Source: Sphagnum magellanicum
Taxonomy: Eukaryota; Streptophyta; Sphagnopsida; Sphagnales; Sphagnaceae
Assembly (NCBI GenBank): GCA_021904315.1
Contig: CM038911.1
Coordinates: 24,711,390-24,775,389, forward strand
Length of the DNA stretch: 64,000 bases
Direction: 5' to 3'
The translations under genes and the position numbers were made by a program. The notes below the pieces were generated by a model that searched no databases, was not told the DNA's origin, and saw only the letters and a list, made by a program, of their open reading frames with translations. Shown here piece after piece: positions 1 to 64,000 of this stretch; within the stretch, counting starts at the first letter, position 1, and every line of letters starts with the position of its first letter.

Positions 1-2200
1 GTTTTTTTTATGGTGGATTATGGTGTTACTTTGTTGGATTGGCTTGTTGGATTTGGTGATGGCAAAAAAATGTGGGAGCTTGGACTATAAGGGGCAAAGA
101 TTGGTGTTATGGAGTGGGGGACTTCTGCAAAAGAAAGTTACGTGTTTTGTCAAGTTTTTAGCGATTAGAAATTTTTGGACTTTCTTTTAAGATGAGGATG
201 TGAAGTGGTTAAGGAAGAATGTTCTACCACAAATTTAAAAATATTCTTTACATGAATGATAGAACATTGTTATGTTATGAACTTTAGATTCGAAGCATTG
301 TGGTTAGGTCTACATAATAGGGACTCTTTGAAGAAGATGATGAATCACCATAGAGGTTTCATGAGCAGTCTATATAACAAACTGTTGGTGGATGGGATGT
401 AATTAAGAGGTTTCTGTGGTTGGGATTCATGTGGTTGAGACGTAATACCCACCTTTGTGGGAGCTCCGAAGGAATGGAAAAATTTGAAAGCAAACTTAAA
501 ACATTGGAAAGATTTCATGAGTGGGATGTTTGAGTTTTTGTTTTTTCTTTGTATATTTTTCTTGGAGGTATTCAAATATGAAGAGGGAACATTTTGTGTT
601 GGTTGCTAATTAGAATTATGGGATGGGGAAAGTGAAATGCTATGAGAAGGTCAATGGGTTCGTGAAAGAAAAACTAGATAATGTCAATTTTTCACAGTTT
701 GTAAAATAAAATTTCTAGAATATTAGGAGACCTAGAAATTGGTAAAAGGACAAGTAGTTTATGCAAGTTTGTAATTTTTGTGATTTTTCAGCTATTTTTT
801 AGTATATTTTTCTGTTATTACCTATGTTCAATAAAATAGATTACATCATTTTTTGGCTACAAAGGGTCATATCTAGGAATACACATATGATCATTACGAA
901 TAAAAATACGAAAAAAATCATCATGAATAGGACATACAAACAAGGTCACAAGTAAACACACAAAGAAAATCATCACAAACAAAGATGCACAAAAAAATGC
1001 CATGATTAAAAATTTGAAAAAAATCAGCATGAATAAAAACACACAAAAAAAAGTCACGATTAACAACACAAAGATAATTGTAAAAAAAGAACACAAAGAT
1101 AATCATGACTAGAAACACAAAAAAAAATCATTATGAATAATCCAAACACATGAAAAGTTTTAACTTGAACATAAACACCACCACCAAACACCAACATGAA
1201 AAAAAACATTACCACAAAGAAGACTAAAAGTGAGGCAAAAAAAATTCATTACACCAAACTCATGTCACCATGAATGTGCATTCAATATTTAAGGTTTTGT
1301 GGAACCATAAAGCCCCTATGACCATAGATGAGGAACCTTGATTTTGTTTCGTAGGTTAACATGTGAACATCAAAATTAATGAAACAATTGATTTTTGCTT
1401 TCAATTAGTTTTGTGAAGGGGGAGGTAGTGTCCAAGTGTTAAGTTTTTATGGTCCAAGTATAAGTAACAAAACGTATAAAGATGATAAGTCTAATGTTTC
1501 ATGTTGAATTTTTCAAGTTCAAGACCCCAAATTGGGTTGGGGGAGGGGGAGGGGGAAGGGGGGGGGGGGAAACTACGACTTTATGTACGAAGTCCAAAGA
1601 CAAGGGAGCACTCTTGAATTCATGGGATCTCTAAATAACTATCACTTACCTTAATACATAAACATGTGATTTTACATTTAAGTTCATGATCATTAAAAGG
1701 ATAGAGCCATCATGGTCCTCACCGTCTTATTGTTTATATAATTGTAAAAATTTCCACCCCAAATTCCAATTGTATTTGGATGAACACTTAACAAAATGTA
1801 AAAAACCACATGGCATTTTACAAAACAAAAGGCTCGCACCTACAGCCCCTCATAATAGGCACGATCCTTTTGTTTTCTAAAATGTCGAGTGCCATTTTTC
1901 CCCTATGATACCAAGTGGGGGGGGACCCAATGGCTACCCTCCGAGTATCATAGGAATTTTTTTTAGATGATTTAAAATTGTCAATTTTTATGCCATATAA
2001 TAATAAATGCCTTTCACCATGGGCATCACCAAAATCAAACTTACTCGGCTTCACCTTGCATGGGCCCTTATTCCGATAATGTTACCCACAGCCCGGGCCA
2101 TTACCCTACACTTTAAACTCAAATATTTAATATTATTTTAGAATGTAGAATTTTCAATATCAATATTATTATTATTATTATTACATATTATTAGATTCTA
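1..2200. other. Geneless AT-rich region upstream of SKP1
   Basis: I see no supportable gene here. Reading frames are short, lack recognisable protein motifs and sit in A/T-rich low-complexity sequence. It contains a degenerate A-rich repeat (about 880-1140), a G-rich tract with runs of 5-12 G (about 1535-1571) and a short ATT microsatellite just before the SKP1 leader (about 2165-2182). GC content rises sharply after about 2220, which probably marks the SKP1 5' leader. Confidence 0.6.
880..1140. repeat. Degenerate A-rich short tandem repeat
   Basis: Units of roughly 35-45 bases recur with the pattern 'cacaaa..aaaatcatcatgaa'. The copies are imperfect and AT-rich. The three overlapping reading frames on the minus strand (FFCVFL-like, hydrophobic) are a by-product of this repeat and not a membrane protein. 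Confidence 0.5.
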
Positions 2201-2576
2201 AGATTTAGTCAAATGTCAAAGACCAAAGTTTCCAGAACTTTCCAGTGCCGGAGTCCGTCCATCCCTACACACGTGCGAGGAGGGCGCAAGAGGGTACAGA
2301 TGCAGCGAGCGCGAGGACGCAGGATAGGTAAGGTACACGAGCGCGAGGGAGAGAGGGACGGAGGAAGCGAGCAAGCGAGCGAGGGTGCACGAACGGCGGT
2401 TCGGAGATGCAAGATTGCGCTTCGATCTCGGTGTACTTCCGATTGTCTGAGTATGTGATATGAGTACGAGATAAGGCGCGTTGCGGTTGTTTTTTCTCTC
2501 GTTTGTTGTTGTGTCCGCGTGTGTGTGTGTTTTTTTCCTTGTTTGTTTTTTACCAGCAGGAGGAGGAGGAGGATCG

Positions 2577-4600
2577 ATGGCGGAGAAGCGAGTGAAGCTG
2601 AAGAGTTCTGATGATGAAATGTTTGAGGTGGAAGAGGCAGTGGCTTTTGAGTCGCAGGCTGTGAAGAACATGATTGAGGATACCGGTATGGATCATCCAA
2701 TTCCGTTACCGAACGTTTCCAGCAAGATTCTGGCCAAGGTAATAGAGTATTGCAAGTATCACGTCGATAACCAAAAGTCTACCGATGACAAGCCAGCCAC
2801 ACCTGAGGACGAAATCAAGGCCTGGGATCAGGACTTCGTCAAAGTAGACCAGGCGACACTTTTCGATCTTATCTTGGTGAGCATTCCCCGCCCTATTTTC
2901 TCTTTTCATGTCTTTCAGACGGTTTTTGTGCCGCAGATGTCTCCGCACTATGTTCGACTTTCTAGTGTTCAGTAGTGTTACAGGATAATAGACTATGTTT
3001 TCATGAATGCTTCACTGTTTCCGATGGTAATCTCTTCACGTCTAAGCCATTGTGGTTTGTATACGCTGAGACTTTATGTGTATGGCACCTTCGTTCTCTG
3101 CCTAGTGCACACCTGACCTATCCTGCTTGGGTCATGAGTAGCTTCTCCACTGTTATGTGGAAACAGTCTTTGTAAGGTTTCTAGTTTCTACTCTACTTGG
3201 TAAGATTGCACAACTACTGCAGCAAGTCACCTCGTATTGTCATGGAGTGGCTGACTTCCAGTAGATATTTTATTGTCTTGGATGACCGCTGTATGTTGTG
3301 CGGTCTTTGGATTTCTCATGACATTCTCAACTCCTGGACACTGTTGTGTATTTGTTTGTTTGTGTCATTGTTGCAGCAAGTGTGCCTGCTAATGCCACCT
3401 GCTTCCCCCAGCTCTCTCAAGCAATAATGTGCTGTTCCTTTCAAATCTTTTGAAGGACTTGAGCTGAATCTTAATTTCAGATATGAGCATTTTGTTCCTC
3501 ATGTGGATGCTGGTAGATTGTTGATGTCTTAGAGTTCCTTTTCTCGTTTTGATTGTAGTCATTGTCACTGACCTTTATGTCATTTCTTTATGAACCATCA
3601 GGAACATAAGCATTAGCACAAAAACTGATGGACAGGTTGGGGCAGGCATTTCTATGACTGGAGATCTTAACATGGGCAGATTTTGTTTTATTGTTTACCA
3701 AGGGTTTGAGCTTTGTGTCACTGAACAATAAAACGTCTCTATATTATCTGCAACTTGCCCTGAATGCATGATGATGGAACGTCCTTTTTTAACATAAAGT
3801 TCATTTTTGTCATTTCTCTGGTCTCAGTTGTTCTAAGATAATTGTGAGGAAAAGTAGTGTTGAAGTGGGAGTCATTGCTGTAGTAGTTCATTTGGTCAGG
3901 TGCCACTCACATTCTTCCTTTTCACCGTTAGCTCATGTTGTTATTCTCTCCATCTTATGTTAAAATGTTGAATGTGAGATCTTCTCTTGCTGAAGTTGCA
4001 TTGCAGGAATGTGGCAAGATGCTATCAGTGAATTTTTGTATGTTTCTCAGCATGTCATATAATCCTCTACCCACACTGTTGGGTTCAATGAAGTAAACCA
4101 CTGTAGCTGCAAGTTTACTTCCTCTTCATTTGTGTTTCTCTTTATGTCTGCCATGTCTATTTTCCCTGAGCGGTGATCAGTTATTTTTTCTGTCTAAAAT
4201 ACTGATCTTTCAGGGGGAATGTGACCCTAAAACATCAACATTTTAAAAGGAAAAAAAATGGCATAGACACATCCACCAGGTTTGAAGATATGTCAACACT
4301 CCTGTGTCAATTTGTAAGGTCCCTGGCAGACACCCTGATTGCAGTTATAAGTTTCTCATATTGAGATGTGTAGGCGATTAGTTGCTACTCAATAGCTATC
4401 CTGAAGTAGTTGTGCTGTATCTGCAGGCGGCAAATTACTTGAACATAAAGAGTCTGCTGGACCTTACTTGTCAAACAGTGGCTGATATGATCAAAGGCAA
4501 GACTCCAGAGGAGATACGCAAGACATTTAACATCAAGAATGACTTCACACCAGAAGAAGAAGAGGAAGTCCGACGGGAAAACCAGTGGGCCTTTGAGTGA
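2577..4600 (+). CDS. SKP1: SKP1-like SCF ubiquitin-ligase adaptor
   Basis: The protein links F-box proteins to cullin-1 in SCF E3 ubiquitin ligases, in nucleus and cytosol. CDS join(2577..2876, 4427..4600) encodes 157 residues, the usual SKP1 length. The intron (1550 bp) has a GTGAGC donor and CTGCAG acceptor and is phase 0, joining FDLIL to [15 protein letters not shown]. The N-terminal half (about 1-65) is the BTB/POZ-like fold, starting [12 protein letters not shown] and including LPNVSSKIL and VIEYCKYH. The C-terminal Skp1 domain carries [15 protein letters not shown] and ends in the family-typical NQWAFE, both part of the F-box-binding surface. ATG 2577 is the first ATG in frame and gives the canonical N-terminus. 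The GC-rich stretch 2220-2576 is the probable 5' leader. No defect is visible, so it should be functional. Confidence 0.96.
2877..4426 (+). other. SKP1 intron
   Basis: This single intron of 1550 bp splits the SKP1 coding sequence in phase 0. It is T-rich, as plant introns are. Short reading frames within it carry no recognisable motif. Confidence 0.9.
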
Positions 4601-7600
4601 ATTTCTGATGACAAGAGCTGGATATGTAACTGGCAGTCTTTCTCTGTCTCAAACTTGTCAGTCTTGGTTGCTCTCTTTTTGCATAGTGTCAGTGCTGCAC
4701 TATTGAATTGTGCATCCTTCCAAAACCAAAGTAGAAAGAAGGCACATGGCAGTCTTTTAGAAGGTTTCTGTCATTGATTGATGTATCCATAATCTTGGGG
4801 GTGGGGACCTTCACGTCGTCACTAAAATGTGGCACAAGGTCTTATGAGTCTGTTTGCTTAGATGTGGAATTGTATATGCTAAGCAGAGTGTAGTGGGCAG
4901 GAAGAATTCACTTCTTAGGTGTATTCTAATTATGGGAAGTACCAATCACATACCTTGATGTGATTTTGAGTAGTATAATCTTCTCTTGCTGGCATTTTTT
5001 TGCTTCATGGAATGTGCTGCATGAGTGTACATCTGAGTGCATATTGTGGGTGCTAAGTGAGGTGTTTTAGATGGGATTGTCATGGAACTGTGTGGTGTTG
5101 CAACAGTAACCAGTGTTATCTGTTGAGCTTTTTAGTTGTGTAGTGTTGTTATTAGATGAGCTGTTTGATCTCATGAGCATATTATTGAAGAGGCTTTTAG
5201 GCAAAGTCATTTCAACTTTTTCTGAAAACCCGTGGGAGTATGCTAGAGGAAGAGGGTACTTGACATAAGATTACATGGATAATTTCGACAGTGTCATTAT
5301 TTTCGATTTCCTGATGTTCCTCTTGAAATTAGAAACATAGTATCTTGTACAAAGAGAGCACTGTGGATGTGATTAGCTTTATCTCTGTACAAAGGGGTTG
5401 TCAAAATTAAATTGATTTCCTGAATACTATCATCTCAGTGTATTGTGATTTGTGACAGGATTTACCAAACAGCTTGGGTGCAGCTAGTGGGCACTGTACC
5501 AGAAGTCAATTGACTGAGATAAGTGTGTGCTTTTGGCCATGACTTGAAGTAATAGAGGTATGCCTTTACCATGCAATAAGTGGAGTGTTCACTGTAGAAG
5601 TGGCACTTCATATCAAGGACCTTCCAACAGAGGTTACTGTTCAAGAAAATATTGTTTTATTTACTGTCCTTTAGAAGCAGAGAATGTTTGTGTATTTACC
5701 ATAATCTTATCAGATACCCAAGCATTCTATTCAAGTGCATTTTTTGTGTTGTCTGGTTGGTAGGGTAAACTTGATCTTGATTTATATTACACATCCTGTT
5801 TGGTTAAATTACTATGTAAATGTTTTTGTGTCTCTTTAAAGGTGCTGTCATCAGAAGTTGAAAGTGCATTGTCTCTGAGCACTTTATAGGGTGCATGCCT
5901 AGGTACTCGGTGGCATATAACATGATCCAAAATGCTGCAGGATGGAAATCCACCCTAAGAATGCCAAAAGAGGTGCTTGCTCTGTTGGCCAGGGTGATCA
6001 CTTGGATGGCCCTCAAGGTCTGAGGTGAGGTATTTTCTCACTAGACCTGATAATAGAAGATTTTGCAAAGCAAGACACAAATAGGTTTTATATGCTGCAA
6101 AGGGTTTCATATGCTGAGTTTGAGTCTCAGTCTATCAAGGACCGAAGGGATCTCAATTGTGGATGAAGGTTAATGTCAACCCAATATTAGATTTGGTGAG
6201 CATTCTTCATAGCTTGTTTGGTTCTCTCCATAGAATGGACTGTTACCAACAGATATAGTCTTGTCCATTGTTTCAAAACATCTTGAGGGTCATTCAATGC
6301 TTATGTTGAATGCTGCAATACCTCATGCTTGTGCAAAGAAAAGTAGACAATATGGCAAGTGCTTCTGAAACAATTGTTGTGTCATGGATTATAGTGACAC
6401 TTGCTGTAAGAGATTTATGGTGACATCCTCAGGAAGGGAATTTCTTCCACATCTACTACCACCTCAAGGTCTTGGATGTGAGTGAACCAACAGTCCTCAG
6501 TGCACAATGAGGGATGGATGGTGGATGGGTTGGAAACACTTTGCCATTGGGTTCCAGGGCCCTAGCTAACCAGGGTGTTTGCTCAGCTGATATTTTTACC
6601 ACCTACCTCTTAACAACCCACTAGCCCTTACCTATGTACTAACCATCTACATGCATCTATCTGCTTAAGGCCTGTTCAGACATGAAGAGAACATGGTTGA
6701 TAAAATGAGTGATAACTAAAATTGTTCAAACTTGAAGCAAATTGTCTAGAAATAGCTGATGTCGCAAATGATGTCGCTTCACTATCATGAAGAAAACTTT
6801 TAAGGTAAGGAACATGGTAATGTATTTTCACCATGTTAAAAATCTTCATATGATGAAGATTTTGGTGCTGAATGTAGTTGATAGCCTAACAGCCTGGAAT
6901 CCTAACTACTAGTTTATCAATAAGCTTGTTTATCATCAAGCTCTACTCTCCCAGGCCTCACCAGCACTCCCTTACTCTACATCAGTTATGCATCCAAATT
7001 CCACCATCACCTCTTGCTCTGCACAAATGTAACACTCATGCCTCACAGTTGCATCTTTGCTCTATCCATGTTTGCCTTAATTTATGAGTCTGCCATCAAT
7101 CTTTGTTGTCACTATATTTTATTGCCAGCATTATTTCATGTGGCTCAATTCACGTGTGCACTGTTAAAATCTATCATTAGCACTAGCTTTGTTGTCATGA
7201 TGTCCTCAAGCATTGTCCTCACCAATTCAAGCTCTGCTGCCAATACTTCCTCATGCACTGCCATTGTGTCATGTCTTGAGGACGCTTTGTTGTTACTACA
7301 AGCTCTGCTGCCAACACTTCTTCATGCTCTGCAATCATGTTTTCACACTCTGCATTGCTGCCTCTTACACTCACATTCTTCCACATTTTGATCTTGTGAA
7401 GAAGAATTTTGAGAATACAATGCAAAAGAACTACAGTGAATAAAAAGCTCTGAAAGCCTTGAGCAGATAGCAATGAGTCCAAAGTAGAGAGCAAACTAAA
7501 ATGGTATGACTATTTCATCATGGACTGAGGTTGGCACCTGTGGTGCATATTGTATTTATAACCAAGAAGACATGTAGGTGTGAATGATGATATGCAAAAT

Positions 7601-8420
7601 AGGTATCTTCATTGCTAAAGATTTAGCTACTATACCTTGTCAACAAACATTAACCTAATGCCAAGCCCTAAATTTGTCACTATCTCAAAATCTAAATGGA
7701 ACATTAGTATCCTCTACATGGATGTCCTACTTACCTATCTATCTACCTGCATACATAACCTTTTTTTTTTTTTTAACAGTAAAGGTTGCCCAGGTGAAAT
7801 GGAACACTAGTTTACAGTTGGGACAGTTGGGTTTCATCAACAACTAAGTTGTAATAGGCTTGCAAAGGATGGTTCACTAGGACAACATAAATCAGCACCC
7901 ATGAACGCACTATTTGGATGGACAGGCCAGTAGATGCCTGTCGATTTTCTGTCCTTTCCTGTCCCTGTGCTAACCAGCTAGAACCAAGCTGGTTAGCACA
8001 ATTTGACTTGTTTTTCCTGCCTTCTCAGCACCTGGACTTCCCCAAAAAAAAAATGTGGGGATATTTTTTTGGACCCACCTGACTGCATCGATACCACGCC
8101 CTCCCACCCACCAGCCTATATCCCACCCACCAATCCTAGCCTACTCTTTTTCTCACTTACCTTCTCACCTACATATTTCAAATGGCCTAGTCTCATCCCC
8201 ACCTACCTACTTGCCCACCCATCTACCTACCAAGTGGCACTCATATACATACCTACTTACCCATCAACCCCTACACACCTATCAATGTCCTACACATCAC
8301 ACAAGCGTGAGAAAATGTTGATGAAATTAGATGCAAATCTTGCAATCCATGTGACGTTGTCAAATGATAAAATCCAATGAAAATATTGCATTTCATCATG
8401 TAAATGATTGTGCCATCCTT
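4601..8420. other. SKP1 3' region and geneless intergenic DNA
   Basis: The first few hundred bases after the SKP1 stop are T-rich and probably include its 3' UTR. After that I see no coding frame with a recognisable motif. A stretch around 6500-6665 resembles 30475-30660 (shared 'ggatggatgg...ggttccag...ctacct' order), so it is a dispersed repeat. A roughly 70-bp imperfect duplication lies at about 7230-7370 ('agctctgctgccaa' twice). A CTACCTACC-rich stretch covers about 8090-8300. Confidence 0.5.
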
Positions 8421-8424
8421 CCAC

Positions 8425-9100
8425 TTTCGTACCTACAAGCCACCCAAGTATGTACCTACCAGACACCACCCAACCATACATACTTGCCTGATAATAGTAC
8501 AATTGGCCCCTCATTTGTCCATCGTGATGTTCAAATGAAAAAAAAGGCAAGTATTGCATTTCCTTTGGATTTGTTCACACAAGCCACCTATAATGCTCAG
8601 ATGAAAATAATTGCAGCTACTCAGATACAAATATTGCTTGCATCAAACAATAACATCATTTCACTTTCATACTTATTAGCCACCCAAGTAGGTACCTACT
8701 AAACACCACCCAACCATACCTACTTGCTTGGTCACTGCAATGTTCAAATGAAAAAAAATGCAGATATTACATTTCCCTTGGATTTGTTCACACAAGGCAC
8801 TTGTAATGCCAAGATGAAGATAATTGCAATTACTCGAATATAGGTATTGCTTGCATCAAACAAGAGCTATCATTTCACTTTTGTACCTACTAACCACCTA
8901 GGTAGATACCCACCAGACACCACCCAACCATACCTATTTGCCTGGTCATTAGTATGACTGATCCCCCACATTTGCCCATCACAATGCTCAAATGAAGAAA
9001 TGTGGATATTGCATTGCCCTTGGATTTTGTTCACACAAGCCACTTGTAATGCCCAGATGAAAATAATTACCTTGAATAAAGGTATTGCATTAAAGGAGTA
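8425..9100. repeat. Tandem array, three units of about 215-240 bp
   Basis: The landmark 'caccacccaaccata' occurs at 8464, 8704 and 8918. Each is followed in the same order by 'ttcaaatgaa', 'ggatttgttcacacaag' (or a close variant) and 'aggtattgc'-like sequence. Spacing is 240 and 214 bp. The units are diverged, so the array is old. No protein is supported. Confidence 0.75.
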
Positions 9101-9648
9101 TTTTATTGAAGGCATGGACAATTATGGGATTCATTTAGCCGATGCTCCATTTGAATTCAAAACATGTGAGTATTGAAAATTTGAGCAATGTCCACTGCTG
9201 TGATTTCCCCTGTTGGTCTACTTTCATTTTGGCCTAATTAAATGCATATTGTATAAATGGGGGGTCCAAGTAAGGTTTATTTAATTTAAGCCCCCAAATG
9301 TGTACCTAAGCCTGGGCCTTTGGGTTTGTTAATTTTTTGTTGCACTAAATATTTGGGGCACCTCAATTCTAATAGAATATGGAACAAAAAATATTTAGGT
9401 TGGATTTTATTTTATAATAAACCCTTCACCTCCACATATATGGTTCAAGTTCATTTCATTCTTTCTCTTTTCAAGGAAAATCAAACCCATTTTTAACTTA
9501 GAAGAGGTATGAATAATATCCTCTCCTAGGCATTTGACGATTTTTAATTATAATACCCTCGCTTAGGGATATTTTCAAATAGACAAAACGAATAAATTTT
9601 ATTTTCAAAAAAAAAATCCCTCTTAAAATTTGAAATTATTGAATTTTT

Positions 9649-9805
9649 TCATGATCTGTTATGATATTGTCATATGAATATTGAAATTATTTAAAATGTA
9701 GCCTATGATAATTATGATGATTTTCAACATGTCAACTTCTTATTTTCACAAAAATTCATTTCACTATTTTGACAATTATTTAATGACGAATTTGACCTTA
9801 AGGTA
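9649..9805 (+). repeat. Dispersed repeat copy A
   Basis: This stretch closely matches 40632-40789 in the same orientation, including 'cctatgataattatga' and 'caacatgtcaacttc' in the same order and spacing. The two copies lie about 31 kb apart. I do not recognise the family. Confidence 0.7.
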
Positions 9806-10964
9806 AAAAATTTGCATTTTTTCATTGTTTTTGCCCAAAGAATTAATTATATGTTTATTGTATATTTATTTATGCATTTTTTTTATTATAGTGTATTTTT
9901 CCATTGGCATTTGTTTATTTATGTTTTTCACGACAAATATTTATTTAAGGTCAAGGGTTTTCAGTGTATAGTCCAAAGAGACACAAAGCCCAATCGACTA
10001 TCCTAAGACAATGCCATACCACACATAATAGGTACCATTAAAATTTATTATACATATTTTTCATATGTTTTATTCCAATAAGTTTTGTTTTGTGAATGCA
10101 AAATTGCATGACCAAAAAGATGTCATTTTTTTCTGTAGGGTTTAGAAGTTGAACATTAGGCACCATGGTATTAGTGGTTTTAATTGAGTGATTCGTGTAT
10201 AAAAAACTCTAAACCCCATGATTGTGATAATGAAGATATTGCAATTTATAATATAACGGGTGTCATAAAAACAATTTAGATTAAGGGATTTTTTTTTCAT
10301 CATTCATTTATTTAATGATGACCATGCATATACCATGCAATCAACCTTTTTCATGTTTATTGTTGGGATAGAATATTGAAGGCATTTCTAGGAAGGTCAA
10401 AGACATGGGTCGAGTTCCCGAGGCTCAAAGTATACAAGTTCAAATCCCAACCAAGTCACCATTTTCCAATGTAGACTTGGTGTGGGTTAAGGGCAAACAC
10501 CATAAGGGCTCGAACACAAAATTCATTGATGTAGCATATATCCCATATGCATGTGTCCAAGATTTCTTGGAGGGCAAATGAGGCAACCTACGTATCCTAG
10601 TGTACTGGAACATCCAGAAGAACATGCATGCACAAAAAGATGTCAAAAACCCCACAATTCGGCACTGGACTTTGGGCATACTTGGTATGTATCACATGAA
10701 GGTATTGCCTTCATTGACTTGTTATTTACTAGAATTGTAGTACAAAAAATTGAAATGCAGCCTTTGTTTAACTAATTGAATGCAATGTAGGAATGAATGC
10801 GGGTATGGTCCAGAGGATCATTGTGGTGACTTGGATCATACTAGTTCCATCAAACATGGTTGTTTGGTGGCATTTTTGGTCAAGCGATTATATGTACGAT
10901 TGGAGGTGGTTGAAATATCCTTTTATCATCATGCCCATACTCACATTAAGGGTGAGCCCACACA

Positions 10965-11090
10965 TGGCCTAGGTTAGGTAACCTAGTTTAAGCTACCTAA
11001 GCTAGGAGATTGAAAATTATTTTAATTTAAGCCACCTAGCTTAAATTAGGTAACCTAAGTTAGCTAGGCTAGATTAATTGGACTTTTGGT
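10965..11090. repeat. Palindrome-rich patch (CCTA/TAGG)
   Basis: Several short inverted repeats are stacked here, such as 'aatttaag...cttaaatt' and 'ctaggtt...aacctag', all built from ctaggt/acctag and ttaaatt/aatttaa. The sequence could form alternative hairpins. It may be the end of a small inverted-repeat transposon. Confidence 0.45.
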
Positions 11091-14000
11091 TAGGCTCGCT
11101 ATCTAAACTATTTAATTTAGGCCAGGTTGACTTTTGCTTGTAATTGAACATGTGTTTATAGATTTTTGACACATGTCATCCATTTATGAAGGCATTTTTT
11201 GTAACTCTTAGTTAAGTAAAATGATTAGGTTGATATAACACGCATTTTACACATCAAACCAAGGTCAATGATGACATGGAATTTCAATATGATAAGGAGA
11301 TAAAAAATCATAGTTAATAAGATGATTGGGTTTTACAACTATATATCTAAGATGATCTTGAATTTGTAGCTCGGATGTCACTATATGCTCCCTAAATGTC
11401 TCAAGCTTTTAAGGACCACATTTGGGCCCAATTGAACTTGGGGCACACAGTGAAATAAATATACAACAAACATAAGGTGATTTGGTGGGCATGGGTCAAC
11501 GTGGGGGAACCCATGATGAAAGATGATTTCATTCGACAAAATGACATCACCTATATCGATCGGAAGCACAAGGAAGGAAGTTGGCAATTGCATGCCAACC
11601 CCACCATCTTGATTCAAACTTGGGAATATAGTCATTAGGATGATGTGTTTTTTTTGAGGAAATGACAGATATTGGTGGGATTCAAGCACCATTCACCATT
11701 GGGATCCAAACATCTACCCAATCAGAATTAATGTTCACATGGGGGCACAATGAGGCAATTTGAATGGATGTAACTTTTGGCATTAATGATGTGAAGTTCC
11801 ACCTTTTCATTTTAATGGTGTTTGATTCACATTGGATCGGGATCCCAGTTGCATGGATTGTCATTTCTTGGCAACCATGAAATGATTTGATAAAATGGTT
11901 AGCCCCATTAAGAATTAAATTATTTTCAAGGATGCATGGTTGGAAGCTTGTGTGTTTTATTGTTGATGATGTCCCACAAGAATTGGTGGCATTGTGATGA
12001 GTACCAACACATTTCTTAATTACATTCCAAATACACTTTCATGACTTCTATTGTTATGCATGATGTATGATTTATAGCCATGAGATTTTGCCAATACATG
12101 TGTTGTTGGGTTGTATAGAATTGTTTGGAGCTAGGAGATGGTCCCAATTTACCTATGTGCATGGCATGTTTTAAAAGCATGGCAAGTGTATGCATTAGAA
12201 AAGATTAAAGATGTGGTAGTGTGTTGAGCAATCTTGGATGACTGCCATGTTATTTTGTATGCGATGAGTAATCTTGGCAAAAACATTAAAGACTTCAAGG
12301 CATGTGGAAAAAGAAGGTCATGGCCAATTTTGAATAACATATGCCAAAAGATGCTTGGACATGATATTTTTGGGCTTATTATCCCATCCTTGGTAAGTGT
12401 TCATCATGTACTTAGTTATCCATGTCATTATTTTTTGTTGTTCATAGTTGAGTCCATAGTGTTCTATGTTTATTTACCTAAATATGTCAATGGTGCTTTG
12501 GTTTTAGATTTGTGGATGGTTGGATTTTGACAAGTGTTACATTCCAACCAAGACACACAAACATTGATTGAGTCCTACCATAGTGCATTGAAATGATGGT
12601 TTTCCCTTGAGACAAAAAGGCTTGGAGGTCGATGTACTAACTAGTTAGTGTGGCAGCTAATAACCATTGTGGCTTGGCATTATATGCACACATCCAAAAT
12701 GAAGAAACATGGGTTCATAAAAAACAAAATTTTGGAGCACATCACAAGGTAAGTGTGGAGAAGGTGTTGTTGATTCTAATTGTTACTGTGAAATGGTCGT
12801 CATTGGAATCCAGGGGTCCTTGGATTGTGATGAGCCAAGGCACTCCCAATCACATGTATGAAGTTAAACACCCATTTACGAAGTATGCCAATTGCACATG
12901 GAGTAAGCATTGTGTGGAAATTTATGTAAACACCAAATTGCAATTATTTTGGTGTACACATATGTCATTGTAGAGATCATCCTTGACTATTGTGGGACAT
13001 GGTATGGCATCGATCGAAGAGGATTCAAGGCCATGTCCACAAACCTTCATTTGTTGGACAACAATTCCAATGCATCTGATGATGATGAAAAGTCATATTG
13101 AATTACTAATGGGGAGGGGGTTCTTGATATTGGTGGGCTTATTTCTCCAAGTGCTTACATCTCAAGTTTCGATGATGTGAAGGTGCCTTGAACCCAAGTG
13201 TCAGATGCTCCTATGGAACAAACAATGGACCAATTAAAAGAGACCATGTGAAACATCACAAAGGACTATACAAAAGGTGGGGTTGTGCTTTGTGTTCATG
13301 CAACATCATTCCTCAAAGTGGTATGTGCCAATATTCACACAAATTGTTTGATGAGGGGTTATGAATCCTTGCATCTAGGCAATATCTTCAACTGGGTGGA
13401 AGATGACATGGGTTGTTTTGTCAAATGGAGGAAAGATTGGCATGAATGGATGGTTGCACACAAGTTTGCTTGTACATCAAGAGTTCTTGATGTTTAGTGA
13501 TATTGCATGTATGCATTTTAATGCACTTTTTAGTGGAAAAACCACAAAAAAAGTATACACAATTTTTGAATGTGTGAAAAGTGGGATTGGAAGTTCAATG
13601 GTCATAGGGTTTTACATCATAATAAGCCATTACCTTTAGTTCACTCTCACAAAAATTTGTGAATATGTGCCATGAAGGATGAGTTTGGGGGAGTTTCTTT
13701 ATAATTTTTAAGGCTTGACAATTCTCATTTCAACAATTAAGGATTTCCTAACATGCTTAATGTGTGTATTAACAAATAACAATACTTGCATTACCAATGA
13801 GTGGGATATTATAATTTTTATTCACTTCTATACCATGGGGGTATTGCACACTTTTATGATGCAATGATATTTGCATAATACCCACACCCAATGCATGTGG
13901 CATTAGGCTTCATGTTTGTATTTAGGGTATTGCCTGCACACCAATGTGGTTTAGTGACATTGTAATACCCCAATGATGTGTGAACTAGTAGGTTATCATT

Positions 14001-15889
14001 TAACCTAAGGGTATTGCATTTGATTTATGTGGTTAAGTCCCATTGCAATACTTCCATCATCATGAGTTAAAAGTTTTTTAATAGAAAATGAAGCATTTGG
14101 GAATTCCTGAAGGTTTTGCCAGTGTGTCAAAGGTGTCCAATGCCATTGTAATACCTACATTCATGTTTGGGTTGCAAGCTTGGGTGCATTATGCCAAAAT
14201 ATTTAATATATAATATAATATAATAATATTATTTGTTATTACATTAATATCAATTTTATATTATTATAATTATATGTATGATATAATATAATATATAGGT
14301 TTATTCCTTTATTTCCCATCTAATGAATTGTCAAAATTGTGTGGTTTAATATAACATATAATATCATTATAATATGTCAATTTTAAATTATTGTTATTCA
14401 TTATATATAATCCTAAATGATTTCAAATTAGATTTTACATGTGTAAAATAATCATTTCATTATTTTGAAATAATATTAAGTTATTCAATAAATCATATTC
14501 AAATTAATAATTAAAATGAACCTATAAATTAAATATTCTAATTTTAATGTTGGTTCATGGCATGTTATATAAAAAAATTATTTGTTGGTTGACAACTTGA
14601 TGGGGGTATTGCTTGGGTGAGAGTCCCAAGTGGCCTTGATGGCCTTCACATATGATGTCTTTGACCCATGGATCAATTTTGCAAGGCCATCACCTTTCTT
14701 CACTAGAGGAATTCGATACTCAGGGATGGATCCATCACCCCAATTTGGGATGCCAAAGAGTTAGAAAAGTCAATTAGAAGCCATCGTCACCAAGGTCAGT
14801 TTGGGCAACTCAACATGTTGCAATGCTTTAGCTTGAAGGTGGTCCCATTCAAAAATGGCCTTGTGCTTTGATTGATCAATGGCCTTTTGCTCATTTTAGC
14901 AAAAATGAACCAAGGGGTTGCCCAAAATCCTCTTGTTCATATAGGCATGGTCTTGTTAGCACAAATCTTTGGGTCAAGTGGATGGACGACTAGACCTACT
15001 TGGCTACACAAGCATGTCCGTGGTCCTTTGCCAAGTGCCAAACAAGGAACCATGTGGCCAAGTATGTGGCCAAACAACTAGCCACCTTGCATACCCATCT
15101 TGAACCCTCCTTTACCCATGGAGAGTTTGAATCTTGATTTACAAGGAAGTTAACATCAACAAAGGGCATTAAATGATGAAGGTATTGCATGCACCCCCAA
15201 TGAATGGACTATTGGGAAAAATGAAGGTATTGCTTACACACCACTAAACTAATTGCTAAATGCAATTAACGTCATTGAAGCATGGGGGTATTGCATGAAA
15301 AAAATTGGCCAAAAAAAGCCAAACCTTCCTTTTCACATGAAGGAAGGTGGGGTGGGGGGTTTTTTAACATTAGTGTTAACCAAATTGGTCAATTTGAAAA
15401 GTGACAAAAAATTAAAAGTAAGTGAGGTGAGAAATTGCAATGTTGAGTAATGTTAGCCAAATTAATTAGTGACTTTTAGCAACTTGACCTTCAACCACCA
15501 TAGTCGGTGGTTTGATTGTTGCATCCACAATAGATCTTTCAATTTCTACACTTTGAAGACATTCACCTTTAGCCACTAATCTTGAAAAATCAATTGATGC
15601 ATCAACGAGACACTACCTCATTTGGAATATCTTGACCTTCAACCATCACAATTAATAAAGTTGTTGAATCATCGACCTTGTTGTTACCATCAATGGCTAA
15701 GGATTTGATGCATGGAACTTTCGTCCTTTTTAACCTCGTGAAAGGGGCCATCTTCAATTAAACAACCTAATGCACCAAACAATAACCCAAAAAAATTAAC
15801 GACATGAGGTAGAAAACAACACAAGGAGAGAGGTGAAGACCAAAAAAAAAGGGGGTAGACAAAAGTAGTAGGAGAAAATGTTGCCAAGA

Positions 15890-16700
15890 GGTTTTAAGGG
15901 TTTAGGGTGACGAAAGAACTAGGAGAAATGGAAGGCAATGGCAGCAAGACCAGGAAAGAAGGAGGTGTTGCTAATAGGGTGATGGCAGCACCAAGAGAGG
16001 GAAGGAAATGCTAATACAACTAAGAGAAGGTGGGGCAATGGCAAAACAAGGAGAGAGGAAAGAGGGAGGGAAATGCTAATAAAACTAGGAGGTGGGGCCA
16101 TGGCAAAATCAGGAGAAAGGAAAGAGGGAGGTGTTGCTAATAGGGTGATGGCAGCACCAAGAGAGGGAGGGAAGTGCTAATAAAACTAGGAGAAGGTGGG
16201 GCAATGGCAAAACAAGGAGAGAGGGGGGGATGATGGCAACAAAACTAAAAGAGAGGGGCTACAATGATAGAATAAAGAAAGAAGGGGGTGATGGCAACAA
16301 AATTAGGAGAGAGTGGCGATAATAGTAGAACAAGGAAAGAGGGGGGTGATGGTAGAATTAGGAGCACCACGAGCAAAAGTTAAGAACAAGGAGCAAGGAA
16401 TGATAGCTAGGAGCATTAGGAACGAGAATGAAAACGAAAAACACCAAGAGCAAGAGTGAGAGTGAGGAACAACAAAAGCAAAAGCACCATGAGTAAAAGT
16501 GAGGAGCATGAGGTTGGAGAAAGAAGTGCAATAGGAGCGGGAATAGCAAGAATGAAAATGAAGAGCAATAGGAACAAAAACATTAAGAACGAAAGTGAAG
16601 AGCAATAGGAGTAGGAGCATTAGGAGCATCAAGAGTGAAAGCAAAAAACAACAAAAGTAAGAGCACTAGGAACATTAAAAGCCAGAGTGAAGAACAATAA
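15890..16700. repeat. Purine-rich degenerate tandem repeats
   Basis: There are two adjoining types. About 15900-16330 repeats 'ggagagaggaaagaggg...gatggcaacaaaactagga' with variable spacing. About 16360-16690 repeats shorter units such as 'aggagcaataggaac'. One strand is nearly all purine plus a few C/T. Reading frames on the minus strand rich in S/L/F are products of the bias. Confidence 0.65.
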
Positions 16701-17930
16701 TATTTTTTGGTACAATAGTATTTTCCTTTCACCATGTTCGATGTTAAATGTCTTTACACAGTTGTGGAAGTCACAACATAAACAAGTTTGCATCACCCCT
16801 TTAGAAAGAGGATACCTTTTCAAGTTTAAACTTTAGTGTAAATAAAAACTAAGATTTCAACAAACAGGTATGGGACGTATGTTTTTGCTACAAGAAATGC
16901 AAAAGGAATTTCAACATATAGATTATGACATCTTGTGGAAGAATGCGTGGGATTGGGAGAGGAAAAATGTTTTGGGAAGAATGCAAATGGATGGAGGAAT
17001 TGACAACAAAACATTTTGAAAGCAACACAAAATCTAAAACAATGAAACCACTTTGGCGGAAGATGATGTTGGCTTAGTCAACTTGAGTTATTCAAACCAT
17101 CTTGTATCTTTTTAACATTTTCTTTCTAAACATAGTTCATGTCTTTCTTTGCACATCCTTAAATTGAATCTTAATATGTATCAATCATTCACATGTGCAT
17201 AATATTGAAAAAATGACACATTTTTAAAATGAAAAAATTACATTATAAATTTTTTTTAGACATTGAAATTATATAATAAAATGTTTTGAAATTGTCACAC
17301 CATTGAAATTGTTGAAAAAATCATATGATTTGAAAGAATAATCATGTTTATATTAGATGTGGTTTTTGATAATAAAATGTGACTTAAAATAAACCCTTAA
17401 TTAAAAGATGTTGTTTAATTTGTTGGAATAACTTAAAATATACATTGAAATTATGTTTTATAGTAGCTCCCATTTAAAAATTTTTTTTTTTAACATAATT
17501 TTTTAACCTTAAGAATTTGGTGATTCAAAGTTGATTGCAAAGTAATTATTGGCAACTCCATAATTGTGTGTTGTATTTCAATTGTCATCTAGTTTGATTG
17601 TTTAGTGGTTTTACTTTAAAATTCAATTGATATTACATTTCAATGTTTTAACATTGCACTTCACTCACTTTTGTCTGTAATATTTCAATATGAATCTAAT
17701 GAATCACTAGATTTGTATTGATTATTACACTTTTTCTTTAATGGGACCATCGGCATTGTGTATTTTTCACTTTATTATTCTATTGTTGATAAAATGTTTA
17801 TTGAAAATGTATGAACATAATGAAAAATGATTTTTTGGCTTATTAGTTCCATGATTATGATGATGAAAAGATTACTAGTATGTGTTTTTTACCATATTCC
17901 TCATGACACAAATACAAAAATTTACCTTCC
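16701..17930. other. Geneless AT-rich segment
   Basis: This is AT-rich sequence between two patches of the same purine-rich repeat. I see no gene, RNA or mobile-element motif in it. Confidence 0.5.
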
Positions 17931-17934
17931 AAAG

Positions 17935-18300
17935 AGACTTAAAATTTAGGAGTAAGAGCACTAGGAGCAAGAGCAAAAAAACAACAAGAGTAGTAGAAAG
18001 AGTGAGAGCCAAAAACAATAGGAACCAAAATGATGAACACCAAGAACGAGAGCAAATAACACTAGAAGTAGGAGTGAGAGGTAAAAACAACATGAATAGG
18101 AGCAGCAAGAGTGAGGAATGAAAACACACTAACGATTGTGACGATGCAATGGAGGAGGCAAAAGGGCAGGAATGGGGACAAGGAATGGGGGTGAGTAGGA
18201 GGGAAGGAGGTAGGAAGGAGGTAGGTAAGTGAATATGGGAAGGTAGATAGGTAGGGGGAGGTAGGTAGAGGTCAATAGGTTGGTTGGAGGAAGGGGCTGA
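17935..18300. repeat. Second purine-rich repeat patch
   Basis: The motif 'aggagcaagagcaaaaa...agagtgagagcc' is of the same type as at 16360-16690. From about 18180 it turns into short G-rich units (ggaggtaggaagg, ggtagg). The intervening AT-rich DNA suggests one block split by insertion or separate expansion. Confidence 0.55.
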
Positions 18301-18412
18301 AAGGACTTTTCTTTAAAAAAAGACCTCTCAGGGGCAGGAAGAGGGGGAAGGAGAAAAATCCTTAACTCACCCCAAACTCCCTCACCGTCAGGTTCCCATC
18401 AAAAATCCAAAA

Positions 18413-18523
18413 CAGGATTTTTTGGATGGTGCGTTCGTGGGTACTGGGTCACTCAAGCCAGAGCCTACCTGCAGAGGTCTGTTCTTGTTTTTAATAACTG
18501 CCAACTCTATTAGATTAGACCCA
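18413..18523 (+). repeat. Repeat segment X, first copy
   Basis: This segment runs from 'ggattttttggatggt' to 'aactctattagattag' and recurs at about 19340-19458 and 19707-19825, where it is part of the roughly 360-bp tandem unit. Here it sits directly before the C-terminal codons of a LINE-like protein, so the array has a composite structure. Confidence 0.7.
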
Positions 18524-18531
18524 TTATTATT

Positions 18532-18750
18532 AGATCTTGTGATTTGCATGTAGGCAACATTAGCGCCTACATTAGAGGGGCCATGGGTGAGATAGCTTCC
18601 TACAGTGAGAGGGACTAGCTTTCTTCTTTTTCTTGGTTCCTGCGGGATGTTTGTTTTTTGACCTTTCTTTAGCTGTCCCTTTTTGGCTCCCCTATGTGGT
18701 TGTTCTGGTCGTTGATCTTTTATTGCATTTTTGTGGTGGTTTCGAGGATT
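18532..18750 (+). mobile_element. LINE-like 3' end: C-terminal codons plus 3' UTR
   Basis: Bases 18532-18618 read RSCDLHVGN...GEIASYSERD then a stop. This matches the C-terminus of the decayed element on the minus strand (RSHNLHVGD...REITSYNKRD, ending at 23269). What follows, 'tttcttggttc...gacctttctttggcc', also matches the sequence after that element's stop. It is therefore the truncated 3' end of a second copy, in the opposite orientation. The open frame on the other strand (18388-19041) is its antisense shadow. Confidence 0.75.
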
Positions 18751-19148
18751 AGACCTTGCTGGGTCTCCATGACTAGTCTTCACATGTACTGCTAGTCTCT
18801 TTTTTCTTGGTTCGTGCGGGCTGTCTGTCTTTTGACCTTTCTTTGGCCTTCCCTTTTTGTGTTCCCTATGCGATTGTTCTGGTCGTTGATCTTTTATTGC
18901 TTTTTTGTGGTGGTTTCGAGGATTAGACCTTGCTGGGTCTCCATGACTAGCCTTCACATGTACTGCTAGTATCCTTTTTCTGGGTTCGTGCGGGCTGTTT
19001 GTATTTTGACATTTCTTTGGCCTTTTCTTTTTGTCTCCCATGTGTGATTGTTCCGATCGTTGATCTTTATTGCATTTTTTTGGTAGTTTCGAGGATTAGA
19101 CCTTATTGGGTCTCCATGACTAGTCTTCACATGTACTTTCGGCCACAT
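18640..19148 (+). repeat. 174-bp tandem repeat derived from LINE 3' UTR
   Basis: 'gattagacctt' falls at 18747, 18921 and 19094, a period of 173-174 bp. Each unit contains 'ggttcgtgcgggctg', 'gacctttctttggcc', 'gttctggtcgttgatc' and 'gtggtttcgag'. The first unit overlaps the 3' UTR that follows the LINE stop at 18618, so the array is an expansion of that UTR. Because 174 is a multiple of three, the antisense strand stays open with a 58-residue Lys/Arg-rich repeat. Confidence 0.85.
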
Positions 19149-20035
19149 AACTTATTTTCAGGCTGAACTCAATCTTGTGTAATCTTGAGCATCATATTTT
19201 TGTCAGTATAAAACTATGAAAGTCGTCTGCTACAGTTGCAGCATAACTCCAGTCTGATGCGTACTTGATGCACCACTCTGGAACTGAGCAATTCAATGCT
19301 GCGTCAGCCTCAGGGATTTTCTCACCCCCGCCCCCCAGAACGGGATTATTTGGGATGGTGTGTTCGTGCGTGTTGGTTCACTCAAGCCGGAGCCTACCCG
19401 ATAACGATCAGAGGTCTGTTCTTGTTTCTAAAAACCGCCAACTCTACTAGATTAGACCTTGCTGGTCCCCATGACTAGTCTTCAGATGTACTTTTGGCCA
19501 CATGACTTATTTCCAGACTGATCTCAATCTTGTGTAATCTTGAGCGTCATATTTTTGTCAGTATAAAACTATGTAAGTCGACTGCTATAGTTGCAGCATA
19601 ACTCCAGTCTGATGCGTACTTGATGCACCGCTCTGGAACTGAGCAATTCAATGCTGCGTCAGCCTCAGGGATTTTCTCACCCCCGCCCGCCCCCCCGCGC
19701 CCCAGAACGGGATTATTTGGGATGGTACGTTCGTGGGTGCTGGTTTACTCAAGCCGGAGCCTACCAGATAACGATCAGAGGTCTGTTCTTGTTTATAAAA
19801 ACCGCCAACTCTACTAGATTAGACCTTGCTCGGTCTCCATGACTAGTCTTCACATGTACTTTTGGCCACCAAACTGATCTCAATCTTGTGTAATCTTGAG
19901 CGTCATATTTTTGTCAGTATAAAACTATGTAAGTCGACTGCTATAGTTGCAGCATAACTCCAGTCTGATGCGTACTTGATGCACCGCTCTGGAACCGAGC
20001 AATTCAATGCTGCATTAGCCTCAGGGACTCCCCCC
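19094..20035 (+). repeat. Tandem array, about 360-bp unit, 2.6 copies
   Basis: 'gattagacc' recurs at 19094, 19450 and 19817 (spacing 356 and 367 bp). Each unit shares 'ctccatgactagtcttca', 'caatcttgtgtaatcttgag', 'gtcagtataaaactatg' and 'gatgcgtacttgatgcacc'. The first two are followed by a C-rich run and segment X; the third ends in a run of about 12 C near 20030. Copies are nearly identical, so the array is young. Each unit carries a TATAAAA-like box. Confidence 0.9.
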
Positions 20036-20472
20036 CCCCCCAGCATACATCTTTCAAACCCAGCCCTCCCACAATTTGCCTTCACGCCTACGGTACTAAT
20101 ACAACCGCTGATATACCTAATCCTCTAACAATTTCCCCGGGGAGAAAGAGATTACCTGGAAAAAAAAAGGGACTTGGACGTTGGGGTTGTATTAGGAACA
20201 AGTGTCGAAAAAAAAAAGAGACAAATTGACAACTCCAACCAAGTTGGCAAGGGAACCAACTTTCCGGAGCAAAAAACAAAAGTTATCCCAAGAGTTGAGC
20301 CTAAGAAATATCCCCCAAAGGCCCAAACAACATTATATCCACAACAGTCCATGTAAGGCTCCAACAAGTTTTATTTGTGCAAGGCCATTTGCTTGGCCCT
20401 AAACAAGCTTCAAATTACGCTAGTCTAAACCCAGATTGACCACCCTTCTCACTTTGGAGCAATGAGAGATTT

Positions 20473-20527
20473 AAATTTTTGTGGTCCCAAGCATTTGGGA
20501 CCACAAAAATTTACTGGGGGCCCCAGT
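20473..20527. repeat. Two adjacent perfect inverted repeats
   Basis: Left arm 20473-20490 and right arm 20495-20512 are perfect 18-base complements separated by GCAT, forming a long stem with a 4-base loop. Directly after it, 20513-20527 reads ACTGGGGGCCCCAGT, a second palindrome with a single central base. Both arms are intact. No transcript context is visible. Confidence 0.85.
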
Positions 20528-20694
20528 AGTCTAATGTAAACCACCCCTAACAATTGTATGCTCAATGCCACTGCCACCACACCCAACCCCCAATTTCATT
20601 ATTCAGAAAAAAATATACCTGAATTTTTTTTCTCACACTAAGAACATGTCTAAGGTCCCTAGTTAAAATATTTTTTAGTAGAAAACATAATTTT

Positions 20695-20960
20695 TCTTTG
20701 GGTACTAGAGTCTACTACGGATACCTACCAATTATCAACCCGGGTATACACACTTACCCAGTGGGGATGTAAAAAATCAAAAAACCTGTTTTAGTATAGA
20801 ACTTTGGTTCTCAAGTTTTTTGAAAATTTCAAAAAAATGCTTTTCTAACTGTCGATTCTTTGCCAGTTGTTTCATGAAAACTGCTGGTTCTTTCATGTTT
20901 CTGAAGTACCCCAAAACCAACAGTTCTCTAATTTTGTGTTTTTCTCACACAACTAATGTA
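20695..20960 (+). repeat. Partial copy of the 26.7-28.4 kb repeat
   Basis: It shares, in order, 'gcttttctaactgtcg', 'tctttgccagttgtttcatg', 'aactgctggttcttt' and 'acagttctcta' with 27690-27945. Divergence is higher than between the two tandem copies. This is a repeat family dispersed within the window. Confidence 0.75.
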
Positions 20961-23149
20961 AACTCACATTATAAATGTCTTTACTAGCTTTGTTTTTGTT
21001 GGCTACAAATAGCCAAAAAGACATTAAAAAAATAAAAGTGCTTAAGTCAAGTGCCTTTTCTAGATCTTCAATAGCCATAATTCGATCAAAATTTAAAGAA
21101 AATCACCATATTTCAATACATGATTCAAGTATGTAACCAAAAATATAGAAAGATGTCTAAAACAATTCAATTTCATATGTAGCTTGTAGCCAACTTTGGA
21201 TAAATCTTCCTATGAATCATTCCTATTGTGGCTACATCACAAAATTCACAAAAAAAACATTGGTCCTTCCATATTCTTACAAACCATACAAACATGTGTG
21301 ATTAGTGAAATGTAAGCAAATACGACATTGAAAAATTTCAAAAACACGAAAAAAGAACAAATGTATAATTTACATCTAATATGAATGAACAAAATGATGC
21401 AAATTGCCCTAATTTGTGCCCCCCTTTTTTCAAGGGCTAAAATTAAACAACCTTCAAATTTGCAAAGTTGCAAAAGGAACGTAGCTCACTTTTGTTTAGC
21501 AAGACAACATCTTATGATAAGCTATGAATATAGAATTATCGATATCTATCATCGATGGACAATAAGAAATAATTTGAGGCTTTGGAGGCATGATTTTCTT
21601 TTGGTTACGGTTTGTGGATGCCTCCAAAATTTAAATTATTGATTTTGAGACGTGTTCCAATTTTTCTCATTGGTAATTTTGGCCTTTGGGATACATGACC
21701 AAAAACAAAAACTTTGCATATAAATAACCCAGCTTGTGTGGACCTTCGACTAGCTTTGTCATAATACTCTGAAACTTTGAGGATCCTCTTGAATTAACCA
21801 ATAGAACGTTTCATGATTTCTCAGTATACGGTCTTAAAATTGTCACTGAATTGGTCCCTGTAGAATAGCTGATACTACCCTAGTAACTTAACAAATAACA
21901 TCGTATGTCAACAAGCTATTATTTGTGTAATAGGTCTGTCGGTACCTATTTTATAGTATAGTGATAGGAGGGGCCTCCATATCCCAGCAAGAAAGCCCTC
22001 TAGGGCCGAATTTACAATTTACCTTTGCAAAGGGGCTGTCAATTTTCTAATTCATATACGCTACAAAGTCAAGCACCTAAAACACCCAACAAGGTTTGTA
22101 ATGGAAAAGAACTGAGCAATTTCCTTTCTCAAAAGTTTACAAATTCGATAAAGAAATCCCATATTGCATGGATTAGACAAGTGTTGGGCAGTTGTTTCAA
22201 CCACTGTTGGGCGGTTCTCATTTTTGTAAGAACCATTGGTTCTGGTTTTTGGGGCAGGTTTTAAGAACTGCCCCAGTTCTTTTAGTTGCTTGTCTCATTC
22301 TGAGAACTGACCTGGTTTTCCGAATTTCAGAAAAAAATCTGGTTAGGTGATTTTCAGCATTAACGGTTCTCACAAAATTTTGAACCATCGGTTTTCAGGG
22401 ACTGTTTTCACAAGTCCTCACAATCATGGTTTTTAGTTATATATATTTTACATATATATTTTTGGGTTTTTCGTGTTTCCTTTCTTACAATCAGTTTTTG
22501 CTGTGGCATGAAACTCAGTTTAGCACAGGGCTGGCAGTATCGGGTTTTATTCAATCAGGTTTTATTCAGTTTTTAAATAAAACTCGAGTCCCAGGATAGC
22601 GTCATAATTGGATTTTAATCGATTTATTTATTGTGGTTATATTAATAACTAGGGTTTGGCATCCAATTTTGCCTTTGCTGCAGTGGCGGTGGCAGGGGTG
22701 CGAGTTGCTCAGGGCTTGACCAACTCCAAAATAAAATCAGGTTTTATGGAGCGAAAATCAGGTTTTATTCATTAAAACCAAAAACCTGATTTTCTAATGG
22801 AAAAAAATCAGGTTTTTTCCAGCCCTGGTTTAGCAGCAAATTTGATGCTAAATTGAGTTTGCCGTGTTCCTTTCACTAGATGCTAAGTACCCCCCATCAA
22901 TCTCACGCCTATTTTTCTTGTCTTCTTGCACATGTTTTTGGGGCCTTGCAAGGCATAAAACCAGGCAGCATGGTTGTACATGTTCTTTTTATTCTACAAA
23001 ACAACTTAATAGTGTTCTTATAATTTTTTAATAATTTACGTTCGACAGCAGCTCACCATATTTAAAACCCTAAACTTTCCTGGTATAGAACATGCTACCA
23101 ACCATTGGCACAAATTCAGGGTTTGAGGAATGTGAGTTTTATTTTATTT

Positions 23150-25950
23150 TATATTATTTTATTTTTAAAAAAATGATGGCTAAAACCATCCCAATGGAGA
23201 CAAAAAAGGGGAGGCCAAAGAAAGGCCAAAAGACACATAACCCGAAGGGCCCAAGGAAAAGGAGAAAGTCAATCTCTCTTGTTGTAAGAAGTTATTTCAC
23301 GTATGGCCCCTTCAATGTCACCTACATGCAAATTGTGAGACCTAATAGTAGTGGGAGGTCTAGAACAAGCATCACTTGCTAACACAATCTTCCTTTCTAT
23401 AGTAGAGGCTAAAGCATGTCGGAAAACAATATTAACACGTTGCTTGAAAAATTGAATGCAAAAAGACAAGGATAAATGACTTTTCGATTATCTATCATTG
23501 AAAAGACGAGCACACTCCTTGATGAAATGATCCATATCACACCTAGGTGCATTGTGCACCTTCATGGTCATTGGAATAAAATGGTGCCCCTCATGAAGCC
23601 CTCTCTATTTACAAATTTTAATAATGATGTTAAATTTTGTACTTGCACCTATTGGTCAATTAATGACAATCGAAGACATTGTTTTTCATGTTGAGTCAAT
23701 AACCACCACATTGGCAATGAAAACTTGGTCCTCTCAAGTCATGTAGAAATTTGTTCGTAATGAAACTCTTGACATAAAGGTGTACCACTATTCTTTCCAT
23801 ATAACATGCCCAATCTCTCGAACAAAGGCATACATGACGTTTTGGATGGCATTATATATGGCTATCTATTGACCCCCAAATGGACAAGCTAAACGCGTGC
23901 TAGACGCGTCCAACTCTTGTTAACACTCACACATGAAAAGATTAAATGCCAAGGGCTAAATTCAAACCGAAGTGAAAATGCAATGTTGCGGTGAAAGTAG
24001 AATGTGTGATGCGAAATGAATGGATAGATGGCCTAACAATCAACCATAGCCCTATTCCCTTCCTCAAACAAGAACAAATGTGAGCTTTGGATGCTAAAGA
24101 AATGTAGTCATCCTCCAAGATAGACCTAAGGGATGTGTCATGGTGAATGTCCATCAAATAAACATGTAAACTTAAGGCACCAATAACAACCAAACTTTCA
24201 AAAGAATGGAGCATCTCCATAGTTGTTGTGCTACATGTAAGTATGATTAAACCTAGTGTGGGCCCCCTTCAATTCAAGAAACATACTCCTCCAAAACAAG
24301 CCTATCGAAAATACAAAACCTAGAACACTAATATGGAACCATAAAAACCCAATTCATTAGAAAAATAGATGGGGCACAATCTTCCATAAAAAAAAGGCCT
24401 ATATCACTAAAAGATATTGGTAGTTGAACTTGATGTTTCGCTAAGGTGCCTTGAAAAGACTTTCACGATGTTGGACCCATAATGTCCCCACATATTTGTA
24501 AAAGTCACTTGTCGAAACCTACCAAAAGAGACAGGAAGGAAGAAGGAGGAAGTATTGCCTATGTGAGATAAGAAAGTCAATGAACTATAGATGAAAACAA
24601 AATGCCCAAAGTAACTTGGGTGTCTCTAAAGAGAGGAAGATCATCAATATGTGCCATGTCCTAAAATAAAGCCGCATTCAAAAAACGTGTTGCAAATTCT
24701 TAAGATTCCATTGGCACACCCAGAATGTGAAGGCCATTTGTGACCAAAGTGCAACCATGAGGAATCTTTATGCCTAGAGAGAATCCTTAAAAGACTACAA
24801 CATTTGCATTTTGACACTTTGACCTTAAGCCCAACTTGGGCTAATTGGGTCAAAAGTTGGTCAAAGGTGCATGAAAGTTCACTCATAGGCCCCATGATGT
24901 GTCTGCTAAGGATGGAAAGACATAACTGGGCTCGCATGATAGTTTTTAAAAGAGCTCAATAATGGGACAAAGCAAATAAATGACCTTTTAGGGGGTCACC
25001 TTGCTTCGTGCCTAAAAATGATTTAATAATTGTAACCTTTTCCACATGTCGCCCAAGTTGGTAATAAGATAAGAATGTGCACCATAAAATAACCTGGTAA
25101 AGGGGACAATGCTCACTAAAGGCCCCCCAACATCACACAATTTTTTTAAATAACAATTCGAAAAATGTTATTAATAGCGTTTTCAACATCAACTTGCATT
25201 ACGACCCAATCAAGGTGCAAGTTGAAGAAGGCTTGAATGCCAAAAAGAATGGCCACATAGCTTTTAAGGGTTGATACTCTAAATTAATGGGGGGATAGGT
25301 GTTCCTGAAACGGCCCCTAAAATTGTAGGGCAATGGAACGATTAATAAGTTGAAAAAACACCTCGTTTATAGCAATAGGACGAAGACCACCAATATCCTT
25401 TGCCATTGCTAGCAATCTATTAGCCCCCAACATTAGGGTCATCAACCTAAGGATATCCCCTTGAACAATAATAGTAATAACCTAGAACAATTCTAAAAAC
25501 TTTGAGGATGGGTCCTTTGGTATGGGGCATTTTTAGAGATGCTCATATACCATCTTAGATAATCCACTTAAAGACAAATGGGGAGTAGTGGCTAAGGTTT
25601 GGATAAAAATAATTTTATCTAACACAAAAATGTGCTCAAGTTGATAGTAAAAAGTACGAAGAAAAACAAGGTTTGAAGAAGGGGGGTGTAGTTGGTGCAG
25701 GGCAACAATAGTGTCCTTTGAAGGAATAGTTAAAGTCATGGGTTGGAAAGTTCTAGTTGCATGATTGTATTCATTGATTCTCCCTAAATTTAAACATCAA
25801 TGAAAATGAGTGGTCAAAAATTCTTCCCATGAGTAGAAAAAATAGGGTTCGCAAGAGGCATGTGAAAACTCCTCCTGAAAAGAAGACCAATCACACGCCA
25901 TAAACCTCTTAAGGTGAAGAAAAACCTCTTATTGACTTGAACGACCTTTT
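23150..25950 (-). mobile_element. Decayed LINE-like retroelement with reverse transcriptase
   Basis: On the minus strand, broken frames read in order: a region with CDWSSFQEEF (about 25880), AKDIGGLRPIAINEVF (about 25380), FLGTKQGDPL...LFAL (about 25010), TFDQLLTQLAQVGLKVKVSKC (about 24830), HILGVPM, LEDDYISLASKAHI and GLWLIVRPSIHSFRI (24000-24110), then FCIQFFKQRV and IRSHNLHVGD ending at stop 23269-23271. RPIAI and QGDPL are reverse-transcriptase motifs; the YxDD box is not seen and appears lost. Many stops and frameshifts make it inactive. The 3' tail (about 23150-23180, T-rich on -) is followed by AT-rich DNA. I recall this family from non-seed-plant genomes, but that is memory and not a search. 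Confidence 0.8.
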
Positions 25951-26655
25951 TGAATATAACGTAAACATCAATGAAATAACAAGAGGAAAAGGAACCATGC
26001 TAATTTGTCTGTTGGGTCTCAAGCAATTTGATCAAGGGGTGAATGAAAAGCTTGCTTGACCTTGTTTTGGATGGCTTGAAGAATCTTGCAAAACAAATGA
26101 GAACACATGAAACTCAACTCAAATAGCCCCAAAATGGAACTAGATTGAACCCAAAACCAATCCCAAGAGGTTAGAGGAATAAAAGTAGGGAGAATCATAG
26201 GAAGGAATGACACTTGTAAAAAAAACAACTTGACTAGCTTTACAAACAAGGTTAACAAGAGGATGGACACTCTTAACATGCCTCAAAAAGCCACCTAAAG
26301 TGTAAAGGCCAAAACAATAAAAAAAAGAAGGGTATTTTGCATTGATGGGGGCCGCAAAGAAGGAAACATAATAATAAAAATAAAAAAACACACCAAAAAT
26401 TCTTAAGAAGCAAAAACTCAAGCAACCCCCAAAAAGGAAAAAGAAACAACATCAAAAACCTCTAAGAAGCAAAAACCCAAACCCCCTCCCCGCCCCCCAA
26501 AAAAAAAAACTTCACCGAAAACCCCGAAGAAGCAAAAGTTCAAGCAACTGATTTGGAAAATGTACAAATGAATAAGAAAAGAAAAAAAAGGATAATTTAC
26601 AAGATGTCGAGTTAGTTCAAATTGGATGTGAGGGGATATATTGGCTTGTTTGTAT
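25951..26655. other. Low-complexity region upstream of the LINE relic
   Basis: This is A-rich on the + strand with imperfect repeats of 'aagaagcaaaaa.tcaagcaaccccc' (about 26400-26550) and a C-rich tract near 26485. It could include the 5' part of the retroelement, but I see no RT motif here. The hydrophobic minus-strand frames follow the composition. Confidence 0.4.
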
Positions 26656-26659
26656 AGAC

Positions 26660-27496
26660 ATTCAAATACCCCAATTGCTAAAAGGAGGAACTTATTGATG
26701 AGGTGTCCATCATGATGATTTATTTTAATTTTTCTACAAATCATCATAATCAAAGAATTCCAGTCCTGATTATTTTAAAAATCTTCAAGAATCAGCAATC
26801 TGGGGAATCAACCCAAAAACTAGAACCAAACAACACCAGTTTGAACCAATGTTACATGGGTATTAGAATCTGCTACACATACTTACTGATTAGAACCTAG
26901 GTATATACACAATGGGGTGAAAAAGATCTAAAACCGGGTTTTGGTGTAAAACCTAGGTTCTCAATTTTTTTGAGATTAAAAAAAAAAAGCTTTTCTAACT
27001 GCTGGTTCTTTGCCAGTTCTTTCATGGAAACTGCTGGTTCTTTGATGTTTCCGAAATGTAAAATACACGAAAACAGTCGGTCATTTACAAAATCTAATAA
27101 CTGTACATCACTGGTTTGAACCCGGACTACTACCAACTCTCCACCAGAGCCTCCCTCCTGCAACCATTTACAACATCATGAGATGCATTATTGTACTTTA
27201 AAAATTTCGTCCAGAAGATTAGGCAAACCGTCCTGTCAGTGTCCTGAATCCTAAGTCATCTTTTCTGCAAAGTCAAGCACCTACAACATGGTACAGACTG
27301 AAGCACCTACAAGACTACAAAATCAACACCCTACAAGGTCTAGTGGAAGAGAACGACAAGAGAGCAGGGTTTTTTTTTCCCCCCACATTACTGAAGTAAG
27401 TCCACTGCAAAGGATCCTCAGCATTAATTAGCATGAAATGGCAACTGTCCTAGGTCGGCTGTAGCGTTTTTACAAAAGTGCTGTTACAAGTGGTAG
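26660..27496 (+). repeat. Large direct duplication, copy 1
   Basis: Runs from 'ccaattgctaaaagg' to 'tgttacaagtggtaga'. Copy 2 follows at once. Shared order includes 'caaatcatcataatcaaagaatt', 'agaatcagcaatctg', 'gcttttctaactg', 'caccagagcctccctcct' and 'cctaggtcggctgtagc'. No protein is recognisable. Confidence 0.9.
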
Positions 27497-28394
27497 ATAC
27501 CCAAATATCCCAATTTCTAAAAGGAAAAACTGATCAGTGGGGTGTCGATCGGGATGATTTATTTAAATTTTTTACAAATCATCATAATCAAAGAATTGTG
27601 ATCCTGGTTATTCAAAAATCTTAAAGAATCAGCAATCTGAGGAATCAACCCAGAAACTAGAACCAAACAACACCAGTTAGAACCGATGTTAGGGGGTATT
27701 AGAATCTGCTACAGATACTTACTGATTTTGGGTATATATGCAATCACCCCAGCAGGGGTGAAAAAAAAATCTAAAATCGGGATTCGGTGTAGAACCTCAA
27801 TTTTTTTGAAATTTTCAGAAAAAACGCTTTTCTAACTGTCGGTTCTTTGCCAGTTGTTTCATGGAAACTGCTGGTTCTTTGATGTTTCCGACTAACCCAA
27901 GCTGACAGTTCTCTACTTTTGATTTGTTTCTCAAAAGCAAATCCATGGTTCTTTGATTCTCAAATATAAAATAAACCAAAACAGTCGGTCATTTACAAAT
28001 CCAAATAACTGCACATCACTGGTTGAAACCCAGGACTAGTACCAACTCTCCACCAGAGCCTCCCTCCTACAACCGTTTACAACATCAGATGCATTATTGT
28101 ACTTTTAAAAGTTCGTCCAGAAGATTAGGCAAACCCTCCTGTCAATGTACTGAATCCTAAGTCATCGATTGTTCAAAGTCAAGCACCTACAACATGGTAC
28201 AGGCTGAAGCACCTACGAGACTACAAAATGAACATCCTACAAGGTCTAGTGGAAGAGAACTAGAAGAGAGCAGGGTTTTTTTTCCAGATTACTGAAGTAA
28301 GTCCACTGCAGAGGATCCTCAGCATTAATTAGCATGAAATGGCAACTGTCCTAGGTCGGCTGTAGCATTTTTACAAAAGTTCTGTCACAAGTGG
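27497..28394 (+). repeat. Large direct duplication, copy 2
   Basis: This is the second copy of the unit. Offset to copy 1 is 839 bp at its start and 901 bp at its end, so this copy has about 60 extra bases; part of the difference lies in the 'ctgacagttctctacttttg' stretch near 27900, which also occurs in the 20.7-kb copy and is therefore a loss in copy 1. The unit is not flanked by obvious terminal inverted repeats. Confidence 0.9.
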
Positions 28395-30955
28395 TGACTT
28401 TCGAAGTGACTACGTCTAGATGTGGCTAATTTAACATTTTTATTTCGAAAAATGGCGAAAAAATCCCTGAAAATCATATTTTTTTCAGTTTTTGAAAAAC
28501 ATTTGCCAACTTGCGAAAATTTCACCTTTGCACACATTGGAATGGACCCTTTCATGTAAAAGTTCTGCAAGAAGTTAGGAGAGTCTAGGAAGAGTCGCTT
28601 TAGAAAAGGGTCCAAAGAGCAGGGTCCAATGAAATTGAACATTCCTATTGGTCAAGAGTTTTGAATTGGTCTCAAGGCCTTTAGATGAGGGTCCAAGACC
28701 AAGACAAATCAAATTGTGACTTTGTCTACATGGCATCATTTCAAAGGGAAAACCAATTGGTCCAGACCAAAAAAAGAGTTTCAAGGAGAGCTCATGGGTA
28801 AGCTAGGGTCCAAAGTTCATGGTCTTTGTTTTTTCTCTTTTCCACTATTTTTTTCTATATATATTTTCAAATTCTGTGAGAATGAAAGACATGCTATGGT
28901 TTGAGGACATTGGTGAAAGCACATCAACTCTCCCATTTTTGACCAATTCTAAAGTTGACATGCTGGTTTTGGGAATCTTCACAAGATGGCTCCTATAAAG
29001 AACTCATTTTCACACCTTCAAAGTGCACAAAGTGGAGTTGAATCATCATATTTCAATCTTGTCCAAGACCTACACATTACAATGCACCTACTTGTACAAT
29101 CACTCTATGCACGGCTGTAGTAAAAAACAAAAGCCACCAATATCTTGTGCCTATGCTCATTCATTGTGTAGTAGGAGTAAAAAAAAATTATTAAAAAAAA
29201 AAAAAAAAAAACCTGAACGAAAACAAAAAAACGAAAAATGACCAAAAATTAACTTAATCCTCTCACATGTCAATCACACATTTTTAATATTTGAACCCTC
29301 AAATTGGACCCCAAGCCTTTAGACACACTCATTGTAGCTTAGAAAGAATGTTTTTCTTAAGGTGAAGAAGCTTCCAATTCAATGGTCAATATGACTCAAG
29401 TTGGTCCCTGGAACCTTGTCTAAAGCCACCCTAATTCTGGCTGGGTAACACAAATATTTTGAACTTCAACTTGCACCAGTTTGCAGTTGGCAGATACCAA
29501 CCATGCTCAAAATTCTTTCATTCCCTCTCATTAGGTACACAAGTTTGTTTCACATAGAATTTGTATTATTGCCAAATTATATGCAGCCAAGAAAAACAAA
29601 TTACAGGGAAAAACACAGAAAACTGGGTCTTCAAATATCTTTGTGACACTACCTAATAAGTACTCTCTGTATGATAGTGTGACTCATGTTGATTAGGTAC
29701 CTGGTTGTGGGTACCTCCAAAGTTCCTTTTTTGTTTTTTTTGTGATTGGCATCATTGATTGGCCCATCACAAGAATCCAAAAAATGTAGCAAATGGGACA
29801 TGCCCAAAGCACCTATACTGTACTGTCCTTGTTTTGATCTTGTTATTTCGGTCACAAGATCAGAACTGAAGGCAAAGGATATGGGATAAAGCAAGGTGCT
29901 ATTGGGAACATGTTGGGAACCCAGTAGGAACTTGATGGGAACACATTGGGAAAATAGTCCCTCCCCTCCTTTTCCAAAGAAAAAAAAAACTGGGCCCTTG
30001 AGTGCATGTGGGCTCACCTCCTTGCTACCCAGAATTTCTATGCCTACCTCCTATGTTCTTAACCATTTTTGGCCTAGGCTAATGGGAGGGGCATGAACTC
30101 TGGGTTGCAGGACATTTTAATTACCATCAACTACATAATGTCCACGACCAGCATCATGGGTTTTTTTTTCAATCTTGTGGCATGGAAAATTTGGCGAAAA
30201 TTTCCCCAAAAAATAGAAAAACTCATCAAATCTACACTAGAATATAAACAAATCAAAAAAAATAAAACCCCAAAGTTTCTGTTAAATCCACAGATTTTAT
30301 GGGAAAAGAAATCATTGATCACCATGGTTTGACAAATTCTTCTCTTGTTCTTCTGGAAGCTTGTGAATGTTTTTTGGGGAGATATTACCAGAAGAGTTGT
30401 CAAACAAACCTAAGAGTTGTGGGACCAACTTGAGCAGTATCACAGCCTGGGCCAGAGTGAACCAGAACCCACCAATAATGCACCATGAAGGATGGATGGA
30501 AAGTGAACAGGGAACAGTTTTCTTTTGGGTTCCAGTTCTTGCTTGTTTTACTACCTACCTACTAACAAGCTGCCTAATAGGTGGGTAGTTAAGACAGCCC
30601 TTCCCTATGTAGAATCCATCTACCTACCCAATAGTCACCTATCTTCCTACATATCTACCCATATACAGGACTTTCTTCTTACACAAGGGGCTACCCAAGG
30701 TGAAATCAGATATTAACTCAGTTGAGGTTCATCCACAATTGAGTGATGACAGCCATCCAGTCAATGATGCATTGGTGCGTGCTGGTTCACTCCGGCGGAA
30801 TCGTGTATAAGTCCAAGTTCGAGCCTTGCAGTCTTCAGGCGCACAAGTTTCTTCTTCACTAAATTGCCCACTTCGCAAAAGTCTTGAGTCTCCGGGGCAA
30901 TCCTCGTTACTCCAATAATCTGTGTCACTCGATTTCTTTCCATAGAGCTGCGATT
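28395..30955. other. Geneless intergenic DNA
   Basis: I find no supportable gene. It contains an A run of about 20 (near 29195), a 'gggaac' rich patch (29905-29960) similar to one at 57540-57740, a small palindromic motif 'ttgattggcccatcac' (about 29757) that recurs near 41580, and the dispersed repeat 30475-30660. Confidence 0.5.
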
Positions 30956-30959
30956 CTAG

Positions 30960-31470
30960 AGCTTTCAGGACTCACTTGTGTTTCAAGAATCACGAGATGC
31001 GGTCCGTGTGTTAGTTGCTTTCAAATCATGAGGTGGACGATTTGTTCACCGTGTGCATGTGCATGTAAACGGGACAAATGATTTATGTTGTCACAGCAGA
31101 GAGTCAATATGTTCTCAACTCGGGGACTCATTCTCTTCTTTCAGAAGACATGATCCTTTGACCCTGGCACTGGCAAATCAGTTTGCTAGAGGTTTCAAGT
31201 ATTTCTCGTGTTTCAGGAAATTAGATGTGACCGTCCGTGTGCCAATTGCTTTACAGGCATAAGCTGAACAATATGCGCAGGATGTGTACGGAAACTTGAT
31301 CATAATACCCGATGGTCCTTTGAATCTGTCACTGGAAGATTGGGTTGCTAGCTTGGTTTCAGGAATTGCTTGTATTTTCAATAATCAGATGTGGTTCGTG
31401 TGCCAGTTGCTGTCAAGGCATGGGATGAACAATTTGTGCGGGATGCGCACGGAAACCTGATCTCAATTTT
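30960..31470 (+). repeat. Degenerate triplicated segment upstream of the NB-ARC gene
   Basis: Three diverged units start with a 'ctttcagga/gtttcaagt/gtttcagga' box (about 30961, 31193, 31363). Each continues with '(c/g)tgtgttagttgc', 'gtgccaattgc' or 'gtgccagttgc', then a 'gaacaat.tg.gc.ggatg.g.acggaaac'-type block. The second and third share 'tacggaaacttgat/cacggaaacctgat'. The array ends about 30 bp before the start codon at 31500, so it is probably promoter or 5' leader. Confidence 0.7.
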
Positions 31471-31499
31471 GTTTTGTTACTTACAAAAGTCGTGTTCTC

Positions 31500-34400
31500 A
31501 TGCTTCGGAAATTATGCTTATCATGTGGAAAGCCACGTTCTACTGACTTTGACACTGAAAGGTCGGCTTGGGGAAAGGCTTCTCCTTCAACAGCTGCTCC
31601 AAGGGCATCTCACGATGTAAGCATTCCAATTCTAGTGTAGTTTTTTCATTAGGTTCTGAAGCAAAAATTTCATACATACTCTTGAGGCTCAACTTAGAAT
31701 ACTGTAAAATTAAGTTATCAGTGTAATAATTAGCACATATAAAGCTCATGGATTTGACATGTTTTGAGCAAATAACCAAAGATTGCTGTTTTTTATGATT
31801 ATCAACATTCTATGCGGATGCTCGCAAGACCAACGAGATCTGCAATTCTATCGTCTCTGATTGTCAAAGTTTTTAGCATTGATGCTTCAAGACGTGTCTC
31901 ATCCTTTTACTGGCGACTTGTCTGATCAGTCCTTGACACTTGATATATTAAGGAGTGGGTTTTGAATATAAGTAGCAACGAATTGCAAACCAGAGTGTCC
32001 CAATTTGGAGGCATTAAATCCCTTTGTAATTGTGTTACAGAATTACAAGGATAATGAAGGTCGATCCGTGCATCAACTATGGCCCCTTGAAGATCATGTG
32101 CGTTCAACCAACTTTGATGTGGTGTTTTTTCATGGCCTACACTGGCCAAGTGAAAAGGAAGCTTGGAAAAGTACTTGGACACAACTCGATGACCCCCAAG
32201 ATTGTTGGCCTCAAAATTGGCTGCCCCAAGACTTGGACGAGAACGTGCGCGTCTTGTCCATATCATATGATGCTTGTCCCACACAATCTGAAGAGAAGGG
32301 GAGCTATGATGATGTCTCAGAAATTGGGAAAAACATACTACAAACCCTCGTGCTCAGGTTTCTGTCACCTTATAACATCCGTAATACATATTCTTTAATT
32401 AAGTGGTGTTGTACAGAAAAAGGCTATTTTCCATCTTACTACTCCGTTTGAATATGATCCTTACACATGTTATGGTTTCAACAAAGAAGCATCTACAACA
32501 TGACTTTTGGGTAGATTTTATAGAATAGTCATTTTCAAGAATGTTGCAGAGGGCATTTGTTTGCACTCACTTTGTGGTTAACTTGCATCTTTTTCTGCTA
32601 TATTTTGTTATTTTTCATTGGAACATTCAACAAAAGGAGCCTTTCCCTCAGTAAGTCATCTATAATAATGAAGTTCATTAATGGGGTCTAAAGTTTTACC
32701 ATCACTTTTCTTGTGGCAGTGATGAATGGAGGTTGGGTCGACAACATGGGTTTGTTTTAATAGGCCATTGTTTTGGTGGTCTGGTGATCAAAAGCTTGGT
32801 TGAGGAGGTACGCAAAAGAGCACTAGAAAATGTGCGAAATGCGATTGACAGAAAAGCTAAAGAATGTGCTGAAATGTTCTTGAAAAATTTGAAAGGCGTT
32901 GTCTTTTATGCAGTTCCCCATTCCGGTTCGGAAAATTTGATATCCTACTTCAGCCGCTGCAATCAGATCACGATTCCAAGGAGGGTTGTCAAGCTGGCTG
33001 GGTTCATGCAAAATGTCCAACCACATCAATTAAAGATGGAAAACTTGTCAATAACCTTTGATGACATAGTGGAGGAATTTTCTATAAATGTTTATGCTTT
33101 CGCTGAAGGCAAGCCTATGAAAGATGTGGTAAGTGGTGAATTTATGCATGTGAATATCCACTTAGACATCACCAACGACATCTAGTACTTGTGATGGTGA
33201 AACAGATTGTTCGACGTCCATCCCATTGCCAATGCTGACATGCATATTGTTGACAATTTATAAAGAAATTGGTTCATTTTTATGGCATTACCACATCCTT
33301 GTTACTCATGAAAACATGTGAATAACAGGGGTTCAGATTGGTGGAGAAGTCAGCAGCACTGAGATCAGCTGGGAAAAACTATTATACTTTGGAGGATGGT
33401 GACCATTCTACAGTTTGCAAGCCTTCGGGCAAGAACCATCCAAGCTATTATCGCCTTCTAGATTTTATTAGGACATGTCGACAAGAGGTTAGTCGCATCC
33501 TTGGATTCATATTTCAATGGCCCTCGCTCTTTGTTGTGGATTTAGTGGTGAGTTTTAAATTGATACATCTGATGAACATTTTAATATTCGAGACAGTAGT
33601 TGTGAGTTGAAAATAAAGCATCTCGGACAGGTCCCCTGTTGCATCTACATGTTGCAGGAGTTGGGACTTGTGACGTGCATAATGAAGCCATAATATCATT
33701 TTTTCACAAAAGGGCTAGATTTTGTTTTGGAACAATGTGACACACATTCATTAATGAAGAGGTAGATAGTAGTAGGTTATCTCTTGTAGCCAATGGCACG
33801 GTTGTCGTAACAATGATGTCCCTTAAACATGAGAGAACATTATAGATGTGCATGAGGCATATTAACATTTATAAGATCATTACATTTGAAATGGCAATAT
33901 TAAAAATTAGTTGTAATTTGGGGTTTGATTGAGGGCGTGGGGGGGGGGGGGGGGGAGGGAACCCTCCTGCAAATGTCAGTTTAAAAATTCAGTTAATTGT
34001 AAATGCACTAACATTCATCTAGGTGGGATAAAAATGACATTAGTATGTTGATGTATGCAGGAAATAATAAAACCAATAACATACGTGGGTTTTGAGTATA
34101 ATTGGAAAGCAAACTTCCAATTTTATGTGGAACCTTCAAACTTGCCCAATATTCTTTTGCAAAAATTGAAGGAGGAAGGAGCAAAAAATATCTTGGTTTA
34201 TGGGGGTTTTGGCTACGGAAAAACAACCTTGGTGAAATATGTTTTGTACAAGAATGCCAAGGAGTTGGGCATTACTTTTCAGGGAGGGATTTTCCATATG
34301 AGATATGGTCACAAGGGCAATGAAGTATTATCATGCCAAAAGGAGCTTATAAGGGCCATTCAGCTAAATCCCCAAGAGGTATCAATACAAGCCTATTTTG

Positions 34401-37400
34401 CATGCACCCCAACATTCTATTGCCATGAATGTGGTGGGAGAATAGTCATGAAGTATTTGCTCGGATGTCTGACATATATGTGTATGCATCACCAACATCT
34501 ATAAATGTTCTTCTATCATTCAAACCAAGTTGAAGAAAGGGTAGTACATGTGTAGCAAGGTTTCCTTTGATCAAGTTGTTGAATACTAACAGCATGGTTG
34601 ACACAAATATTATGCAACTATTTTGAATTAACTTGATATGTTAAATGCATCACATGTAAGTATGCCATGTGATTGAAATTAATTTATCACGTGCAGCTCC
34701 AGGGGCTTGAAGGTTGGCAAATTGGAGGTGTTCGTGCAATGTTGGAAGAACTTTTGAATGGACGCTGTGGCCCTATTTTATTATTCATAGATAATGTGTG
34801 GAGTGAGCAAATGATTAACTATTCACCTGAATTCGTATCGACAAAAGGGTCCAAGTTGGTAGTCACTTCAAGGTTCAACTTGAAACTGAACCAACCTAAT
34901 TGGATTCGGATTGAAATGAACCAAAGAACAAACAAAAATGCTGCTGCACAATTACTTGCAAGCAAAGCTGCAAATAATCCAAAAGAAACAAAATTTCCTC
35001 TTGGTTGCGAGGTAAGGTTATCTTCTTTTTTCCATGATTGAAAGGAATGTAATAAGAATTTAATATTAAGGCAAATGTGATGAAATATTGGTGAGCAACA
35101 ATTAGGGGAGGAAGAGAAAAGTTGTTCCCCTCATGGGTTTGCCTTAATGGGACTTTATTTGAAACGGAAAAAATTCTAGAACTTGGATTTTCCCTTATCA
35201 TGTCAAAGTGTATCCATGTGAACTTAAAATTTTAATATATATTGTGTTGATGCAGCATATAGCAGAAAAACTTTTGTCCAAGTGCAATGGTTGCCTTTTG
35301 GCCATTACAATCATCGGTGCAATTTTGTGGGCAAACAAAGCCCAAACTCCTGAAAAATGGAAAGATGTGTATGACAAATTCAAAGATTATGCTAATGAAG
35401 TGCCTACGGTTGAAGATTACGAAGGGGAGTCAAAAACAATTTTTGCAGCAATTGAGTTGAGTCTTAAATATGGACAAGAAGAAAGTGATCAGGTTGGGAT
35501 GGAGAATATCCTTCAAACATTATCATTACTGAAGAAAATTGAAATCCGGGCATGTCCAGCTATTGTAGTGCATTTGGTTTGGAGTTACCTACAACCTGAA
35601 CGAGGAATTATTCACTTTAAAATGTTATTGGATCGTCTTATTGCAAGAAAGCTTGTGGACTTTGAAAGTATGCGAGCTGACGAAATATTTTTGCAAGACT
35701 CATGGGAGTTTCAAAAATTGAGGCTGCCTGAGTTGGTACAAGAATATGTGTCAGTGAAACTTCATGCAATTGACATTTGCAATATTCTTGAGAAGGGAAG
35801 TCAAGAATTGTTCACAGAAAGAAAAAAAATTCTTCTTGCCACATTTCTACCAATATGTAGGACAAGGCATACCAATTTAGAATTTGCATTGTCCCTTGGC
35901 AAATTTTATTATGAAAATTGGGAACGTGAACAGCTATTCACACTATTGGGAACCGAAGCTGAAAATGTAATACTTTTAGCCTCTCAACCTCACAAGATGA
36001 CTCAAGGAGACATAAATGTTTTGCTTCATCTATTGAATAATGACAAAGTTCGAACATGGGCAGCAGCAGTTTATATATTGGCTCAACTTGCAAAGCACTT
36101 CTATGAAGATGACATTTTTCAACATATAAGCATCCAAGGCTTTATTCAAAATTGGAAACATCAATGGAAAGAAAGAACCCAAAGCTATAGCTATATTCAA
36201 ATTTGGAAACATCAATGGGAAAAAAGAACCGATGCATATTTTCATCCATATCTTTGCTTCCCTGGTCAGTTGGAGGAGTATCTTTGCTCTATAGCCTATA
36301 AGTTGGTAAAGTATAGAACATTTGCAGAGCAGTTTGCAATTGATGAAGATTTTATGGAAATTGTGACAAATATAATCATAAAGCATCATTCTTTATGGTC
36401 TAAGAGCCATCCGGAAGAGCATCATATTTTATGGTCTGAGAGCCTTTCTTTGTTGTTCAAATTGAGCCAACATAAGAATGTTAGAAATATTCTCTATAAA
36501 AAATACACCAAAATTTCCATGAAAAATATTCTTAAGCAAATTTCTTCAAAGTTGATCCATGAAATAAAGTTGTTCCTAGTAACAGAATTGGTCCAACCTA
36601 AAGATGTACATTATTTTAAGATGAGTGGGTTTAGCATTTCGGCCTTACCATTACAATATGCGGACATGTTGGCAATCCAAATTATTGACGAAGGTGATGA
36701 TGACTTTGTCTTGGGAGTCTTTGATTATTTCTTTACAAATGGCTCAAGATTTCATGCGATTGAACCATTCGATCCTATTGCAAAACTATTGTTTTCGATT
36801 TTGGAAAGATTGGCAAAACGAAAGGAAGGTCAAGCTATTATTATTAAATATGTTCATTTGCTTCTACGATTCTTCGAATGTGTACATGGCTATCGCATGC
36901 GCCGAGGTGTTAGCAAACTTGTTCAACATAAGGCGATTGCACAAGCTTTTATTACACAAGAAGGGGTTGAACTATTAGTTGGTGCATTGGAACGAGGGAA
37001 GGTAGCCATTGTTCCTCTTGTTTTGCGATGTTTGTTTTTCGAAAATGAAGAATTTGCTTACAAAGTAATTGCACAAGGAGGATGGAGAATGATGACAAAA
37101 GGGTTACAATTAATGTTGCCATATGGCATGTTTGAATTTTCACTTACGCATATTGCAAGAGAAATGGCATCAAAAGGTGAAATCCAAGAGTTGGTAATGG
37201 AAGTTATAAACAAAAATAATAGTGAATATTGCTTAAAGTTACTAAAACATCTAGTAACCTACCATATGGACATCATGAGAGAGGAACTCATTGTGAAAGG
37301 TGTAATACGATGTCTTTTAGCTTGTTTGAGTTCATTAAATCACTCGAAGAATTATGAAATAATCACTAGTGGCCTACTTCAGAAGGTGGCACATGACATC

Positions 37401-39058
37401 AAGGGAGCTGAGGAAATGATGGTTCACAATGGAATTCAAGTGCTCATGCAACTACTAGTTGTTGGGCTTAATGACAAAAAAACGAACGATGGGTATATTC
37501 AAAGTATTGTTGACATCATCAAACTATTGGTCAACGGCTTAGAGGATCTCACGAAGCTTTTAAATTCATCAATAGATGACATTGATGTCTTAAAAATTCA
37601 TGAAACATGCTTGCGTCAATATCATTCATCGTGTCTTTCATTTCTTCCAGAAACACTAGATGTTAACATCAACATTGCCAAGGAATGGTTAAATTCTCTT
37701 GGACCACCCTTCCATGCTTTTAACAATAGCTCGTATATACATAAGGTTGATTATGAAAATGATTATAAAAATCATTATATTGCAGTCTATCACCTTATTC
37801 AATTGTCTAACCACACAGATATTGCAAGCCTAATCATGGCTAATGAAGGAATGTTGGAAAGCTTTATAATTCAATTGTCTAAAGGCAATTTACATCATAA
37901 TACTTTTAAACTTCTTGAAGTTGTGTTGCAACATGAAAGAGTGGCTATCGAAGTTCTAGATCAACGGCCTTCCTTCATCAAGGAGTTGCTTCAAATTTTT
38001 CTTATGGAAAGTCCATTTTTCACATGGCAAAACATGTATAGTGTTGCATCACTTTTGTTCATATTAGCAAAACATGGAGGTGTATTTACCAAGTTCATTG
38101 TGAATGATGGTGGAATTAAAATTTTGTTAAACAAAGTTTTATTACAAAATCGGAATGGCCGTTGCGATGTCATAGAAGTTTTGGGTATCATGGCCAAAGA
38201 TGAAGATTATGCTTTACAAATTGAAAAAGCTGGGGGGAGCAAGATGTTATTGAAGGCAATTTCTTGTTATCTTCAATATGTGCATGATACACATTTGGAG
38301 GAAATGACTCTTGATGATCAATTGATAGAAGAGTATGAAAATGACCGTTTAGTTATGTGTTGTTTGAAAACACTTTCACTTCTTCTTAATCATGAGGAGA
38401 TAGCAAAACAAATTTCAACTAGAAGAGGAGATTCAAAGGAATATGGGATTATGGCGTTAATTGATGTGATGCAAACTGCATCACAACTTTGGTCTTCTAT
38501 TACGTTAATTCTACGTAAAACTGTTGTAACCAAGAAACTCATGCAAATCGAAGGCCACATGTTGACTATACTATCAAATGTTGCTTCAACATTGGTTTTG
38601 ATGGCCAAATTGCATCCACACATCAACATATCAACAAAGGTGAATGAAAATGTTTTGAAAGGGATTTTCCAACTACAAGGTATGATTACTAATGAACATC
38701 AAGCACTAAAAAAAGCACTACAAGACTTGCTAGACATCAAGGAATTTCACGTAAAAATATGGAGTTGTCAACAATTACGCTCAAAGACAATTGATATGCA
38801 ATCTTATCAAGGTATGGCATTTTAGCTACATGTTGACATGAAATTTTCCTTCGTATTCCTTCATAACGATGGCTACAATGAGTTTTTTTCTACCATCAAA
38901 CATTGCAAGTGTTATTAATATTTTATCAAAAGTTAGGTTCTCATCACCATTTGTTTTTGTCCCCAGGAAAGTTTGGTGAATGTGAAGCTCATTTTGGAGT
39001 AAAAGGTACCTCAACTGAAGGTCAATCAAGTGGGACAACAAAAGAGGATGATGGCTAG
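31500..39058 (+). CDS. Alpha/beta-hydrolase - NB-ARC - ARM-like repeat protein
   Basis: A probable STAND/NLR-type ATPase switch. Model: join(31500..31616, 32041..32357, 32720..33128, 33329..33487, 34061..34378, 34697..35011, 35256..38811, 38967..39058), 1760 residues, all junctions GT-AG and in phase. Residues 1-39 form a Ser/Ala-rich leader; ATG 31500 follows an in-frame TGA. Residues 60-330 resemble the SERAC1-like hydrolase: VVFFHGL, WPQNWLP, elbow GHCFGG (160-165) and HS in DGDHSTVCKP (His307). NB-ARC follows: P-loop GGFGYGKTT (382-390), kinase-2 ILLFIDNVW (467-475), RNBS-B GSKLVVTSR (491-499), GLPL-like GCLLAI (557-562); an MHD-position motif reads LRLPELVQEYV. From about 800 on come ARM/HEAT-like helical repeats such as VNDGGIKILL. 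No LRR is visible. Exon 1 is the least certain part. Family knowledge: hydrolase-NB-ARC proteins are reported from bryophytes. Immune function is inferred. Confidence 0.87.
33939..33955 (+). repeat. G homopolymer (about 17 G) in an intron
   Basis: The run lies in the intron before the P-loop exon of the NB-ARC gene, about 105 bases upstream of the acceptor at 34060. Its length is likely to vary and may be a sequencing or assembly weak spot. Confidence 0.8.
35256..38811 (+). other. Large 3.5-kb exon: end of NB-ARC and solenoid
   Basis: This exon of the hydrolase-NB-ARC gene is open for 1185 codons without interruption. It begins at the TGCAG acceptor with HIAEKLLSKCNGCLLAI (GLPL region) and carries the ARC2-like part and all ARM-like repeats. 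Repeated patterns such as 'I.(N/Q)(D/E)G(G/V)(I/V)..L' appear at intervals, for example around residues AFITQEGVELLVGAL, MVHNGIQVLMQLL and IMANEGMLESFI. Open length this great in AT-rich DNA shows it is under selection. Confidence 0.95.
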
Positions 39059-40631
39059 AAGTGGAGGAGAACCTATTTATGTTCACATCACATCAAATCA
39101 TGGGATGTTATAATTGCCACAAATGTGTACATTGAGGTATATAGTTATTCTACGGTTGGCCAAATACATGTGAGCAAAGGATTGAAAAATTAAATATAGT
39201 AGAACCCATCATACATTGCCTTGGAAGTTCATGTCTATTAGTTTTCTTTCCCTTGGATTATGATTCCAAAAAACAAGTGTGTAAGTTGAAGAGTGTGCTT
39301 GAAGATGTCATCGCAGGATGTTAATGCATGAAACTTGGACCAAGTGATAGAGGTTGAAACCAAGGACCAAATAGGTAAATTGCATTGTTGTATGGGCATT
39401 TTTGGTATATTTTTTAAATACAATATTTCACTTAACAAAAATGTTATTGAAATCTTACACAAGGGATGGGATGTGGGTTTGTGCTTAAGGTTGGAAATAG
39501 TGGGGATGGAGCAGACATGGCATTTATAATGATGCAAAAGATTTGGAATTCAATTTTAGAGGTAAAAGAAAAGATGGTAAATTCTTTAATATAACTAGCT
39601 ATAATGGAGGAAATTTTTGTAAATTTTCAATTGGGATGAATGATTTAATGGTTTTATTGGCTTTGAATATCATTGTATTCAACCGTATGCATTGTTTCAA
39701 TGAATGCAATACTAGTTATGGCTTGGTTGACAGTTCACTCAATTATGGATTAGACATACATCTTGTCACATTCAATCTCTTTCATTGTCAAGTTATAAAT
39801 CTTTCGCCTTCTGGCCAAGTTTGGCTCACCATGATGTACAAGCTGGTATACCACAAACAAATATGTTGAACTACAAGCATTTGCATCTCACTTCATTACA
39901 ATAATTGGACTTCATAATACATGAAGTTTTTCTTTCTTGCTTATTAGACTATGTGCTTTGGTGCTTGTATAGAGAATGTGTGTTTGATATAAAATCAAGA
40001 AGTTTGGTACAGTCATATATTAGCACAACTAACATTGAAAGCCTTTGGTTTGAAAGCAAGAAGGTAATATCCATGTTTAAGGCTAGGCAATTCTTACTGC
40101 TTCAAACTGAAGGTGGTTGGGTCATGAGAAAAAAAGAATAACCATCAATTCAATTGTGGTAATGTTTAAGACTTTTTCTTTTCACTTTACATGCACCTTG
40201 TATCTAAACAAAATTCGCATGCTTGTGTGTCGGGAGAGATTTAAGAAGTTGAATTGAATGAACCTTGTGGTGTTTGATAGAAATGTGCACAACTGGAACT
40301 TTGCAAGCCCAAAGAGTCTTATTAAGCTTACTTCTACAATAGCACAACGAATTGAGAATGGCAATTTTCACACTAAACCTCTTCATATCATGGTTAGTTG
40401 TGCATTGCCATGTGTTTGATGTTGCTAACTAAACATTTGAATGCTTAACCTTTGGAATTGTGCTTCTTTTGGTTTCCTTTTCGAATATGTAGTACAAAGG
40501 CTTGAAAGCTTATTAGGAAGATGGGTCTTTGGGAAATGCAATATTTGAATGATGAAGGTGATCAAGTACTATTGGCCATTAATGAAGATCTAGTGGCTAT
40601 TGTAAACTTCGCTTGCATTAATGGCTTTCCA

Positions 40632-40789
40632 TGATTTATTATGGTATTGTCACACAAATCATGAAATTATTTAGAGTGTAACCTATGATAATTATGACGA
40701 TTTCCAACATGTCAACTTCATATTTTCATAAATATTCATTTCACTATTTTGAGGATTATTTAGTGATGAAATTGACGTTAGGGTAAGGT
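40632..40789 (+). repeat. Dispersed repeat copy B
   Basis: This is the second copy of the repeat at 9649-9805, same orientation, sharing 'cctatgataattatga' and 'catttcactattttga'. It lies about 1.6 kb downstream of the NB-ARC gene. Confidence 0.7.
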
Positions 40790-42423
40790 AATTAGTTGCC
40801 CTAGACATGTTCAAAGTAGGTTAGGGCATCAAAGTAGGGCTAAAGGCCATTTGGACTTAAACCATTTTTTGAACCTAAGTTTGGGATCGGATTGAAGCTT
40901 AATTGAACTATAGTGGAAAAGTGTTCATTTTTTTTTGAAGTTGAACATTTTCCTTACCAAAGCTTATAAGGAGCTTTTTCCAACTATAGTTGCAAGAGGC
41001 TTGATTACTCACTAAGCATAACAATTTGAGCAAATGTGACTTTTCCCCCATGTGAGATATTTACTGCCTTAGCGTACTTTTAATATATTAATTGCAAGAA
41101 ATGACATTTGAAAAAACTTGAATGGAGTTTGAGTGTTTCCTATTGATTTTGTGTCAAGTTTTTATATCTTCCTTTTATCAAGGTAGTACTAAATTTCAGG
41201 TTCGGTGGTAATTAAATTATTTTCTAAAATGCCAAATGTTTAAAAAAGTAGTTATTTCAAATGCTGAAATTTAAGGAAATTACGAAGGAGAGAAAAATGG
41301 AGAAAATTGTGGAAACTTAACAATCAATCCACAATTGTAAAACATGTGTCCAACAATTAACAACATTTCTTTGTCTTATCATTTGGTGGAACATTTTGTT
41401 TACTCATTTTTGCAAAAAGAAGCTGTAAAATAGTTATAAAATGTTTTGTTATGTTAGAAGTTTAAAAGAAGAGAATATGCCAAAGAAGCTAACTATATTT
41501 ATTACCAAAAAAATATTTCATTAATTAGTTGTGGAAACACTCAAAGTTCAATTTCTCTTTTTTTATGATGGGCATCTTTGATTGGCCCATCACAAACAAA
41601 TTTAATTGAGCTTTGGAGAATCCCGAAATATATATAACCTAGTCTCGTCTTTTGGGCTGCTTTAAATAGATTACAAGAGTAGAACTTAGGATAAAAATAA
41701 AGATGGATAAAGTGATTAACTTTTGTAGTTGCTTTATGTTTTTAGCCATGCCAAAAGCACCTTTGAGTGGACATGCCCACAATTACTACAATTGACTCAG
41801 TGAAATCAAACTCTTTCCCATATTGAACACCAAACCCCAAACCTTCACAAAATGAAGAACCACATCCCACAATGATGTCCTCAACAATGTTCAACATTGT
41901 GTGTGTCTTGGGATGTGCAAGTCCAAGAAGCGTTTAAAGTTTTTCTTAGCGCAACATCTTGCAATAATACATTAGGATGATATATTCTATGTCCCTTGCA
42001 CACCATGTTCTCCATGCTGTGGGTTCTTTTAGGAGAACCTTCTGTTCTTTAAAATAATTCAAAAACCCCAGAATTGGAGGGTTCTTTTGATTCTAAAAAA
42101 TATTTTAAGAACCAAGACAAGAGGTTTTAAAATGTTGAAAATATTAGAGAACCAAAACGAGGTTATGAGACTCTGAAAATCATGAAAAAACTGGAACCTG
42201 AGGTTCTTTGTTTTTTCAGTTTAAAAAGCCCAGAACCAGAGGATCTTAACAAAATCAAAGAACTACCTGACACTAGTTGAAGTGCATCAAGCCAATGAGG
42301 TGTCAAAATTTGAGGATCACTGCAAACCACAAGGTGAGAAATTTACTGCTGGAATGAGATCTGAGCTGAGGAATGAAGAATGCAAAATTTGAGCCCTCAA
42401 AGATCTTGGTCTGTACCCTGAAG

Positions 42424-42650
42424 GTGATGGGTCATTGGTATCGCCCTTCTAGACCCTTGTACCACAAAAGGTCATGGGTTCAAACCAATGTTGTGCTCCT
42501 AAATGGTTTAGGATTTACACTCCATGCAAGTGTAGAACACGATATGTGTTCATGTAAATTTATTTTATGTCCTGTAAAACAGTGTAAGTGTAAATACATT
42601 TATATGATTTTATGTGATCATGTAAAAAAAAAAAAATTTACTTTAGGAGG
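42424..42650 (+). mobile_element. Possible SINE
   Basis: 'tgggtcattggtatcgccc' resembles a tRNA-type A box, and 'gggttcaaacca' some 45 bases on resembles a B box. A unique body follows, and the unit ends in a run of about 12 A near 42625-42637. The order A box, B box, body, poly-A is that of plant SINEs. Neither box fits its consensus perfectly and no target-site duplication was found, so this stays tentative. Confidence 0.35.
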
Positions 42651-44579
42651 GGAGAATTTCATAAATTTTTGGTGATAGGCCAACTGAACAACAACATGAC
42701 CCATTGCAAGAAAACATTTGTGCTTCGGGATGCACCACAACTAATTAAATGAATTAAAATGAATCACAATAAGTACTTAAGCTCTTGTAAAAGTTACAAT
42801 AAATAGTACTCAATAATGAAAGTTATGTAAAAATAGTAGTAATAATAAAAGTTGTATTCAGCAATGAGATGGGGCAAAATGTACTTTCAAGATATTTCTT
42901 GAAATAAGACCACCATAGTCCCCATATTGGTAGAAAATGCTCATGCTTAGGGAATATCAAAGTATATCATGATTTTTTTGTCAATGACTAATCAAAACAG
43001 TCCATTGCTAAAAAGAAAAAAATGGACTTTGGGATGCACACACAACGAATTAATATGAATTTGCGAGAAGGTATGGTCATTAAGGGTATATAATATATAC
43101 ACTTACAAACCCCAAAACATTTACACAAGGCCATGAGGTGTTTTTGACAAACATTTACATTGACATCATGTAAATGTAAATCCGTAAGTCCATGCTAAAA
43201 TGAACACCTTTGTGTGTAACTGCTATTGAAAAGCACACTTTTTTAATTCAATTTTCACAAGCTTTCCAAATAAATAAATAAATAAATATATATATATATA
43301 TAATGGAATTGTGTGTATAATTTTAAAAAATTAGAACATGTAAAATTTCAAGAGATTTTGACAACATTAAAAGGTTCAAAAGCACTAATTTAACATTGTA
43401 ACCGCTCCTGACTTTCTTGAAATGGATTAAAATATATTCAGATTTTCATCATGATTTGTGTTTTTGAGTGTTATAACCTATAAGACTTCAATATTTTCAC
43501 ATTATAAATTATTCTTATACAATATTGTATGAAAATATAAGGTCATTGATTTATTTACATTAATTTAATTGTATGTGTACATGGAGGAATCAAATTTTCA
43601 AATTAATTTTATATATTCTTTTGGTATAAAAATTCTACAATATTACATTTATGATGCATAATAATTTTTCCATGATTTTAATGAAGTTATAGTGTCAACT
43701 TCCATTATTCTAAATAAATTAGGAATTTTAATATAATTAAATATTGGTTTACAAAAACGGCTAGATGGATGAAAGTAGAATATGACAGGATGAAAAAATG
43801 ATTATTTTAAAGTTCTTGTTAGGTTTTGTAGCTCAATGGTCAAGATCATTGGGCGATGGGAAACACATATTGCAACCATCCAACCAAGTGTCTTGAAAAA
43901 TGTGTGAGGTTTAGGGAGTGCACCTTGCATCAAAATTGGAGCTCGAAGGATGAAGCTCAAGAAGGAAGGCAAACCTAGGCTTTGTATTTGTCAAAGACCT
44001 AGACTTGTTTGTAAATGCATGTTTTGTATTCCTTACTTAAAAAGTGCAAATTAAATATTATGGACTTTATATTTGTCAAAGACCTGAGACTTGGTTTTCA
44101 AAAGGGGTTTTGTGAAAGAACATGGTCAAGTAACTTTAGCATACTTGTCTAGGCTTTTGCAAAAGGACTAAGCTACAAATGCATGTAAATCGTGTAACCA
44201 AACACTTGCCCTCATCTCATACCCACCCACAACTAGGTTTCTAAATCCAAACCAAAGCAATTCTTTAAAACTTATGAATGTAAATACCTGAATTGGGTGG
44301 TTCTTTCAAGTTTTTTTTCCCCTAATGCCTGGACCCAGTTAGAATTCTGAAATCAAATACCTGCCCAACATTGGACAATGCATAGTCCATGAAACATTAT
44401 CCATTCACAACCACATACAATTATATGTCAACTTTCCGTCTATTTGCAAGAGGTGGCAAACATCATACATCGATGAGTTTGGTACCTACTTCTTTAGTTA
44501 TTTTATGATGAAACCATGTCTAAATTTATGAACAAAACCCCACCAAGAGGTGACAAATATCATATGCATAGATGAGGTT

Positions 44580-46110
44580 GGTAGCTATGTTGGGCTGGTA
44601 TCACCCCTTTGTGATACCGGATTGGTACTGGTATAGAGGGTTCTCCAAAATTTTGATACCATATGCATAATGCTATCAAAGCATTTCAAATATGGTATAT
44701 ATGGTATGATATATATAATTAAAAGATATTGAATGTGTATGCAATGGCATCAACACATATTTTGTGAACTTTGATATCAGCAGGTATATATAATAACTCT
44801 GGTATCGATAATGCTCCCATTGATGATGCGCTTTGGACATGATCAGACCTTGAATGCTGACATGTCTTCACTTGCACATTGAAGGAGAAGCATGGCTGCT
44901 GGCTTGCAGCAAAGGTGTTGCAAATATTTAAGTACCTATGCATATCAGAGGAGGATGAATACCTGGTATCGAGTATTAGAATGGTATAATATTTTTTGAT
45001 ACCAGACTGGTATGGTATTCACCAATTTTTTGGGAATTTGATGCAGGGGTATAATGGTATCAGGGGGAATATCTGAACATTTGATACCAGGCTGCTATGC
45101 TATTTGATAACCAGTACTGATACCAGCCTAACACTGGTTGGTAGTAGATACCTGCTTCTTTAGCTATTTCATGATGAAACCAGCCTTGTCTGAATTTATT
45201 AACAAAAAAGCCCACCAATCCAGAGAGGATTCAGCTATTTTTTAAGTTTTTTACCAAGCTACTATAAGAGGTCAACGAGAGCCGTCAAGCTACAGTATTG
45301 CTGCCCTATTCAGACCCAGTGAACGAATGTCATGTCAACAAATTTTATCTAAACCCTATGAACAATGATACTTGCCGAGGAGAAGCAGGTTCTGAAATGA
45401 AGTCTAGTTTATATGTTGAACAAGGCTATATTGTACACACCCAACATTCTCCAACATGCTATGAGGAATATGTCTTAGAATGCGATAGCAGAAGGTATGG
45501 CTGTTCCATGATTTCCAGACTAGTGTGAATGAATCTTCACACACAAGATACATGCAACATAAATCAAATTCCCACCCCAGATTGACACACAAGATACGTG
45601 CATCACAAAACAAGTTCCATCCCCAGTATGTTCCATTTGACACACACATATATATAAATTTACAGTAATCTACCAAATGCTACCATCACAAGTCAGAATT
45701 CCATCCCAACATCAATTGGGTGAGACTCTTTACAAAACCCCCCACTTGAGGAAGCATTGAACCAATCCCCTGGACTCCTAGTACACCAAGTTGTAACCAG
45801 CCATGGTCAGCTACTGACTTGTAAACATATCAGCCTGGTCCTGCTGGTATTGATACTTTAAAAAATTTCCACACTACTCCTGCTATTGGTCCCTTTTAAA
45901 AACTTCCCTATTGGGTGGCAGGTATGAAGCAGGTATGTACCTGATATTGAAAAGTTGATATAAAACTTACACAAGGTTGGTATTACCTCAGGTCCCAACC
46001 AAGCTGGTATTGGTACAAGGCTGGTATCATCTAAAGTCAGATGAACCTACTGGGGTCCTTTGATATTGGTGCATAAACCCAGTCTATATACCAAGCACAG
46101 GCCTATATAT
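44580..46110. repeat. Tract of interspersed ggtat/ataccag motifs
   Basis: The complementary short motifs 'ctggtat' and 'ataccag' recur many times on the same strand (for example 44598-44640, 44960-45130, 45840-46110). This gives many potential short hairpins. No coding or RNA gene is recognisable. Confidence 0.5.
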
Positions 46111-46911
46111 CATACCAGCACTGGTTGTAACAGAGCTCAAAATAAGCTTCAACAGACTTGGCAGTTGAGCAGCTCACTCAATTGTAGATTGCATTTGTCA
46201 ATAAACAAGTTTATATTCATTCATCTAAGTTCATGCATGGATCCTGTATTATCTTCCTCTCCCTAGGTCAGTATAGCCATTTTGCTTTGTGAGAAAGGGG
46301 CTTCAGGTGCAGTGGCAAGGACCGACCATCTGTCAGTGCACTTAGGTCCTCTATACATATGAATTTGATGAACTGGTCCACTCAATTCCCACAACTTGGT
46401 GGAATCACAAATGTATCTACGCCCATTGAGTTTTAACATAGCACTACACAGAATTAAAAACCATTTAAACTTGATCAAGATATCGCTAGTTTCTAGGAGG
46501 TCAAAGAATCATCTCTTTGTGCCTCAGTATTTGGCACCCTGGTGGTTCAAGTAAGGTTTTAGTTTCCAAAAGAAGGACCAATAAGAATTTAGAAAGGGTT
46601 TTTTTATTGGAATTGACACTTTGGACTTTGATCTGTCAATTTAATAAAGTCCCATAACAAACTCTGCAAGAGCTGAGAATTTGAAAAACCTTCTCCTGAG
46701 GAAGCAAACAAGTGACATCTGGCCATCATTTGCACAAGGTTGTGTACCAGAGTTTGAATTAGTTTTAAGAGACCAGCCAGTTGAGCAGCTAAAATCAAAT
46801 CATTGGTTGTGTTCAGGGATAGACATATCCGTTTCTGCAAACTCCAGCACAGATTCCGTTTCAAGTTCCTCCTACCCAACTAGAGCCACTTTGCTGCAAG
46901 AAAAAGGTGAT

Positions 46912-53444
<6,533 letters not shown>

Positions 53445-54240
53445 CCTCCTCAAATTAGCTGCTGCAACTTGCTCTACTTCCTCTTCTTCTTCGGATCCTT
53501 ACTCTTTCTCCCGTTCTGCAAATTTTCACCCTGATTTCCCACCTAAATCGTGAACGTCTCTTACATGTCAAACAACCCAAAAGACAATCGCGGGGGGGTG
53601 AAAAAAAATTCTCAGCAGCTATCGTCTCGACGAAATCGTCAATATAAATTCACCTTGCGACCTCGAACAAGAACTCTCTGTCTGTTTGTCTGTGTCGCAA
53701 GCTGTCTCTGTGCGCCAGGCACCGATGCGCGGATCCCTCTCTCCGTCGCTTTCACACCACCACAGAGTCTGTATGCTACTTAGACCTTGAACAAAACCTC
53801 TCTCTCTCTCTCAGGCTCTGTGTGCGTCTCTCTCTCTCTCTCTCTCTGTGCGTCGCAGGTACCGATGCACAGATCGGTCTCTCCTTCAATACTTTCACAC
53901 CAGGACTGCGTCTGTACTCTGTATACTCTTGGGAGTACGTCTTCCAACCACTACCAAAAACAAACAATCGATCAATTCTCCTTACTAGGCGTGAAAATCG
54001 CGACGGTGGAAAAAAGATAAACTAGATGAAACTGACAGTTACTTACAGCATCTCCGCTGAGATGCTTATCAATTGCTAATAGTTCGGCGATGAAGGACCA
54101 GATTGCAAATGTAGACGAGGATTTCTCGCACGCCTGCTGCTGCTGCAGCCGATCTCCTGTCGTCGCGTCGTCTTCTTCTTCCCCCGCACACACGCACGCC
54201 GTCACCTAGTGGCTCGCTCGCTCGCTCGCCGTCTCAGCAC
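53445..54240 (-). promoter_or_regulatory. 5' leader of the aminotransferase with a leader intron
   Basis: A GC-rich stretch ends (reading -) at 54047 in GCT|GTAAGT, and an acceptor TTTGCAG lies just before 53515, giving a 531-bp intron in the leader. The open frame in the upstream exon starts with GTG directly after a TAG and has no ATG, so it is more likely untranslated than coding. The upstream edge (about 54240) is a guess from composition. Confidence 0.5.
53690..53930. repeat. Duplicated segment and CT repeats in the leader intron
   Basis: Two related blocks (about 53690-53776 and 53846-53925) share 'ctgtgcg.c.caggtaccgatgc.c.gatc', 'ctctcc' and 'ctttcacacca'. They are separated by CT dinucleotide runs. 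Both lie in the probable 5'-leader intron of the aminotransferase. Confidence 0.65.
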
Positions 54241-57200
54241 GCATCCAGGTCCCTTTATGCACGCTTGTCCAGGTTCCATGATTAGGTGGCCTACCTTGTC
54301 CAGGTCCCATGGTTGGGTGGTCTCCCTTGTCGAGGTGCCATGATTACCCTTGCCTTGGTAGGGCAAGGGCCAATAAATAAGGGCCTGCCTGTGGTGGTAA
54401 CCAAGGACAAGCCAGATTTTAGTAACACCCTTGACCAAAGACTTAACCCAATGTAAAGGTCAGTCAGAAATTTCTTTAACAATAAAAAGGCAGAAAAGGC
54501 CATATGAAAAGCATTATGTACTCTGGAATGATCAAGCCTATGCCCATTATTATGTTGGGGTAAGGTGTCAAGTGAGCTCATTAGGGCAAGCTAGGCAATG
54601 CACCCCAAGCATAATCAACAAGGGCAAGGCCATTCCATGACATAAAGGTCTGGGGTGGCAGATTCTACAATTTTTGAAAAAATAGTGTTCAACAAACTGA
54701 ATTTACTCACAATTACAAGTGTGTGATCATCAATGGAAGTTTTATGTCATATAATGTGATTAAAAAAATGACATAATCTGCCACCCCGGACATTTTAATG
54801 TAGATGCAAACTTTAAGGGTTAGGATCGAAGCAAGTTACTAGTTTAAGATTTAAATTCCAAATATGTTATGAGTTTAGGATTTCAATATGTTTAAGGCTT
54901 AGCAATTTAAATAGGTTAAGGATTTAAAGTATGATCGGGTTTAAATATTTGAACATATATATATATATTGGTGTAGGTGTTGTTGGGTGTCAACATACTA
55001 TCAATTTATTTTTACCTTAAATATTTGTGCTTCATTCATTTAACTTTTTGAAATTACAAGATATTTAAGTTAAAGTTAGTTAAATCATTTATTACATTTG
55101 ATGTTCACTTCAATTAGGTTGAGATAACATCTTGGGTTGATGATTTTGTGCATGCGATATTAGGGAAATTAATATTCAAAAGAAAAATTGTTCATCTTAT
55201 ATTATTAGGAGTAGGCCAAAGCTCAAAAGTGAACTCATAAAATTCGTAATAGATTGTGTGATCTTTAAGGTTGAGTGAAGAGCTTATTGTAAATAGGTGC
55301 TTTATTCATTTCTATTCTCTCATTGATCTGGTGTCAATTTCCAACATGTGTAAGACCATTGATGCTAATAGTATAGTTTGACATGGTGTGTTCCTTTCCA
55401 CATTTTAATGAAATGAAACCCATGAAGGCTAAGTAAAGGTGGCGCCTTTCAATTGGAAAGGCCCTTTAAGAAAACTCAACTCAAGATATTGCTCTTAATG
55501 ACATATACTAGTGTGAACCCTGTGCATAATGCATAATGCACAGGTGTGTTATTTCAACAATGTTTGGTTGATGTTTTTGGTTTTTTTTAAAAAAATTCTT
55601 TTCAAACAATTGTCCGTGGCCACTGTCCGTCCGGAGTCACTGTCATAGACAGACCAAGTGAATTAATATATATGATATGAGCTAAAAGCAATATAAGCTT
55701 TTCCTTTACATTGTAAATAGTGCCTCTCCGAAAATCACTCATCCTAGCACCATTCCAACATGGATTCAGGTTTTGTAAAACTTGAGTATTTGTGGAACCC
55801 TAAACATTCAATGATGTCTAAAGCAATGGAATGAAGAGAAAACTACATAGGCTTATGTATAGGAGAAGGGTGACCATATTCTGAGGTGCCTAGGCACAAG
55901 GGCGATAGCTCAAGTGTTGGGGCACCTAAAACCATAGAAGGGGTGACAAGGTTATGCTTCTCTTGGTCATTTTGTGTCTTTTGTCTTTTTCTTTTTAGCC
56001 TTTCCATGTATCCTCCCCCTCCCATGGTCAATAGTCTTCCTGGAGCTTTAAGAGCTCTACTCTCTTTTTTCTAACAAGTTGCACTACATTTTGATTGCTT
56101 GATGTTGTTAAAAGATAAAGAAAACTTTGAAATACAAGGAAATATTGGGAAGAGAAAAAGATCAAGAGGAAGAGACTTATAAATGTGTAAACATTGGGTC
56201 TAACCGTGGTTTTGTAATCCTAGTTGGACCAAATTTCTACCTAAAGCTTCAAAGAGAAAGAGAATGAGTATAGAAAGGGCTTTTAGGGGTTAAACAACCA
56301 AATCTAAGACTGCTTTACAAGGCTTTGAATATTGTATTAACACCAACACAATTAGTATATGCTAAAAGAGATGATTTTGTCCCAATTAGATAGGTTACCA
56401 AAAGCATCACAGCCTAAAATTGCTGTATTGTATTGGATTAAAATGGGGTTTAGCTCCAAGTCAAGTCAACCATGGTCAAGCTCCAAGTTTGGGTTAAGTT
56501 GGGTGCAATCCTAAACCACAGTTGAAGAACGATATTAGCAACTGTGAAATCTAAGATTTGGATGAATGTAGGGTTTAATGCCCTAAACCCTAAACCTAAA
56601 CCCTAATGCACACCCCATGAAAACTTAAAACCCAGCTCCCAAAACTACATTCTATTATGGATCAAATCACCATGCAATTCCCTTCACCCTTGGTTTTGGT
56701 TCCCTTGGGTCCAGTCCTTGGGTTGCGTTCCTTTCCCTTTTTGCAATCCTCTTTCTTTGTGCCCAAAAAAAAAACCCCTCACCATGCACCCCTTCAAGGG
56801 AAACCATTCCTTTCCACTTACCACTAGAAGAAAATGCATTCAAGGTTTTATGCATGAAAAAAGAGCATACCAACATGCAAGGAACAATAATTCAACTTTA
56901 ATTGGAGCTTTCCAAGAGCTTTTAAAAATTGCCATCCATTATGGGTCAAACTGTCATGCACCCATTGTCGAGAATCCATTTCCTTGCACTCCACAACCAA
57001 AAACCAAGTTCCCTTTGATGCATTTTAATTCAGAAGAATATATGTTTTGGGAACACAGAACTCAAATTTTTGCAAGAAGATGAGACTTGCTTGTTCACCA
57101 ACACCAAATTTAGTTTTGAGGGCTTGAACAAAGTCCTAAACCAAGCCTCGAATTTAAGTAATTGTTGATTCTTGAACAACATATTCCTAAACTAATTTAC

Positions 57201-58848
57201 ATCGTGTGTGGGACAAGTTTACATCCAAACAAAGAATTTGTAGTTTGTCAACTAAGAATGATGGAGTGGCTTTTCACCCTATAGGGCACCTCTTAAGGTG
57301 TTCACCTATATCCCTATGTGCTTCTATGGTCTCTTTGTAACTTGTCTTTTTGTGTTATTCACCTCTTGAATTATTTAAGAATTATTTGTGGTGCATTTAA
57401 AGTCCAAAACTCTTTTTTGGGTGATGGGCCTTCATAGAGAAGGTTTTAGACCTTGGACATTCCAAAGATAAAACTGATGTAACCTTTCCATTTGAGGCAC
57501 CTAGGAAATTTGGGCAAGGGATATGCGAAAAGATGTGAAGTTGTTGGGAACAACATGGGGATGCATGGGAACTATGTGGGAACAATTAAAAAAAGGCCAT
57601 TTGGCAAAGCATATGGGATAAATATAAGGAACACACATTGGGCACACATGGGAATTGTGGGAACAACATAATGAACATGTGGCAAGGTGTGGCAAACCGT
57701 ATGGAACAATATTAATCAACACAAGGGATGCTGATTGGGAACACCATCCATAACAATTAACAATTAAAATAGGCATTGCATCTTTCTTTCCCCCACCCCC
57801 CCTTGATTTCCATTTCTTCCTTGTTGTAGTGCTTTCTTGGAATAATGTTTGTAATGTATATTACGATTCCAAAAGATGATTGTATGTTTTATATACCAAA
57901 CCTTAAAATCATGTTCTCATTGTGTTGAATGTCGAATTGTTGTTCGGTCTCAAGAAAGACCAATATCTACCAATGTCACCACAAAGTAATGACTTGGGAA
58001 TCAAACTTAAACCAAACTTTGGGGTTAAGTTAGAGATGGAGAAAGCTTCAATCATCAAAACCCAAAATGCTTTACTTTGTCATTGAAGATGGTGTGTGAT
58101 TCACCTTATTTTAATGCTGACATTGGCAACAGAATTGAGTACACAATTTCAGTTGGTATGTACAAAAAACTTGTCTAAAAGCTCCCACTTGTAATTGACA
58201 ATTTTATTTGAGCATGTGCCTGACAAAAATCATTGAAAATTCAGTATTGAGTTTCATATATTCATCCAACAAATGGCATGGATGAGGACATTCAACTTGA
58301 AAGGTTCATTCACTTTGCTTTTGTAACATAGCATTTCTCATCCTCAAAGGATCATGTTCTTCAAAATGTTCTTTGCCTTATCAGCAAGGTTTTATTTTCA
58401 AAAAAAATTATGAAGCCACACTGGCAATCATCCACAAGAGGAATTAACCAAATTTGGCTACAAGTCAGAGAAGATAGTAGAAACCTGCTATATTATTTTA
58501 ACCTGCTAGAACCTATACTCTATAAATATGGCGATTCTAGAAAACAAATTCCTCCCAAGCTTGTGACTTTGGTGCTTTTTTTTCACAAAAATCCTTTGGT
58601 TTCCTGATTCATGTCCTTTTTCAATGTTTGGTTCGGCAAACAAGCTTCAAGGGTTGATTCATCCTCGCCTAAGCAGCACTCAAGAAGTGGGCAGGTAGAC
58701 TAGTAGATCCATTGAAGTGGGTTTTGAGTCCGTTATCTTTGTGGGCAACTTGACATGTACTTGGGAATGTAAAATGCAGGAGCCTTGATGAAACTTTGCC
58801 AGTGCATTTGGGCTCATCATCACACCTTCCTGTACTTCAATGTGCATT
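54241..58848. other. Geneless intergenic DNA
   Basis: I see no supportable gene. There are repeats of 'ccaggt.ccatg.ttggtgg' type around 54245-54340, a short AT run (54955-54968), a short telomere-like stretch of about three CCCTAAA units (56580-56606) and a 'gggaac' rich patch (57540-57740). Confidence 0.5.
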
Positions 58849-59514
58849 TTACAAAATCTTTGGCATATGTGGTATGACTGCCACATGCCACCAAACTCTT
58901 TGCAACGATAACGGATGTGAAGACTTGCATGCGAAAGACTTGTAAGCCTTAGGTGTGCTCCCTAGCTCCTTGTGCAAAGACAAGAAAGAGTTGTAAGCTT
59001 TGGGTGTGTTCCTTAGCTCCTCATGCGAAGACAAGAAAGACTTGTAAGCCTTTGGTGTGCTCCCTAGCTCCTTGTGCAAAGACAAGAAAGACTTGTAAGC
59101 TTTGGGTGTGTTCCTTAGCTCCTCATGTGAAGACAAGAAAGATTTGTAAGCCTTGGGTGTGCTCCTTAGCTCCTCGTGCGAAGACAAGAAAGACTTGTAA
59201 GCTTTGGGTGTGTTCCTTAGCTCCTCGTGTGAAGACAAGAAAGACTTGTAAGACTTGGGAGTGCTCCTTAGCTCCTCGTGCGAAGACAAGAAAGACTTGT
59301 ACGACTTGGGTGTGCTCCCTAGCTCCTTGTGCAAAGACAAGAGAGTGATGGAAGAGCTCCAAGATAAGACAACAATGGGTATGGCCCAAAGTATACCTAG
59401 TATGACGACTGGGAAAGTCACGGTCTTTTGAAGAATAGAGAACGGATTCCACACATCTTGAGATTTCAGAAACCTCTGCAATTTTTCGAGAGCAAAATTC
59501 TCATCAGCAACATC
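58849..59514 (-). CDS. Terminal exon of an unrecognised membrane protein with 17-residue repeats
   Basis: The exon starts at ACACAG|GATGTT (59514) and is open for 221 codons to the stop at 58849. It begins DVADENFALEKLQRFLKSQ, then has a hydrophobic segment of about 20 residues (FPVVILGILWAIPIVVL), then eight tandem copies of a 17-residue unit of the type SSHEELRNTPKAYKSFL or SLHKELGSTPKAYKSFL (58930-59337, exactly 8 x 51 bp), then a 26-residue tail. Unit substitutions mostly alternate S/G, R/K and N/S, and length is conserved, so the frame appears maintained. I do not recognise the family. The two other frames over the repeat are open too, because 51 is a multiple of three. Upstream exons are unresolved. 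Confidence 0.55.
   Translation of the reverse strand, partial: DVADENFALEKLQRFLKSQDVWNPFSILQKTVTFPVVILGILWAIPIVVLSWSSSITLLSLHKELGSTPKSYKSFLSSHEELRSTPKSYKSFLSSHEELRNTPKAYKSFLSSHEELRSTPKAYKSFLSSHEELRNTPKAYKSFLSLHKELGSTPKAYKSFLSSHEELRNTPKAYNSFLSLHKELGSTPKAYKSFACKSSHPLSLQRVWWHVAVIPHMPKIL
58930..59337 (-). repeat. Eight 51-bp tandem units
   Basis: The array spans exactly 408 bases. Two unit types are seen: 'tctttgcacaaggagctaggg' (SLHKELG) as units 1, 6 and 8, and 'tcttcgc..gaggagctaagg' (SSHEELR) as the rest. The interleaving suggests unequal crossing-over within the coding sequence. Confidence 0.95.
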
Positions 59515-60057
59515 CTGTGTGTCAACAGAAAACATATTTCACAGCGCATGAGACTGGTGATCTTTCAATAAGAAAAATGCAAATCAGCTCCAACCATCAT
59601 CTTCATCGTCTTCAGTCTCATCATCTCCACACAGCAGCTCCAAATTTGTCACCTACCTATTTGAACAAATGCAACAGGAAGAGATGGAGTCAACCTTGTT
59701 ACTGTCGTGGAAGCCCTGAGTTCACATGCGCCAGTGTACAAGTGAAGAGGCCAGTCAAGTCTGCATAAACAGCTCATTCAAAGTGGGTTGTTAGTCTGAT
59801 GATTTTGTGGCCAGTTTGCCTTATGAACATGTATAGCAAATGCACAAGCATTGAAGAATGCTTTGATCGTGTTCAAGAGAATGCCCACATGCAATGTGGT
59901 CCAATCTGACTGCCATGCTTGAAGGCTAGGCAAATGCTTGGGGCCAATGCATGGGTCGTGCAAAGAAAGAAATAGACATTTTGAGCAGAATGTGCAAAGA
60001 AGGTCTAGAGATAAAGAATGTCACCTCTGCTTGTCTTCTGTCAGGAATGTGCACCTG

Positions 60058-60347
60058 CCACATCATGATCTGAACATACACTGCGAATAGGCCAAGCCGA
60101 TGTGCAAGCACTGAGCCAAGCAACTGAATGATCCAGAGAGCCACATCATGATCTGAACATACACTGCAAATAGGCCAAGCCAATGTGCAAGCACTGATCC
60201 AAGCAACTGAAATGATCCAGAGAGCCTCGTGATAATCTGAACATATACTGCAAATAGGCCAAGTAGATGCGTATGCAGCCGATGTGCACCGAGCCAAGTA
60301 ACTGAATGATTAGGACAGAGAACCACATGATGATGTGAAGATACTCG
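60058..60347. repeat. 83-84-bp tandem repeat, three units plus partial
   Basis: 'ccacatcatgatctgaacata' starts at 60058 and 60141, with a diverged third unit at 60225 and a partial fourth at 60323. Units share 'actgc.aataggccaag' and 'caagcaactgaatgatccagagag'. The array lies in the presumed intron(s) of the minus-strand repeat-protein gene. Confidence 0.85.
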
Positions 60348-60529
60348 AAGGATGTGCAGCGAGCAAAGCAAAAAAAGTGAAGAAAGAAGCCCAGAAGATT
60401 GACCAAGCATCGGTGTTGCTAGTTCCTGTCCTAGAGAGAAAAGATTGATGACAGCAGCTTTACAGGCCGCTTGTCGGTGTCAGAACATACGCTAGTTGAG
60501 GCGAAAATCACGGAAGGAAATGCGCTTAC

Positions 60530-60635
60530 CATGCAAAATACGACTCGGAACAAAATTCTCAAACAGGAGGAATAGGAGGAGGGAGAAGAAGAAGAAGAAG
60601 AAGAAGAGCGTCAAAGAATCGCCTGCAATACTCAT
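60530..60635 (-). CDS. Probable first exon with poly-Phe signal-like peptide
   Basis: ATG 60635 opens MSIAGDSLTL followed by seven Phe and SLLLFLLFENF, then PSRILH and a donor G|GTAAGC at 60530/60529 (phase 1). The hydrophobic core would act as a signal peptide or anchor. The Phe run is encoded by a TTC (GAA on +) microsatellite. It is likely the start of the gene ending at 58849, since strand and spacing fit, but the linking exon or exons between them were not resolved. A short candidate acceptor at 59760 with a donor near 59725 would restore phase but is weak. Confidence 0.4.
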
Positions 60636-60810
60636 GTTCTTCCTGTCCCCCCGCCCTTTCTCTCTCTCTTCCGCTTCTGATAATCTGATTTCCGAGTGTG
60701 TGTTGTCTAGTTATGGCCTAGTTTCCGCTTCGCAAGAAAAACCATTTCTTCCTCCAGATTCCTTCCGTTTCTTCCACTATTAGTTTCCTTGTCTGTGCCA
60801 GAACGAGTTT
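60636..60810. promoter_or_regulatory. Probable bidirectional promoter
   Basis: This is the gap between the probable minus-strand start codon (60635) and the presumed 5' leader of the LOG-like gene on the plus strand. It is GC-richer than its surroundings and contains CT-rich stretches. No TATA box is obvious. Confidence 0.3.
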
Positions 60811-61539
60811 GTGTCGACGGCTGCAGAATTCCGGAACCGAGAGAGTCAGCGAGGTGTTGTCTTGAAGAGCCGGGAAGTTCTTTTGCGAGAGATTGTAATC
60901 GGGGGTTTGTTTTCTCGAGAAGAACTCGCAGTGAATAGAAGCGACCTTGCGAGCAAAGGTCTCTTCTTCGCCCTTGCGATCAAGGATTTTTCTGCACCTT
61001 GCTTGCCGGAGTTCACGGGTCCAGTTACGACGTGAGAGGAAGAAGCTGTTGTGGCTGGTTTTTTCATGTGTTTGCAAGGTGCACATCTCTCCTCTCCACC
61101 TAATTCTTGCTCCTGTTTTACACCCTGCTCTTTGATGCACCGCTGTTCCAATTTTCGCTTTCTCTAGAGGCTTGAGATCCTTGGCTTCTTTGGTCCTTGA
61201 TTGTTTGTCCTGTTCTTGCGTCTTCTCCTCTCTGTCCAAGCAAATTGACTGCAATGGATATGTGAGAGAAGCCTCCTCATTGTAGTTATTATTTCCATGG
61301 AAGAAAAAACCATGATTTTTTTTGTTGTGAGCACTTCTAGTCTTTCTCTGAAAGTTTCTGTCCATGGTCTCAACCTGAGCAATATGCATGAAAAAAGTCA
61401 CCAGAGATCATGTAAACCTCTTGATCTGAACTCAATCCTCTCAAGTCTGAAACACGTAGGTATTGTCTTTCTGATCTGTGGCTGTTTCCTTCTTTAACTT
61501 TGCCAATTTTCAGGTATTCTGAAGTAAAGACAAAAAGCC
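60811..61539 (+). promoter_or_regulatory. Presumed 5' leader of the LOG-like gene
   Basis: Sequence composition changes to transcribed-like, and a clear acceptor TTTTCAG at 61513 lies 26 bases before the start codon, so the leader is probably spliced. The matching donor could be TTGCAAG|GTGCAC near 61078; this is a guess. Open frames here have no recognisable product. Confidence 0.35.
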
Positions 61540-61705
61540 ATGGAATCAAGACAAGGACTGACACTTGCTGCTGCCTGCCTGAATAACAGAGGGCAGTCAT
61601 TTGTTCAGCGATTGAAGGGGAGTAGCAATGGGAGTCCCACTCCCCCAGCATACAATGATGAGTTGCGGACAAGAACAAGTGCTGATGAGGTCAGAAGTCA
61701 CAACA

Positions 61706-61750
<45 letters not shown>

Positions 61751-63074
61751 AGTTTATCAATGATTTTGCTCATACTCTCTGAAGTAGAAGATCACATGGG
61801 TCTGAAAGTAATTGTCTTTTACTTCACCATTTTGGAATGACCACATCATGTTACAATCAGAGTTTTTTTGTATGATCTCTGTTTGTTGTACATTGTGCAC
61901 ACCAAAATGTTGGCAGGTACGGAAAGAGATTTTGGAGTGCTATGCATTAGTGCAGAAGCTTGGAAAGGGGGTTGTGTATTTTGGGTCATCCCGAACAAAA
62001 GCAGACCACCCCCATTACTTGCAAGCCATGGAGTTGGCCCGGGAAGTAAGTAGCTAAAGTATTCCATGGCCACTACAAAGTAGAGTATTACATGCTGTGC
62101 AACACACATAATAGCTTTTGGAATCAAATAGCGTAACTGTTGTTCTGTGATTTCTGAGTTGTGATTTTCTGATTCCACAAATACTCACCACTTAGAGTCA
62201 AGGGGCCAATTACCCATGTTTTTATATGGATGTCTGGCTGCATGTTCTGCTTTACCCTCCTTGACAAAATTCTGGGCAACTGGGTTCAGTAAGCTGTACT
62301 GTGAGATGACAACTATGCCTCATGAGTTGTACCTGACATCATGAGTGCATGTTCTGTTGCTTCTGGGAATGCAATAGAAACTCTGGAGACAGATTTTTGT
62401 ATAATTGATTGCTCAAAAATTTGAGCAGTTTACTTTATGCTTGCACCCCACAGTCAGTCACACAGTAGGGGAGTAATAGCAACTAGTCACTGCCTTACAT
62501 GATGAAGGTGAAGGTCTGATATGTTGTGAGTGACACTCACAAGGGATAACCATTCACTTTCTTAGCATGTTCATTTTGGTTTGACCGGAACTAAAACAAT
62601 GTTTATCTTCCAGGTGTCATTGTGGAGTTTTCTCTGCAATCTCTTTTATAATATATCTCTATATGACAGTTTGTGCTTTCTAGACTTCAAAGCAAATGTC
62701 CATACTTGTGCAGCAGCCTGGAATTGAGACGCTAGTGTGTGTTGCAACACACACCAATTGTCAATTGTGAAGTATCATGAGCTGCTTCCAAATGAATATG
62801 GGTGTAACTCAATCATGTGTCATTTGATGACTGGTTCAAGGATAGTGTATAGACCATAGTTGTGATGGGCTGAAAGGAGGTGGGGGCAGGTGGCTCTTCT
62901 TCTCAACTGCACATCATGGACAGGTGTGGGGCCAGGCATGATGGATGCAGTCACTCAAGGTGCCCTACAAGCACTCAAACCTGTGGGTGGCTTCAAAATC
63001 ATCATTGAGGGGGGCACATGGACCGATTCCTGTGTCCATCCCTACCTCTCAGATCACACTTATATGACCTGCCG
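61540..63074 (+). CDS. LOG / lysine-decarboxylase-like protein (5' part)
   Basis: LOG enzymes release free cytokinin bases from riboside monophosphates. Exons seen: 61540..61689, 61917..62045, 62890..63074, coding 154 residues, all phases fitting (0, 0, 2). Start ATG 61540 follows an in-frame TAA. After a 50-residue Ser/Thr-rich leader the Rossmann fold begins: VVYFGSSRTKADHPHY, then SWTGVGPGMMDAVTQGAL, KPVGGFKI and HPYLSDHTYMTCR. This corresponds to the N-terminal half. The longer 'GGTWT' insert resembles the plant subfamily of At1g50575 rather than short LOG proteins. The catalytic PGGxGTxxE motif is not in the window; the next exon expected to start FFSARK was not found before 64000, so the gene continues beyond the edge. 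Activity on cytokinins is inferred from the family. Confidence 0.85.
61709..61748 (+). repeat. (CT)20 microsatellite
   Basis: Forty bases of perfect CT repeat begin 20 bases after the first coding-exon donor (GAG|GTCAGA) of the LOG-like gene, inside its intron. Confidence 0.97.
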
Positions 63075-64000
63075 GTGAGTACCTCTTCTGTCTCAGTTAC
63101 TCTCCCAACTTTTGTTCATAACTTTTTCCTGTCTCTACCAGGAACATGCAGGCTTTAACATTATTCATTTGCATGATGTGGAGTCCAATATTTCAGATTC
63201 TTCCAGGTTTGGAATAGTTAATTTTCAGTTTTATAGGTTCTTAAGGCTTTGTGGCTCAGAGAGCTCTGTAGCACAAGTGGTGAAATTAATTGCTCTCTTC
63301 TAGAGAGAAAAGGTTACTCTTCAAAGTTTCTACTAAGTCACACCTGAGATTTGTTTTACTATATGAGATTTTTGTTCAGTGTTTCTGTCTTTGGAATATT
63401 CACAAAGATAATTCTTAAATCTCAAGTGGAGAGGCTTTCAAAGCCCACATTGTCCTCACAATGATGCTCTTAAAAGTTCTCCATGTTTATCTCTTGCCTT
63501 ATTCCTGGTTTGTTTCCTTTTCTATTTTCCTTGGGTTTTGCTCCTCTTCCTTCTTGGTTTCATTGGTAATTTCCTTCTCTTTTGTTATTGCTGAGTCTTC
63601 ACATTGCTGCTGTAACATGCCCACTGGTGTAAATCAATGTCATAGAATATCAAGTCAGTGGGCATGTTATAGTAGCTGGTCACTGCTGTATGCCCTGCTG
63701 TTTCAGGCCACAGAACATGTATGTGACTTTAGTTACTGTTCACTCAACTTTCTTCTGTGCATTCTAGGGTTTGAGTCCCCTCTTTTTACCGTTTGCTGAT
63801 GTATGGTTGGATCTGAACAGTTTATAACATCATAATTGGGCCATGTATCAATTCTAATCAAGTTAAATTAAATCATGAGTATCAAGGTGGTCTCAATACT
63901 CAAGAAGATAGGTTTCCCATCTCCAAAATTAGTGCTCAGATAAGTCGGAAACCAGGCACCATGTTTACCTTTGAGCAATATCCATGGTGACATGATAGAG
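63075..64000 (+). other. Intron of the LOG-like gene to window edge
   Basis: After donor CG|GTGAGT at 63074/63075 no continuation of the protein is found to the end of the window. The stretch is T-rich like an intron and contains the inverted repeat at 63606-63676. Confidence 0.6.
63606..63676. repeat. Inverted repeat with 21-base arms
   Basis: Arms 63606-63626 and 63656-63676 pair at 19 of 21 positions, including a perfect 14-base core AACATGCCCACTG with flanking T. The loop is 29 bases. It lies in the last intron visible of the LOG-like gene. Confidence 0.85.

Follow-up and report, generated by a model that had tools for sequence, protein, structure and literature searches.

Does a single gene of the moss Sphagnum magellanicum join an α/β-hydrolase, an NB-ARC ATPase and a long helical repeat region, and could its product act as an immune receptor? 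We addressed this question for a stretch of 64,000 nucleotides (hereafter the window; G000:C5:24711390-24775389) and searched the genome to which it belongs (439 Mb, 31 contigs). An earlier note on this DNA had proposed one continuous in-phase model of eight exons, and its reading frame was confirmed: seven exons (Table 1), joined at GT-AG introns of phases 0, 2, 0, 0, 0 and 0, encode 1734 amino acids without a stop codon. Counted from 31972, six exons provide 1719 codons in phase; adding the likely first exon and using the acceptor at 32040/32041 brings the model to 1734. The start exon is the weakest part of the model, its one support being the donor listed in Table 1. The introns within the hydrolase (33129-33328) and between hydrolase and NB-ARC (33488-34060) are both in phase 0. 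An eighth exon is formally possible, with a donor at 38812, an acceptor at 38967 and a stop ending exactly at 39058, but it is optional: a stop within exon 7, at 38825, already closes the frame, and by eye no counterpart of exon 8 was seen in the closest relative, L039. Judged by its predicted protein, the gene is a member of a family that joins a lipase-like domain, the NB-ARC ATP switch known from disease-resistance proteins and a long helical scaffold.

Table 1. Features of the gene model; positions are those of the window.
Feature	Position	Strand	Evidence
Putative exon 1 (MLRKLCLSCGKPRSTDF...) with an uncertain start codon	31500..31616	+	Phase-0 donor as in exon 1 of L040 and L041
Hydrolase exon 1, FDVVFFHGL...	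32041..32357	+	57-66% identity to the same exon in other copies of the type
Hydrolase exon 2, nucleophile motif GHCFGG (Cys for Ser)	32720..33128	+	51-63% identity at 18 further loci
Hydrolase exon 3, conserved histidine, LEDGDHSTVCKP	33329..33487	+	Histidine read in ARM-type copies
NB-ARC exon 1, P-loop GGFGYGKTT	34061..34378	+	Spliced NB-ARC, 65 bits, E 7.9e-18
NB-ARC exon 2, kinase-2 ILLFIDNVW, RNBS-B KLVVTSR	34697..35011	+	Spliced NB-ARC match
5' part of exon 7, containing the GLPL-like CNGCLLAITIIG, the end of the Pfam NB-ARC match (~35462) and the presumed rest of the switch	35256..35750	+	End approximate, inferred
Helical solenoid of ~1000 residues, ARM-like; stop at 38825	35751..38825	+	AF2 all helix; fold comparison of the 37821-38754 part
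Optional eighth exon, if donor 38812 is used	38967..39058	+	Splice sites and stop exist

The central domain turned out to be a complete NB-ARC, as in a plant NLR/STAND protein. Once spliced, it covers positions 8-245 of the 248 positions of the profile (E 7.9e-18, 65 bits versus a Pfam cut-off of 23.5), and the four motifs announced by the earlier note can be read in it, that is GGFGYGKT, ILLFIDNVW, KLVVTSR and CNGCLLAITIIG, which we take to be the P-loop, kinase-2, RNBS-B and GLPL-like motifs, respectively. The single NB-ARC exons of the window reach only 15.3 and 23.3 bits, below the cut-off, and those of L040 and L041 lie just over it; hence, such genes could be missed in NLR surveys that proceed exon by exon, and surveys by LRR could miss them as well. 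The closest solved structure by sequence is At5g66900 (8yl6; E 7.2e-7), and a kinase-2 motif ending in W, as found here, is a rule pointing to a CC-type NB-ARC. A phylogeny was run on NB-ARCs of the same genome. In this 16-row tree, in which the L042 row is a plain join of open exon pieces with unverified splice sites, the five ARM-type NB-ARCs group together (100/100) apart from the CNL-, TNL- and hydrolase-LRR-type domains, on a long branch of their own with 3.8 changes per column. As between the CC and TIR classes, the kinase-2 motif and the At5g66900 match would lean, tentatively, towards CC/RPW8.

The region following the NB-ARC had been described as about 1000 residues of ARM/HEAT-like helices replacing LRRs. 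Two AF2 runs (pLDDT 45 and 61) returned helices only, and this check of the predicted structure revealed no LRRs. Likewise, neither a Pfam LRR match nor strands in the AF2 models were found in the C-terminal part, whereas the same library detected LRRs in L063; the C-terminal LRRs that characterize a Hydrolase-NBS-LRR (HNL) protein are absent here. In a fold comparison using a moderate single-sequence model, the part encoded by 37821-38754 best matched ARM folds, with other helical repeats close behind. By fold comparison alone, the repeats thus appear most like ARM. At the sequence level, however, Pfam Arm gave no match in the solenoid even up to E 10, and when hhalign was used to compare four parts of the solenoid with four moss open frames of ARM type, the scores were 17-24 at a probability of at most 1.5%, which is not significant. 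The controls scored 13-16 (LRR), 16 (LRR versus ARM) and 11-16 (ten shuffled sequences); given that probability, we did not count the higher scores as support for ARM. A PDB profile search (seven weak matches, among them NRC NB-ARC pieces from E 0.079, PF16 at E 0.14 and an aminopeptidase) and phmmer with the last 316 amino acids (one ribosomal protein, E 0.066) were likewise discarded as evidence for ARM.

Protein searches of the same genome, in which the best candidates were scored, revealed the hydrolase together with this NB-ARC type at 19 or more loci: the window, nine on contig C2, five on C12 and one each on C9, C11, C16 and C17. The N-terminal α/β-hydrolase expected of an HNL protein is present in the window as an Abhydrolase_6 match (E 2.9e-4, 22.0 bits), though below the Pfam cut-off of 26.3, and its GHxFGG exon is 45-53% identical to LRR-type hydrolase-NLRs of the same genome (L007, L063 and others). 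In place of the GxSxG serine nucleophile of serine α/β-hydrolases, the window has GHCFGG. The cysteine recurs in 17 of the 18 other copies, that is in 18 of 19 ARM-type rows, the lone serine belonging to the broken C9 copy, which is the row nearest to the window. Since the nucleophile is cysteine rather than serine, the label 'lipase-like effector' given earlier to this domain appears uncertain. All 20 other related hydrolases carry serine: 12 of a CNL-like group, four of a TNL-like group, one hydrolase-kinase and three counted as plain hydrolase genes with their tails unread (41 loci examined, 39 rows counted; L081 and L084 had no readable motif, and L064 filled 27% of the columns). The group names come from open frames for L007, L062, L063 and L064 and, for the other rows, from similarity. 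An NB-ARC lies beside at least 11 of the 12 CNL-like and at least two of the four TNL-like hydrolases among the matches listed. On the hydrolase tree (39 rows), the Ser/Cys state needs two changes. Strictly, the 19 ARM-type rows do not make up a single clade, as the hydrolase-kinase L061 falls among them, so that the ARM type likewise needs two changes; they form one clade in 40% of bootstrap trees, and may have a single origin. Together, the NB-ARC and hydrolase trees suggest at least three kinds of hydrolase-NB-ARC gene in this moss.

To compare constraint along the protein, dN/dS was estimated from pooled pairwise Nei-Gojobori values (bootstrap 95% intervals) in the C2/C17 clade, which does not contain the window copy; the pairwise values depend on one another, and dS may have been reduced by gene conversion. 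Values were 0.44 (0.32-0.60) for the hydrolase (288 codons, ten copies) and 0.67 (0.49-0.95) over the 353 codons of the NB-ARC (overlapping loci brought five genes twice into the set for its first exon). For the solenoid (nine copies; L051, identical to L050 in open frame and length, was left out), we obtained 1.16 (0.97-1.41) for codons 161-640, 0.53 (0.36-0.77) for codons 641-800 and 1.05 (0.90-1.24) overall. A masked rerun with five codons around gaps removed and six near-full-length copies gave 1.20 (0.93-1.59), 0.52 (0.31-0.91) and 0.99 (0.80-1.26), respectively, and an uninformative 0.94 (0.47-2.15) for the end of the NB-ARC. The solenoid values above 1 are not significantly so. Hydrolase and mid-solenoid differ clearly, and the low ratio of the hydrolase indicates purifying selection on this domain. 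The long copies are unlikely to be drifting neutrally, because under neutrality a comparison of L040 with L041 should show about 15 stops in the last exons, and none occurs in the compared frames.

These data bear on what the hydrolase does. The replacement of serine by cysteine may mean loss of catalysis, in which case the domain would be a catalytically dead, EDS1-like binding module that signals through lipid or partner binding after oligomerization of the NB-ARC. The distribution of the two residues, cysteine in nearly all copies versus serine in each of the 20 other related hydrolases read, would fit this explanation, which we regard as possible though somewhat doubtful. It has to be set against the purifying selection on the domain and against the conserved histidine, which is kept in all 16 copies covered at its exon (L065, L066 and L067 are not covered; the search pattern required the residue, yet all 16 covered copies came up). 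Moreover, α/β-hydrolases with a cysteine nucleophile exist, for instance dienelactone hydrolase.

A further explanation dispenses with immunity altogether: the protein could be a regulator of another process, as suggested for the rice NB-ARM protein RLS1, and the clusters could reflect ordinary tandem duplication. RLS1 is described as an NB-ARM protein acting in chloroplast degradation during senescence in the title of a paper cited by PMC10586772. However, clustered copies with a variable mid-solenoid look like immune receptors, and according to the excerpted text of PMC12512272, RLS1 could itself regulate immunity; we therefore consider this explanation unlikely. Equally improbable is that the window copy is an orphan that has begun to decay. 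In-frame stops break the copy on C9, its nearest relative, and a close intact copy was not found in the genome, but the frame of the window copy is open over all 1734 codons and its splice sites are intact. Some copies elsewhere are shortened: the last-exon frame measures 820-845 amino acids in seven of the ten C2/C17 copies and is cut to 585, 597 and 693 amino acids in the other three, and C2-copy solenoids end about 300 residues earlier than that of the window copy. At 12 of the 19 loci, the window included (11 of the 18 others), a solenoid match reaches E 0.01 or better; the matches at C2:26211326 and C2:26326744 are weak and short. Finally, a wrong fusion of two neighbouring genes, one for the hydrolase and one for NB-ARC and solenoid, is hardly credible, given that hydrolase exons precede this NB-ARC type on one strand and within a few kb at 19 of 19 loci and that the phase-0 intron between them sits at the homologous place in L040, L041, L042 and L044, four of the six copies modelled. 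In the remaining two, L043 lacks recovered junctions on both sides of the third hydrolase exon and L039 is disrupted by stops; the junction within the NB-ARC of L042 was not convincingly recovered, and L040 translates into 1332 amino acids without a stop.

Taken together, the predicted sequences provide one gene model in which an α/β-hydrolase is followed by an NB-ARC carrying the motifs for nucleotide binding and by a long α-solenoid. The family is clustered and counts 19 copies or more; the junction is common to four of the six copies modelled and the cysteine to 18 of 19, and the pattern of constraint is that of the C2/C17 clade. The product is probably a STAND-class receptor of the NLR type located inside the cell, in which the solenoid senses, the NB-ARC switches and the hydrolase acts. 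Consistent with this are the invariant linkage, the phase-0 junction, the full NB-ARC, the ARM-like solenoid and the dN/dS profile. The sub-cut-off hydrolase match, the change from serine to cysteine, the three short frames among ten, the seven of 19 loci without a solenoid match, the non-significance of solenoid dN/dS above 1 and the missing sequence support for ARM weaken it. Immunity, oligomerization and enzymatic output are steps that we infer. At rest, the solenoid and an ADP-bound NB-ARC would keep the hydrolase inactive. Once the variable solenoid binds its ligand, either a product of a pathogen or a host protein that has been modified, the NB-ARC could exchange its nucleotide, oligomerize and gather hydrolase domains, whose target would be a lipid or an acylated protein and whose action would elicit a defence or cell-death response; the attacking residue in this clade would be the cysteine, paired with the conserved histidine. 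More tentatively, and with considerable doubt, one may picture a moss-lineage receptor with a Cys-nucleophile α/β-hydrolase (a thiol esterase, thioesterase or acyltransferase), a highly diverged NB-ARC gate and a diversifying ARM-like solenoid as readout. Such a Cys-hydrolase receptor would use a recognition surface other than LRRs and an effector chemistry other than a TIR NADase or a CC pore. If true, ARM-like solenoids can act as fast-evolving recognition surfaces, and plants, like fungi, swap effector and sensor ends around the NB-ARC. The switch from serine to cysteine, kept across most of the clustered family, raises a question of effector chemistry that is as yet unstudied and can be tested directly. 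As far as the literature was searched, the hydrolase-NB-ARC-ARM combination, its cysteine nucleophile and its selection profile are new: the combination was not found among the matches listed or in the excerpts, though it may stand in supplementary tables, and a search for a Cys-hydrolase NLR returned HNL only in unrelated senses among the matches listed.

How does this family relate to known systems? The idea of a sensor-effector system distinct from TIR/CC NLRs gains from the domain-wise dN/dS and the clustered multicopy family, but the system is not wholly separate, as related hydrolase-NLRs, CC-NB-ARM proteins and Selaginella ARM-type NLRs are known. Hydrolase-NB-ARC proteins with LRRs (HNL/Hyd-NLR) do occur in bryophytes, as the earlier note had stated (PMC3352924 and PMC11218826, both in excerpt). 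According to the excerpts of PMC11218826, the hydrolase domains of two Marchantia NLRs cause HR-like responses in N. benthamiana, and Chia et al. report that minor subclades of Sphagnum hydrolase-NLRs fall within the CC/RPW8 clade. Canonical NLRs are said to be absent from mosses in the excerpted part of PMC11850516, a statement contradicted by that of PMC11218826 and by the NB-ARC matches in this genome. As far as the excerpts describe it, the window gene resembles HNL/Hyd-NLR genes in its N-terminal α/β-hydrolase, its NB-ARC and its introns of phase 0, one inside the hydrolase and another separating it from the NBS, a placement that belongs to the class definition (PMC3352924). Unlike them, it has a predicted helical, ARM-like solenoid instead of LRRs, cysteine instead of serine, an NB-ARC on a very long branch that is split by two phase-0 introns, and an extra phase-2 intron in the hydrolase. 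The hydrolase-NLRs L063 and L007 (CNL-like) and L062 (TNL-like) of the same genome share a related hydrolase and an NB-ARC with the family, but have a serine nucleophile, NB-ARCs of other clades and LRRs (by Pfam in L063, by eye in L007 and L062). CC-NB-ARM proteins such as rice RLS1, conserved in plants according to the excerpt of PMC12512272, and the ARM-type NLRs of Selaginella (excerpts of PMC8559963 and PMC7145615; prominent there according to the former) likewise have an NB-ARC followed by ARM repeats (ARM-like by fold comparison in the window gene), yet in the window model a hydrolase, not an N-terminal coiled coil, precedes the NB-ARC. The fungal sesB-like NACHT/NB-ARC proteins, which carry TPR or HEAT repeats in the account excerpted from PMC4986451, offer a parallel in another lineage: they, too, combine a lipase-like effector, a STAND switch and helical repeats, a likeness in architecture.

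L044, an ARM-type copy on C12, carries the hydrolase and the NB-ARC of the ARM-type family. When the window solenoid, the presumed sensor part, was compared with the C12 copies, no match was obtained at E 0.01 in any of them. It is possible that the sensor part of the C12 copies has been swapped, has diverged or has been lost. Another ARM-type copy, L043, is probably broken, since an open frame that appears by eye to be reverse transcriptase-like starts where its last-exon frame ends.

Coordinates of the loci and sequence features considered
Feature	Position	Strand	Details
L043	G000:C11:11879300-11887290	reverse	476-aa open frame at oriented 4705-6132
L044	G000:C12:9549000-9556990		ARM-type copy
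L060	G000:C6:24752500-24758000	-	TIR-NB gene, TIR assigned by eye
L061	G000:C6:2729900-2736500		hydrolase 423-2714, kinase 3081-4682
L062	G000:C14:8930000-8934500		TNL-like hydrolase-NLR
Run of 17 G	window 33939-33955		inside the intron separating hydrolase and NB-ARC exons

The hydrolase of L061 is a close relative of the ARM-type hydrolases and carries a Ser nucleophile. Downstream of it, a profile match identified a protein kinase (PK_Tyr_Ser-Thr, E 3.5e-49), and an NB-ARC search of the same genome placed none at this locus among the matches listed. L061 may represent a hydrolase-kinase fusion. The open frame ahead of the L060 TIR-NB gene contains >12 near-identical repeats of ~38 aa each (VSATRSVTSEAGS...). 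The many LRRs of L062, each ~24 aa long, are almost identical to one another (SNLKELPPSIGQLNALQKLYLSGC), which suggests a recent repeat expansion in this gene.
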